This document shows positions 1 through 64,000 of a stretch of DNA of 64,000 nt, in pieces. Position 1 is the stretch's first letter, and each line of letters begins with the position of its first letter. Origin of the DNA: Bremia lactucae (lineage: Eukaryota; Oomycota; Peronosporomycetes; Peronosporales; Peronosporaceae). The notes under the pieces were generated by a model. That model was not told the origin of the DNA. It saw only the letters and a program-made list of their open reading frames with translations, and did not search any database. The stretch lies in assembly GCF_004359215.1 (NCBI RefSeq), contig NC_090617.1, positions 2,862,356 through 2,926,355 on the forward strand, read 5' to 3'. The translations under genes and the position numbers were made by a program.

Positions 1-2382
1 TTAGCAGGTCCAGAACCCATGGATCTTTCTTACGTCGAAAGCGAGAGACCTCGCTTTTCGAGCAATAAGCGATCGCAGAATTGTCATCGCTGCCAAAAAT
101 TAGGACACTACGCTCATGAGTGTAGTGCCCCACTCCCAGCACCGAAAGGTACTGAACGTGATTTTGGACCGTATGCCAAAAAGGGCAACGGTCGCGGGTC
201 CGACGTTGTTGCAAAATCGCAACAGCGAGGCGGAACGCAAAAAAACGGTCGAGGTCAGTAGGGGCGCAACGCCCTACTGATCCAGCAACCTTAAGAGAAT
301 TTGCAGTCTTGAACTAAAGTTACTCCAGACACACAATCATTATGTGTCTTTGCACCTGGTGATGAGGAATTCCTCATCACCTTGAAGTTAAAAGTGACAA
401 ATGATTTGTCACTCAGAGCCCTAGTGGACAGCGAAGCGTCGAATAATTTTTTTCGTCGCCAGTCGCTAGAGAATCGTAGGCTCAACTATGTTGAGCGCGA
501 CATCCTTCCAACTAGGATAACGGTGGGTCTAGCGACAGGCGCATCGATAGCAGTAATGAAACGCGTAGTGAGATTTCGCTACACGTCAAAAGATTAGTAG
601 TATGATAATGATTTCATCGTACTGGATTTAAATGACAAATTAGATGTAATCCTAGGTTTACCTTGGCTCAGAAAATACGAGCCAAGGATCAGCTGGCAGC
701 ATCGATTCGTAAAGATGCCTGCCACTTGTTCATCAGATGGCCATCTGATAAACGTCTTAGCGCATCCACAAGCGTGTGGATGTACTACGAGTGAGTGCGA
801 TGGCCTCATTTGTGGTACAGTCGTTAGTACGACTGCTCAAGATCACCGGGTGATATTTAATTACCCTGTGGCGTCAGATGCCGGCGGCTGTGCGAATGCA
901 CAGGCAGCGCCGAAGGTCCACCACTCAAATAAGTCGTGTGGATTGAGACATAAATGTACGCCTAGCGGGCGTCGTTCAAGGAAGATACCGGTTTTCAAAA
1001 ATGGGCAACACGATGATCCTAGGTCGAGTAGAGAGTCGACCGTAGAGGACCCGACTGTGATAGCGCAATCACACTCGGAAGACGTTGAGGGAATAAGTCC
1101 CTACGTACTTGAGTAGAAAGCTCCTCAAATACTTAAAGCTAAAGCGACAAGACATCAGCATCCCGAGAGATTAATCTTTTAGCAGCCTCTGGAAAAAGGC
1201 TCTCAGGAAGAAAACGAAAAAATGAATGTCTTGGTTAATGACGGATCAAGAGTAGCCGCTTATACTATTGATCTGTTTGCCTCCGAAGTAAATTCGGAGA
1301 TATTTTAATTACCAACCCTAACATCGGAACGGTTGTTGAGAAATCTGCAAAGTGGTAGAATCAAGCAGATCTGCGTACTAGTCCCAGACGACGAATACGT
1401 AACCTATATTCATCAGCGATATTTCTTGCAGAGAACGAACGGATTTTTAGCAGCTCTTCGATGGACGAAAGTATCCTTGATGTGAAGACTTGGATTGAGA
1501 GAGATATTACTCAATCCTGGGAGTCACCTAAGACAATCCTAAATACAAGAATTTGATTAATCTCAAAGATGTATTCCCTAAAGCAGTTCCATGCGAGTTG
1601 CCTACGGATAAAGGCACTCGACATGAGACCTAACTCAAACTGGTCTCAAAGTACTGTGTCATGAAGCAGTGGCCACTGACTCGTGAACAAATACTTTATC
1701 GATAAATTAAAAGCAGGCATGTAAGGGAGTCAACCTCCGCACATAGCTTTCCGACCTTCTGTGTGCGAAAGGCCACAGGAGGGTGGCGGATAATGCACGC
1801 ATTCAATAAACCGAATGCTGCAACGGTACCGGCTCAAACGCCGAAACCTAGAAAAGACGTAATTATCGATAGTATGACTAAAAGAACCATCTTTTCGTCT
1901 GTGGATCTAATGGATGGATTCTATTAGATCCTTCTGCGTGAACGGGACATCCGGTACACAGCAGTAAGCACTCCCAGTGGGATGCTCTGGGAATGGCTAG
2001 TAATGACACAGGGACTTAGTACCGCCCCTGCATCATTCCTCAGATGCGCAACGAATCTGTCTAGACCGGTGCGAGTATTCGCAGCGAGTAAATTCGACGA
2101 TAAAATCGTCCAAAGCCGGGCTATGGACGGAAAGACGGACGTAGGAGTTCAAAAATCTCACGTTCGTCAGGTTCTTACACTTATGCGAAAGCAATAATTG
2201 AACTCAAATCTCACAAAGTGCATATTCGCTGCAAGCGAAATACCACTTTTTGGGTGCATCGTCGGTAGACAAGGCTTGCGTCCTGATCCAGAAAAGATCA
2301 AGGCAATTACCGACTGGCCAGTTCCAGTCAATGTCAAGGGACTTAAAAAGTTCCTTGGTTTAGCGGCGTACTTACACAAGTT
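1..2382 (+). mobile_element. Ty3/gypsy retrotransposon fragment (gag-PR-RT), decayed
   Basis: This is the 5' and middle part of a Ty3/gypsy polyprotein on the plus strand, broken by many stops. A CCHC zinc knuckle (C-x2-C-x4-H-x4-C, in the reading frame 19-261) marks the end of gag. The aspartic protease region follows near 382-597, where the D-S-G triad reads DSEAS, so the catalytic glycine is lost. A linker rich in Cys and Gly lies at 715-1116. Reverse transcriptase motifs follow at 1700-2382, including FPTFCVRK at the start, a VDLMDGFY block ending in a stop, and an altered active-site stretch KFDDKIV. The copy ends abruptly at 2382, where it meets the terminal 10 bases of another element's LTR. 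It cannot encode an active polyprotein. Confidence 0.85.
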
Positions 2383-4203
2383 CCCCGTTACATCACCCCT
2401 CCCTTACACGACAATTACTTTGACTGTCACTGGAAAGAGTTGTCACTATACGGCTACTTACTGAAAAACGATTTTTATTGGTTAGAACTATCATTTTTCA
2501 TTCTATTGCATGTACCACAAGTCCATGCGGTATGCGAATAGTGCAGCGCCTTCGGCTGCGGTTCATGCAGCTGCAGGCGGTGCATTTATTGTCTCGTGCG
2601 GCAGACGTTCCGTCTGCCGTAGTGTCATCTTCTCCCGCAACTCTAAATGTTTCCGGTGCACGTGGTGATACACCACGTGAATGCGATTCTACTTTGGAGG
2701 TCGACTACAAATGCGGGGCGGACGAAAGGTCGACTCGGGAAGAACAGAACACTCGCCTGATCATCGTCAGGCGGCTGCCAATGAGACTTCGAATGAGGGC
2801 GCTCATTCAAGTAGGCGTGCTGGTAGCATTTGCCACAGCATGTTCGGTCCCGACGATGAGGATGATTCCTCATCGCCAGTACGATCTCCCATTCGGTCAC
2901 CTGCACATGTTTCTGTGCAAGGTGACGACGATGGCGTAAGCCATCGTAAGAATGTTGTTGTGGTTCCCCTGCTTTAGAGGGTACCACACAGGGGAGTGAA
3001 GACAACAAAATGTCTCATCTCGCCCCTGAAAAGAAGCCGTGGCTTTGCCAGAACGGCGTATCAATAGCTTGTCTCGAGAAACTACTCCTCACAATAAATA
3101 TCCTTTATTTATTGCGACAAAGCTACATGGCCTTGATCCCAGCGCGAAGAACTTTCGCGCTGAGGAAGATTTCTATCTCGATGCTTTTCTTAAGCATTGA
3201 TGGTTTAGTGGCAATAATAAGCGAGATAAAGTATCGCTTATGCAAGCCTGGAGCGCGTTTATTCGCAATGTCAAATTCATTGGACGCGAAGCTTGGCTCC
3301 AAATACTTAACACGGTTCGCGTTAAGTTTGAGAAACGAACTCCAACCGGTGCAAAGTATAAATTGCATCGGTTGTCACGTGAGGCTGGGCTTCAATGCCT
3401 CACGTGGGGTGATCCCTGTCCGTGTTGTGTAGACAAGTCGAAGAGGGTAAAAGGGGATGTCTATTCCCTTTCTTCGCCCTGGGGGAGGGCTCGCATCTCT
3501 TTTGGAATGCGGGATGCGATTGCCGTTTTGCAATCGATCTACAAGCACCAGGGGCGCGTGTATTCCGATGGACCTTCAAAACCATCGGATGGGTCTCGTC
3601 ATACTGACGGACGAGGCCCTCAACGTTAGCAACCAGCTGGGAACGAGGCTCCTAGCCATCATGCGAAGGTGGATTATCGCGCCAGCGATCACGATAACTC
3701 GTGCGCTGCCCCTTCACATCACAGTAATTTACGATGCGTTCCACAATGAAACATTGACCACCGTGGGAATCCACCAATGGTTGTGGTGGAGGAAGGGGAA
3801 TTAGATCTGACCTATGTGTCGGATCTAGAGTCAAAGATCGACAAACTCGACCACTACCTCCCTGTATTGGAGGAGGGTCTTGATCACGAGCATGGTAAGC
3901 GTCGCTCGTTGGAACAGACAGTGCAGACTCACCGTATCGATCGGTTGGAAGATCGCTCGAAAAGTGGATGCTCCATGTTGGAGTACGAACGGAAGTATCA
4001 CGCTCTTCGTGACAAGCTGTCGTCAGCTCGTCAGATCCGTCTGCGGAAGAAAACGCATACTGATGGTACGGGCGGAGCCGACCAACGCAAAACGTAAAGT
4101 GCGTTTGCATCCTTCGCGGCAGTTCTTTTGTGTATGCATTGCCTCTGCGATGAAGTACACGGAAAGGCTCAATAAACTTGGGTAGTAGTACACTGCTACT
4201 CAC
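2383..4203 (-). mobile_element. Ty3/gypsy chromovirus 3' region: integrase C-terminus, chromodomain and LTR edge, decayed
   Basis: On the minus strand, 4203-3652 reads as the end of a Ty3 integrase. It has the GPFRVLHRRGN-type motif and the GRLRPYHQY motif, then a long linker and a chromodomain-like segment (FIVERI...YRDRW). The segment 3650-2393 has no sense coding and leads to a polypurine tract (read on minus, near 2393-2405). At 2383-2392 are the first ten bases of the LTR (TGTAACGGGG on minus). The rest of the LTR is missing and is replaced by RT sequence of the neighbouring plus-strand copy. The same region exists in inverse orientation at 52372-54297. The plus strand carries an antisense reading frame, listed separately. 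Confidence 0.8.
2600..4097 (+). pseudogene. antisense ORF of the chromovirus, copy 1 (broken)
   Basis: This frame runs opposite to integrase/chromodomain and towards the pol interior. Its N-terminal part is an acidic, Ser/Asp-rich stretch (around 2681-2975, with the motif FGPDDEDDSSSPVRSPIRSP). A middle part follows (MSHLAPEKKPW at 3010, LHGLDPSAKNFRAEEDFYL at about 3123-3180, then MQAWSAFIRNVKFIGREAWL from 3240). The C-terminal part is charged and predicted coiled-coil (about 3777-4097). Between 3123 and 4097 all these pieces lie in one frame, interrupted by stops at 3198, 3627 and about 3744. Upstream there are frameshifts, one of them a lost T near 3050. The homologous frame at 52480-54166 breaks at different places. 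I recognise no known domain. Confidence 0.55.
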
Positions 4204-4219
4204 ATTAGCGACTACACGC

Positions 4220-5112
4220 TTATGTAAGTTTACCGTAGAGAGTTATACTAGTCATTAGCTTTAAATAAAAGAACATTTGCTCTTCCATGCTTGTCTGCGT
4301 TCCGTTTCTGCCGGACCACTGCGTTAGCAATGAGATCATGAACGAAACGAAATATTGATTCTCGAGATAGCAGAAATTCCTTTGCTGAGTCATTTGTTTT
4401 GTCTTTTTCATTGTGCTTTGTGCGCCCTGCCATGGGATCTTTTTCGTCTTCGATGTCGATTGCTTCAAAATCATTCGCATCGCTGGTAACTTCGACGCGT
4501 GATAAGCATGAGCCAGAAATAGTTTTGCTCGTGCGAGTCCACCCCCCCAAACAATGGAATCCCTCTAATCAAGTAGGTATACGTGGATGGCGTAAGCCAT
4601 CCACGAAGAACGGTGTATGCGTTGTAGACGCATGCACCGAATTATTGATGGCGAATTCGACCATCGGTAAAAACTCGCTTCAATTCGGATACGATTGGAC
4701 GTAACCTCGAAGTATCTATTCGTGGACGCGATTTACGCGTTCTGTTTGACCATCCGTTTCTGAAAGATCGGATTATGACATAGTCAGCCGTGTTCCGAGA
4801 AATCGAAACATGGATTGCTAGAACTTCGCCGTGAATCTTAGATCTCTATCCGAGACCAATTTACGGAACTACCCGTAGATTTTGAATACCGTGTCGATAA
4901 AGCCACGGGCACAGCCCGGAGCCGTGGTCGACTGTGGTACTGCAGGGAGATGTACCATCTTGCTGAATCTGTCTACAAAAACAAATGTTTTCATTGCTTT
5001 TGTGATCGTCTTCGGGATAACCGAAGACGAAGTCCATAGATACAGACTGTTCACACTCTGCTGGAAGAGGTAGAGGTTGGAGAGGTGCACGAGATGAAGG
5101 GCTATGATTCAC
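4220..5112 (-). mobile_element. Ty3/gypsy integrase core, decayed
   Basis: This continues the minus-strand chromovirus of 2383-4203 upstream. The reading is split over frames. The stretch 5112-4861 carries the start of the integrase catalytic core (SMDFVFGYPEDD, then a second-frame stretch with FVDRFSKMVHL). The region 4860-4560 carries VEFAINNSVHAST and related integrase motifs. The stretch 4550-4220 contains ANAVVRQKRNADKHGRANVL, typical of the zone just before the C-terminal domain. Several stops and frameshifts make it non-functional. Confidence 0.8.
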
Positions 5113-5214
5113 TCGTTGACATACCTCGCAAGCACGAATGTACTAGCGCACGAACTGATACTGGCATGGCTTGTAAAAGTCGCGACTTACTGTGAGATGA
5201 GTTCATCACGTCCA

Positions 5215-5360
5215 CGATGTACTACGAGTGAGTGCGATGGCTTCACTTGTGGTCCGCTCGTTAAGTACGACTGCACAAGATCACAGTATGACGACTAATC
5301 ACACTATGGAGTCAGCTGCCGGCGGCTGTGCGAATGCACATGCAGCGCCGAAGGTTTATA
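5215..5360 (+). mobile_element. short inverted Ty3 protease-linker fragment
   Basis: This is near-identical to 785-925 of the plus-strand copy (TTSECDG motif and the AGGCANA motif), but it sits in the middle of a minus-strand integrase. It has no LTR at either edge, so it looks like a rearranged or gene-converted fragment. Confidence 0.6.
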
Positions 5361-5670
5361 GCTCCGAAAAGTTGATTGAAATTGAAACATGATTGTGTTG
5401 GCGCATCGGGACATTCATACATGATGCGCAAGCGCAAATCATTGTGGTTGGGACGACGACACGCGGAGTGTCGCCGGCAACGGCTGTCTAAAACAATAAG
5501 CCGTTGCGTATTGTGTATCGATCGGATGACGATCGATATAGAGCCGGTAAATCTTTTAAAGATTTACCGGATGGATTCATCAGATGATCCATTAAACGCA
5601 GAAAGTCCTTATCCTCTGCGTAGGCTTTCTTTATGTCATCAACTAAGGTTGATGACGAAACATGTTGCAA
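5361..5670 (-). mobile_element. Ty3/gypsy pre-integrase (RNase H to integrase linker) fragment
   Basis: The minus-strand frame 5670-5488 contains the phrase DIKKAYAEDKDFLRLMDHL and ends with DRYTIRNGLLF. This is typical of the stretch before the integrase zinc-binding HHCC domain in Ty3 elements. It is adjacent to, but out of frame with, the integrase core at 4220-5112 because of the inserted fragment at 5215-5360. Confidence 0.65.
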
Positions 5671-5699
5671 CAGTGGGATTAATTATACTGTTGGAATGC

Positions 5700-5897
5700 A
5701 CATAGGGCGTTGCGACCCTACTGACCCCGACCGTTGCCCTTTTGGCATACGGTCCAAAATTACGTTCAGTACCTTTCGGTACTGGGCGTGGGGCACTACA
5801 CTCATGAGCGTAGTGTCCTAACGTTTAGCAGCGATGGCATTTCTGCAATCGCTTATTGCTCGAAAAGCGAGGTCTCTCGCTTTCGACGTAAGAGATA
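5700..5897 (-). mobile_element. Ty3/gypsy gag zinc-knuckle fragment (inverted copy)
   Basis: This is the reverse complement of the gag end found at 31-270. The same ESERPRFS-type start and CCHC region are recognisable, with substitutions and a stop. It is followed directly by LTR sequence in the opposite orientation. Confidence 0.7.
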
Positions 5898-6055
5898 TCG
5901 CTACATGAAACTAACACTTAAAGGTTGTTAATATATCTATTATCTAAAAGGTAGATAATATTTGAGAGATATTACTTTATATAGAAATATTCTGAATTCT
6001 TATCCATAAATAGGTATAGGCCATTACATCTATTTATTCCGCAGACTAATCAGCT
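5898..6055 (+). repeat. partial Ty3 LTR (5' third)
   Basis: This matches the first part of the LTRs at 48611, 51002 and 54288: the ACATGAAA...ACACTTAAAGG block, the TAGATAATATTTG block and the CCGCAGACTAATCAGCT block. It begins a few bases inside the LTR and stops abruptly within the TCAGCT motif, at the junction with a minus-strand gag frame. No target-site duplication is visible. Confidence 0.75.
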
Positions 6056-6385
6056 CGCGCAACTTAAGACCCAATGCCCAAGTTTTGGCACGACCTGCCA
6101 GATTTGATTGAGCGAATGCGATTTGCATTTGCTCGTCGATGATGTGATGTGCCCTTATGGCATCGTCTAACTCGACAAACCATCTCAAGAGGGAGTCTTC
6201 TTCGACTCCCCTATACTTAGAGATGTCAATCTTTAAAGTTTCGGGACGACGCGTTTGCGTCATCCCAGGTACAGGGGTCTGTACCTGTTGTAATCTCAAC
6301 AGTTCCGCCTGTTGAGAGCCTTGCTGATTCAGCAAGGCTACTTTTTCCTTCATCTCGTCAAGTTCATGTTGTATGAACTTGGCGA
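6056..6385 (-). mobile_element. Ty3/gypsy gag (capsid) fragment
   Basis: The minus-strand frame 6353-6030 encodes a retrotransposon gag capsid segment with ISKYRGVEEDSLLRWFVELDDAI and then AQSNLAGRAKTWALGL. This is the pattern of oomycete Ty3 gag (Retrotrans_gag-like: an F-W-rich stretch, then a G-A-A-x-x-W motif). It is cut by an assembly gap upstream (6386). The same region occurs at 11440-11960. Confidence 0.75.
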
Positions 6386-7202
6386 NNNNNNNNNNNNNNN
6401 NNNNNNNNNNNNNNNNNNNNNNNNNNNNNNNNNNNNNNNNNNNNNNNNNNNNNNNNNNNNNNNNNNNNNNNNNNNNNNNNNNNNNNNNNNNNNNNNNNNN
6501 NNNNNNNNNNNNNNNNNNNNNNNNNNNNNNNNNNNNNNNNNNNNNNNNNNNNNNNNNNNNNNNNNNNNNNNNNNNNNNNNNNNNNNNNNNNNNNNNNNNN
6601 NNNNNNNNNNNNNNNNNNNNNNNNNNNNNNNNNNNNNNNNNNNNNNNNNNNNNNNNNNNNNNNNNNNNNNNNNNNNNNNNNNNNNNNNNNNNNNNNNNNN
6701 NNNNNNNNNNNNNNNNNNNNNNNNNNNNNNNNNNNNNNNNNNNNNNNNNNNNNNNNNNNNNNNNNNNNNNNNNNNNNNNNNNNNNNNNNNNNNNNNNNNN
6801 NNNNNNNNNNNNNNNNNNNNNNNNNNNNNNNNNNNNNNNNNNNNNNNNNNNNNNNNNNNNNNNNNNNNNNNNNNNNNNNNNNNNNNNNNNNNNNNNNNNN
6901 NNNNNNNNNNNNNNNNNNNNNNNNNNNNNNNNNNNNNNNNNNNNNNNNNNNNNNNNNNNNNNNNNNNNNNNNNNNNNNNNNNNNNNNNNNNNNNNNNNNN
7001 NNNNNNNNNNNNNNNNNNNNNNNNNNNNNNNNNNNNNNNNNNNNNNNNNNNNNNNNNNNNNNNNNNNNNNNNNNNNNNNNNNNNNNNNNNNNNNNNNNNN
7101 NNNNNNNNNNNNNNNNNNNNNNNNNNNNNNNNNNNNNNNNNNNNNNNNNNNNNNNNNNNNNNNNNNNNNNNNNNNNNNNNNNNNNNNNNNNNNNNNNNNN
7201 NN
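6386..7202. other. assembly gap (817 N)
   Basis: This is a run of N. Reading frames crossing it are artefacts. The flanks are minus-strand gag on the left and plus-strand protease linker on the right. Confidence 1.
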
Positions 7203-7640
7203 GGTTTACCTTGGCTCAGAAAATACGAGCCAAGGATCAGCTGGCAGCATCGATCCGTAAAGATGCCTGCCACTTGTTCATCAGATGGCCATCTGATGAA
7301 CGTCTTGGAGCGTCCACAAGCGTGTGGATGTACTACGAGTGAGTGCGATGGCCTCACTTGTGGTACGGTCGTTAGTACAACTGCACAAGATCACAGTGTG
7401 ATTACCAATCACATTGTGGAGTCAGCTGCCGGCGGCTGTGTTAATACACAGGGAGCGCCGAAGGTCCACCACTCGAAAAGGTCGAATGGATTGAGACATG
7501 AATGTACGCTTAGTGGGCGACATTCAAGGAGTATACCGGTTGCCCCAAAGGGACAACACGATGATCCAAGGTCGAGTAGAGAGTCGACCGTAGTGGACCC
7601 GACTGTGATAGCGCAATCACACTCGGAAGACGTTGAGGAA
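7203..7640 (+). mobile_element. Ty3/gypsy protease-RT linker fragment
   Basis: From GLPWLRKYEPRISW this frame follows the same linker as 660-1100, with the TTSECDGL and SRESTV motifs, and is open to about 7667. At about 7641 it passes directly into minus-strand RNase H sequence, an abrupt head-to-head junction. Confidence 0.7.
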
Positions 7641-9720
7641 AGCCGGCTCGAAATCGGGTCGGCGTGATAACGGATCAGCGACGACAGTAAGTCGTCCTGA
7701 TTTATATTCCACGGAGAAATGATACTTTGTGAAGAAGGATAGCCACCTCGCCATTCTTTGCGAGGGGTGTGGGCGTGCGTCATGATGCATGGTCCATATA
7801 TACCATGAACGATCTATCTCCTCGGAGGTAGACCCTAAATTTAGCCAGTGCAAATTTCATGGCAAGGAGTTCCTTGTCATGCACTGGGTAATTGCGTTCA
7901 GCTAGTTATGGCTGACGCGATTGGTAACAGACGACGCGCTCCGCGCCGTCCGTATCGCATTCCATTAACGCACAGCCAATTGCGAAATCGCTGGCGTCAC
8001 AGACCCCATGGAATGGTCTGTCTTGATCCTTAATCACCAAATGGGCGATCGCTTCAAGCTTTGCTTGATACCTTCATAGGAACGCCGACAATCAGCGTTC
8101 CATAACCATTTCTCGTCTTTTTTAAGAGACGAGAGAGATGAACTGTCCTCTCTGCATAATTGTGAGAGTACTTGTGCAAGTACGCCGCTGATCCAAGGAA
8201 CTTCTTAAGTCTCTTGACATCGACTGGAATCGGCCAGTCGGTAATTGCCTTGATCTTTTCGGGATCACAGCGCACGCCTTGTTTATTGACGATGCACCCA
8301 AAAAGTGGTATTTCGCTTGCAGCGAATATACACTTTTGAGATTTGAGTTCAATTATTGCTTTCGCATAAGTGTAAGAACCTGACGAACGTGAGATTTATG
8401 AACTCCTACGTCCGTCTTTCCGTCCATAGCTTGGCTTTGGACAATTTTATCGTCGAATTTATTCGCTGCGAATACTCGCACCGGTCTAAACAGATTCGTT
8501 GCGCATCTGAGGAATGATGCAGGGGCGGTGCTAAGTCCCTGTGTCATTACTAGCCATTCCCAGAGCATCCCACTGGGAGTGCTTACTGCTGTGTACCGGA
8601 TGTCCCGTTCACGCAGAAGGATCTAATAGAATCCATCCATTAGATCCACAGACGAAAAGATGGTTCTTTTAGTCATACTATCTATAATTACGTCTTTTTT
8701 AGGTTTCGGCGTTTGAGCCGGTACCGTTGCAGCATTCGGTTTATTGAATGCGTGCATTATCCGCCACCCTCCTGTAACCTTTCGCACACAGAAGGTCGGA
8801 AAGCTATGTGCGGAGGTTGACTCCCTTACATTGCCTGCTTTTAATTTATCGATAAAGTACTTGTTCACGAGTCAGTGGCCACTGCTTCATGACACAGTAC
8901 TTCGAGACCAGTTTAAGTTAGGTCTCATGTCGAGTGCCTTTATCCGTAGGCAACTCGCATGGAACTGCTTTAGGGAATACATCTTTGAGATTAATCAAAT
9001 TCTTGTATTTAGGATTGTCTTAAGTGACTCCCAGGATTGAGTAATATCTCTCTCAATCCAAGTCTTCACATCGAGGACACTTTCGTCCATCGACGAGCTG
9101 CTGAGAATCCGTTCGTTCTCTGCAAGAAATATCGCTGATGAATATAGGTTACGTATTCGTCGTCTGGGACTAGTACGCAGATCTGCTTGATTCTACCACT
9201 ATGCAGATTTCTCAACAACCGTTCCGATGTTAGGGTTGGTAATTAAAAATATCTCCGAATTTACTTCGGAGGCAAACAGATCAATAGTATAAGCGGCTAC
9301 TCTTGATCCGTCATTAACCAAGACATTCATTTTTTCGTTTTCTTCCTGAGAGCCTTTTTCAAGAGGCTGCCAAAGGATTAATCTCTCGGGATGCTGGAGT
9401 CTTGTCGCTTTAGCTTTAAGTTTTTGAGGAGCTTTCTACTCAAGAGCGTAGGGACTTATTCCCTCAACGTCTTCGGAGTGTGATTGCGCTATCACATTCG
9501 GGTCCTCTACGGTCGACTCTCTACTCGACCTAGAATCATCGTGTTGCCCATTTTTGAAAACCGGTATCTTCCTTGAACGACGCCCGCTAGGCGTGCATTT
9601 ATGTCTCAAAATCCTCTCGACTTTTTGAGCGATCGACCTTCGGCGCTGCCTGTGCGTTCGCACAGCCGCCGGCAGCTGACTCCACAGTGTGATTAGTTAT
9701 CACACTGTGGAGTAGAGTAG
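7641..9720 (-). mobile_element. Ty3/gypsy RT-RNase H fragment (inverted copy of 600-2390)
   Basis: Read on minus from 9720, this copy carries the protease linker (9663-9436), then RT (8868-8623 with FPTFCVRKVTGGWRIM and FSSVDLMDGFY). A central RT segment follows (8568-8353, WEWLVMTQGLSTAPASFLRC), then the RT thumb/connection (8352-8054). The RNase H end is at 7853-7620, with FSVEYKSGRLTVVADPLSRR. Frames are broken, and the active-site stretch again reads KFDDKIV. It closely matches the plus-strand copy at 600-2390, so the two form a large inverted repeat with a spacer of about 5.7 kb. Confidence 0.85.
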
Positions 9721-9735
9721 TAAGTACACTAGTAA

Positions 9736-9810
9736 AGTGTCGTTATGGAAGCGGTAATCTGGCTCCACTTACTAAGTAGAAAGTAGTTTTCAGACTTATT
9801 TAGATAACAC
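9736..9810 (+). repeat. dispersed repeat, copy 1
   Basis: The block from GTGTCGTTATGGAAGCGGTA to the GTAGAAAGTAGTTTT motif and the following TTAGAT recurs at 52144-52225 with few differences. In both places it follows a Ty3-related boundary. It is probably the edge of another, unidentified LTR family. Confidence 0.5.
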
Positions 9811-10126
9811 TTTATATGTATTGCGAGCGTATCTTTCTAGATAGCTCGCGTAACGGATGACACTAGGTCCTATACTAAAGGTCTCGAATTTGGCTCGGTT
9901 TTTGTAGCAATGGCACTTAGGTCTGTCTACGAAGACGACGAGCCTGTCCGACCCTTGTGGTCAGGCGGCATGCCAAATATGAAGTCCAGACTGACTGACT
10001 TCCAGCAATTCATTGGAATCGACAGCGGCTGGAAACACGGACCAAGGAGTCTTACATGTGTGCAAGTGTTAGGGTATCGAAACCCCAGCGCGTAATGAAA
10101 GTAAAGGATAGCGTAAGGGTGTTCTG
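9811..10126. other. unassigned repeat-derived sequence
   Basis: No convincing gene was found. A 61-codon frame at 9910-10095 has no recognisable motif. The surroundings are retrotransposon debris. Confidence 0.4.
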
Positions 10127-10321
10127 TTACATAAATATGTTTTTTCTATAAGAGGAATAATAAATATTAGTTCCTATGAGAGGTAATACATAAAGAAGTA
10201 CAACATTATTATTTTTACTAATTTGACTTAATAGTTTCATTCTTCCTAAAACTTCAGGTTCGACTGGAACACTAATGATAGATCCAGTTTTTCTTACAAA
10301 ATTACCTTCTTGAAGTTCCAT
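10127..10321 (-). pseudogene. AT-rich fragment weakly like the N-terminal barrel of F1-ATPase alpha
   Basis: The minus frame begins MELQEGNFVRKTGSIISVPV and continues with a LGR tripeptide. This resembles the beta-barrel to nucleotide-binding junction of F1-ATPase alpha subunits, with KRTG and VPVG...LLGR in the family. After LGR the similarity ends. The segment is much more AT-rich than its neighbours, so a nuclear copy of mitochondrial atp1 DNA is possible. A chance resemblance or part of a transposon internal region cannot be excluded. About 80 bases at its 3' end recur at 60435-60515. Confidence 0.25.
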
Positions 10322-10365
10322 GTCATTACTAAAATCAACAATTTAAGAAATGTAAATTAGTTCTT

Positions 10366-10420
10366 AAACGGGGGGATGATGTAACGGGCTAAAGTTGCCC
10401 TTATGTTACACAGTCCCTGT
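10366..10420 (+). repeat. polypurine tract and start of a Ty3-like LTR
   Basis: The ACGGGGGGATGA stretch precedes TGTAACGGG (10379). This is the same arrangement as the polypurine tract and LTR start at 54275-54297. Beyond about 10 bases the sequence differs from the main LTR family, so this is a second family or a recombinant edge. Confidence 0.45.
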
Positions 10421-10749
10421 TAAGTACATGAAAACGGCCACATTCGGTTCGTCGACGCCGAAAAATATCGAGTGTCCGAGGTTTCCAAGATTATGCAATT
10501 TTAAGATCTATACCTGATAAAATAGGCGGAGTTATTGCAATGTTTGGTTCTTTAATTATTTTATTAACTATACCCTAGGAAACGCTTTACACCATCGAAT
10601 CGGTCCATGGATGTGGTACGGGAAGAAAAAACCACCAAAGTTATATCTTATTATTCCATGCTAATGTATTAGTTGTCAGTTGGACTTGCGTATTTTAACT
10701 CTCACCGATTGGAATCGTTGCATTACTGCAATCACTAACAAGTAACTAC
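10421..10749. other. unassigned sequence between Ty3 pieces
   Basis: This is AT-rich, with no frame of note and no recognised repeat. Confidence 0.3.
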
Positions 10750-12029
10750 CTTTCTTAACGAAGCTAATCAAAAAGGAAGTAGAGGTAGGCCGTTTCTTAC
10801 TCTTGACTCCATAACTACTGCAGTCGCGAACAAGTCACTACCATCCACTACGGTCGACTCATTACTCGAACTAAGATCATCGTGCTGTCCCTTCTGGACA
10901 ACCGCTATCTTCCTTCGATATTGCCCGCTAGGCGTCCGTTCATGTCTCAAAATCCTCTCAACTTATTCAAGTGATCGACCTTCGGCGCTGCCTGTGCGTT
11001 CGCGCAGCCGCCGGCAGCTGACGCCACAGTGTGCCTAGTAATCACACTGTGATCTTGTGCAGTCGCACTAACGACCGTACCGCAAGTGAGACCATCGCAC
11101 TCACTTGAGATATATCTACACGCTTGTGGGCGCTCCAAGACGTTCGCCAGATGGCCATCTGATAAAACAAGTGGCAGGTATCTTTACAGATCGATGCTGC
11201 CAGCAGATTCTTGGCTCAAACTTACTAAGTCAAGGTAAACCTAGAATGACATCAAATTCGTCACTCAAATCCAGTGCGATGAAATCATTATCATACTATG
11301 AATCTTTTGACGTGTAGTGAAATCTCACTACGCGTTTCATCACTGTTATCAATGCGCCTGTCGCTATACCCGCCTTGCTTGAGTTTTTAAAGCTCTGATC
11401 GAGCTCTGAACTCAGTAATAGGCGGTTCAAACGTCTGTTTGAGCCGAGCTCTAAGAAACTCTAGCGACCCAAAGACATATGGGTCGCGCAACTTAAGGCC
11501 TAGTGCCCAATTTTGGCACTACCTGGCAAGTTTGACTGAGAAAATGCGACTTGCATTTGCTCGTCGACGATGTGACGAGCCCTTATGGCATCGTCCAACT
11601 CGACAAACCATCTTAAGAGGGTGTCTTCTTCGAGTCCCCTATATTAAAAGATGTCAATCTGTAAGGTTTCCGGACGACGCGTGTGCGTTATCCAGGTACA
11701 GGGGTCTCTACCTGTTGTAACCTCAACGTATTGTCTGTTGAGAGCCTTGCTGAATAATCAAGGCTACCTTCTCCTTCGCCTCGTCAAGCTCATGTTGTAT
11801 GAGCTTGGCGATGGCTGAATGGAGGGCATCTCTGTCCAAATCGGACAGGATGGCCAAGGTGGCATCGTTCCCTACGGTCGAACTCATTCGTTCGACCGTA
11901 CTCCTTTCTATGTCACTTAGAAAGGAGTAGCTATCACGCGAAACGTGATGCGCATTTCCATTATCATTTTACATACTTATGTCATATGATAGAGCTGTAG
12001 TCCTCGGACGGACTATTAGGGCCCCCTGG
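10750..12029 (-). mobile_element. Ty3/gypsy gag-protease fragment next to its 5' LTR
   Basis: Read on minus from 12029, there is a short leader and then the gag region (11960-11440, same capsid motifs as 6056-6353, broken). Protease linker pieces follow (11138-10947 with SSECDGLTCGTVV, then 10950-10768). It lies immediately downstream, on minus, of the LTR end at 12030, so this is a correctly ordered 5' part of one element. It is truncated before RT. Confidence 0.75.
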
Positions 12030-12285
12030 TGTAATGAGGTACTACTGACTTGTACTGCTTCAGTGCAAGTCCTCTTCGCACTGCTTCAGTGCAAGTGGAG
12101 CCTCAAGTACTCTAAGTACACTAGTACGTGCAGTGAAAGACTCTCTATCAATCACTTGCTCTAAAGAGGGTTAAAAGTAAATTGTTTCTTATATAATTAA
12201 GTTCTTCTCTTTCTATCAATTTACTACTAACTTAATTATATGCTAATACAAAACATGTAATAAAGTCTTATCTGTCTCTCTCTTT
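12030..12285 (-). repeat. partial Ty3 LTR (3' half, minus orientation)
   Basis: This is the reverse complement of the second half of the LTR at 51002-51452: the terminal TGTAATGAGG, then the GACTTGTACTGCTTCAGTGCA and TTAATTATAT blocks. It fades into the upstream region of SMC6, so the rest of the LTR is lost. It lies within 200 bases of the SMC6 start. Confidence 0.7.
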
Positions 12286-12370
12286 GCGCGCGTCCAGTGC
12301 TGACTGGACGAGAGCAGCGGGAAAGAAGTTGATGTTTTTCTAAATAAGTCGACTTGTGTGCTAGCCGGCA

Positions 12371-12470
12371 NNNNNNNNNNNNNNNNNNNNNNNNNNNNNN
12401 NNNNNNNNNNNNNNNNNNNNNNNNNNNNNNNNNNNNNNNNNNNNNNNNNNNNNNNNNNNNNNNNNNNNNN
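12371..12470. other. assembly gap (100 N)
   Basis: This is a standard-length gap just upstream of the first usable ATG of SMC6, so part of the 5' end may be hidden. Confidence 1.
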
Positions 12471-12471
12471 G

Positions 12472-15400
12472 ATGAAGCTCGTCACTAGTCGTCGATCGAC
12501 AGCAAAGGCGCAGAAGACGCAGCACAAGGATCCCGACACTTCGACAACCAGCGAGACCGAGGATGAGACCGACATCGTCGACAACCACGCAAATGTTAAC
12601 GAATACGAGAATTGCGTAGGTATCGGCCATAAGCGCCGTCTCAAGACGTCCTTAGCTCATTTACCGCAGCTTGACGCTCATGTTGACACGGAAATGGGCA
12701 TCGTCGAAGAGATTTACTGTGAAAACTTCATGTGTCACCGGAAATTGCGCGTCGCGTTGTGTCCACATGTAAATTTTATTACTGGTGAAAACGGTAGTGG
12801 AAAGAGCGCGATAATAGCTGCTATTCAGATCTGTTTAGGCGCTAGTGCTCGCAGTACCCATCGTGGCAAAAGCATTAAAAACCTCATTCGCCACGGCTAC
12901 GACGGCAACGCTTTAGTGCGTATAACCTTACGAAACGATGCCGTCGGGAGCGACGCGTTTCGTCCGGAGCTTTATGGTCGAAAGATTCAAATAGAGCGCT
13001 TAATTCGACGTGACGGATCCGCCGAGTATCGACTCAAAGACGAACGTGGTCTTCTCGTTTCGAAGCTTAAGACGGACTTGGAGGCTATGCTCGATCACTT
13101 GAATATCCAGACCGAGAATCCATGCGCGATCTTGGATCAGGAGAATGCCAAGCTCTTTCTGAAAGGAAACACACACGAAAAGTACAAGTTTTTCCTCCAG
13201 TCGACGGATTTGTACAAAATGCGAGCATTGTACGCCAAGATTGACGACGAAACCAAGAGGATTGTCGAGTCGACATTACAGCGGGAGAAAGGAAAGATTG
13301 CGACGTTGGAAAAAGCGGTGGCAAAGGCCAAGAAACAGTGGATGGAGGCCCAGAGTGTGGGTATATTTAATTATTGGTCGTGTATGTTGCTTACATGAGG
13401 TGCTGATGGTGGACGTAGATTGGAAAGTTAGAGGACGAATTTGAGGGGCTCAAGAAGGAGCTTGCGTGGTCATTTGTGGCTGAAAAAGAGCAAGTAGCGG
13501 CTAAGCTAGCGAAGAGAATGGTACGCAAGAAACACGATGCTGAGCGAATCGCCAGTGAATATGAAGAACTGAAAGAGGCCGTGGACACGATCGAGCGTAC
13601 GCAAAAAGAGAAGAATGACAAACTCGAGGAAGTCAATGCTCGTATGAGTGACATTAGTCACAAGAAAACAGCAGTGAAAAACCGAATTCGAGAAGCTCGG
13701 CGGCCTTTGCATCACTGCAAAGCTGAGTTGAAACACTTGACGCAATCAAAAGAACGCGCGACTCAACGACTAACACGCTTGCAACAAGACGTAATGCAGA
13801 AGCGGGAGCAACACCAAGTAATGCTGCACAATCGTATGCAACGGAATGGTAAAATGCGTGCACGAATCGAAAGCAAGCGCGTTGAATTGCAATCAGCCGA
13901 GAGCGAACTGAAGGAAGCACAGAATCAAGCACAAACGCGTCCACAGGAATTGGACGAAGTCGAGACTCGCCATGACAATTGTGTGCGTCACTTGCGTGAA
14001 GCAGAGACGGAGACGAGTTCGACTCAATATCGAATTAATCAGCTAAAAGGACAGAAACGGGATAGTCTGGCCATCTATGGTAGCCGAATTCCTCAGCTAC
14101 AGCAGCTTATTGCTCACAATCTCTCTCGTTTCGCACTACCTCCGATTGGACCGCTTGGCTTGTATGTCAAGCTACCAGAACGTTATATGCACTTTGCAGT
14201 GGCTATTGAAGTGGCATTAAAGGGTACATTGGGCAGCTACTTGGTTGTAAATGGCCGTGACAAGGCGTTGCTAGATGAATTAAAGCGCCAGATCCATTGT
14301 CCACAAAATCAAGCGAATATTATCATCTCACTGCGCAATGGACGTCGCTACGACAGCTTGCGTCTTGCTGAAGGGAATCTTGCAGCTCATGCAATTTGCA
14401 ATATACTTGAAGTGAATAATGACGAGGTGTTTAATGCTCTCGTGGATGTCTGCAGTGCTGAGAGCAAATTATTGTTTGACGATCGCCAGTTAGCGGAGAC
14501 AAGTGTGTTAAGTGGCTCGAGTGGCACGTTTCGAATGGCGCGCTATGTATCGGAAGTCTACTTTCCCACGGGTGACAAATTTGTCGTGCGATCGGGCAAT
14601 TTGGCATTCATTGCTAACAAGGGCAATCGACGAAGTTCTATTATTTGCCAAGATTTGGAAGGGGAGATTCGAGAGTTAGAAAAGAAGATTCACTATTTGC
14701 AAGGAAACGCAGAGATATTACGTCGCGATGAGGCTCGATTACGACAAGAGCGGGAAGACTCTCGACAACAGATGAAACAGCAGAATGACCGGATTGATTA
14801 TTTGTCGCGTCGATTGAATCAAAAGCGAGCCGAATTGCGGAGTCTTGAAGAAGAATTGTCGGATGATATGCAACAGCATACTTTAGATACGTCAGTATTG
14901 GAAGACGAGGTCCGAAGTGTTGAGAGCGAATTAAAAGATTATGATCGTCGTGGCGAAGAGCTGAATGAACTCTTGTCAAAGTCCAATCCAGATCTCGAAG
15001 GCCAATTGCATGAGCTTGAGGAATTGGATGTACTAGAAAAAGAGATTGCTGCTGACATGAATCTGTTCCAGGAAGATGCTGACACTATTTATAAGCATTT
15101 AAGCGAGATGAAGGTAAAAGAAATGACATGTCAGAAGGAGGTAGCTGTGCTTCGTGATATGGTCGAGCGTTGGGAAGACGAGCTGGCTGCGCTTGAAGAA
15201 GAGTGCGTTGAACAACGACAAAAAGCTCAGCAGCACTGTGAGCGCGTAGTAGTGCGACACTCGCATGAATACTATGGCAAGCGACTCACGGATATTAAGC
15301 ACCAAATTGATCACGAGCGTAGTAGGTATCAAGGCATGGACCTTGCGGAGCTTCGAGATGATATAGAAGCCAAAACGATCAAGTATCAGCAAAAGAAAAA

Positions 15401-15997
15401 AAATTTCGACAAATTTCGAGACAATCTTGTGCGGATTCGTACAATGCTCGAGGAACGCAAACGCGTGTGGCAGATTCTTCGCAAAGAGATTGCGCATCGG
15501 ACGTCTATGGAGTTTAACAAGTACATGTGCTTGAATAATTTTGCAGGCAAGCTCAAGTTTCGACATGATGACCAGCGCCTTGAAATCGCTGTCCTGCAGA
15601 ATGAAGCAGGGGCGTCACGAGCGTCTCAGGTTACTGATATGAAGGAATTGTCAGGAGGAGAACGGTCGTATACGCAAGTGTCTTTGCTGCTAGCTCTTGG
15701 TGAAAGTATCGAGTGTCCATTTCGCGTCATGGATGAGTTCGATGTGTTTATGGATTCCGTGAATCGAGACATGACGATTCAGCTTCTGGTGAACGCGGCT
15801 AAGAAGGATTGCAAAAAGCAATTTATTTTTGTGACTCCCAATGACCTCAGGTACGAGCTTGATGTGCTTACGTTGCAAAATTAATATTTGATGTTTTTTT
15901 GTGTGCTTTTGTTTACAGTGCGTTGCATCGTGATCCAATGGTAAAGATTCAAAAGATGGACCCACCTCGCGATCGATTAAATGCTGATCGTGAGTAG
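12472..15997 (+). CDS. SMC6: SMC6, structural maintenance of chromosomes protein 6
   Basis: This is an SMC-family ATPase. With SMC5 and the Nse subunits, SMC6 forms the nuclear SMC5/6 complex for recombinational repair and replication-fork stability. Three exons are inferred: 12472-13356, 13419-15850 and 15919-15997. The introns are 62 and 68 nt, and the product is 1131 aa, normal for the family. The Walker A motif GENGSGKSA follows the SMC6-type phrase NFMCH...PHVNFIT. NPCAILDQENAK also fits SMC6. Two long coiled coils flank a hinge near LPPIGPLGLYVKLPE. The signature LSGGERS and Walker B FRVMDEFDVFMD are intact. The start at 12472 is the first ATG after the gap, so the true start could be hidden. 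The end faces the convergent aminotransferase gene. Confidence 0.93.
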
Positions 15998-16291
15998 GTG
16001 CCAGGTAGAATGGCAAGACGTATAGTAACACTCATAAGGTCGGCACTTATTTGACAAGAAGCTTGTCACAACTGCGATTGTTTATAGAGACGACTGTGCT
16101 TTCAGTTTTCTTAATTTTATATTGAAGTTTTTATTTTTTCCGATTTTGATATATTTTTACTCTGACTCAAAAATTTTAAGCAAAAATTGTACTAATTTTT
16201 TGCATCATGGTTGTGCGCTCGAGTTCTTAGCATACACAAAATAATTCTTTAACCTTTGGCTCTGTAAATTTTGTGCATCCATATACAATCT

Positions 16292-17719
16292 TTACTGCTC
16301 GGCTTCCATCAAGACTTCCTTAATAATGGACGTGCATTCATCAAGCTGTTTCTCAGTCATGACGAGCGGGGGTGCAAGTCGGATAATGTTGCCATGCGTG
16401 GGCTTGGCAAGTAACCCCTTCTGAACCAAATTCATGCAGAGCTGCAACGCATCCGGCTGGTTTGGACGCTCGTTGATTATGATTGCATTTAATAACCCAC
16501 GGCCACGCACTCCTTGAAGGACGCTTGATTGAAAGCTACAAAATCAAGACAATAGACCGAATTAGTACAACTGGATCAATGTTCCGCAACTGCAAAAAAT
16601 CGACAAACTTTTGCATCTCATGGCGAAATCGATTGCCAAGCTTAAACGCATTTTCAGCTAGATGCTCTTCCTCGATGACTTTCATAGCAGCCATTGCAAC
16701 CTTAGCACCCAGTGGATTACCACCGTAGGTGGAGCCATGCTGACCCGGCTTAATCGTAAGCATCACCTCGTTGCTCGTTAGCACAGCCGAAACTGGGTAC
16801 ATGCCACCGGAAAGAGCTTTCCCCAAAATCACAATATCAGGCTTCACACCTTCATACTCTACCGCCAACATCTTTCCCGTACGGGCTAAACCAGTCTGTA
16901 CTTCATCAGCTATCCACAATACATTGTATTGGGTACATAAATCGCGCACGCGTTTAAGGTAGCCATCATCCGGTACGACAACACCCGCCTCGCCCTGAAT
17001 GGGTTCAACCATAAAGGCAGCAATGTACTTGGCTTCATTTCGAAAAACCTCTTCTAACGCATTTGCATCGTTAAATGGAATACTAGCAAATCCAGGCATA
17101 AAAGGTCCGTATCCACCATATGCCTCCTTGTCATTCGAAGACGAGACAGCGCTGAGGGTACGACCCCAAAAATTGTTTTTTGCAAAAATAACCTTGGCTT
17201 TATTTTCTGGCACGCCTTTAATGTCATAAGCCCAGCGACGCGCGAGCTTAATCGCCGTCTCGCCACCTTCCACGCCTGTATTCATGGGTAAAATACGGTC
17301 GTAACCCAACAGATTGGTCATGTACTCCTGATACTCTCCCAGCACGTCATTATAAAATGCGCGAGAAGTCAAGGTGAGTGTCTGCGCCTGCTCTGTAAGC
17401 GCCTTGACGAGTTTTGGATGGCAGTGGCCTTGATTCACGGCCGAGTAGGCACTTAAGAAATCGTAATACTCTTTACCTTCAACGTCCCAGAGTTTACAAC
17501 CACGACCTTTATTTAATACCACCGGTAGTGGGTGGTAATTGTGCGCACCACATTTTTCCTCGCGGTCAATGTACTACAATAAATCTGTTATAACAAAAGC
17601 TAAAAAAGTTAAAAATTGTAAATAGGTACCTGCTGGGTGGTCCATACATTGCGTGTTAGACAGTTGCGCAGCCTAGCTGCGATAAAGCGGGACTTTTGCA
17701 TGCCAGCGACTGTATTCAT
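16292..17719 (-). CDS. OAT: ornithine aminotransferase
   Basis: This PLP-dependent class III aminotransferase transfers the delta-amino group of ornithine to 2-oxoglutarate, giving glutamate semialdehyde. It links arginine and proline metabolism and is usually mitochondrial. Exons on minus are 17719-17630, 17573-16609 and 16535-16292, with introns of 56 and 73 nt and a product of 432 aa. The family phrases are present: [50 protein letters not shown] and the PLP-lysine motif [13 protein letters not shown]. The C-terminal exon has [10 protein letters not shown]. The first exon encodes a basic, Arg-rich 30-residue N-terminus that could be a mitochondrial presequence. It is divergent from AMP deaminase, with 475 bp between the ATGs. 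Confidence 0.94.
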
Positions 17720-18194
17720 ACTGGAAGACTTAAGTAATTGACGATGAAACGAAGAATGACACCTCACTCAATTATCCAATTAAGAATTACAAAGCCTTTA
17801 AAGATCTCGCTTAAACGTTAAGTACGCGTTCGTTATTAATTAACTGAAACCAACACTTCAATAAGAAATTTGCTGCTTTAAAAACAAGACACTAATGCAA
17901 TTGGCCATCTCTGGCTAAAGTTTACCGAGTACATTTGATATAAGTATTGATCATTAAGCGATCAAGTTGGCGACAACCAATCAATTATTACGAATGACTT
18001 CCCAGCTGCCTTGCGATTGTCAACCACCTGGCAAAACGCAAGCCACTCCAGTGCTGCCAACAAAGCCGTTGCATAAGTGGCCGAAAAAGAAACTCAAACA
18101 GAAAATACTATTCAAATACAGCTTTTTGGCACCCCCTGCCAATGGTGTGCACCACATTAATCTGATGATGTAGACATTTGAGCAACCATTTGCA
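17720..18194. promoter_or_regulatory. divergent intergenic region between OAT and AMP deaminase
   Basis: This 475-bp stretch must hold both promoters. A 68-codon frame at 17967-18173 ends just before the AMP deaminase start. It lacks recognisable domains and is best read as 5' UTR or upstream ORF. No clear core promoter motif was seen. Confidence 0.5.
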
Positions 18195-20472
18195 ATGGAT
18201 CTTACCCTCGCTGCCAATCTGGAGCATGAGCTGAATCGCTTCCGCCTTAACGGGTCGCCGACATCAGGCTATTCGCCTCATACAGCACACATTGACGTCA
18301 TTGCTGCAGCTTCTGCGGCTGCAGCAGATGCAGAAGATGACGATGTACCGAGTCCGGACGAGGAGGAGAGCGAGGTAGCTAGCCAGCGCACGCGCCATGA
18401 AGGGCTCCTTAAAGCCTCCATTTTGGAAAAAGTGGCCACCGAAAAGCGTCTACGCTGTTTATCTGATGGATCAATGTACGACCAAATTGTCGACGTGGGT
18501 CCTGGCGATTTATTCGAGACATTACCCGAGCCGTACGGTCAATTGTCCGCGTACCAGAAAATTAAAATCACGGCTGTTACCGGAGAGGTTGATCGAGAGA
18601 CAATTGAGTCTTGTGAGCTCATTCGAAAGTGCTTGGCGTTACGCAAGAAATGGATTGCTGTTAATGAGCCCACGCTTCCACAGTCGACGGCCTCCGAAGA
18701 GGGGCATTCCATTCCACGCGCAGCAGGTTTGGCAACCAAGTTACGGCATCGAGACGAAATCCCCTATGAACCATTAAAGCACCCCATCCCAGAAGCTACA
18801 TCTCATCACTATATGATGGTAGACGGTGTGGTGTGGGTATATAACGATAAAGACGCCATTGAGCCTATCAGCCGTGTCGGTCAAATGGAAGAGTACTATA
18901 AAGATCTCTTTGAACTCAAACGAATTATTAATTTTGGGCCTGTGAAGACGCTAGCATTCAAGCGTTTGCAGTTACTAGAAGCGCGCTTTAATCTACATAC
19001 GCTTCTTAATTCGGAGCGTGAGTTTGTAGCGCAAAAGGCCGTTCCTCATCGTGATTTTTATAACGTCCGGAAAGTCGACACGCACATTCATCATTCGGCG
19101 TGTATGAACCAAAAACACTTGCTTCGTTTTATCAAGTCGCGATTGCGAAATTCCCCTGGCGAGATTGTGATTTTTCGAGATGGCCGCTTTATGACGTTAA
19201 GTGAAGTGTTTCGGTCGCTAAATCTCACAGGATATGATCTCAGCGTCGATACGTTAGACATGCACGCGAGTAACACGTTTCACCGCTTTGATCGGTTTAA
19301 TCTCAAGTACAATCCCGCAGGACAAAGCCGTCTTCGCGAGATCTTTTTAAAAACCGACAATTTGATTGCAGGCAAATATCTTGCTGAGATTACCAAGGAA
19401 GTCATTGCTGATTTGCAAGCAAACAAATACCAACTTGTCGAATGGCGAGTGTCGATCTATGGACGCAAACACTCGGAATGGGATAAACTTGGCCGCTGGT
19501 TTTACGTTAACAAATTGACGTCGCCTCACGTTCGCTGGATGGTACAGATTCCACGACTATACTTTTTGTACAAGAAGCTTGGTGAAGTAGACACGTTTCA
19601 GCAAATGCTTGACCACATTTTCCTCCCGCTTTTTGAAGTCACGCGTGATCCATCGACGAATTTGCCATTGCACTTTTTTCTAGAAACGATGGTGGGTTTT
19701 GACTGCGTGGATGATGAAAGTAAGGCCGATTCACTTCATGCTGAACGCGGGAAGAAGTTGCCAAAACCGCAGGATTGGGCTTACGAAGTTAGTCCGCCGT
19801 ACGACTATTGGTGCTACTACCTCTATGCGAATATTGCGGCTTTAAATGAATTCCGTCGTCAAAAAGGTCTCAATATCTTCTCCTTTCGTCCTCATTCGGG
19901 TGAAGCGGGTGATCCAGAGCACTTGGCAGCTGCATTCTTGACGGCCAATGGTATTAATCACGGCATTACCTTGCGGAAATCTGTGTGCTTGCAATATTTG
20001 TATTATTTAACACAAATTGGAATTGCCATGTCGCCGCTAAGTAACAATCGCTTGTTTCTGGCTTATCATCGCAACCCATTTCCCATCTATCACGCACGTG
20101 GTTTAAATGTCTCTCTTAGTACTGACGATCCGGTCATGCTGCACTATACAAAAGATCCACTGCTCGAAGAGTACTCGGTGGCCGTGCAGGTCTGGAAATT
20201 GACGTCTACAGACATGTGCGAGATTGCACGAAATTCGGTTCTGCAGTCTGGTTTTGAACACAAGTTTAAAGAGCATTACCTCGGCCCCCAGTACACATTA
20301 CCTGGATCTCAGGGCAATGGTGAGGGTTTATTGTGATTTTGTGAGTACTTTTTTTAAAGGTTGACTTATTTATTATTGTGACGCAGACATTCGAATGACC
20401 AATGTCCCAGATATCCGCGTGGATTATCGCCACACAACACTTCAAGGCGAATTAGACTTTATTCAGACGTAA
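18195..20472 (+). CDS. AMPD: AMP deaminase
   Basis: It converts AMP to IMP and ammonia in the cytosol as part of the purine nucleotide cycle. Exons are 18195-20319 and 20387-20472, with a 67-nt intron and a product of 736 aa. The N-terminal 80 residues are variable and Ala/Glu-rich. The catalytic domain follows, with the zinc-binding motif KVDTHIHHSACMNQKHLLRF. It also has FRPHSGEAGDPEHL and the signature SLSTDDPVMLHYTKDPLLEEY, then EIARNSVLQSGF. The second exon supplies the usual ending, NDIRMTNVPDIRVDYR. All expected metal and substrate residues I can recognise are present. Confidence 0.95.
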
Positions 20473-20671
20473 AGCCACCAAATTGCATGTATTTTTGCCC
20501 GTGTGTAGCTAGCTAGCTTGCTGTACATCTTTTTGTAATCTTTATAATTATGGGGAATATTGTTTTTACCACGTTGATTTTAAGTCTTCTTAGCCTGCGA
20601 TCACAAAAATACCAAAGCTTAAATTAAAAAAAATCGAAATTCCTGCTTTATTAAATACATTAATTGCCTTA

Positions 20672-22922
20672 ATGATGCGGGTCCAGGAGTTTGGGCGCGA
20701 CGAGTGTAACACAACTGCTCTTGCTCGCCTTAAACGCATAATCAATGGCTGTGCTTTTGTGGCAATTGATACCGAAATGGGCGGCATATCATGCCAGGAG
20801 TGCGTTATGTAGTAATCCCTTGTGCGCCCATGCGTTGCTAATTCCTTGCATCGCTTTCTTACGTAGCACGCCACGCGCTAGTGTCATGGACAAGATCGAC
20901 GAGCGCTATGCTCAATACCGTCAAAGTGCTCACGAATTTCCACTTGTTCAATTTGGCCTCAGCATTTTTACGTGGGACGCCAATGCGCGCGTCTTTCGTG
21001 TCGAGACGTACCAATTCCCACTCTTTCCAGTCTTCCACGACAAAGGACAAGACCATAGCAGTGCCAGCATCTCTGGTATGGACCGTAGGTTTCTTATACA
21101 GGCCAAATGTCTTCAGTACATTCGAGCGCATGGCTTCGACCTAAATGTATGGATCGACCGCGGAATTGGTCATTTATCGCACTTTGAGCAGCAACAAGAG
21201 CCGTGCAAGTCGGCACTGGAACAGTCAGCGAAACCAGCAATTTTACCAAAATTTGACTCCACCCAACCAATTTTGAAAACAAAAGAGACTCAAACATTCT
21301 TAAACGACATTCAAATGACACTCAAACAAAAACTGAGAGCTTTTAAAGACAGCAATAAAGACGGAACCGTCAATAAAGCTCGATATGGACAAGAGTTTGA
21401 GAAAAAGCGTCGAAATAATAAAAATAGTAAAAAGAAGAACCTGAAAAACGAAAGTACGAGGCGACTTATTGACGATAAAGGCGAAGAAAGTCAAAGGATA
21501 ATCCAAGAACAGCCCAAGATGCATATAAACGGATCGGACGAGGATGGTTTGCTGGAACTTGATACGAGAACGATTGATGACTTGAAGCAGTTTTTGCAGA
21601 CGCCTGTATCAAATGCCCAAATCAATGATACAATATGCGCTTACGTGACTGAACCCCTTGCTCCGTTTCGTAGAATTACTTTAATGCAGTACCTTTATAA
21701 AATGTTCCCAGATGCAGTGGCGCTGGATTGTCAAGTTGATAATATTGACGATAAAGACGTCATACGGAATCCATGGAAACGTCGTATACGTATTATATTT
21801 GCTTCAAGCAAACATCAGCGACTTGCACTGTTGCAAGCTAATCAGGAATTAGAAGACGATGCAATACGTGAACGGAATCTCAAGCTCATTGGATTTACGG
21901 CTGTGTTTGACGTGATTGTGGGTGCAAAGAAACCCATTATTGGACACAATATGCTCCTTGATTTAATGCAATGCTATGACAAATTTCATGAACCACTGCC
22001 ACGGCAATGTGCCGAGTTTCAGTTTCAGTTGCATGCATGGCTTGGTGTCGGTGGCGGTGTCTTTGACACCAAGACACTCGTTGATTATGCGATGAAAAAA
22101 GTAGACGCGTTCGCCACTCACTTGACGCATTCGACACTTGAAAATTGCTATGAGGTGCTATCGAAGCATCCCTTTTACGGTCCAGAAATCCAGGCTACAC
22201 CTTTAAGTTTAGAAGACAACGTATCGAGTCCGTCGCAAATACCACTTCAAGCGCATCAAGCGGGTTATGATGCCTTTATGACGGGATATGTATTTCTTCG
22301 TGTGTGTTCAGGTCTTGGTGTGTCGAATGAATGTATTGCGTCGCTCGAAAAAGGATCGGACGGCGCAGAAATCATCTCGAACGCAGCTCTCGAAACGTTG
22401 CGAAATGCGCTGTTTGTGAGCCACTTTGTGCCAACGTTCGTCCTCCACTTACCGGGTCCGTACCCACTGCCAACTCGTACCCCATCGCGTTCTCGGTTTC
22501 TTTTAATGAAGTTAACAAGGACGCGTGCAGCTCCAGCGTTAAACGCTCAATCGATGTCAAGAAATACTTCTTGTCCGGCATTAAAGACATTTCACATTAA
22601 GCATTGTGTCGGCTGGGCGCTAAATCTTCAGTCGGCAACTCGACTTGTGCACGTCCACTGGACAAATCACGAACGTGTTTTCATCGAGTTGCCATCCGTG
22701 GAAGCAGTGGAGCAATTATTAGCAGTACGCGCCCAAACAAAGGACTGCTGGGGAACCACGAACGACCCTATGCCGTCAATTGGGTGTGTCGACTTGGATC
22801 GATGTCCTGCGTCCTCTACTCACTGCACAGAAAAGGAAGAAATGAATTTGTTGGGTCACGAGGGTGTTAATCTTGATGATAAACCGCCCAGGAAACGAAA
22901 AAGTAGCGAGATGGCGCAGTAA
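20672..22922 (+). CDS. PARN: PARN-like poly(A)-specific 3'-exoribonuclease
   Basis: This is a DEDD-family (CAF1-type) deadenylase that shortens mRNA and small-RNA poly(A) tails. The first exon (20672-20808) carries FVAIDTEM, giving the first catalytic D33 and E35. A 58-nt intron leads to exon 2 (20867-22922), for 730 aa in total. Further motifs are DERYAQYRQSAHEFPLVQFGL, IIGHNMLLDLMQCY (third acidic residue, about residue 410) and HQAGYDAFMTGYVF (catalytic His and Asp, about 508-514), the order expected for PARN. A Lys-rich insert lies near residues 210-250. The C-terminal segment (WTNHERVFIELPSVEAVEQL) resembles the RRM of PARN. The stretch 22440-22600 reads poorly in this frame and could hide a further intron. 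Confidence 0.85.
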
Positions 22923-24278
22923 AAGATGTATAGATGTGCTGCTGCGTTCGGTTCCGCGTGAACAAGTGAAGTTATTGGGTAAGTCTTAACAATTATGGAT
23001 GAACCTTTTAGGACTGCACTTCCACTATCGTGGCTATAATCATCATCAAGGACGCTGCTTGACAAAAGAACAAGATGCGAGTCTGTCACAACTTCTTTAA
23101 GCGATAGGTGCAAGAACCTACTCACGTATGCCAAGCGGTCGTACTGACTTCGTGGCGCAACTTAAATTGGTGCCTAAGCTGATTGAGTCAATCGATGGAA
23201 GCTTTCTTATGCTCCCTTTCTTCACGGTACACGAAGGTCGCGAGTTAATATAATTCAGGAATGCCTGGACCAAAGACACCAGCTTTCAGCAAGTCGTTGC
23301 ATTATATCCAACGAACGTTGAAGGTAGATTATGGTTTCACAATTAAAGATTTTCAAATTGAATTGGGGATTTGCGATGGTCACCTTTGTGGCCTCATTAG
23401 AATTATCGAAAAGTTACATAATTGACGCTCAGTGGCATGTGTTTAATATGGCTTTAAAGCATCGAAAGCAAGAATCACCTGTCTGACTGCTAGACATCAT
23501 TTTACAGGATGCTGGCTAAATTATTGTCAAACTTTTAATGAAACGGTTGATAAATCACAAAGCAGCAACTTTTATAATAAATGAATTTGAAATGGGCAAA
23601 CGAGAAGGCTTGCAGTCATTCACTTTTGCTGGCGACGAAATAAATCGCTTTTAGATATATACGAATCAAGTCCGCCTTTATCGCAACTCATAAATCTGTA
23701 TTGAAGTGCAAGCTTTCATAACGACGAATTTATGCGTCACGTCAAATAAATTGACATTACTGTCGAACGTTGTTACAATAGGAATTCATTCACATATAAA
23801 GCAGAGATATGGCAATTTCGAAACCGGTATTGGTTTTGAGTGATGTTGGTAATGGTTTGAACGGTTTGAACAAACGACCTTTTCTTTTGAAGTTGGAATA
23901 GGTATTAGAACGGTACACAGATTTATCTTGATACGATAATTTGACATTTAAGTTTTAACATACAATATGAAACAAGATCAATTCAGTACTTGGCGTAAAC
24001 CACCCCAAATTTACAGTTGCCACATTCTATCCGCCGGCTTTTCGTGACGTTACCAAATTGGCGGTGCGCGAAAACTAATCGCCGTGTACGTGAGCTTGTA
24101 AGAAAGTCCACACGTACAAAACTCACCACCTCTTACTTTGTAAACGTGTATTGACTTCTGTCGACATGTCAGTGCAATATTAGTGCAAGAAACGGTGAAG
24201 ATAACAGCCCGAGACCCGAAACCTTCAGCAGCTCCAAAGAGCTCGAATTGCAAAACATTAACGCACCGTATTGCATCG
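22923..24278. pseudogene. gene-free interval with a decayed coding remnant
   Basis: No long frame is seen. Near 22975-23250 a broken protein-like reading on plus is visible: LHFHYRGYNHHQGR, and later GRTDFVAQLKLVPKLIESIDG. It is interrupted by stops, with a plausible intron-like GTAAGT...TTTTAG just before it. Fragments such as KREGLQSFTFAGDEINRF occur further on. I cannot name the parent gene. From about 23650 the sequence is AT-rich without coding character. Confidence 0.3.
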
Positions 24279-26112
24279 ATGGAAGCTACTACTGAACACC
24301 ATCCTTCTAGCGAAGAAATGGTGCGTCTTTCAATCTTTAAGCATATTCCACGAAAATGGAAGCGATTCATGTTCATTAAACGCTCTTTCAGTCCCCGTCG
24401 CAAGGAGCGACTTCCAATCCTTTTAAATCTGCTCTGCACAAGTTTGGTCCGAAGAAAAAAGAGCGGGCATTATCGACAAATCTTAGCAATGCACCAACTT
24501 CAAGCTTTTTCACGCGGGGACACAAAAAGACTGCAGCGCAACACAAATTACAAGCGCCACCAGTAGCAATAAATCAATTAACTACAGGCCAATTGCCACC
24601 AGTATGGGCCACACCGTCACCGGCTCCATCCAGGTTTGTATGGCTTTAAGTATCGATGTTGATAGCAAAGCTAAGGACATCATTTCAATTATTTATAGCG
24701 TACCGGCAGCAGCCCTCATGGATTCAGTCTCACCACGATCGCGAAGTTTATCTTCTGCAGATAGTGACAGTGAAGACACAACATCTCGGACATTATATAA
24801 AAATGAACGAGGTCGTCACTCGTTGAATGCAGATGGAGAAGTAGAAAAAGAGGTGCCTCGAGCTTTACAGCACAAGGAGACGCCTGCAGCGGCTGGGATG
24901 CCTTCACGGAATGCATCAGGAAATCTTCGCTACCGACAATTTGAGCGATTAATGGAAAAGGACGTCATTGACTTGGATCAGCTTCGCAAGCTTAGCTGGG
25001 GCGGCATTCCAACAAAGTATCGTCCCACAGCCTGGCGGCTCCTGTTGGTCCGTTTTCTAATATATATATTGACGAATACAATCACATTTGCTAACGGTGT
25101 TATACTTTCGAAATGTAGGGCTACATGCCATCAAAGAAAGACAGGTGTGATGCTATGCTAAAGCGAAAACGTCAGGAATACGTCGAGTTGCTTCAGCAGT
25201 ATTATTATATTCCAGACACAGATCGAGGTTCTCGTGAACAAACGACGTTACGCCAAATTCTCGTTGATATTCCACGCACTAATGCTGACGTCCGACTCTT
25301 TCAAAACGAACGCATTCATCAGGTTCATATTTTTTTGTATGATGGACATTCTACGTGCTGTGTATTGACTAGGATGGTATTTATGTAGTCAATGGAACGT
25401 GTTCTCTATATTTGGGCAATTCGACACCCAGCAAGTGGCTACGTACAAGGCATCAATGACCTCATGACGCCATTTCTAGTCGTCTTTTTATCTGCTTTTA
25501 CCGGTGCGCTTCATTGCCAAAATACTTGATTGAAGTATTTTTGATTGGTGTCTCGATTGAGTTTTAGATGATCCGCAAAAAAGTGATATAACCACTTTGT
25601 CTGATGAAAGTTTGCAACTTGTGGAAGCAGATAGCTACTGGTGTTTGACAAAGCTTCTTGACGATATTCAAGATCATTATACCTTTGCCCAGCCAGGTCT
25701 CCAGCGAATGGTACAGCGTATGGAGGAACTCGTTCGTCGATGCGATGCCGAATTATTTGCACATATTGTGGAACGAGAGAGCGTTCAATTTGTGCAGTTT
25801 GCGTTTCGTTGGATGAATTGTTTGTTAATGCGCGAGTTACCATTAGATGGCATCGTTCGGATCTGGGATACGTATTTATGTGAAGACTCGGGCTTTGAGA
25901 GCTTTCATGTATATGTTTGCGCCGCCATTTTGATGACGTTTGGGGAGACGCTTAAGACACTAGAATTCCAAGACCTTGTTCTTTTCTTACAAAGTCTCCC
26001 GACAAAAGACTGGAAAGAAAACGAAATTGAACCTTTGCTTTCACGAGCCTTTATCCTGCAATCTTATTTCGCTGACGCACCGAGTCACCTTACCTGCCAA
26101 GCTGCTCAATAG
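24279..26112 (+). CDS. TBC-domain Rab GTPase-activating protein (TBC1D22-like)
   Basis: It accelerates GTP hydrolysis on Rab GTPases in membrane traffic. Six exons join in frame: 24279-24320, 24392-24633, 24699-25047, 25119-25322, 25389-25503 and 25568-26112. All introns are GT-AG and 64-71 nt, and the product is 498 aa. The N-terminal 150 residues are low-complexity and charged. The TBC domain begins at LRKLSWGGIPTKYRPTAWRLLL. It has the arginine-finger motif I-x-x-D-x-x-R (ILVDIPR) and the glutamine-finger motif Y-x-Q (SGYVQGIND). ERVLYIWAIRHPASGYVQGIND resembles the TBC1D22 subgroup. The end of the domain reads LLMRELPLDGIVRIWDTYL. The start was chosen as the first ATG compatible with the intron at 24321-24391. 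Confidence 0.88.
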
Positions 26113-26545
26113 AACAGACAATTAGCAATTTAACAGTCAATGACTGAAATTTCCAGAACATAAGATATTGTCAGAATATAGCTCGTGCAATGTTAGTCGA
26201 GTTTACAGGAACGTCCTCACACGGCCTATGCCCATTAGTCAATTAATTCCGGCACAGATTAGAATTATTTTTGTTGCGTCTTTGTAAAAATAATTTACCT
26301 GCGCCATACTAAGAGTACCCTTTCCTAGCAAAACGCCTTTTTACAATTGTGGTCAAAAGATGCCTTTCGTGATTGTAGCTTGTAGCTTTGCAATGTACAC
26401 TAACTTTCTATCGTCCACGTATTTTGGTCAAGTATTATAAATATAAAGAAAATACTGTCAGTTTATCGCGGCGATGGATACTTAATCTTATTAATAAAAT
26501 ACCGCTTCCACATCTAAGTCAGCGATCAAAGTTTGCAACACACAA
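26113..26545. other. AT-rich intergenic region downstream of the TBC gene
   Basis: No frame with coding character is seen. It leads into the tandem repeats at 26546. Confidence 0.4.
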
Positions 26546-26629
26546 ACGTTTTGACTATTGCCACAGACGTTTTGACTGTTGCCACAGACGTTTTGACTGT
26601 TGCCACAGACGTTTTGACTAATGTCACAG
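26546..26629 (+). repeat. four tandem 21-bp units
   Basis: Four consecutive copies of a 21-bp unit (consensus ACGTTTTGACTGTTGCCACAG) occupy this stretch. The last copy is divergent. In one frame it would encode a repeated RRFDCCH heptamer, but this seems incidental. An inverted version lies at 27548-27590. Confidence 0.85.
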
Positions 26630-27590
26630 ACAAAACACCTCGGATTGTTTTTGTTATCCCTAAATATTGAAACAAAAAAGCAATAATTTTCTACTCATTT
26701 CCTTCCTATTCCTCCCTGCAATTTTAACGATTCGCGCAATATAAACATTATTTAAGCACATATGGATTAAAATTACACTGACGAATCTGCTGTCAAAGCT
26801 GAAAGCAAACTTTCTGCCGCCACCAATGGGACTTGTTTAAGTCATTTATAATTCTCGCGAAGCCATGGAAAAGGCATCGAAATCGCACTTGACGAATTGT
26901 TGCATAGAGTTGATGAAAAACGAGCTCATTCTCCGGAAACGCATGTATAATCGCAATATACTTGCGCAACGTCACTACGTTAATTTTGCAAAGATCACAT
27001 GTCAAGACCACCTTTAGAAGGCCGACCGATATGCAGCACCGTCACGTCTTGATGGCGAATTCTCTTTTTTTCTAGCAGCAAAATCCGCACGCGTCTGCGA
27101 TCAGGAAAGCCCTTTCCTGTGTGAATATGTAGCCCACAACCGTCGCTCCTTTACCTGTCACAACACACAAAATGTAATACGGTTGATACAACTACTTTGA
27201 TGCATGGGTCAGTTAAGAGAGGAAGCACCGTTCAGCATGTCATAGGCGTCAAGAGGCCGTTGACGTCGGTAGGCGTGAAGAAGTGTGTACACGACGTCTT
27301 GCGTAATAACTTCAATCAATATCAGTGCGTGGGCTGCGGATGCATAACATGCAACGCGGGGAAAGCGCGCGCTGCGTTCTGCTTCAAGTCTGCATTCTAA
27401 GCTCGCAAAAATGCGCCGATGCGAATATTCATAATTGCAAACAACAGCTTTGAATGACACAAAATCTTATAATGTGTATCTTACGTAGAACCAATAATAG
27501 CACACAATTGACCAATCATATTAGTTTGCACCAAATAGCCAATCAGAGATGTTTTGTCTTTGGCAATAGTCAAAACGTCTGTGGTAACAG
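26610..27590. mobile_element. candidate non-autonomous DNA element with inverted ends
   Basis: The block at 26610-26640 (CGTTTTGACTAATGTCACAG and 11 more bases) is repeated in inverse orientation at 27548-27577. A further inverted 21-bp-type unit follows to about 27590. The roughly 1-kb body has no transposase frame. I could not find a clear target-site duplication, so its class is unknown. The ends could equally be two arrays of one satellite-like unit in opposite orientation. Confidence 0.4.
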
Positions 27591-28762
27591 TCGCATCCAT
27601 ATTATATGGGAGGAGTAATTAAAGGAGATATGCCCGCAGATTACCGACGTATGAGCCTATAAAAATCGCAAATCTATGAAGGAATGGGGTGCTTTGGTCG
27701 ATGATCGATTTCTAATGTAATATTAAAAGCTCACATTAAAAAATATCCGATTATTGGCTTCTTCGAGCAGGAGACGTCGCTTTCTAAAACGGTCGCTGCA
27801 TTATTCTTAATTAACTCGTATCATCCGGACGCGCATTAGGAACTTTCACGTCGGATCTTAGAAATCTGGGCGCATCTACTTGAGACGCCAGCCAACCCGG
27901 TTCCATGTATGACTTGTACTCAAATTGATTGATCGATGCATACGATAATTATGTTTAAAGTCGCTAACCCGACACTTAAAAAGATTGCGACGGTATCCTC
28001 ACAAAAATCGTTTTTTTGTAGATTTAGTCGCTTGACATTTTGAGAAAGTAGCCATGAAGCATGGACTTTATTCGAGCGATGTAGTCGTAGACTCTAGCCT
28101 ATAACGATAGAGTCATTCTAGCATTTCACAGAAGCGCATTAGGAACGAATTGGTAGATGATTTGGTGCGTAATTATAAGGCAAAGATGTTCTAATGTTCT
28201 TTTTACTAATTGTTAGGATTCTTTCCAAGCTGAACCACTTTTCGATAGAATATTTGAGTACCTACGCCTTTTGAAGGCATTACTTATACAGCGCCTCTAA
28301 TCGCACCGATTTTGAGAACGCGCAGCCGAAGGTTGATTTTGCCGCAGGAAGATCGTCGTAGTAGTCCAGTTCAGAGAGGATTTTTATATTAAACAATTAA
28401 ACAACGAGGTAGTTTTGTACTGGCGCGATCAGTTAGTTCATTGAATATCGTGCGAAAATATTGAAAGATATGGTGGGCACGGCAGAAAAGCAACAGCGAG
28501 CGACAGCCGTGTCAACTTGCTAATCGGAACGGAGCCAATGGATTTACTCAACGTTTGTGATATTGTGTCCTTTGCGATGTCTGCGCACTCCTTTAGTGTA
28601 AACACGTCTCAGATAAAGAGTGGACGCTGCAGACACGACACAGATATTGCCAAGAAGAATACAGTAGCGTTCAGCGGCAAGTTGATTAGTACCGATTAGA
28701 ATATGCTAGCGTTCATCGCATTCTGCTTTTTTTTAATTTTAATAAGCAGAAAGTTTAGCTAC
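27591..28762. pseudogene. intergenic region with decayed coding traces
   Basis: At about 27730-27940 a plus-strand reading without introns gives SHIKKYPIIGFFEQETSLSK and, after a stop, ELSRRILEIWAHLLETPANP. The character is protein-like, but I recognise no family. A 60-codon frame at 28517-28699 (MLIGTEPMDLLNVCDIVSF) has no recognisable domain. This is probably the relic of one or more lost genes. Confidence 0.3.
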
Positions 28763-28879
28763 ATGATTAAATTCCACTTGATCAGCTGCATTGGCGCTGT
28801 AGCTTTTGTCTTCTCCGTTGCATCTGAAATTGACCTCACAATAAAAAACTCGCGTGCCAGTCTTGAGCAGCGTTTATGA
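28763..28879 (+). pseudogene. short ORF with a signal-peptide-like N-terminus, probably a decayed secreted protein
   Basis: The 38-residue frame begins MIKFHLISCIGAVAFVFSVA: a short basic start, a hydrophobic core and small residues at a likely cleavage point. It stops with TGA at 28877. The same frame then stays open for another 88 codons (to 29146), with several cysteines, and another frame reads ALCTVAAVLLLPSSIALPC. This suggests a small secreted protein, as oomycetes have in large numbers, disrupted by mutation or an unseen intron. No RxLR or other effector motif is present, so no family is assigned. Confidence 0.3.
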
Positions 28880-29149
28880 AATGAGCGCAGCAGTAGCCAC
28901 GCCAGCCTTATGTACCGTGGCAGCTGTTTTGTTACTCCCATCCAGCATAGCTCTGCCTTGCTTTGCTGCCGATCCATCGCGTCACACGTGATTGTCGCTG
29001 AGGTTTGCCTTAAATGCCTCCTTTATGTGGACGCCAGCGTAATCGTGTCCATGTCGATGGATATGGCGCAAACCGGGAGGTTATCGCATAGAAGAATATC
29101 ACCATCTCTTGTTGTGGCTCATCTACGAGCGGCCCCACCTATATGAATT

Positions 29150-29890
29150 TCCGAGAAAATTATTGAGGGACATCTTTTGAGTGTCGCAATAGATAGCGGA
29201 TCACCATTTTGTCTACTAAAAGTTATTGCGACGTTTCTGTCGCATCCTATACTTCTTAATAGGAATCCTATAATCTTAAGAAAGTATGAATTGAGATCGG
29301 CTCCATATGTCCAATGCCAACAACTAACCAACACACGTTGTGTTGATTATTTATAGGCATTCTACAGTATGTCGAGGAAAATTCAAATTCATGCGAATGG
29401 GGAAGGAATTGCATTTTGATGCACAATCGCACGACTGCATCAAAGCGAGACAACGCAACGACAATCACTCTGATCGCTGTGATCAAAGCAGTCGGAAAAT
29501 TCTTAAGACAGACGGGGCTCATCGCAGCAATGTCACTGGCTGGGTACAAGCCTACGTAGTTAATGCATTGCTAGAGCGTGGCGTCGTTTCTTAGAGTGCG
29601 GACACCACCAGCCAGGACTTGACCATCACGGGCAGCTTTCCGCGATCTTTGTGCGAGATTTCGTTAAAAAACCTCATGTTAGAATGGCGGGTAGGGAATG
29701 TGTGGCGAACACTGAGGATCAACTGCATATCACATGCGATCATCGAGGTTTTTTGGGGTTTAAAAATGCCTTCATGAACCACATCAACAACAAGCGGATC
29801 TATAGCCTCAAAAGATAAAACAAGCTGAACGAGGCAAGCGCTATCCAACCTTCTCGTCACGTCGACGCCGAACTCCTCTTGTGCATAATA
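29150..29890 (+). pseudogene. possible retroelement remnant with protease-like motif
   Basis: The plus frame from about 29183 reads VAIDSGSPFCLLKVIATF, which resembles the D-S/T-G aspartic protease entry of retroelements. Further on, in the same general direction but after stops, NTEDQLHITCDHRGFLGF is seen (about 29700-29760). No LTR or RT was recognised. The assignment rests on a short motif only. Confidence 0.25.
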
Positions 29891-30056
29891 AGACCCAAGG
29901 TCCGTTGATTTTTTCTTCGTCTCAAAAACGGCACTCTACAAGTCCGAAATACATCCGTCTTCCTAGATTACACCAAATACTTATTTTTGCGCGTGCTGGC
30001 TCCCCCCTGTCGCTTTAGCCCACTTTTCGATTTTCATTGTCCGAGATCGTCCCATT

Positions 30057-31817
30057 ATGACTGAGTTTATCCGCACCATTTGGCAACATTCCGCACATCC
30101 GCGAAAGCCCACATCAACTACCGCACGGCCCGTGGATCAGCTTCGTCTGCCACCTTCGGCCGTGGACACGACGGTATCAGGAAGTTGTTGCATGGAGACG
30201 CAGCAAATGATTAAACTCGAGCCACCTGCGTCCCCTTCCTCGTCCGTAACCGAGTCGGAGTCGGGCAAGGCACAACGCATGGCTCGCGTGAATGCGCGTC
30301 GTGACAAGCGCAAGCCACTGGATGTTGCTGATATGGAGCACAGTAGCATGAGCAAGAAGCTCAAGACAGAGACGACGTTGGATCCGAGTGGCGAAGAGCG
30401 GTTGCGCGCAATGGAAGCGCAACTAGAACACTTGGATCCCGACTCGAAAGAGGCCAAGAAGAAACGACGTTTGATACGTAACCGCATGTCAGCACAACTT
30501 CATCGGGAACGCAAGAAAGCTTACGTGGGTCAGTTAGAAGATCAGCTACATGCCAAGGAAAGGGAGCTTAAAGTCTTGCAAGAGCAATTAGCGGCCATGG
30601 CTGTCGAAAGTCAGCAGCTTAAGCAACAACTTGGCCGTAAAGCAAGTGTGGAGCAAGAGCCATTGATTAAAATTGAACCTACTTTTATTGAAAAGGTTCG
30701 AGAAGCAGCTCGTGCGCCTAGCGAGGCTACCGTGGATTGGGCTGCCTGCTTGGACGATATGGATGACGCTATGGTTGGAGAGGACTTGCTCTGTGATCTC
30801 GACGAGTCGCCTTTGACCGCCTACGGCCTATGTTCGATCAGTGACGACCCCATGGCGGCAGCACTAGCAGAGGAAGAGCAGCGTCAGAAACTTCAAATGC
30901 AAACGCAGTCCCACCACGAGATCCACGCAGCCAAGAAGAATCTTGCCATGATGATGGCAATGATGTTCTCGGTCACGTTTTGTGGACAGAGTGAATCAGT
31001 GGCAAATGTCACGAGTGGCGCGCGTTTTTCGTCCATGTTCAATGCTGTACCCGTGAAAGAGTTATCGCAAATGAGCATTGCGTCTCGTATCGTGGCTTGT
31101 CTCGAGAAAACGTCGTGGAAAGATTTCCAGGACGTGTCGTCCTGGACAGCCTCTGCTGCCAGTGCTGCAGCTGCAGCGGCTATGGCCGTGTCTGAAAAGA
31201 AGTCACGGGCTCGATCGGTAGCTAACTCGCCGTCTGCGGCTTCGGACGTGACCGACTCGGGGTCATGTGATTCCCCAAAAGAGCTCGAAGATCTTGGAAA
31301 GAGCTTTGATACCGACTTGATTGAAGAATTTGTGTACCCCGTGGACCAACCCTTTGCGCCCGCGCTGGCCGATACGAATTGGTTTGGCACGGGTGTAGAC
31401 GACTTTGGCCACAGCGATGTTGAGAATGACGACGAGCATTTAAAGACGACGGTCAAGCCGATACCGGTGACTTCGCAGCTGTATGCGAAGTTGACGGCAC
31501 TTTGGAAAGAGAAGAATCAGGTGCTTTTAACAATTCGAAATAGCAAGAATGAAGTCACGAGGCGCTCGGTGGCTGACATGAGTACGATTCGCAAGGGTTT
31601 AGCGACGGGGGCTCTGTTTTCGTCAGCAAGTAATGTTGCCGTCTCTTTAAAGGACAAGCTTGTGGAGACACAAGACCGCTCGATTACGTTTCTCTACCCG
31701 TTAAGCGCGTTCTCGGAAGACCAGTCATCTGACGCGTTGCCTCCCAGTGCTTTCTCGGACCATGTGTTTCTTGAAGTGTCTTGCCAGCTTAATGGTGTGG
31801 CGAATGTAGTCTTTTAA
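30057..31817 (+). CDS. bZIP transcription factor
   Basis: This is a sequence-specific nuclear transcription factor of the bZIP class. The basic region lies near residues 133-155 (KKKRRLIRNRMSAQLHRERK) and keeps the canonical N-x7-R spacing (N, then RMSAQLH, then R). A leucine zipper follows with heptad leucines in QLEDQLHAKERELKVLQEQL. The N-terminus is Ser/Pro-rich and the middle has poly-Ala and acidic stretches that could be activation regions. The C-terminal 110 residues (YAKLTALWKEKNQVLLTIRN onward) form a conserved-looking globular part that I cannot name. It is a single exon of 586 aa. The target genes cannot be read from sequence. Confidence 0.88.
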   Translation: MTEFIRTIWQHSAHPRKPTSTTARPVDQLRLPPSAVDTTVSGSCCMETQQMIKLEPPASPSSSVTESESGKAQRMARVNARRDKRKPLDVADMEHSSMSKKLKTETTLDPSGEERLRAMEAQLEHLDPDSKEAKKKRRLIRNRMSAQLHRERKKAYVGQLEDQLHAKERELKVLQEQLAAMAVESQQLKQQLGRKASVEQEPLIKIEPTFIEKVREAARAPSEATVDWAACLDDMDDAMVGEDLLCDLDESPLTAYGLCSISDDPMAAALAEEEQRQKLQMQTQSHHEIHAAKKNLAMMMAMMFSVTFCGQSESVANVTSGARFSSMFNAVPVKELSQMSIASRIVACLEKTSWKDFQDVSSWTASAASAAAAAAMAVSEKKSRARSVANSPSAASDVTDSGSCDSPKELEDLGKSFDTDLIEEFVYPVDQPFAPALADTNWFGTGVDDFGHSDVENDDEHLKTTVKPIPVTSQLYAKLTALWKEKNQVLLTIRNSKNEVTRRSVADMSTIRKGLATGALFSSASNVAVSLKDKLVETQDRSITFLYPLSAFSEDQSSDALPPSAFSDHVFLEVSCQLNGVANVVF

Positions 31818-32212
31818 AGTGGCTGATAGACCAATTTAGTGTTAGGGAGTGCGACCAGAGCGCTCTAATCATTTCTATGTATCGTATAGTGTGAATAAGC
31901 TTAACAAGATAAGGAAAACTACGAATTTTTAAACACATGTTGTGGTAGTGTTAACGGCGATCATAAGCACAATGTTTTTCGCCACCCTTGCTAAATCTAA
32001 AGCCAAGCTGAAACGGACCGTGGTCAGTCTTCAATTACTGCTACCGCTGGCCCTGAGATTCATTGTCGATGTAAAAAGGATAGCATGAGCAACAACCTGC
32101 AACTTGCTTGAGACTTTATAGTTAAAACGTTATAAGAGTACTATGCCTATGAAGATTGGCATCGTTTATTAAATTTATATAAAAATTAACGCAAACTACT
32201 TGCTGCCATCTT
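31818..32212. other. convergent intergenic region between bZIP and GAA1
   Basis: This 395-bp stretch lies between two 3' ends. It is AT-rich, with no gene or recognised repeat. Confidence 0.5.
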
Positions 32213-34729
32213 TTAGTCACATTTTGTTTTTTTACCAGAAGGTACGGCACACGAAAAAGTGAAAATTGTGAGTGATAAAGTGTGAACCACAACGTAGATA
32301 CAGCAAATATACATCAGCGCAAGTAGATTGAGTCGCTGAGCAAAGCTGTTGACGATATAAGATAATCCAACGCCCACACCTGTTAAAAAACAAACACAAT
32401 TAGCAGTCCAAAAGTGACGAAGCTATCGTGAAACAGAAATCCTTCATCTCGTACCTTGGCGACGCCAGCTCAGTAGAAAAAGAACCATGAGTGGAGACGA
32501 GACCAAGAGCCACAGCCCATTCCAAATATTTTGTGCAGTTGTGGCCGTGTCAAATGGGACCACACGAGCAAAGTGGACCATTGGAATAGCACAAAAGAGA
32601 GCCATGGGATAGTTCAAAAGACCCAAAATACCAAGAAAGTAGCTATTTTTCACAAGAAAAAAATCATTAAGAAAAAGCACTTGGACAAAGAGGTTCTTCG
32701 ACAACGTACACTAGCATGATCATTGTAATAAATTTAATAGCCCGCCAGCCGGAATCGAGAGGTGGAATGCCATTGCTTGAATTCAAGATAGTTTTCGCTC
32801 CTATCTCTTTTGTATCATCCGATGAGGATTTAGGAAGCAGCTTTTTCAATTGTTCCGCTTCATATTTTTTAAGTTTTCTTTTCCAGTCAAATACTTCCAC
32901 ACACCCTGAAAAGCCCACCACGGAGCGGAGAGAAGGCGTTATTACCAATGCAATAAACACTTGAGCTACCGAGACCACAGTTGCTAGTTGAAACCATTGC
33001 GCAGCAGACACTTCACTAAAGCTTAATGAATGTAGCGATGCAGTTGGTGTTGCAAGAAATTGACAAATTCCAAACAACAGGAGCACACAAAGTGCTTCAA
33101 TGACAAAAACGACACTCAAGGCAAGTGCAATACGCATTCCAGTCGTTTGCGTTGCCAAGGACAGTAAATGAACAATTGCTGGCGAAAGCACCAATAGCAC
33201 GGCATAAATGTACTCACCTACAGACACAAAAGTTGTCGTGTTTGGAAGTACATAGAGAAAAAACGACTGATGCAATTTTTCTTCCAAATTGCTCAGCGCA
33301 CGAATCACCATTTCAAGCGATCGCATAACATTGCGAACAGCAAGGGGACGATCCTCTGGAGTTTCACGCGTGGTCAACGAAAGGGTGATGCTATCAATAT
33401 TGTAGCTGATAAAGTTTGCATGAGGGCCAGTGGGTCCAGTTGCTACCGTTACCATAAATTGCAGCATTCCATCGAGATTCGTAAGATAGTTGCGTAAACT
33501 TTCCTTCCATCGTGGCGGAGTATACAAGTCGTTCAAGTCCTTGAAAAAGTTCAGCTTGTTAAAACCTGAAGTATTGTCTTGTTGCCGATTTAAAGTTGTT
33601 GGAATTTGATGACGGCGTAATGCCCGTACAGCCGTATTGACAAGATCCAAGTTTGGAAGTTGGCCATTCATGCCAGCTGTAAAGATTCCCATTGTATCTG
33701 CTGGACGCGAGTTGCTTAAAGTCTCTAGATTAATAGCCGCCCGAATGACACCAGCACGCATTGGTAAAACACCTTGAATCCCACTGACAACAGGATCGAG
33801 ATGATACGCTTGTAAGTAGGCTCCTGTACCCGGAGCGTACCCATCACTTCCATCTAGCGCACCATCTACCAATAGAACGAAATCGTTAATTGATACAATG
33901 TACCAACAATTAAGTCCACTTCACCGTCTGCAGCAAGAAGAATTACGTTCTTGGCCAGCCATGTAGCACTCGCAAGGTATTTCAGCATCGCGAGTCCCAA
34001 CGCTAACCCAGAAATATCACCAGTATTCGTGCCAACGTTTCGGTAGTGTGTGACAAGAACGATCGCTTCCTATCTCACAACATGTCAGTACAAAGTTATT
34101 AGTCTATAGAGTGCGATTACCTTTCCATCAGCCAAGGGCGAGGCTTGAAGAATACCATAGACATTCGTTCGTCGTGCCGACGCTTGATCTGTTTGAAAGA
34201 CATGGTTGTAAGCTTCGACACGGTCTACGCCGCGCAGCTGCGTAGTAATCCAATCCACGACGTCCGAGCAGTTATCGCGACAGCCACTAGGAGACAAATG
34301 TGGCAGATTTTGCAGCTTTTGCTGAAATTTTCGAGCTGAATGAGCTTCCTGATGACTTGCTTGAGCCTCCATTAGGTCGATTAGCAACGCATTCTCAGAC
34401 ATGTACGTTCCACGACATTTGAGCTCGCCTACAAAGCCAAGAAGTAATTAAAGTGCATACTAAACACGTTATAGCGTTCAAACCTGTTGTAATTGTGATT
34501 GCGGGATGCAACAATAGCCACAGAAGACCTAAAAGATATGTGCCCCAGCTAAAACATGAAAGAGTAAGTGTCAGCAACGGCGAGATAGTACGAGGGCAAA
34601 TACTATTGAAAGGATTCACAATCGAGTTGAGAGTTACCATAGCGAAAGACAGCGCGATGCAATAAAGCCGCTACATTGGAGTAGCACACGTCGCGCCTTG
34701 CTTGGCGATTTGAGTTTGGTATCGCTCAT
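32213..34729 (-). CDS. GAA1: GAA1/GPAA1, GPI transamidase subunit
   Basis: This is a membrane subunit of the ER GPI transamidase that attaches glycosylphosphatidylinositol anchors to proteins. Seven exons are inferred on minus: 34729-34638, 34548-34484, 34428-34121, 34069-33904, 33865-32710, 32642-32455 and 32379-32213. They give 713 aa, near the family size. An N-terminal hydrophobic segment follows a short cytosolic start. A luminal domain carries GAYLQAYH, NGQLPNLDLVNTAV and TGPTGPHANF, all GAA1-like, then LEEKLHQSFFLYVLPNTTTFVS leads into several membrane helices. Introns are 51-89 nt except the fourth (33866-33903, 38 nt), which is suspiciously short although its ends are GT-AG and the frame is kept. 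The start lies 74 bp from the divergent gene at 34804. Confidence 0.85.
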
Positions 34730-34803
34730 TTTATTGTCGCTTTTAACTTTTTCGTAAATTTGGAGATCTAAATCAAAATTAAGAAAATGCGGTTTAAAAG
34801 CTG
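34730..34803. promoter_or_regulatory. 74-bp bidirectional promoter region
   Basis: Only 74 bp separate the GAA1 ATG (minus) and the ATG of the next gene (plus). The stretch is AT-rich. Both 5' UTRs and promoters must be extremely compact or overlap the opposing coding sequence. Confidence 0.6.
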
Positions 34804-35766
34804 ATGGAGCTAAGCGAGTACGAGGCCAAGCGCCAGCGCCGCATCGAGGCAAACCAGAGAGTCTTACAGGCACTGCATGTAATTAAAATTCCGCGACATA
34901 CTTCAACACATGCTAACAAGAAGAAAGAATTGCATCCTGTGAGACGATCGCTGCGACAGCTTCAGCAGACTGAAAGGGCTGCCGAACTTGAAGAGACGGA
35001 GATCAAGACGGTCATGGCGCTACGAGAACTGCCGTCTCGACGCAAACGATCAAAAGTGGAAAGTCTTGAGCTTGTGGAACGTATAGAGCTCTTTAATTTG
35101 CCAATTTCGCCGCTGTCAACTCGGAATCAGGGCAAAACAGTGCATCTTTCGAGCTCTCAGATAAGCATTGAGCTCGAAAATTTTCATTCACAATGGCTAG
35201 GGACACAACTGTTGCCTATGGGTAAGAATACTGTGATGCAGAGTATGTGCCCGCCTGGGTACGTTGCCAAATTCTCAAAGATGAGTGGCGTGCAGCCGTG
35301 GAAAAATGCGATCGCGCTGTTTGTGAATCTTGAGAGCGATTCGCCGTATGACAATGTGTTTCGTCACGAGGTGGTGAATGGAAGCATTGCAGTTTATTTC
35401 CAGTGGTTCGGACAGCATAGATGGCACGATGAGTCACCATTAGTTCGGCGACTACGAAATACCGAGAGAGGGAGTGAAAGCTTGCGATTTCATGAGACTT
35501 ACAATAATAAAAGCGACATAAATAAAGAGCCAGTGCTGCTCTTCCTTCGACAGACTCAGGTATAGGAGCTTTCTTAGCTCATTTAATCGTTTGCTTTCCG
35601 GATTGAGCTGACTTTGTTGTGATAGAATCCTTACATCTATTGTGGCAGGCTTGGTTACCTCGGACACTTACACGCATCCAAGCCCCTTGAGTTTCGATGG
35701 CAATTACTAGACGCCGACTCGTTGCATTGGGAAAACTTGCTCCGAAAATTGACATATTCCGAGTAA
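34804..35766 (+). CDS. uncharacterised protein with EYE-R N-terminus
   Basis: Two exons (34804-35559 and 35626-35766, intron 66 nt) give 298 aa. The N-terminus MELSEYEAKRQRRIEANQRV is of the E-Y-E-x-x-R type seen at the start of several chromatin-associated proteins, and the next 90 residues are basic. The C-terminal half holds a globular domain (PPGYVAKFSKMSGVQPWKNA, VYFQWFGQHRWHDESPLVRR). In the second exon it ends with YIYCGRLGYLGHLH, a pattern reminiscent of the Y-x-Y-x-G-R-L ending of DUF3427-type domains. I do not recognise the family with certainty. The second exon greatly improves the ending, which supports the intron. It is divergent from GAA1. Confidence 0.75.
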
Positions 35767-36032
35767 AGTTGAGACTGATTCCACCAAGTTTAAAAAATCG
35801 TGTCAAGTCGTCCTTTTTTCATAAGTAAAGGGTCAATTTTGTAATTTATTCCAAGTAAATTTACAATTGGCACACGGTACCATGCACTATGTACAATCGT
35901 GTAACATCACCCTTCACATTAAAGTTGATCTGCTCTTAGAGCAGATATTGTATACAGGAGACCGTCGATTCTTCCGGTGCATAAAAAGTCATACGTCATG
36001 ATATTTTCTCTTTACTCCAAGTGCTTGAAATC

Positions 36033-39000
36033 ATGGACGGCTCGCTGTGGGAGCACCAACGCGAGATCGTGGCCGTGGCGCGTTATCGTAGCGTGATGGT
36101 AAGCAGCACACAACCTGTGGGAAAGTCCTTCGTCAGCTGCACCCTGCTGTGCGAGGCGGCTGCCTCCAGTCCACTGCTGCATGCGCTAGCAGTCGCGTCG
36201 TCGCCTTCGAGTCGTTCAATGTTACAGTCTCAACTCGCAAGACTATCCGGCGTCCGCATTCTTTGCAGTGATACTGCAGAGGCAATCCAGTGGCTCGAGG
36301 ACCAAGCGTACGCTCGTGGTCAATTACAAGCTGCGCGAGGCCAAATCACGATCTTGTCGCCACTAATTCTGCAAGAATTGCTGCGCAAAAACGTATTAAA
36401 TCTTTCGGATGTCACTTTTCTTGCTGTGGAAGACTGGGACGTTGTCCACGCAGAGTTGCCATCTTTTTTTAAGTTGCTGACGGGTTTAATGAAGGAGCTA
36501 GCGTCAGCTACGTCGCTTCGAATCTTTGCAACCTCTAGACTGCCAGCATCCAAGATGGATTGGGAGCCCGTGACGAATCCATTGCTAAAGCATATCCATG
36601 TATTTAATATGCTGCCAATTTTACCATCATTCTCAATGGAGCCGTCGTTTCCGCCTTTACATTGCGAGGTATTTGAGAATAAGAGCACACGGAATGGCAG
36701 TTTTAATACAAGAGACTTTTTACTGGGCGAAAATAGTAAAAAAATAGATTTGGTACATCTTTATCGATTGGAATTGGAATTAGGAAATTCTGCAGCTGTA
36801 TACGATGAGCGGAAGAAACAAGATAAAGTCAATCGATTCATTCAGGATGCTGAAGTCGTGTATGAACATTTGGGGCAATGGTGTCTATGGAAATACATCG
36901 AAATGGAGCTGCAAATGAATTTACAAGCGTGTATTGTACTCGATCCAGACAATGTGAACAATCGAAAAAAACGCAAACAGCAGAGTTCGAATGGAGATAC
37001 GGACGATTTGGAGATTGAAGATTTAATACAAAGTGACGGTTCTAGTTTATTGGAAGAGGAAGAAATTGAGGAAGACATGGAAGAGCGTGACAGAATAGAG
37101 ACTAGTAGTGTTGCTGAGAGTGTGGAGAAAGAAGCTGTTTCTACGCAACTGACAAAGACAGAACGGTTGATTGCTCGATTTATTGGAGCCGATGTTGATA
37201 TTGAGGAGAGTACAAAGTTTAAAATTCGTCCAATTTTAAAGGTTTTGTCGTGGTTGTCGGCTCAATCAAAGCTCTGTGGGACACAAGAGGCGTCACCACG
37301 TCTTTTAAAAACGACTGAGATTGTCAAAAATCGGTTTTGCAATTCGATCGAAACAAAAGACGTTCGTGTTTGGGTCTTCCTTGAAAGACGGTGTCACTGC
37401 CGTGTCGTTGCTGAATATATTACAGCCGCGTTATTTGATTTCGATTTACCTCCAAGTTGCTGCATGCTCGGCAGTAGCAATGCTCGTATCTCTGGTTCGC
37501 TGCGATTCTCTTCGTTTTTAAAAATCATGCAAATGTTTACAAATTACGAGACAAAGATCCTGGTGACGACATCGGTGGTAATTAGTTCGCATAAAGTTCG
37601 CCTTGCTCCACCTCCGTGCGACTTAGTCGTCGTAATGAACGAATTGCTGGAGTCTAATAAATTGTACGATTATGGCAAACGGGCAGATTTGTCGAAAGGA
37701 TTTATTAAGTATATTACGGAAGATAGCGTGGTTGCTCGAAAAAAGTTTGAGGTATTAATTCGTCAAATGCAAGAACATATTCGTCTTGAGATCGAAAGCA
37801 GTCAGTCCCACGCGCCAGCTATTCAGCCAGCTTCGAGCTTGGCAAATGAAAGCAGCAGATTGCTGATGCCTTTCTCAGCCACATCGAATCCAATTGACTC
37901 TTCAGTAGCCTCATTGCAAGTCGAAAGCCACGTTTTAACAAACTTAAGACGACTGCAACCGATCGTGACTTCATATGAGCTGATAGATCACGACACGGGG
38001 GCGATTTTAAACGTGAAAAACAGCGTCTTGTGTTTAAGTAAGTTTTGTGATACGCTTCCTGGCTTGGACACGTACGACCGCCGCCCGCAGTATGTTGTCA
38101 AAAGAATATCAACAGCAAAACACATGGCCCCGTCGTTAAAACGAGCGAAGAAAAAGCTGCTGAAATACAATGCAAAGTTGACTGATAATATTGACGAGAT
38201 GAAAATTGAAGCAGTTGAGCAAGTGAAAGCAAATGCTGACAAAAATGGAGACGAGAGCGATGAAGAAGCTGTTTCGAATGGACGATTTATTTATTCAGCA
38301 ACTCTCAAATTACCAGGAGCTTTGAGAATCAAGAAACAACTGTATTCGCAACAAGTACAAAGTCAAGATGAAGCAAAGGGTATTGTTGCGTTCAAGGCGA
38401 TTGAAGAACTACTAAAGAAGGGTTTAGTGGACAAATATTTCCGATCAAAGCTCCTAGATGACCAAGTCGCTACCATTCACAAGGACGATTATGATCCTGA
38501 AACGTACAAGAGCAATAGCGAGGGTGCTGCAGGAGACGACACAATCGTGCTTGGAGAAAGCGACGAAATTCCCACAAGATATGCACAACTAACAGATCTG
38601 TCGACCCAATCGTCGTATGACTTACCGCCGGTAAGTGCAGTGGAGCTAAGTTTGCGCTCGATCCGGAGCCTTACGCAAGAAGCTGCTATTAGTAGTGAAG
38701 AAGGAGAGGAATGGTCGACAAGCATGTGTTTCTATGGTCTTAGTGGAGCGCGCTATGCTATCTTGGCGACGAATGAATTGTATACGGGCAATACCAACAC
38801 AGGCTGGCGCTACGACTTTGCAGTCAGTGGCGTGATGTCACCAGAGATCCAGCCAATTACGCTAGCAAAGCGGCCATTAACATTAACTCTTACGAAGCAA
38901 GAGCTTCACGATGTACTGCATTTTCATTTAGTAGTCATGCGTCTGGCTTGTATGGGCGTTCAGGATGCCGTGCGCGACGTGGATATTGCAAGTGACGATG

Positions 39001-40991
39001 TATGGGACGAGTTCTCGGAGCAGAATGACAAGGGATATTTAATCGTGCCGAGTATTATGAAAGAGTCAGAGAAATCATCGACACTGTCGCTAGACTGGGA
39101 CATTGTTCGCGAGATAATTGGAAAACCTTTGCTTGAACCAATCTGGCCGCTACCTACTGTTAAAGATGCGAATACAGTCGAAGAATGGATCTGCGTCCCC
39201 ACCCATCGGCTTAATGTGAGTTACGTAGTACAAGCTTTGTCTGATCGCACGGTAGATGATATTCGCAAGGAATACTTGGCTGACAATTTAGTGTGGGCAA
39301 CTCATCTTAAAAAAGGAAAGTCATCGCCAGGAAACCCAATTCTTGGTCGCTGGCATACTCGACAACAGCTCGAAGAGGCCGACGGAGACCAGCCATTAAT
39401 CTACGGTATTCAAGTGCCACCTATCGTGCCCATTATCCGTCGAGTGATGCAGCGCCATAACGACGAAGGAAGCATTGCGCAATTTAAAACCAAATTTAAC
39501 GAGCGATTCTTGATTCCGCAATACACATCACGCTTGCGGTTATCAAAGAGTCGTTTTTTCGATGCCATGGGTCTCGTTCCGCTTCTTTACGAATTCGAAC
39601 GCAAGTGTCAAATCTCACATCTCATGGAAAAGATTGGTTTGGAGCTTGATATGAATTTGTTGGATGAAGCAACGACAAAACCTGCGTACGAGCGTCTTGA
39701 AATCCTAGGTGATACGTACTTAAAACTTGAGACTTCGTGGTATATGTATGAACAACGAAAAGATATTCATCAAGAAGGGCAGCTGACGCAACTTCGTCGC
39801 GATATTATTCGGAATGATCGACTTAACCAATTTGCACTAGCTGCTCGGCTACATCATTATATTTTGTACCCCGCGGAAGTCGAGCAGCATCCATTTCAAT
39901 GCTGGAAACCTTCGTGCATGGGTAAGACGCCTGATCCGATCGTCGCTCCAGCAAAGTGGATAGCAGATGTTCTCGAAGCAATTACTGGTGCGTATTTGGT
40001 CGGTCAAGGAGAACAAGGGGCTCGCTACTTTCTGAAATGGATTGGTGTCAGTGTTCTTGAACACCCGTCGAGTAACTTTGCACGGCCGTTCTATCCGGAT
40101 TGTTTTCCTAATGAGCTATACGACGCAGCGATAACGTCGCGTGGGGGGGAACAGATTCCATTGAGTCTTAATTTTAAAATACCTCAATTCGAAGATCTTC
40201 CAAGAAGACTTATGCTCTTGCAGCAGCGATTAAAGTACACTTTTCGTAACAAGCGCCTTTTGCTCGAAGCGGTGACCCACCCGTCCGTTGGTCAACTTGT
40301 GCTGCATTTGGATCAAATGGACGCTTCTATTGCTATTGAAAGTACTGGTGAAAGTCCCATTGAAGGTCGAACACATCGTCAGAAGCGAAAGAAGACGGTG
40401 TGGAAAGGTGACTACGAGCGGCTCGAGTACCTCGGCGATGCGTTGATTGAGTACCTGACGCTATCGTACGCCTTTTTAATGTATGATCAATGGCTGCCAG
40501 GATCGCTTTCACAGTGGAAAAGCGCCACGGTCTCGAACGATGCGCTTGGTAAAACTGCACTAGCGTGGTTTGGCGTGGACGAGTGTATCTTTACAGGAGC
40601 CGTTCGTATTGATCGCGAGACAATGGAGTATGTCACGTCGATTGAGCGAAAGTATGCACGTAGTGAAGCGAGTTCGGGTCTAAGTCCGCCATTGAAAGCC
40701 GTTGGAATCTCTCAAAAACACAAGGCGAGAGGCAAAAAAACGGCCAATAGTGGAAACGATTACTCTTTGCCCAAGATGTTTGCCGATGTGTTTGAAGCGC
40801 TTGTTGCTGCCGTGTTCTTAGACTCGGGGCATGATTTGCAACTTATTCGTGATGTTTTCATGGGACCATTGTTAGAGACTGTAGGGAAAGATGCGTACGC
40901 TTACGTTTGCCATGAAAGTGGATTGGCAATCGACAATGTAGATGACGAGCTGATGGAAGATTTGATGTTTTCAAGTGATGAAGACGATTAA
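36033..40991 (+). CDS. DCL1: Dicer-like protein with degenerate helicase and two RNase III domains
   Basis: This is an RNA-silencing endonuclease that cuts double-stranded RNA into small RNAs. It is an intronless 1652-aa frame; the start is the first ATG. The N-terminal part follows a Dicer helicase layout, but motif I reads STQPVGKS (residues 24-31), motif II reads VEDWD (132-136) and the motif VI region reads YDYGKRADL. ATP binding and hydrolysis therefore look impaired. A dimerisation-type domain (YSATLKLPGALRIKKQ) lies near 752. The platform/PAZ region around 1000-1150 is not clearly recognisable. RNase IIIa (ERLEILGDTYLK, about 1219, with WIADVLEAITGAYL) and IIIb (YERLEYLGDALIEY, about 1460, with FADVFEALVAAVF, about 1583) keep the acidic residues. 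No C-terminal dsRNA-binding domain is seen. The number in the name is tentative. Confidence 0.9.
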   Translation: MDGSLWEHQREIVAVARYRSVMVSSTQPVGKSFVSCTLLCEAAASSPLLHALAVASSPSSRSMLQSQLARLSGVRILCSDTAEAIQWLEDQAYARGQLQAARGQITILSPLILQELLRKNVLNLSDVTFLAVEDWDVVHAELPSFFKLLTGLMKELASATSLRIFATSRLPASKMDWEPVTNPLLKHIHVFNMLPILPSFSMEPSFPPLHCEVFENKSTRNGSFNTRDFLLGENSKKIDLVHLYRLELELGNSAAVYDERKKQDKVNRFIQDAEVVYEHLGQWCLWKYIEMELQMNLQACIVLDPDNVNNRKKRKQQSSNGDTDDLEIEDLIQSDGSSLLEEEEIEEDMEERDRIETSSVAESVEKEAVSTQLTKTERLIARFIGADVDIEESTKFKIRPILKVLSWLSAQSKLCGTQEASPRLLKTTEIVKNRFCNSIETKDVRVWVFLERRCHCRVVAEYITAALFDFDLPPSCCMLGSSNARISGSLRFSSFLKIMQMFTNYETKILVTTSVVISSHKVRLAPPPCDLVVVMNELLESNKLYDYGKRADLSKGFIKYITEDSVVARKKFEVLIRQMQEHIRLEIESSQSHAPAIQPASSLANESSRLLMPFSATSNPIDSSVASLQVESHVLTNLRRLQPIVTSYELIDHDTGAILNVKNSVLCLSKFCDTLPGLDTYDRRPQYVVKRISTAKHMAPSLKRAKKKLLKYNAKLTDNIDEMKIEAVEQVKANADKNGDESDEEAVSNGRFIYSATLKLPGALRIKKQLYSQQVQSQDEAKGIVAFKAIEELLKKGLVDKYFRSKLLDDQVATIHKDDYDPETYKSNSEGAAGDDTIVLGESDEIPTRYAQLTDLSTQSSYDLPPVSAVELSLRSIRSLTQEAAISSEEGEEWSTSMCFYGLSGARYAILATNELYTGNTNTGWRYDFAVSGVMSPEIQPITLAKRPLTLTLTKQELHDVLHFHLVVMRLACMGVQDAVRDVDIASDDVWDEFSEQNDKGYLIVPSIMKESEKSSTLSLDWDIVREIIGKPLLEPIWPLPTVKDANTVEEWICVPTHRLNVSYVVQALSDRTVDDIRKEYLADNLVWATHLKKGKSSPGNPILGRWHTRQQLEEADGDQPLIYGIQVPPIVPIIRRVMQRHNDEGSIAQFKTKFNERFLIPQYTSRLRLSKSRFFDAMGLVPLLYEFERKCQISHLMEKIGLELDMNLLDEATTKPAYERLEILGDTYLKLETSWYMYEQRKDIHQEGQLTQLRRDIIRNDRLNQFALAARLHHYILYPAEVEQHPFQCWKPSCMGKTPDPIVAPAKWIADVLEAITGAYLVGQGEQGARYFLKWIGVSVLEHPSSNFARPFYPDCFPNELYDAAITSRGGEQIPLSLNFKIPQFEDLPRRLMLLQQRLKYTFRNKRLLLEAVTHPSVGQLVLHLDQMDASIAIESTGESPIEGRTHRQKRKKTVWKGDYERLEYLGDALIEYLTLSYAFLMYDQWLPGSLSQWKSATVSNDALGKTALAWFGVDECIFTGAVRIDRETMEYVTSIERKYARSEASSGLSPPLKAVGISQKHKARGKKTANSGNDYSLPKMFADVFEALVAAVFLDSGHDLQLIRDVFMGPLLETVGKDAYAYVCHESGLAIDNVDDELMEDLMFSSDEDD

Positions 40992-41164
40992 TTGGAATCG
41001 ATTGCAAATAGCACGATGCTTAGCAAGAAATGAGCTGTTTTGCGTAGACATTTAAAGTAGAAAAAGTGGAAATGCCGATCAATATTCACATAATTGGCTA
41101 TCGAGTTCATCAGCATTAATTGACACACAATTCCGCAAGTTCCATGTAATGGAAATAACGACTT

Positions 41165-42480
41165 TTACTGCAATTTGTCGAGAATACGCAGTCCTTGCTC
41201 GTCGTATTCTTTCTTGAGCAACCAAAACGCATCATTGTCCTTCATGACATCCGCCAAGACGCTACCGCCTTGAAACACCAAGTGTTTGCGGCGTGGCGGG
41301 TCATTAATACGCAACCGAAACTTACTCAAACGACTTTTGTCGCCCTTCAGAACGTCTGTGAGGTATCGCTGTTTAATATCCTTTTCCAAACGACTTGGTA
41401 GCCCAGGGTACATACTCGAACCCCCCGAGAGCACGACGTTTTTAAAAAAGTCCGTGCGTAGATCAATATCAGCTTTCATACACATGTCAAAGACCATGTC
41501 ACTCAGCCCCGCGCCCTCTACGTCGATTAAACTCGGATTAAACAGCGCTTCCGGTGCTTCAAACCGTTCTCGACCCAATCGAACTATACGACCATCCGGG
41601 AGCTCGTACGATTCCTCCAAAACCGTCGTTTCAAGCGCCAATTTACGCTCTGCAGCCGTGTCGTACGCCACGTAGCACCATTTCTCTTTAATTTGACGAG
41701 CCGTCTCAAAGTCCGCTGTACGATTTAAAGGGTACCCACGCAATAGCATGAGCTTGATAAGGTAATTGGTAATATGACGTCCCGCAACGTCTAAACGGCA
41801 AATCAGGTGTTGGGGTACGTAACCCTGGTACACGGGTACAACGTGCGTAACCCCGTCCCCCGTATCAATAACCACTCCTGTGGTTATCCCCTGGGCGTAA
41901 AGCGTGAGCATGGCCTGCGTTGTAATGTTGCAGCCTTCAAAGCCGTACTTTTCAAACATCGTCTCGACAAGTTTCTCGCGGTTACGCTTGGGATTCAGCG
42001 GTGGCTCTGTAAGCAGAATACGGTAGCCCTTTGGATCGATATTCAAGCGCTCCTTAAAAGTATAGTCCCACAGTTTTTCCATATCAGCCCAATTCTTGAC
42101 AATTCCGTTCTCAACGGGGTACGAGATCTCGAGGTTTGAGCGCACCGCGGCAGCCTCATCGCCAAACATGATATCCTGCAGTACAGCATCGAGACATCAG
42201 AGTGCTGCATTAAGGACGGAATGTGGCGCAAACTTCCAGTCGCACTTTAAACAAAATATCGGATTGTACAGCCTCCTCGGCACGCAGCACGGGACGTCCG
42301 ACGAGCGATGGAAAAATCGCTTTAGGGAAGTTCTCAGCAGCGAAGCCAGCCTTGACAAACTATGTCGTAACCATTGCACATGAGATATTGTCGTTGTGGT
42401 TACACCCTTCGAGTATCACTGCAGGAGAAACGTACCCCCGTACCGTTGTCGCACACGACAATCTTGTTTGCGGCCACCAT
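41165..42480 (-). CDS. ARP2: actin-related protein 2 (ARP2)
   Basis: This is a core subunit of the Arp2/3 complex, which nucleates branched actin filaments. Exons on minus are 42480-42436, 42359-42246 and 42175-41165. The introns are 76 and 70 nt and the product is 389 aa, the usual ARP2 length. It begins [15 protein letters not shown], continues [20 protein letters not shown], and includes the ARP2-specific [20 protein letters not shown]. Actin-fold phosphate loops are present ([19 protein letters not shown] and [12 protein letters not shown]). The C-terminus ends at LRILDKLQ. It is convergent with the Dicer-like gene, with 173 bp between the stops. Confidence 0.95.
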
Positions 42481-42541
42481 CGCAACTTCTCGTCGTACTC
42501 GATTTCGCTAAATTGAATCCCCCTCCTTGATAAAATCGCAC

Positions 42542-42718
42542 CTAGTTGGATAGACTACGGTACATCATAGAGTGGGATACACGCTGAGCATGCGAGATAG
42601 TCTCTTCAATGGCCTTTGGCAAGTAAGTTCCTGGCCTTCTTTTGTCAACCACAGCATATCTTCTAGATTCGACTTGCGTTGTCGTCGTGCTTGCCTTTCC
42701 TCCACATAGGAAAAACGT
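42542..42718 (-). other. possible small ORF or exon upstream of ARP2
   Basis: An open minus frame of 58 codons reads RRYAVVDKRRPGTYLPKAIE and then ETISHAQRVSHSMMYRSLSN before a stop. It lacks an ATG near its start. A TATATAA-like motif sits just upstream on minus (about 42720-42727), so the segment may only be ARP2 5' UTR. The composition looks protein-like but no family is recognised. Confidence 0.2.
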
Positions 42719-42938
42719 TTATATAAAAGGTCGTTTTGTGACGTTAGCAATGGCCCGCAAAACGGCCGGAAAAAAGGATAACCCCTCGGTCGGAAAAGTT
42801 GATGACGTGCAACATTACTTCACGCTACAAGTCCTAAAATAGAGCACGAATTAAAATAGTTTAATAACATTACAGAGTCGTCTCTCTAAGTTCTATAGTA
42901 CACGGCGTGGCGTAACAATTCTTCTCTCCCGTGCCCGA

Positions 42939-43520
42939 TTAACTCGTGGCGGAACGGGTCGTAAAGCGCGGCGGTGGACGTGCTGCCGCAGCACGTACCG
43001 CGAGCATGTCCTCCGAAACTAAAGATGATGACTGGTATGCCAGGTAGTGAGAAGCTTGACGCATACGGTGCGCTGTCTTGCAGTCGAGCCCACAGTACTG
43101 GTCGAAACGGCTTAATTCCCGCTGAAAACACTTGGAGCAATTCGTACACGAACGTTGTGCTTTACTAGGTTCATCCTTTTCGGCAAGTCGAACCGAGTCG
43201 CTCAACTCAATCAACGGGTCAAAGCCCGGAGACGTGGTCTTGTCGTTGCAATGAATGATCTCATAGAGATTGCGCTTGTTGGCACGCGGCAGGAGTTCGT
43301 CCTCGCATAGAATCGTGTCTCGAAGCTCGCGCTGGAACATAATGCGCAATTTGCCGCCCAAGTAACTGAGCGACGTGAGTTTGCGCAAGCGACTCTTGTC
43401 GTCCATCGACTTGCTTGAGCCATGGTAGGGGTCAACGTGGAAGCTACCGTGGTGGTTGTCCACCATCGGGTCTTCCTTCGTCGGCACGTGGAGCAGGTTC
43501 AGGAGTACGCTTCGCGTCAT
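42939..43520 (-). CDS. small Cys-rich (putative zinc-binding) protein
   Basis: An intronless 193-aa frame begins MTRSVLLNLLHVPTKEDPMV. Near residues 132-160 is a cysteine cluster, C-T-N-C-S-K-C followed by Y-C-G-L-D-C, arranged like a small treble-clef zinc finger. The C-terminus is Ala/Arg-rich. The N-terminal half is hydrophilic, with a conserved-looking LTSLSYLGGKLRIMFQREL. I do not recognise the family. A regulatory or adaptor role would only be a guess. Confidence 0.65.
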   Translation of the reverse strand: MTRSVLLNLLHVPTKEDPMVDNHHGSFHVDPYHGSSKSMDDKSRLRKLTSLSYLGGKLRIMFQRELRDTILCEDELLPRANKRNLYEIIHCNDKTTSPGFDPLIELSDSVRLAEKDEPSKAQRSCTNCSKCFQRELSRFDQYCGLDCKTAHRMRQASHYLAYQSSSLVSEDMLAVRAAAARPPPRFTTRSATS

Positions 43521-44695
43521 GGTTTGGATTACAGAGTGTACCCCGTCGTTACGCAGCAGCTTCTAAATTGACAACTGAGCCATTTATCCCACGGTTTTTT
43601 GGGGAGAAAGGGTGAGGGACAGAGATGGACTAGCTCAGTACTGCCCCATACTAATGTCGAGAGGCGTACATAATTCGGACGGATAAAAACACGTGAGTTA
43701 CTTCGATTACAGCAACGTTTTATACGTGTCTAAGAAATCTCCGTTTTCGGAATGAGCCAAGGTACTAATGTTCGAAATCCATCGTAAAGCGTGTGGATCG
43801 CAATGGCACGACTGCGGCGACCCATACACTCGTCTTGTTATACGTGGTAGATTTAAAAGATATCACAGATAAAGCCGCCATTAGCATGGCCACGGGATAC
43901 GATGGCAACTTTGGCATAGCGCAGAGAGGCTCGACGGCCGCGTACTTGACTAACGCATCTGATCGCTACAAAATTCCCTTTCTGCAGCGCGAGATCCGCG
44001 ACAAGTTAAACACATCAGCCTGATCAGCGATCGTGCATGGCTGCGATAGTTCAAGGGAATTCTATGCGTCAGATGCGACTGGCGCTGGCTTTTACGCCTG
44101 TGCATTGGCCGCAGCTTCTTATTATTGTACTTGATGACTTTTCAAAGTCAAGTCGTTACAAAGTGTCTCTTTTTAATGACACAAGCCCCTCCATGGTCTA
44201 AAAAACTCGCAAGTTTCATCATTTTTTTTATCAAATGTATGACTCGAGTCATTAACACATCTGGATCTCCAAGATACCACCGCCGGTCGTGCACTGTCGG
44301 AAACTCGCAGAAAAAAACCAACGACTGGAGTCTTGCATACTTTCAGCCCTGCGACGTACGCAGTTGTCTCATGTTATCCTTGCGACTGTTCCCGCTCGAG
44401 TTGAAGCAAGGCATCCGAATCGCTACTTCACACTTCCGTAATAACATAAACATTTACACAAATGAAGAATAAAATAAAACCGCATCTAAAAGACCACTTC
44501 ATTCATATAAAGCCTACTTCAGTAAAACGTCCGATCTATTTCCTGCTAGCATGCCTAACAAAACTAAAGGCGTGGCACTTAAGATGCCGCGACAACAAAT
44601 CCCCAAAGCTTCTTTAACGAATCGACACGAGACTTTCATCTTATCGCACACACACCTCGCACAAACGAGCCAGGACCTTCGATTTACCGTTCAAT
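43521..44695. other. intergenic region between the Cys-rich gene and SERCA
   Basis: A plus frame at 43793-44023 (77 codons, starting at GTG) reads KAAISMATGYDGNFGIAQRG. It has no ATG at its start and no recognised domain. Another frame at 44551-44736 is probably chance. No repeat was recognised. Confidence 0.35.
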
Positions 44696-47600
44696 TTACT
44701 GCGTCTTCTTCTCCCACTCGTCCATGCGATGCTTGAGTTCACGTGCATGGATGCGACGGCCAAGAAACTTGAGTACTTCGTCAATTAAAATCACTGGCAA
44801 GGAAAAAGCAAGCACCACGAGCCACTCGTTCAAATCCAATGGAATGACACTAAACGTGTCGGCCAATACGTCCACGTAGAGAATCACAAAGTGCATGGCA
44901 AACGAAACCACCATCGCAATAAGCAAGTACGGATTCGCCCACGGTGGCATCGTAAGCAAACTCCCGTCTTCCGAGAGTGCATTCAATGCATTAAACATTT
45001 CAATGGCCACTAAAACCGACAGTGACAGCGTCGAGGCAGTCTTTTTGCCATCGGTAAAGTAACGGCAAGGATCCTTGGAAAAATCCATGCCATCAAAATT
45101 GGCAACCGTAAAGTTTTGCCATTCGTGGCATTTGGTCCAGTGACTCAATTGATCATACGTAATAAGCGTGTGGCCATCTCCTGACGCTTCGTAGTACATG
45201 TACCAGTACGCAAAGACTCCCACACAGGCAAAACCCACGTAAATCCCAACGACCATGTACCGGAAAAACACCCACCGAGTAATCAAAGCGTCATCGCTTC
45301 GACGAGGGGGTTTCTTCATAATATCCGCATCTGGAGGATTAAAGCCCAATGCTGTTGCGGGAGGTCCATCAGTTACGAGATTCACCCATAGTAATTGTAC
45401 TGGAATCAATCCTTCCGGAAGTCCGAGCGCAGCAGTTAAAAAGATCGCAGCCACTTCACCAATATTCGACGAAATCAAGTATCGAATAAACGCTTGCATA
45501 TTGTTATAAATCGCACGCCCTTCTTCGACCGCAGCGACAATGGTAGCAAAATTATCATCCGCAAGCACCATATCTGCTGCCTCTTTGGCCACTTCCGTGC
45601 CGGTGATACCCATTGCAATGCCAATATCCGCTTGTTTTAACGCAGGAGCGTCATTCACACCATCGCCCGTCATAGCCGTGACTTCCCCAAGCTGTTTCAA
45701 CATCTTGACAAGCTGTTGTTTATGCTTTGGTTCCGTGCGTGAAAACACCATTCCATAGCCATTGGACAAGTGCTTATTACGCGTGTCGACAGGCAACGCA
45801 AAGAATTCGCCTCCAGTAAACGATCGCATCGATAAATCATCGCCTTCGTTAAAAATACCAATCTTCGCACAAATACTCTCAGCCGTGAGTTTATTGTCGC
45901 CAGTGATACAAATTACACGAATTCCCGCAGTTTGACACATGGCAATCATTGGACGCACTTCTGGACGAGGTGGGTCCAACATACTCACAAGTCCAATAAA
46001 TGTCAATTCCGACTCAATTGCGGCAAAGTGTTCCGTTTGTTCCAATTGCTTATGAGCCGGATGATGACGATCTCCATCATACGATCCCAATTCACCCGTT
46101 ACTTCCTTCTTTGCTAATGCAAGACAACGCAGTGATTTCCGTGCTAAACTCGACACGTGCGACAACAACACGTGTCGACCTGCATCCGTTAATAACTTGA
46201 CACTTCCATCGCCTAATTCCACGTGCGTACATCGATCAATCAAACCTTCTGGAGCGCCTTTCACAAGCAATACATTCGTCGCAGAGCGCGTCGCACGGTG
46301 TGGCAGTACATTTGATTTTGAACAAATGACCGACATAGATTTACGATCTCTTGAAAACTCGAGTATTGCCAATTTCTTGTTTTGTTCGGCAAGCATTTCA
46401 TTGCAAAATTGAGCGGCTTGCTCCGGATACGACGCACGTAAAGTTTGCATTTCCGCGTCTTTTACCGCATCGTGTGGAAACCCAATCTTCTCCACAAGTA
46501 CTTTTAATGCCGCTTCCGTAGGTTCTCCAATTCGTACATACTTGTCGTCGCGGTATTCAATCGCCGACTCATTACAAAGTGCACAGACTTGTTGCAACGA
46601 CAACACGGCTTTGTATTGAGCCATTGCCGCGCCTGTAATCTTCCCAATTGGAGCATACGAATGTCCTTCAACGTCATACGTTACAAGCTCCGTCTCGGTC
46701 TTCCCCAAGTGTGAAAACGTCACACACGACATTTCATTGGTCGTTAACGTGCCCGTCTTGTCCGAACAAATCACGGTCGTGCATCCCAATGTCTCGACCG
46801 ATGGTAATTTCCGTACAATCGCATTTTTTTTGGCCATTTTACGGGTTCCAAGAGCTAAACACGTTGTAATTACAGCGGGAAGACCTTCTGGAATCGCGGC
46901 GACGGCCAATGCCACGGCAATTTTAAAGTAATAGATACATCCTTTAAACACCGATCCATGCATGGGATCAAAAAAGTTCTTGTAATTAATCATCCACACC
47001 ACAAGACAGACGATAGCAATGACTTTCGACAATAATTCGCCAAATTCGTCCAATTTCTTCGTTAAAGGCGTTCGTTCTTCGTCTTTCGACGCTTCTTGAA
47101 CCGATTGTTGGATCTTACCAATCTCGGTCGTCATACCCACGTTTGTAACAACCCCCGAGCCTAAGCCATTCACGACAACCGTAGTCGCAAAGAGCATATT
47201 CGTCTTGGCTTGTATCAAATTCTCCGTACCAGAAGGCAATGCATCAATGCCCTTGTTTACTGATGTGGATTCACCAGTCATTTGCGCCTGTTCGACTCGA
47301 ATTGCAGTGGTTTTCATCGATAATAACCGCATGTCGGCCGGAATTTTGTCACCAACGCGTATCTCGACAACGTCACCAGGCACGAGCTCACGCGCTGGTA
47401 ACGTCACCATCGCACCATCACGCATGACACGGGCATTCTCGGATTGCAAGTCTTTTAACGCTTCAAGCGCCGCCTCGGCATTCGACTCTTGCCAAACGCC
47501 CACGATCGCGTTTAATACGAGAATCACGAGGATCACAAGGGGCTCGACAAACGCACCAATGCCTTCTTCGCCACTGCCTTCAAAGACTGCAAGAACAAAC

Positions 47601-47824
47601 GAAACGACGGCCGCACCGAGGAGGATTTTCACCAAAGCATCGTCAAATTGCTCCAATACGAGCTTCCATAACGGCGTGCCCTCTTCCTTGTCCAATTCGT
47701 TAAAACCACACTGGACACGACGCTTTTCGACCTCAAAAGTGCTTAGACCTCGTTCCTCAGTCACATGAAAGTGCTCAAGAACAGCCTCCGGCGTCTCGAG
47801 CTCATAGCGAAGAGTCTCGGCCAT
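44696..47824 (-). CDS. SERCA-type calcium-transporting P-type ATPase
   Basis: This P2A-type Ca2+ pump moves calcium from cytosol into the ER. It is an intronless 1042-aa frame, typical SERCA length. The N-terminus has a cation-ATPase N domain ([20 protein letters not shown]). The TGES motif (about residue 182) of the actuator domain, the phosphorylation loop CSDKTGTLT (Asp about 355), KGAPEGL of the nucleotide domain and [12 protein letters not shown] (about 718) are all intact. Membrane helix 4 carries [12 protein letters not shown], and helix 6 carries [20 protein letters not shown] with the Asn and Asp that bind calcium. The C-terminus ends KKTQ, which fits a KKxx ER retrieval signal. This is a direct sequence hint of ER location. 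Confidence 0.95.
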
Positions 47825-48610
47825 GCTCTTAGAATGGATGTTTTTGCTTTTTCCACTCTATTATCTAAACTGATGATGGCCGCGTGGCAAAGATTTGAGG
47901 CTGAAATAAAAACCCGGTAAATTTGATACCGATGGGTTTCGATTGAAAAGTAACGACTGGTTTCAAGTGAAGAATAAAACGGCTGCGATGATGATGTGGG
48001 CGCTACGAGATTAGGAGGGATGTGGGAAGCAAAAGAACGTGGTGGGATTGAGAGTGATAACGAGATGCGAAAGTACACATAATGTACGAGGTAGTGTAGT
48101 GCTCGATTTTTTTTTTTGGTACGTCTCGCACAATGTTCTGGAAATTCCAGAAAATCGATGGACATTTTCGTCTTCTTGACAATCTCATCTATCGGCTGCA
48201 CAAAGAAGCGCGCAAAGAATTTTAGCAATTATTATATGTGTCTCGGGTGACCACTTCTATTCGAAGTATAAAACGATTCAATTAATTGCACACCTATTTA
48301 GTGGCTTAGCATGGTTTGAAGCACGTCAATTTAGCTAAAATATATGTCTTGCTGTAGTAAGAACAAATGAAGTATAGAAGATTCTATAAGCTTCAGTTGG
48401 CTAGAAGTGATTATCAGCTTAGAGGTAGCATGTAGATGCTGCTCGCTGTGGGAGGTCGTGTGCAGTGACGTGAGGTTTAAGAACCGCTGACGGCGTTGTA
48501 CCAAGAGATGTGTAAGCGGAAGTCTCGTAAGGCAATGACTGGGATATGTCTTTCGATTGAGAACTCGGAGCTACCATTGGTACGCTTGGCCAGTGGGACA
48601 TTAGATGCAT
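47825..48610. other. upstream region of SERCA and transposon boundary
   Basis: The SERCA promoter must lie here. A minus frame at 47761-48228 overlaps the gene start and is considered an artefact. A short frame at 48419-48610 has no known domain. A poly(T) run lies near 48110-48118. Confidence 0.4.
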
Positions 48611-48743
48611 TGTAACGGAGTGTATCGTTACATGAAATTAACACTTAAAGGTTGTTAATTAATATAGTATCTAAAAGATAGATAATATTTGGAGGATATT
48701 ACTTTATATAGTAATATTCAGAATTCTTATTCATAAATAGGTA
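48611..48743 (+). repeat. Ty3 LTR, first part, interrupted by a DNA transposon
   Basis: It begins with TGTAACGGAG and continues with the shared LTR body (ACATGAAATTAACACTTAAA, then the TAAATAGGTA block). At TA (48742-48743) it is broken by the pogo-like transposon and resumes at 50932. The uninterrupted sequence is seen in the LTR at 51002. Confidence 0.85.
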
Positions 48744-50929
48744 CAGTAGAACCCCTCTAAAGTAATACTCTTAGGACCGAAAAGTAATATTACTTTATGC
48801 GTTTTATTACTTTAGATGCCAACCTCTTCTCTCCAGAAAATTTTCGTTTAGGAAGCTCAATGTGCAGCTGACGCATTGCCTAACCCTAACCCTCGACGTG
48901 AAGCTTCAACTTTGACACTTTAACTAAACTAAAATATTTATAAGAAGTACAGAACGGGAACGGCAAATCTAAACGTCTAAGCAAGAACTGCAAACTTAAC
49001 ACAAAAAATGGCGAAAGCACACCTGAAGGTTGCTCATGCTCCTATCACTAATGAAATCCGCATAGCTATCAGTAAAAGGAAGCGTGATACCAGTGGAACA
49101 CAGAAGGATATTGCACAATGGGTGGTAGAGAAATTTGGCATGACTGTCAGTCAAGCTGCGATTTCCAAGATTCTCAAGCAGCAGGAGCACTGGATCTCCC
49201 AAGGTGAAAAAGCTGGTGCAGGAGACGGAGCAAAAATTAGTATGGATGCGAAGCGTCAGAAGACTGTAGAATACCCTCTCATGGAAGAGGCACTTTACAA
49301 ATTTGTGCGAACTTACGAAGATGTCATGGATCTCTCGGGTGAACTTTATAAAGAAAAGGGGAGGATTTTGTTGGAGAGACTGTACCCCGATCAAGACACA
49401 AATACGTTTCAATTCTCCAATGGCTGGTTGAACAGGTTCAAAGCTCGATATGGAATCAAAGAGCGAGTGAGACATGGAGAGAGCGGTTCGGTTAACATGG
49501 AGATACTCGAGCAATCCTTACCCGCAATTCGAGAAGTTTTGGATCAGTATGAATGGAGGGATATCTACAATATGGATGAAACGGGTTTGTTTTACCGACT
49601 TCAGGTATGTCGGGGCCAGTTGAAATCACTTTGGAAGCAACTTCAAATACTAAAATTTATTGCCTCCTCACTTTAGGCTGATCGTTCACTTGCAACGAAG
49701 CAACTGGAGGGCCGCAAGCAGCACAAGAAACGGCTAACTTTTGTTGTTTGTGCCAACGGAGATGGCTCAGATCGTGTCCCACTTTGGGTGATTGGGAAAT
49801 ACTTGAATCCCCGTTGTCTCAAAAATATCAATCGTCAGAACCTTGGCTGCCACTACAGGGCAAACCCGAAGGCTTGGATGAACAGTGTATTGTTTTTGGA
49901 ATGGCTACAATGGTTTAATCGGAGGATGGGGAGAAGACAGGTGCTGCTGATTATGGACAATTGTCCTGCTCATGTTCCAATTGACAGCTTGCCGGAGCTG
50001 GCCAATGTTAAAATCCTTTACCTGCCGCCCAACACAACTTCCCGAATTCAGCCTTGTGATGCAGGCATTATTCGAACTTTGAAGGCCTTTTACAGGAAAA
50101 TTTTCAATCGCAACTTGCTAAGAGCATTGGAGCTGGATGAAACACTTGACAATGTGGAAGCGCATAAAAAAGTGGATGTTTTGAAGGCGATGGTGTCGGC
50201 TGTGGAGGCCTGGAATATGGTGACCAAGGAAACTATTCGTAATTGTTTTAATCACTGCAAAATTCGGACATCAAGCTTGAACATCCAAGTTCCTGCTAGG
50301 GCGACCGAACCCCCCGCAAATGTTGCAGATGACCTGATGTTACAGAATAATCAACTGTACCGCAATCCAATGGACATCGACGCCATCCTCAACAACCCCT
50401 TGGAGAGAGAGGTCGCCTATAGTCCTGACGTAGAAGACATTGTGGCAGTAACAATGGAAGAACATGGATTGTCTTTGCCTGTAGAAGTGGAAGGAGGGAT
50501 TCCCGATGCGGATGATAGCGAAGTGCCAGCCCCCGTGAAAGCTAAGGACGTCCTTGATGCAATAAGGTTGTGTAAACTGTACTTCATGCAGAGGGAGTGT
50601 GATACTTCCACGACTCACAGGAAATTGAATGAAGTTTTGGACGATTTTGAAAGGATACAGATTACTGGAAAGAAGCAAGTCACTCTCCATCGATTTCTCT
50701 CAAAAGCGGCAAAAGAAGTATAGTTATTTGAAAAAAAAAAATTTTTAGATACAACTTAATATATTACTTTTGGGGTATGTGTCTACTAATAGTGGGACTT
50801 TAAAAAATATTACTTTATTACTTTAGCAAAATATTACTTCAACCTTAAGTCCCAACTCGGGACCACGAAATTTTATTACTTAGGACGTATTATTACTTTA
50901 GAGCGTATTACTTTAGAGGGGTTCTACTG
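48744..50929 (+). mobile_element. pogo/Tigger-type DNA transposon, apparently complete
   Basis: This 2186-bp element has terminal inverted repeats starting CAGTAGAACCCCTCTAAAGT at 48744 and its complement ending at 50929. At least 25 bp match at each end. It is flanked by TA on both sides (48742-48743 and 50930-50931), the target duplication of the Tc1/mariner superfamily. A single transposase gene occupies the centre. The subterminal regions contain many short TATTACTTTA-type motifs. Insertion into a named repeat makes the boundaries certain. Confidence 0.93.
49008..50723 (+). CDS. pogo-like transposase (CENP-B HTH and DDE domain)
   Basis: Two exons (49008-49604 and 49677-50723, intron 72 nt) give 547 aa. 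The N-terminus carries two helix-turn-helix domains of the CENP-B type (TQKDIAQWVVEKFGMTVSQA, and later FQFSNGWLNRFKARYGIKER). The catalytic DDE_1 domain has its first Asp in YNMDETGLFYRLQ just before the intron. The second is in LLIMDNCPAHVP and the third in NTTSRIQPCDAGIIRTLK. The last two Asp are separated by 33 residues. No stop or frameshift is seen, and the three acidic residues are in place. Activity is plausible but unproven. Confidence 0.92.
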
Positions 50930-50931
50930 TA

Positions 50932-51001
50932 TAGACCATTATATCTATTTATTCCGCAGACTAATCAGCTGTAAAGGTAATCTAAGAGAGTTACAGCAAG
51001 A
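50932..51001 (+). repeat. Ty3 LTR, continuation after the transposon
   Basis: This is the segment from TAGACCATT to GAGAGTTACAGCAAGA, corresponding to the middle of the LTR. It then stops where a second LTR starts, so the 3' half of this LTR is missing. Confidence 0.75.
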
Positions 51002-51452
51002 TGTAACGGGGTGTATCGTTACATGAAATTAACACTAAAAGGTTGTTAATTAATATTATCTAAAAGGTAGATAATATTTGAAGGAAATTACTTTATATAG
51101 TAATTTCCTGAATTCTTATCCATAAATAGGTATAGACCATTATGTCTATTTATTCCGCAGACTAATCAGCTGTAGAAGTAATCAAAGAGAGTTACAAGAT
51201 AAGATAGAGATAAGAATTCAATTACATGTTTAGTATTAGATTATAATTAAGTTTACATTTACAAAGATAGAGCAAGAGACACTTAATTATATTTAATACA
51301 GTTTTCATTTTACCCTCTTAAGTCTAGTTGTCTTAAGAGTAGTCTTCCTCTGCACGTACAGTGTACGTCACTTAACGTAAGGCTCCACTCGCAACTGAAG
51401 CAGTGCGGAGTGGACTGTACTGAAACAGTACAAGTCGTAGTGCCCCGTTACA
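51002..51452 (+). repeat. complete solo LTR of Ty3 family (451 bp)
   Basis: It starts TGTAACGGGGTGTATCGTTA and ends GTAGTGCCCCGTTACA, with inverted ends TGTAACGGGG/CCCCGTTACA. It matches the LTR at 54288-54745 over its length. The flanks are CAAGA and CAAAC, which do not form an exact duplication. No internal element sequence adjoins it, so it is a solo LTR. Confidence 0.85.
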
Positions 51453-52143
51453 CAAACTAAATGTAGCTAAAATAAAAACTCTTGACATATGCAATACTTG
51501 CTGCATAGTAAATCGGAGGTGTTTTTAGTCATTATCAATGTACATCACAGTGACTGGCGAATCCGATCCACATGGACCTTGTCCATGCGTAAATTATAGA
51601 TGCGAGCATCGCGCCCTTTGCTTCCGGGTACCCACAGCCGTAACTTGTAACAGGGAACCTTTTGCTTGTACTGCTTCGGTACTAGCCAGCCTGCACTGAT
51701 AATAGTGAAGGTGAGGTGCCTTCACGTACACGACGTGTAGAGGAATGTTTTAAGTAGCTAAGAAGTCTTAGCTGCTAACGGCTGATACTAAGAAAGCTTA
51801 GTATAGGAAAAAGTAAAGCTGTAACTGTATATTTGAATTCCTACGTAACGATCTTCTTGTCTACTTAATTAAATGTAGTAGTAATATCAAGCTATGTATA
51901 GCGACTCCTTGTGCACCGCTCATTCATGCGTCTAGCAGCGATTGGCGGGGTTGATTAAACTTAAAACAATCAGCAACAGAGCTGTTGTGTAGGCGAGCAC
52001 GTCGTAATGCGGCCACGCTCTACTTAGACACACACCCTAGCACGGCGGAGAAGCGGTTTAACCTGCTTCTCTTGGGTGCAGTGAGGTAGTTGTGGTGGGC
52101 GCGTTAGCGACCTCACCCAACGCACTAAATACTCTGGTCAAGT
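51453..52143. other. unassigned repeat-like region
   Basis: No gene frame is seen. The sequence has LTR-like features (short inverted motifs, TGTACTGCTTCGGTA, and a block at 51640-51760 resembling LTR tails) but no partner copy in the window apart from the following block. Confidence 0.35.
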
Positions 52144-52225
52144 GTCGTCACGGGAGCGGTAATCCGGCTCCTCGTGCGCACTTACCAAGTAGGAAGTAGT
52201 TTTAAGACTGATTTATATTTAATCG
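52144..52225 (+). repeat. dispersed repeat, copy 2
   Basis: Similar to 9736-9810 (GTCACGGGAGCGGTAATCCGG and GGAAGTAGTTTTAAGACTGA). It is cut by the assembly gap shortly after. Confidence 0.5.
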
Positions 52226-52261
52226 TATTCAGTATAAATACCTTTTTTTACCAATTAAATT

Positions 52262-52361
52262 NNNNNNNNNNNNNNNNNNNNNNNNNNNNNNNNNNNNNNN
52301 NNNNNNNNNNNNNNNNNNNNNNNNNNNNNNNNNNNNNNNNNNNNNNNNNNNNNNNNNNNNN
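52262..52361. other. assembly gap (100 N)
   Basis: This is a standard-length gap. The 5' part of the next chromovirus is missing from the window. Confidence 1.
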
Positions 52362-52371
52362 TAGCAGTAAA

Positions 52372-54287
52372 CTACTATCCAAGTTCATTGGGCCTTTCCG
52401 TGTACTGCATCGCAGAGGCAATGAATACACAATAGAATTGCCACGTAGGATGCGAACGCATCCTTCGTTTAACGTTGGTCGGCTCCGCACGTACCATCAG
52501 TACGCGGTTTCTTCCGAGGACGGATTTGACCAGCCTTTTCAAGAATCCCTAAAAGATTCTTGTGATCGCGAACCAGATTCAAACATGTTGAGCCTGCAGT
52601 TTCTTATGGCGGCTCCGAATATCCTCGAAACTACGATGAGCTGGCGACAGCTCATCGCGAACAGCATGATACTACCGCTCGTACTCCATCATGGAGTACG
52701 CACTCTTCAAATGGTCTTCCAACCGCTCGATATGGTGATCCTGCACCGTCTGCTCCAACGAGCGACGCTTGCCGCGCTCGCGCTCGCGCTCAAGTCCCTC
52801 CTTCAAATAATGGAAGAAGTGATCGATTTTGTCAATCCTCGACATTAGATCCGACATACAGTTCGGATCTAATTTTTCTTCATCCACCACAACCATTGGT
52901 GGATACCGACGGTGGTCTGCGTTTCCTTGTGGAACGTATCCAGAACCACCGTGATGTGAAGGGGCAGCGAACGAGTTATCTTGTTCGCTGGCGAAGTTAT
53001 CCACCTTCACATGACAGCTGGGAACCTCGTTCCCAGCTAATTGCTGACGTTGAAGGCCTCGTCCGTCAGTATGACGAGACCCACCCGATGGTTCAGAAGG
53101 CCCATCGGAAAACATGCGACCCTACGCTTGTAAATCTTTTGCAAAATGTGTGTCAAAAAAATGTCAATCGCGTCACGCATCTCAATAGAGATGCGAGCCC
53201 TTCCCCAAGGCGAAGAAAGGGAATAGACATCCCCTTTTACCCTCTTCGAGTTGTCTACACAACACGGACAGGGATCACCCCACGTGAGGCATTGAAGCCC
53301 AGCCTCACGTGACAACCGATGTATTTTATACTTTGCACCGGTTGGAGTTCGTTTCTCAAACTTAACGCGAACCGTGTTAAGTATTTGGAGCCAAGCTTCG
53401 CGTCCAATGAATTTGACATTGCGAATAAACGCGCTCCAGGCTTGCATAAGCGTGACTTTATCTCGCTCATTATTGCCACGATACTATCGATGCTTAAGAA
53501 ATCATCGAGATAGAAATCTTCCTCAGCGCGAAAGTTCTTCGCGCTGGGATCAAGGCCATGTAGCTTTGTCGCAATAAATAAAGGATATTTATTGTGAGGA
53601 GTAGTTTTTCCAGACAAGCTATTAATAAGCCGTTCTGGCAAAAGCCACGGCTTCTTTTCAGGGGTGAGATGAGACATTTTATTGTCTTCACTCCCTTGAG
53701 TTGTACCCACTCAAGCCGGGGTACCACAAGAACTTTTCTTACGATGGCTTACGCCATCGTCATCGCCTTGCACAGAAACAGGTGCAGGTGACCGTATGGG
53801 AGATCGAACGGGCGATGAGAATTCATCCTCATCGTCCGATCCAAATAGACTCTTTACTCGTCTATCAGAATGAGCCCTCTCATTCGAAGGCTCATAGTCA
53901 ACCGGCTGACGTCTGTCAGGCGACTGGTTCATCCTCCCCGAGTCGGCCACTTCGTCCGACTCACACTCGTAGTCGACCTCTAAAGAGGAGTCGTATTCAG
54001 GTGGTGCATCGCCACGTGCACTCGCAACATCTAGTGTTGTGCGAGTGGAAGATACTACGGCAGACGTTCCTTCTGCCGCAAGAGATAACAGTGCGTCACC
54101 CGCGGCTGCACGAACCGCAGCCGAAGGCGTAGTACTACCGTCACCCCGCATGAGTTGATTCTTCATGCGATAGAAATTTTAAGATGATGGTTCTAACTAA
54201 TCAACATCGTTTTAAAAATTAAGTGGTCACATAGCTATCACCCCATCCAGTGACAGTCAGATTGATTGTCGTTTAAGGGAGGGGTGA
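52372..54287 (+). mobile_element. Ty3/gypsy chromovirus 3' part: integrase C-terminus, chromodomain, untranslated 3' region
   Basis: The plus strand begins in the integrase C-terminal domain (LLSKFIGPFRVLHRRGN, NVGRLRTYHQY). A frameshift near 52580 disturbs the linker. The chromodomain at 52896-53100 is well kept: FLVERIQNHRDVKGQRTSYL, VRWRSYPPSHDSWEP and QLIADVEGLVRQYDETHP. Chromodomains direct integration of such elements to particular chromatin. After about 53312 no sense coding is seen for 1 kb. It then reaches a polypurine tract (AAGGGAGGGGTGA, 54275-54287) directly before the 3' LTR. The minus strand carries the antisense ORF listed separately. Confidence 0.88.
52480..54166 (-). pseudogene. 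antisense ORF of the chromovirus, copy 2 (near-intact but broken)
   Basis: On minus, 54166-53711 encodes an acidic, Ser-rich N-terminal part with SLFGSDDEDEFSSPVRSPIR. A single TGA then precedes the same-frame part 53710-53255 (MSHLTPEKKPWLLPERLINS, KLHGLDPSAKNFRAEEDFYL). One lost T shifts the frame near 53512. The next pieces are 53447-53037 (MQAWSAFIRNVKFIGREAWL) and 53115-52672, ending in a charged coiled coil (MSRIDKIDHFFHYLKEGLER). A TAG stops it near 52670, where copy 1 stays open. The total would be roughly 560 codons. It overlaps the chromodomain and integrase end on the other strand. Its start lies 121 bp from the 3' LTR. Confidence 0.6.
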
Positions 54288-54745
54288 TGTAACGGGGTCT
54301 ATCGTTGCATGAAATTAGCACTTAAAGGCTGTTAATTAATATATTATCATAAAGGTAGATAATATTTGCAGGATATTACTTTATCTAATAATATTCAGAA
54401 TTCTTGTCCATAAATAGGTATAGACCGTTATACCTATTTAATCCGCAGACTAATCAGCTGTAGGATTAATCAAAGAGAGAATTAAAGATAAGAAAGAGAT
54501 AATAATTCAATTAGATGTTTATTAATGATTATAATTACGTACGCATTTACAAAGATAGAAAAAGAGACACTTAATTATATATATATACAGTTTTCATTAT
54601 ACCCTCTTTAAGCTAGTTACCCTTAAAGAGAAGTCTTGCTCTGCACGTACTAGTCTACGTGAAAAACCGTAGGGCACCACTCGCAACTGAAGCAGTGCGA
54701 AGTGGACTTGTACTGAAGCAGTACAAGTTGTAGTGCCCCGTTACA
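54288..54745 (+). repeat. 3' LTR of the chromovirus (458 bp)
   Basis: It begins TGTAACGGGGTCTATCGTTG right after the polypurine tract and ends GTAGTGCCCCGTTACA. It is a close homologue of the LTR at 51002-51452 but with clear differences. The next base is the first base of the copia LTR. Confidence 0.92.
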
Positions 54746-54866
54746 TGAGTCGTTTTTTTCTTCATATAACCGATTGCTGTAGTCTCACTTTCAGAGTCCG
54801 TTGCAAAACGATTACAATCAAACGTCATCGTGACATTTAGCGTTCACGAAATGTCCAACATCAACA
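54746..54866 (-). repeat. copia 3' LTR (121 bp)
   Basis: It pairs with 59113-59233 at the same length and with about ten differences. It adjoins the Ty3 LTR end without any spacer. Confidence 0.85.
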
Positions 54867-54942
54867 GTCCTCCTCGACTAGAAGTCTCCAACGTTTGTCT
54901 TTGCCACGAGAAATTGGAACTTGTTGGTCGAAATTTTTTTAG

Positions 54943-56700
54943 TTAATTAATCGGCGAGCTGTGACTTGGTTTCAATATACTCCAGCTGAATGACCTTGGC
55001 CTTGACTTGGTCACGAACAAAGTCATAACGAATATCAATGTATTTCGCTCGAATTTGATAGCCTTCGTTCTTCGCAATAGCAATCGCACTCTGGTTGTCT
55101 TCATACACAACCACTGGAGCGTCATCTCGACCTTCATCTCCATCAATAAATTCTTTGACCACAAAATTTCGTGAATGCACAACGAAAGTACCACATATTC
55201 AGCTTCAGCAGTACTTAGTGATACAGTGATCTGAAGCTTCGACTTAATTTTAACTGGAGAGTCATTGACCATCACCATGACTCCAGCTGTCAAACGTCGA
55301 ATATCTTTGTTACTTCCCCAATCTGCGTCTTTAAATGCACTATGCTTCAGGTCGCCAGGCTTGCTTCGATAACAAATTCCGTTTGTTGCAGCCGACTTTA
55401 GGTAGCGCAGCACACGAATGGCTGCATTCCGGTATTCTTCACTCGGTTTTTCCAAATGTCGACTTAGTCGACCTACCGCAAATGCAATATCAGGTACTGT
55501 ACCTGTCGCCACATAAAAGAGTGATCCTACCAGAGATCGATACGGTCGATTCTCCATTTTCGGTTCCTTTCCTCGCACTTAAGCATGGCTTGACCTTCCA
55601 CACTTGGGTTGTAAACAACTTTTTCCCCGACTTGATTGAAGTTTACGACCATTCTGTCAATGCACGCATTTTGGCTGATCTTGAGCTTCCTTGTATGCTG
55701 TGCATAGTCCACCTCAATGCCGAGAATATATATCACATTGCCTAGCGTCTTAAACATAAAATGACTTGCAAGTTCATCGGAACTTTGTCAGTTAAATCAG
55801 CAGAAGTACCTTTAATCAGCATATCATCGACATACAGCGTCACGTAAATTCACGAAAGGTTTCCATCGTGATGGACAAAGACACACGGGTCCGAAACACA
55901 TGACACAAAACCTATGCTGCAAAACACCTTCGAAATTGTCTTGAACCATGTTGCAGCAGCCTGTTTTAATCCATAAAACTTCTTACAAGCTTCAAAATTT
56001 GACCTAAGTCCATGTCGACTTCCTGAGGCGTAGAATGTATACATCTTCGTTCAAAACGCCATTTATGAGCGCAGTATCGCTATCATACTGGTGAATTGTC
56101 ATTTCGTGATGACATCACATAGCCAGAAAGACGCGAATAGAATTCATGTTCGCAACCGGCGAATAAATTTCGTGGTAGTCAACTCCATAGGTTTGACAAT
56201 AACCTAACGCCACAAGTCGAACTTTGTACCGATTGATATCACCGTATTGGTTTCTCTTGATTGCAAAAACCCACTTGGATCCAATCACCTTTTTGTGGAG
56301 AATTTTTCACTGCAGTCCATGTCTTTTTGTTATCCAATGCCTTAAGTTTGACCTTGATCGCATCACTCCACATCTTGGATTGAGGAGACTCCATTGCATC
56401 TTGGTATGTAGATGGAGTTTCGAATACTGCATTTGCTTGCTCGTACGCAATTCGATATCTCTTTAAGGCCCGAGCCTCTGGCTCCTCACTGCGCGATGTA
56501 CCATGTACAGCAGACGTCCTGACTGGAACCAAAGCTTGGTCTCCATAGTTCGATGACGGTAACGCGAGCGGGGCATTTTGACCACCAATTTGAGATGATT
56601 GCACCATAGAGAAATCAGTGCGATTATCCAAGTCCCCCCTGGGCACAATGTCTCGAGTCGTATCCATATCCAAATCAGTTGGCTCCAAGTAATATCATCG
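54943..56700 (-). pseudogene. copia reverse transcriptase and RNase H region
   Basis: The RT active site is intact (LYVDDMLIKGTSADL, about 55845-55793). Upstream RT pieces lie at 56688-56239 (SKMWSDAIKVKLKALDNKKTW) and 56044-55850. The end of RT and RNase H is at 55578-54943 (YRSLVGSLFYVATGTVPDIA, then RLTAGVMVMVN and VSLSTAEAEYVVLSL). The frame changes several times, so no single protein can be made. Confidence 0.85.
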
Positions 56701-56989
56701 ATATCGAAAGCAGGATCAAACACATGCTCAAATTCCTGGCGTAAAGTTATAGACTCGAATTCACTTGGAGGTGAAATAACTTGATCATTGCCAGTCTGGT
56801 CCACAACCATCGGCTCTACGTCACGCTGAGTAGTAGTTATTGGAAATTGAAAAACATCTACATCGTCATCATTGTCATGATCCACACGTGTAGTAACCTG
56901 TATAATTCCAATCACTTGCACATATTTGGACTTTGGTAACTCTTGTAAAGTCACTGATCGCGTGATCTCCAGTCGACCAGATTCGAAAT

Positions 56990-57800
56990 TCCAGACACGA
57001 TTTCCTTCACATTGTGTGAGTAACCCAACGAAATGCCTTCTTGTCCAATTTTAGACGTTTTCGTATTGCAATGTGTGCGTTACATTTTGCACCAAACACT
57101 CGCATGTGCGACAGATCTAGCTTGGTTCCAAAACACACTTCAAATGGGTCTTGGTTGGGTGAGGGGCGCACGAAACTCGATAAGTCACGTATACTGCAGT
57201 ATTCATCGCTTCAGTCCACCATTTCTTCTCCACTTGCATGTAATTTAGCATCGATCTTGCTCGTTCTGTCAGTGTTCGATTTAGTTTTTCAGCCATTCCA
57301 TTTTGCTGTGGCGAATACGATACTGAAGTTCGGTGCAATATTCCAGCCTTTCGAAATTCTTCTTCCAATCGTTTGTTAAGGTACTCGCCGCCATTGTCGG
57401 TGCGAATACACTTGATCTTGGTACTTAACTGGTTTTCCATCATCGCTTGTACTCGATTGACTTATCCACCACATTTGACTTGTGTGCAATATAGTATGCG
57501 ACCACATAGCGTGAATATCATCCAAAAAGATCACCACGAATCTTGCTCCTCCTTGCAACTCAGTCTCCATTGGTCTTATCACGTCGCTGTGAATAACTTG
57601 GAGCAGTAAGTAGTCCTAACTTCACCGTACGTAGACTTCGGAAACGGCTTGACTGACGACTTGCCTGTCACACGCCCTACGCATAGTTCGTCTAGATCAT
57701 CATCAACATTAGGCGAATCTTGCATCTTAAATTCTATAACACACTTGTCGAGGTTTTCATTGCCTTCAATGACAAGTTTCCTAGTCATGCTTGCCATACA
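56990..57800 (-). pseudogene. copia integrase core
   Basis: The minus frame 57443-57117 carries IKCIRTDNGGEYLNKRLEEE and TSVSYSPQQNGMAEKLNRTL, then EKKWWTEAMNTAVYV, typical of copia integrase. The preceding GAG-pre-integrase part lies at 57797-57579 in another frame. Confidence 0.85.
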
Positions 57801-58120
57801 CTTGGACTCAAAGGTTTGGCTCCATCGCCAACCTCTTCACTCGCATTTGCAGATTCCAATGTATCACACTCTAACACAAACAAATTTACCCTTTTGGGTC
57901 ACTTGAGTCCCCACTTCTTGACCATTCCTGATCTCACACATTTTGACCTACAAAATGACATGTAACCCTTTTACGGACAATGCAGAAACTGATAGGAGAC
58001 CACTATCCAGCTTTCGACCGTACAACACGTCTTCAATACGTATTAATTTCTTGTTCTTTAACATGACACGAATTGTCCCAACTCCAGCAGCCAAATCTAA
58101 TTCTCCATTCGCAATTAAAA

Positions 58121-58525
58121 TTACAACGAACTGTTAAGCGATCTGATTTCCACAAACTCATCTTGGTATGGGAACATATGTCTACTCGCACCACTGTCGA
58201 CTAGCCAACCTTCAGAGCTATGTTCACCCACCGTGAACGCCTGCTGAGAGCTCTTCTTCTTCTTGTTATCTGGATTCTTCCAGCAATCTTGTTTCTTGTG
58301 TCCGTTCCTGCCGCATATAAAACACGTCCCAGTAAACTTGTTTCTTATTTCTTTCGACCGAAAACTCTTGCTCTTGAAGTTTCTTGTAGCCTTTAACGCA
58401 ATTTCGATCTTCCTTTTTCGAGCAATGCCTTCATTTTCAAGACGAAGCATCTCATTGGCTTGGAACAAATCAATGCCCTTCGTGTTCTCGATAATCTTGA
58501 CGATCTGATAGTACTCATCAGACAA
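58121..58525 (-). pseudogene. copia gag zinc knuckle and aspartic protease start
   Basis: CFICGRNGHKKQDCW gives the CCHC knuckle. WLVDSGASRHMFPYQDEF then gives the D-S-G-A protease motif, both in one 134-codon frame. The part downstream of the protease is frameshifted. Confidence 0.85.
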
Positions 58526-59112
58526 ACTTCAAAGCAGAATCACGAGCCGCTCATCGTGCGCGACCTCGTCACCGATAGCTTGCATTGACATACACAGCTC
58601 ATCAAACTTGAGAAAGTGATCCATTACACTTTCTCCCTTCTGCATCTTGAGCTCGTGCAATTTGTCGACGCATCTGCACTCGATTATGAATGCTTCTGCG
58701 AAGAAAGAAGCTCATCAAAACTCTTCACGCTTCTGCAGTTGTCTCTGCACTTCGAACCATGGACTGAAGATCTGGGTTGATCATCGTTCACACGTTTGCG
58801 AAGGCTTTCATATCGTTGACTTTCCATAAAGAGGCGCTAGCGTTATCTTCACACGGTGCCTTTGTCGCGTCGATGTGCTCCAACAGCCCCTTCTTGGCGA
58901 GCTTCATTCGCGCGTTGAACTCCCATACGAAGTAGCTGTCTTGGTTGAGAACATCGTTCACTCCCACCGTACTTGGGCCCATAACCTGTAGATATATTAT
59001 AGCAGAGAAGACAACTTGTAGTCAGGAAGTAAATTGGAGAGTATATTAATCTTTGGAAATCTTACACATGCAATCAGCTACTCCTTTGTAGAAGCACTAC
59101 AAAGGTCTCACC

Positions 59113-59233
59113 TGAGTCGTTTCTTTCTTTATATAACCGAATGCTATAGTTTCACTTTCTGTGGCCGTTGCAAAACGATTACAATCAAACGTCATCGTGA
59201 CGTTTAGCGTTCACAAAATGTCCAACATCAACA
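59113..59233 (-). repeat. copia 5' LTR (121 bp)
   Basis: This is the partner of 54746-54866. On minus it is followed by GGTGAGACC, where a primer-binding site is expected. Confidence 0.85.
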
Positions 59234-59607
59234 GATTTGAGCACCAATCAATGAGCTCATGGTTTGAGCTGATCTTGGTCAAGAGCACATACAAAGATAC
59301 GGATTTTACAAAATTGGGAATTCTGGCGGATCATCATATCTAGCGTGAATTTGACTTTTTCTAGGCGGTACATAAATTACAAAACCACATCCACTACTAT
59401 ATGCTGTGCCCTCTAGGGCAATTTGCCTAGCAATTGCTTTCAGAGACCGTGACTACAGGCCGAAAGTCCTATGCTTAGCAACTTCAATCCAAATTTGATA
59501 AATCATTGAATCCAAAAGTATTAATTCAACTTGACGTAGTTCTTTTAAACAGGCGCAATCTTGTTACATAAAAGATAATTTGTAAGCTTTCAACCTATGA
59601 GAGCACC
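59234..59607 (+). repeat. direct repeat, copy 1 (about 374 bp)
   Basis: It begins GATTTGAGCACCAATCAATG and ends in ATGAGAGCACC. It matches 59749-60133 over its length with many small differences. It starts exactly where the copia LTR ends. Confidence 0.8.
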
Positions 59608-59748
59608 AGTCAAAGGTTCGATTTGTTTACCGTGACACGCATCGCCTGAGAGCAGCCTAACTACGGCTCGACATCAGCGAGAATAAGAAAGCAAGTACAG
59701 CTTGAAGGATTTGATAGAAGTCAATTTTCTGTTACTGTATAAGGCTAC

Positions 59749-60133
59749 GATTCGAGCACAAATTAATGGGCTCATGACTTGAGCTGATCCTGGGCATGAG
59801 CACATCAAACGATACGGATTTCACAAAATTGGAATTTCTGACGGATCTTCATATCTAGACTGAGTTTGATTTTTTCCAGACGGTACGTAAATCCCAGTAA
59901 CACATCCACTACTATATTCTGTGTCCCCTAGGGCAATTCGCCTAGCAATAGCTTACAGTAAACCGTGATCTACAGGCCGTGTCCTATGCTTAGCACCTTC
60001 AATCCAAATCCAATGTTCTTGAAAATCCAAAGCATACATTTCAGTTGACCTGTACGTCTTTTTTAGCAGGCGTAAACTTGTTACATATGTAATAATTTGT
60101 AAGCTTTTCAACCTATAAGAAAATGAGAGCACC
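59749..60133 (+). repeat. direct repeat, copy 2 (about 385 bp)
   Basis: It begins GATTCGAGCACAAATTAATG and contains the CACATCCACTACTATATTCT and CTAGGGCAATTCGCCTAGCA blocks, as in copy 1. The 141-bp spacer has no feature. The inner CTAGGGCAA/TTCGCCTAG forms a small palindrome in both copies. It could be a pair of LTRs of an eroded element or a local duplication. Confidence 0.8.
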
Positions 60134-60525
60134 TTGCGAATAATTGTATTTCTCTTAGTTTGACTTTTATTGGCCGACTCGATATTGCAGTGCAATGAGG
60201 TGTAGGAATAAATTAATTACAACATAAGACAGGTTCTTGACAGCGGAAAGATTGAGTCCCGGACTTCGAATTACGCCTTGTGAGATAGCTTCCGATATTT
60301 AAGGTAGCAGCAAACAGTCTTGAAAACATTGTAAGGCCTAAAACGGTGACATATCTTAGGACTGCATTTGGCTTCATGTACCGTGTGAAATTTCTATTCT
60401 GGACATGACAAAAAAACGATACAAATTTAACGGTGTGAACAGTTACATAAATATTATTTCCTATAACAAGAAAAAACAATATTATCTCCTATAAGGAATA
60501 AAATAAAGGAGTACAAAATTCGGAA
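60134..60525. other. unassigned AT-rich sequence
   Basis: No gene is seen. The stretch 60435-60515 is shared with 10127-10207 (GTTACATAAATAT...GGAGTACAA). Confidence 0.35.
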
Positions 60526-60837
60526 ATGCTGAACACAAACCCCTATTCCTTCAATTCACACCCTTCCTGCGAATTTGCAGCGGAGCTACCTCGCTCGTTA
60601 AGTCATAGGTCACTTAGTTCTATTGAACTAATGGGTTTAACAACTCAGGGAGTCGAACAAGCTATTAAAGCTTAAGGAATCCTAGTTCAAGGGATTCAGG
60701 GGTTCGTAGAACCAAGTGGCAAATATTGCCCAAGAGAATATACCTTAGAAAGGCTTCTATCTCTTACAGATCAATGCGCAAGCCTTAGGAAGGCACTTAA
60801 CGCTTTAAGATTAAAAGGAGAACTGCATTTTATTTAA
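60526..60837 (+). pseudogene. unidentified ORF with one in-frame stop
   Basis: From ATG 60526 the frame encodes 49 residues (MLNTNPYSFNSHPSCEFAAE, then SIELMGLTTQGVEQAIKA) to TAA at 60673. It continues without any other stop for 53 residues (GILVQGIQGFVEPSGKYCPR, ending RLKGELHFI) to TAA at 60835. The two halves together look like one compact protein of about 103 residues, possibly with a helix-turn-helix-like C-terminus. I recognise no family. The AT-rich surroundings with several perfect hairpins are unlike the flanking transposons and suggest organellar or foreign DNA. Confidence 0.4.
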
Positions 60838-61040
60838 TTATTTAAATCTCAAAACCTTACCCTCGCTAATTTAAAAAAGATTTTGACCGCCAGATTTATA
60901 TCTGGCGGCGACCACATTTGTTACCCATAATAAATGGGATTTAAGTAACTTACTATTTTAAAATTAAGAAAGGGTATTTTACCCATAAAGTAAATGTACC
61001 ACAACACCGGTTCTCCAACAGATGTGTGCCCGCTTACAGA
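60838..61040. other. hairpin-rich AT-rich segment
   Basis: It contains CCGCCAGATTTATATCTGGC followed by GG, a near-perfect palindrome at about 60888-60909. It also has ACCCATAATAAATGGG and GGGTATTTTACCC. Such hairpins after an ORF resemble organellar or bacterial 3' ends. Confidence 0.4.
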
Positions 61041-61249
61041 ATTTTAATAATCACACCTCTTTATTAAACCCACACCTTTTCTGCGTCCCCCTATTCTTAA
61101 TTTTAAAAAAAATATCAAGATGTTCCTCTTTATGGAATGTTTCACATAAATGCCTCTGCAATTTCCTCTACCGCAAATAGCTCTCTGCTTCCGTGAAGCG
61201 TGCGCAAATTTAGCATAAATAAGCTTTGGATTCTTGGACTGAAACGGCG

Positions 61250-61445
61250 ATACCGAAGTGACAAAGTTGGCCAAAAAATGGGAGGTCGTGCGTATTAAGG
61301 AAGTGGTGGACCTAATCGATCAGCGGCGGTGCTCGTCACGATCGAGGATGGCGCCACTGCAAAGTTTCACAAGGTGTGGCTACGGGATCACTGCCGCTTC
61401 GAGTGCTATATGCATTGGACGACGCAACAGCGCCAGCTCGATACG
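61250..61445 (+). pseudogene. gamma-butyrobetaine dioxygenase-like N-terminal fragment, truncated by an LTR
   Basis: An open stretch from 61299 reads AAVLVTIEDGATAKFHKVWL and RDHCRFECYMHWTTQQRQLD, up to the LTR boundary. The phrase F-H-x-x-W-L-R-D-x-C-R-x-x-E-C is the hallmark of the N-terminal domain of gamma-butyrobetaine/trimethyllysine hydroxylases (carnitine synthesis). The catalytic domain is absent: at 61446 an LTR fragment starts. A frameshift lies just upstream. It is a broken gene or a transposon-captured piece. Confidence 0.6.
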
Positions 61446-61571
61446 TGTAACGGGGCACTGCCGACTTGCACTGCTTCAGTATAAGTCCACTTCACACTGC
61501 CTCAGTGCGAGTAGTACCTCACGTCACTTCAAGTACACTAGTACGTGCAGAGAAGTCTTCTCTTTTTAAAC
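61446..61571 (-). repeat. partial Ty3 LTR (3' end, minus orientation)
   Basis: It starts TGTAACGGGGCACTGCCGAC and follows the reverse complement of the LTR end at 51452, including the CACTGCCTCAGTGCGAGTAG block. It passes directly into minus-strand RT sequence. Confidence 0.75.
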
Positions 61572-63165
61572 ACTTCCATAAAAGATAGTACTGTTTGACA
61601 TACCATCAATGATTTCGATTTTCGTGGTATCGGCGTTTGAGCCGGTAATGTACCAGCGTTCATTTTATTTAATGTATACATCCGCCATCTTCCTGTTGCT
61701 TTACGCACGCAGAAGGTCGGAGAGGTATGTAAGGAGGTTGACTCCCGCACATGGTCCGCTGCTAAACGATTGGCAAAGAAGTTGTCGATCGCTAATAGTC
61801 GTTGACGAGGCAATGGCCACTGGTTCATTGCACGGTATTTCGAACCTGGTATCAGGTTGATTTCGTGTTGAGTGCCTGCTTATACACTTAACTCTATAGC
61901 CCCTGAAGTAAATTTTGGAGAAACTCGATTGCCAACATTATAACTGAAACGGCTATTGCGTGATCTGCGTAGTCGAAAAGTTAAGCGGATCGGTGTACTT
62001 GTCACATATGACACGTAAGTGTCTGATATTTGGTTAGGAATAGCACTTTTTGGAAGGAACGGGTTATGAGCAGCTTATCGATGGACGAAAATGTCCTGGA
62101 TGAGAAGCCTCGGATGTGACGTTTCACGTCACAACCCTGGAATAATTGAAAGACAAATCGTTTTAATAAGAATTTGCTAGAATCTAAGGATGCAATCATA
62201 AATCCGTACCGTGCGGGTTGCCTAAGGCTGAAATTTTATTTGAAGAGTAAGATCCCCAACTGCATATAGCTCTGGTTGCGCAAAAACAGCAAGATCCTCG
62301 ACGATCGACTCTCCAGTTGATCTAGGACTTTCACACTGTCTGTCTCTTATAGACAGGCGTTTCAAATTTTCTTGGATGTTGCTTTCGAAGCAAGCATCCT
62401 TGTTCCGTACCACTCAAGTTATTCGAGTGGTCGAAATTCGCCGCTTCTTGAGCTTGTGAACAGATGTCGGTATATAATTCCACAGTGTGATGGGTTGCCA
62501 CACTGAGGTCTTGTGCAGTCATGCAAACTCCCGAACCACAAGCGAGGCCATCGCAGCCACTCTTAGGACATGCACACGCTTGTGGACGCTTTAAGACATT
62601 CATCGGATGGATACCTGATGAACGAGAGGCAGGCATGGTCACGGCTTGATCCTGCTAGTTAATGCATGGCTCATACTATCAGCGCCATGGTAATTCAAGG
62701 ATGACATCAAATTTTTGTCATCCAATCCAGTACAATGAAATCATCGTCGTACTAATAACTTTTTGACGTGTGTTAGTTACCAAGTACACGTTACTTTACT
62801 GTTACAGATGCGCATAGCAACAGGCGCACTGTCCTCCTCGTTTGAGGTATATCGCGCTCAAAGATTTTGAGCCTGCAATCTTCGAGCGATTGGTGTCGAA
62901 TAAAATTGTTCGACGCCCCACAATTGACTAGGGGCTGTATTGCAATTTATTTGCCACCAAATTATTCAAGGTGATGAGGTTAATCTAATCACCTGGGCAG
63001 TTACACACAATGTTTGTATGTGAGAAGCAACTATCGTTAATAAACCTGCAATTTCTTTTGACGTTGCTAGACTAGTAGGGCAATCCTAACCTACTGAAAC
63101 CGACCTTTTTTTACGATCCGCCTCGCCGATGCAATTTTGCAACAGCGTCGGATCCGCGTCCTCCA
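61572..63165 (-). mobile_element. Ty3/gypsy RT, protease and gag fragment, decayed
   Basis: Read on minus from 63165: the end of gag with the Arg/Gln-rich zone (63165-63060), the protease region (about 62990-62690) and the linker (62642-62222, CPKSGCDGLACGSG). RT then begins at 61828 (FPTFC-like HTSPTFCVRKATGRWRM) and is cut at about 61580 by the LTR piece. The order is correct for one element, but it is more diverged than the left-arm copies and full of stops. Confidence 0.75.
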
Positions 63166-63640
63166 TTATTTTAGCAGGAGGTCCTCCCCATCATTTCGCT
63201 CGGTGTTTGTAGGCACCAAGCGTGTGGCGCTAAATGGCACCACCAGTTGCATGCTTACCGAAGTGACCTTTACGATCACTTCATTCCTGGCGATGCATAT
63301 TGCCATCACCACCATGTCCATGAAGTCATCATAAGATGACTCTTCACCAAAACGGACTGACGAAGCGCCAAACAACTTCGTCATCATGTCATGTTAGAAC
63401 CCGTAGTTTAGCGGACGTGACCCCGATTGATACAGAGGCCTTAATAGTTGTTACCGAGTCAGACGATGACGCCGACTCGGCCCAGTCACCTACAATGGGA
63501 GTAGCAGGTGACTTTTCCCACAGTAGACGCAGTAGCGTCTACTGAAACATTTACATCGCTAACAGCTGCAATTAGCCGTGCAGCTGCCAGCTTTGCGGCC
63601 TCACAGGCGACGCGCGCGGGGAATATACCACGTGCCATTA
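63166..63640 (-). pseudogene. possible third, divergent antisense-ORF remnant
   Basis: Minus frames begin near 63630 with LMARGIFPARVACEAAKLAA and ARLIAAVSDVNVSVDATAST, Ala-rich like the start of the antisense ORF at 54166. Later they read KLFGASSVRFGEESSYDDFM. On the opposite strand the segment ends at a polypurine-like tract and TGTAACAGG (63754), the same geometry as at 54166-54288. The similarity is weak and partly compositional. Confidence 0.3.
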
Positions 63641-63740
63641 AAAGGTTGAATTAAAATAAAACCAACATGTGCTACTTTACAGAGAGACATAATAGTACCC
63701 TCTGCCACTTCACATAATTCACTAAAGTGAATTTTGTTTA

Positions 63741-63790
63741 AGATGAGATGATGTAACAGGAGATATTTATGTTTTCATGCGTTCTGATTT
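63741..63790 (+). repeat. polypurine-like tract and start of an LTR
   Basis: AAGATGAGATGA followed by TGTAACAGGAGATATTTATG resembles the junctions at 54288 and 10379. The LTR body is not the same as the main family. Confidence 0.45.
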
Positions 63791-64000
63791 GCTATAAGTC
63801 GGGTGGGGATGTACATGTAGCATTGGCCTTAAATTATTACGTTCTAATAATTTTAACTGAAATTACCACATTTACACCCTCTTTTTAATTGCGCGCCCTT
63901 TTTATTTGTGTGAGGGAGATGCTTTCGGCTTACTACACCGTTTCAATTTTACAATAATATTAAGCAATTGATGCGTACTCATGGAAGGGTAGTGACCCGA
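63791..64000. other. unassigned sequence at window end
   Basis: This is AT-rich, probably LTR of a second Ty3 family. No gene is seen. Confidence 0.3.

What the first reader, a model, noticed from the sequence alone, without database searches (positions are those of the whole stretch)
52480..54166. Long antisense ORF opposite integrase/chromodomain of a Ty3 chromovirus
The minus strand carries a frame of about 560 codons running from next to the 3' LTR into pol. It covers a 1-kb region with no sense coding and then overlaps the chromodomain and integrase end. It is broken here by one TGA, one lost T and one TAG. None of these breaks is shared with the homologous copy at 2600-4097, which argues that the ancestor was open. 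The product would have an acidic Ser/Asp N-terminus, a middle with KLHGLDPSAKNFRAEEDFYL and a charged coiled-coil end. Additional antisense ORFs between pol and the 3' LTR are known from plant Ty3/gypsy elements. I know of no described function for one in oomycetes.
Basis: partly seen in the sequence, partly recalled or inferred. Interest (0 to 1): 0.8.

Follow-up and report, generated by a model that had tools for sequence, protein, structure and literature searches.

The report
Conserved backwards gene in mildew retrotransposon
A virus-like jumping element in lettuce downy mildew carries an extra protein gene written on the opposite DNA strand, partly on top of its integrase gene, and natural selection kept that protein intact while the element was active; what the protein does is still unknown.

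Summary
The window is Bremia lactucae, lettuce downy mildew. The antisense frame is a real gene: about 560 codons, starting about 120 nt from the 3' LTR, its last ~238 codons opposite the integrase end and chromodomain. The window copy is decayed (three frame changes, four in-frame stops). In 55 aligned copies, private changes ignore codon position (242/255/239), while variants shared by 10 or more copies are mostly third-position (6/4/26); 25 of 36 shared against 166 of 736 private changes are synonymous, p=8e-9. The arrangement recurs in three diverged lineages of this genome; dN/dS between two of them is 0.13-0.23. Homologues are annotated in Peronospora and Hyaloperonospora. A sense gag-like region exists, so this gene is accessory. 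The product has an acidic disordered N-terminus, a basic helical core without a clear structural match, a long coiled coil and a basic tail. Most likely it is a nuclear regulator, comparable in role to plant antisense accessory ORFs and HTLV HBZ; that is inferred. Antisense accessory ORFs are known in plants and a fungus: a new variant of a known kind.

The parts
52463..54166 (-). Antisense accessory ORF (decayed in this copy), about 560 codons
53189..54166 (-). Part of the antisense ORF with no sense coding opposite: acidic disordered N-terminus and most of the basic helical core
52466..53188 (-). Part of the antisense ORF opposite pol: end of core, linker, coiled coil, basic tail
52363..53188 (+). 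Sense pol end: SH3-like integrase end (about 52363-52503) and chromodomain (about 52869-53090); stop of copy L016 maps to 53186-53188
54167..54287 (.). About 120 nt between antisense start codon and 3' LTR, with a purine-rich tract next to the LTR
54288..54745 (+). 3' LTR; presumed seat of the antisense promoter (inferred)
51002..51452 (+). Second LTR copy on the 5' side (part of repeat family D1, 88% over 139 nt)
2525..4094 (+). Second, more decayed copy of the same antisense ORF in the window

Best explanation
A genuine accessory gene of a chromodomain Ty3/gypsy retrotransposon of downy mildews, encoded antisense to gag-pol and sharing about 0.7 kb with the integrase/chromodomain end. Shown: protein coding, purifying selection while the element was active, the same arrangement in three lineages of this genome, relatives in other species. 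Inferred: it is translated from an antisense message starting in or beside the 3' LTR; the K-K/R-x-R tail takes it to the nucleus; the coiled coil makes it oligomeric; and the basic core with the acidic N-terminus acts on element DNA or chromatin to tune transcription or integration of the element, as has been proposed for plant antisense ORFs and is known for HTLV HBZ. I put 0.97 on 'real, selected protein-coding gene' and 0.45 on 'nuclear regulator'; the confidence below is for the whole statement.
For: Codon-level selection in the part without sense coding (between lineages). No antisense stops in the overlap where synonymous shuffling gives 2 or more. Antisense chromodomain found in 19 of 19 loci (12 of them repeat earlier copies), 10 of 10, 8 of 8 (L072 only 23 residues). 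Homologues in three named species. Sense gag-like region present, so it is additional. N-terminus pI 4.5-5.3 in 8 of 8 proteins, core pI 8.6-9.9 in the 7 of 8 that were cut correctly, K-K/R-x-R within the last 40 residues in 58 of 83 proteins of 450 aa or more. Helix 429-536.
Against: No transcript, protein or localisation data. No match to a known DNA-binding domain. No convincing initiator motif upstream of the start. 25 of 83 long homologues lack the tail motif in the last 40 residues. Variants shared by 2-9 copies show no positional bias, and the overlap shows no significant synonymous excess in either frame. The antisense arrangement could not be checked in other species, for lack of their DNA.
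Confidence: 0.45

Rival explanations
1. The protein is an architectural partner of integrase or of the pre-integration complex (nuclear import or chromatin targeting, acting with the chromodomain) and not a regulator of transcription.
For: Coiled coil and basic core; genes overlap at the targeting module in three lineages.
Against: No physical evidence; overlap of genes does not show interaction of products.
Confidence: 0.25
2. The protein assists particle assembly or RNA packaging as a second structural protein.
For: All-helical core and coiled coil.
Against: A gag-like sense region with a zinc knuckle is present; no Gag or capsid match for the product.
Confidence: 0.1
3. Only the antisense RNA matters (silencing or decoy RNA); the open frame is incidental.
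For: Antisense transcripts without coding role are known in other retroelements (PMC7264820, parts 1-2 read).
Against: Synonymous excess in old shared variants, dN/dS 0.13-0.23 between lineages B and C, conserved protein in other species.
Confidence: 0.03
4. A captured host gene or nested element that happens to lie in this retrotransposon.
For: Homologues are annotated as ordinary genes in Peronospora and Hyaloperonospora.
Against: Same position opposite the chromodomain in lineages A, B and C. I found no copy outside the element among the loci read, but only those loci were read.
Confidence: 0.12
5. A chance frame kept open by composition or by the sense gene.
For: Antisense frames opposite coding sequence can be open by composition.
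Against: About 57% of the frame has no sense coding opposite; shuffle and simulation tests; codon selection; homologues across species.
Confidence: 0.02

Closest known systems
Antisense additional ORFs between pol and 3' LTR (aORF-3R) of plant Ty3/gypsy elements: Grande GENE23, RIRE2, Retand with TRP28; also fungal Boty (PMC7264820 parts 1-2 of 3 read; PMC11963269 passages)
   Same: Antisense to gag-pol, next to the 3' LTR, kept in most copies, no clear relatives of known function, in some cases nuclear; function unknown
   Different: Unrelated protein, downy mildew host, and the frame runs about 0.7 kb into pol opposite the chromodomain; the passages I saw do not describe such an overlap (the word 'overlap' occurs 0 times in PMC11963269)
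HTLV-1 HBZ (named in PMC11963269 passages; details recalled)
   Same: Antisense gene started from the 3' LTR side; acidic part, basic parts and a C-terminal coiled coil; works on the element's own expression (here inferred only)
   Different: No bZIP domain found in P0001; no homology claimed; retrovirus, not retrotransposon
Chronos chromodomain Ty3/gypsy elements of oomycetes (PMC5348765, passages)
   Same: Oomycete Ty3/gypsy element with a chromodomain at the integrase end
   Different: The main text has 0 occurrences of 'antisense'; the extra RNase H of Chronos could not be tested because pol is mostly withheld

Membership tests
Antisense aORF-3R of LTR retrotransposons | Encoded antisense to gag-pol | tested here: met
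   Sense chromodomain on the other strand: 19 of 19 loci, 10 of 10, 8 of 8
[quoted passage not shown]
   Starts about 120 nt from the 3' LTR; in addition overlaps the end of pol by about 0.7 kb
Antisense aORF-3R of LTR retrotransposons | Conserved frame across copies | tested here: met
   0 of 535 codons a stop in most of 55 copies; old variants mostly synonymous
Antisense aORF-3R of LTR retrotransposons | Antisense transcription and nuclear product (shown for some members) | not testable with these tools
   No RNA or localisation data
Ty3/gypsy chromovirus | Chromodomain at the integrase C-terminus | tested here: met
   Pfam Chromo 54 and 51 bits, cut-off 25.1
Ty3/gypsy chromovirus | RT phylogeny within the chromovirus clade | not testable with these tools
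   pol is largely withheld (N runs); not pursued
Chronos | Additional archaeal/plant-type RNase H in pol | not testable with these tools
   pol is largely withheld
Plant Retand antisense TRP28 proteins (PF04195) | TRP28 domain | tested here: not met
   No such match at E<=1 for P0001 or for L013 and L007
HBZ | bZIP domain | tested here: not met
   No bZIP match at E<=1 for P0001, L013 or L007
Tyrosine recombinase core-binding (CB) domain, the automatic name of homologue P0005 | Sequence or fold match to that domain | tested here: inconclusive
   No such family among the 25 of 48 Pfam families shown; fold searches of the core gave no clear match

The most novel reading that the evidence does not exclude
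Downy-mildew retrotransposons evolved their own HBZ-like system: an antisense-encoded nuclear regulator with a new helical fold, whose coiled coil is written on the reverse strand of the chromodomain in a phase where the second codon position of each frame is the third of the other, so that the targeting module and its regulator are locked together in evolution.
Probability: 0.22. Interest if true: 0.82.

Novelty: new variant of a known kind. Interest (0 to 1): 0.62.

Why it matters
The role of antisense accessory genes of LTR retrotransposons is an open puzzle in plants. Here one from a distant eukaryotic lineage passes a direct test of protein-level selection, which suggests that such genes meet a recurrent need of these elements. 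It is also a long antisense overlap in which both frames appear to encode proteins, with many natural copies to study. In practice, large sets of predicted proteins in downy mildews (database clusters of 1335 and 524 sequences in Peronospora matthiolae), and one protein named as an effector candidate, belong to this family.

Full report
What is there. The window is from Bremia lactucae: the AMP deaminase at 18195-20333 is 100% identical over 99% to a B. lactucae protein from a contig of 5,324,134 bases, the length of contig C8 that holds the window. At 52.4-54.7 kb lies the 3' end of an old Ty3/gypsy element: an SH3-like integrase end and a chromodomain on the + strand, about 1 kb without sense coding, and a 3' LTR at 54288-54745.

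Was the frame open? A DNA search of the genome scored 40 matches: the window copy and 39 others, 88-90% identical to it (2808 candidates, so a lower bound). Median pairwise identities of the 40 are 0.90-0.94, a star-like set. Long natural open pieces of the antisense frame reach 472 aa (L013) and 447 aa (L007). With copies found by protein search, 55 distinct family-A copies were aligned (L060 and L063 kept apart, 12 repeats dropped). No codon of the 535 examined is a stop in more than four copies; the two other antisense frames have 9 of 533 and 45 of 529 codons that are stops in most copies. Ten of 55 copies have no reference-phase stop.

Selection. In the codons without sense coding opposite, changes private to one copy are spread evenly over codon positions (242/255/239), as expected of dead copies. 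Variants shared by 10 or more of the 55 copies, the oldest class, fall 6/4/26 (p=4e-6). By effect, 25 of 36 of these are synonymous against 166 of 736 private ones (Fisher p=8e-9). Against this reading: variants shared by 2-3 and 4-9 copies show no positional bias (135/131/143 and 34/27/29), so the signal sits in the oldest class; and 36 variants on related copies are not fully independent. Private deletions are mostly frame-breaking (83 against 10). In the overlap with pol, 14 of 36 (antisense frame) and 11 of 36 (sense frame) old variants are synonymous, neither a significant excess; double coding would give that, but so would weak selection. The evidence in the overlap is the lack of stops: with the pol protein of copy L016 kept and synonymous codons shuffled, antisense stops averaged 8.7 and never fell under 2 in 20000 trials, against 0 observed; with uniform synonymous choice a fraction of 0.0006 of 5000 had none.

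Depth. Protein search with the natural L013 piece gave 125 homologues, a profile of 13 gave 127; 120 of each are listed. The named ones come from Peronospora matthiolae, P. effusa and Hyaloperonospora arabidopsidis; no Phytophthora name appears among those listed, though the search needs shared short words. One P. matthiolae cluster stands for 1335 sequences and another for 524, which suggests young intact copies there. In Bremia, further searches found diverged lineages B (L060) and C (L063, L071-L078), whose frames are roughly 37-45% identical to family A, with lower values for some C-terminal pieces. A chromodomain lies on the opposite strand within the frame in 19 of 19 loci (12 of them repeats), 10 of 10, and 8 of 8 (L072 shows only 23 residues). 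Worked out by hand from the coordinates of L053 (A), L060 (B) and L063 (C), first codon positions face each other and second faces third in all three. In the non-overlap core, B against C gives dN 0.21-0.28 and dS 1.07-2.01, ratio 0.13-0.23 (9 pairs). Within C, where decay of the copies weighs most, the ratio is about 0.4-1.0, and in 9 of all 55 pairs position 3 does not exceed both others. A (L012) against the rest is nearly saturated or saturated at synonymous sites. In the overlap, A against C (L016-L063) shows no synonymous excess in the antisense frame (pN 0.434, pS 0.446), and the chromodomain is better conserved (69%) than the antisense product (37%), so there the sense gene dominates.

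The element. In the copy L012/L070 a 5' LTR lies about 8.6 kb from the end of the 3' LTR; the two LTRs are 88.6% identical. Behind the 5' LTR are sense pieces that read like gag, with a zinc knuckle slightly under Pfam's cut-off and a protease-like motif (recalled). The antisense gene is therefore most likely additional to gag-pol. The start codon lies about 120 nt from the 3' LTR, so the promoter should lie in the LTR or that gap; a scan for the oomycete initiator motif (recalled) found nothing better than 4 mismatches of 16.

The protein. AlphaFold2 with 37 homologues gives a low-confidence first ~168 residues, a helical domain at about 177-342, a low-confidence linker and one helix 429-536 (mean pLDDT 62.4). 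The core alone, with 41 sequences, has mean pLDDT 87.8 and pTM 0.83, but neither model matched a solved structure clearly and the full model matched no viral model clearly. The N-terminus is acidic (pI 4.5-5.3 in 8 of 8 proteins); the core is basic and 184-185 residues long in 7 of 8 (the eighth was mis-cut by my pattern); the tail holds K-K/R-x-R in 58 of 83 proteins of at least 450 aa. The core is encoded mainly where no sense coding lies opposite; linker, coiled coil and tail are encoded opposite pol.

Mechanism. Best supported is an accessory protein made from an antisense message and acting in the nucleus on the element's own transcription or integration. Coding, selection and arrangement are shown. 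Message, localisation and action are inferred from architecture and from analogy with plant antisense ORFs, some of whose proteins are nuclear and all of unknown function (PMC7264820, parts 1-2 of 3 read; PMC11963269, passages), and with HTLV HBZ (partly recalled). It is not filed as HBZ or TRP28: neither domain was found in P0001, L013 or L007. I saw no print on such a gene in oomycetes in the listings; PMC5348765, on oomycete chromodomain elements, and PMC6570648, the B. lactucae genome paper, have 0 occurrences of 'antisense' in the main text (passages seen).

Noticed in passing
window 51460-52255: Three other places in the genome match this stretch over its whole length at 99-100%, unlike the old element around it, so it is probably a recent insertion or duplication; its right ~270 bp match about 36 further places at 86-95% (capped at 40 scored).
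   Followed up: partly
homologues P0119 and P0005 (Hyaloperonospora arabidopsidis): P0119 is named 'RxLR effector candidate protein' and P0005 'Core-binding (CB) domain-containing protein', yet both are relatives of this retrotransposon antisense protein. The names look automatic and misleading.
   Followed up: partly
window 943-2381 and 8170-9609: Large inverted repeat of about 1.4 kb, 90-98% complementary, with about 6 kb between the arms.
   Followed up: no
window 54943-55578, minus strand: ORF of 211 aa that reads like the RNase H end of a Ty1/copia pol (by eye).
   Followed up: no
window 12358-42169: Host genes by Pfam: RecF/SMC-type ATPase pieces, class-III aminotransferase, AMP deaminase, CAF1 ribonuclease, bZIP factor, Gaa1, actin-like protein.
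   Followed up: no
genome G000: A young retroelement family: Retrotrans_gag matches with one identical score (61.3 bits) at most of the 150 scored places, unlike the old family described here.
   Followed up: no
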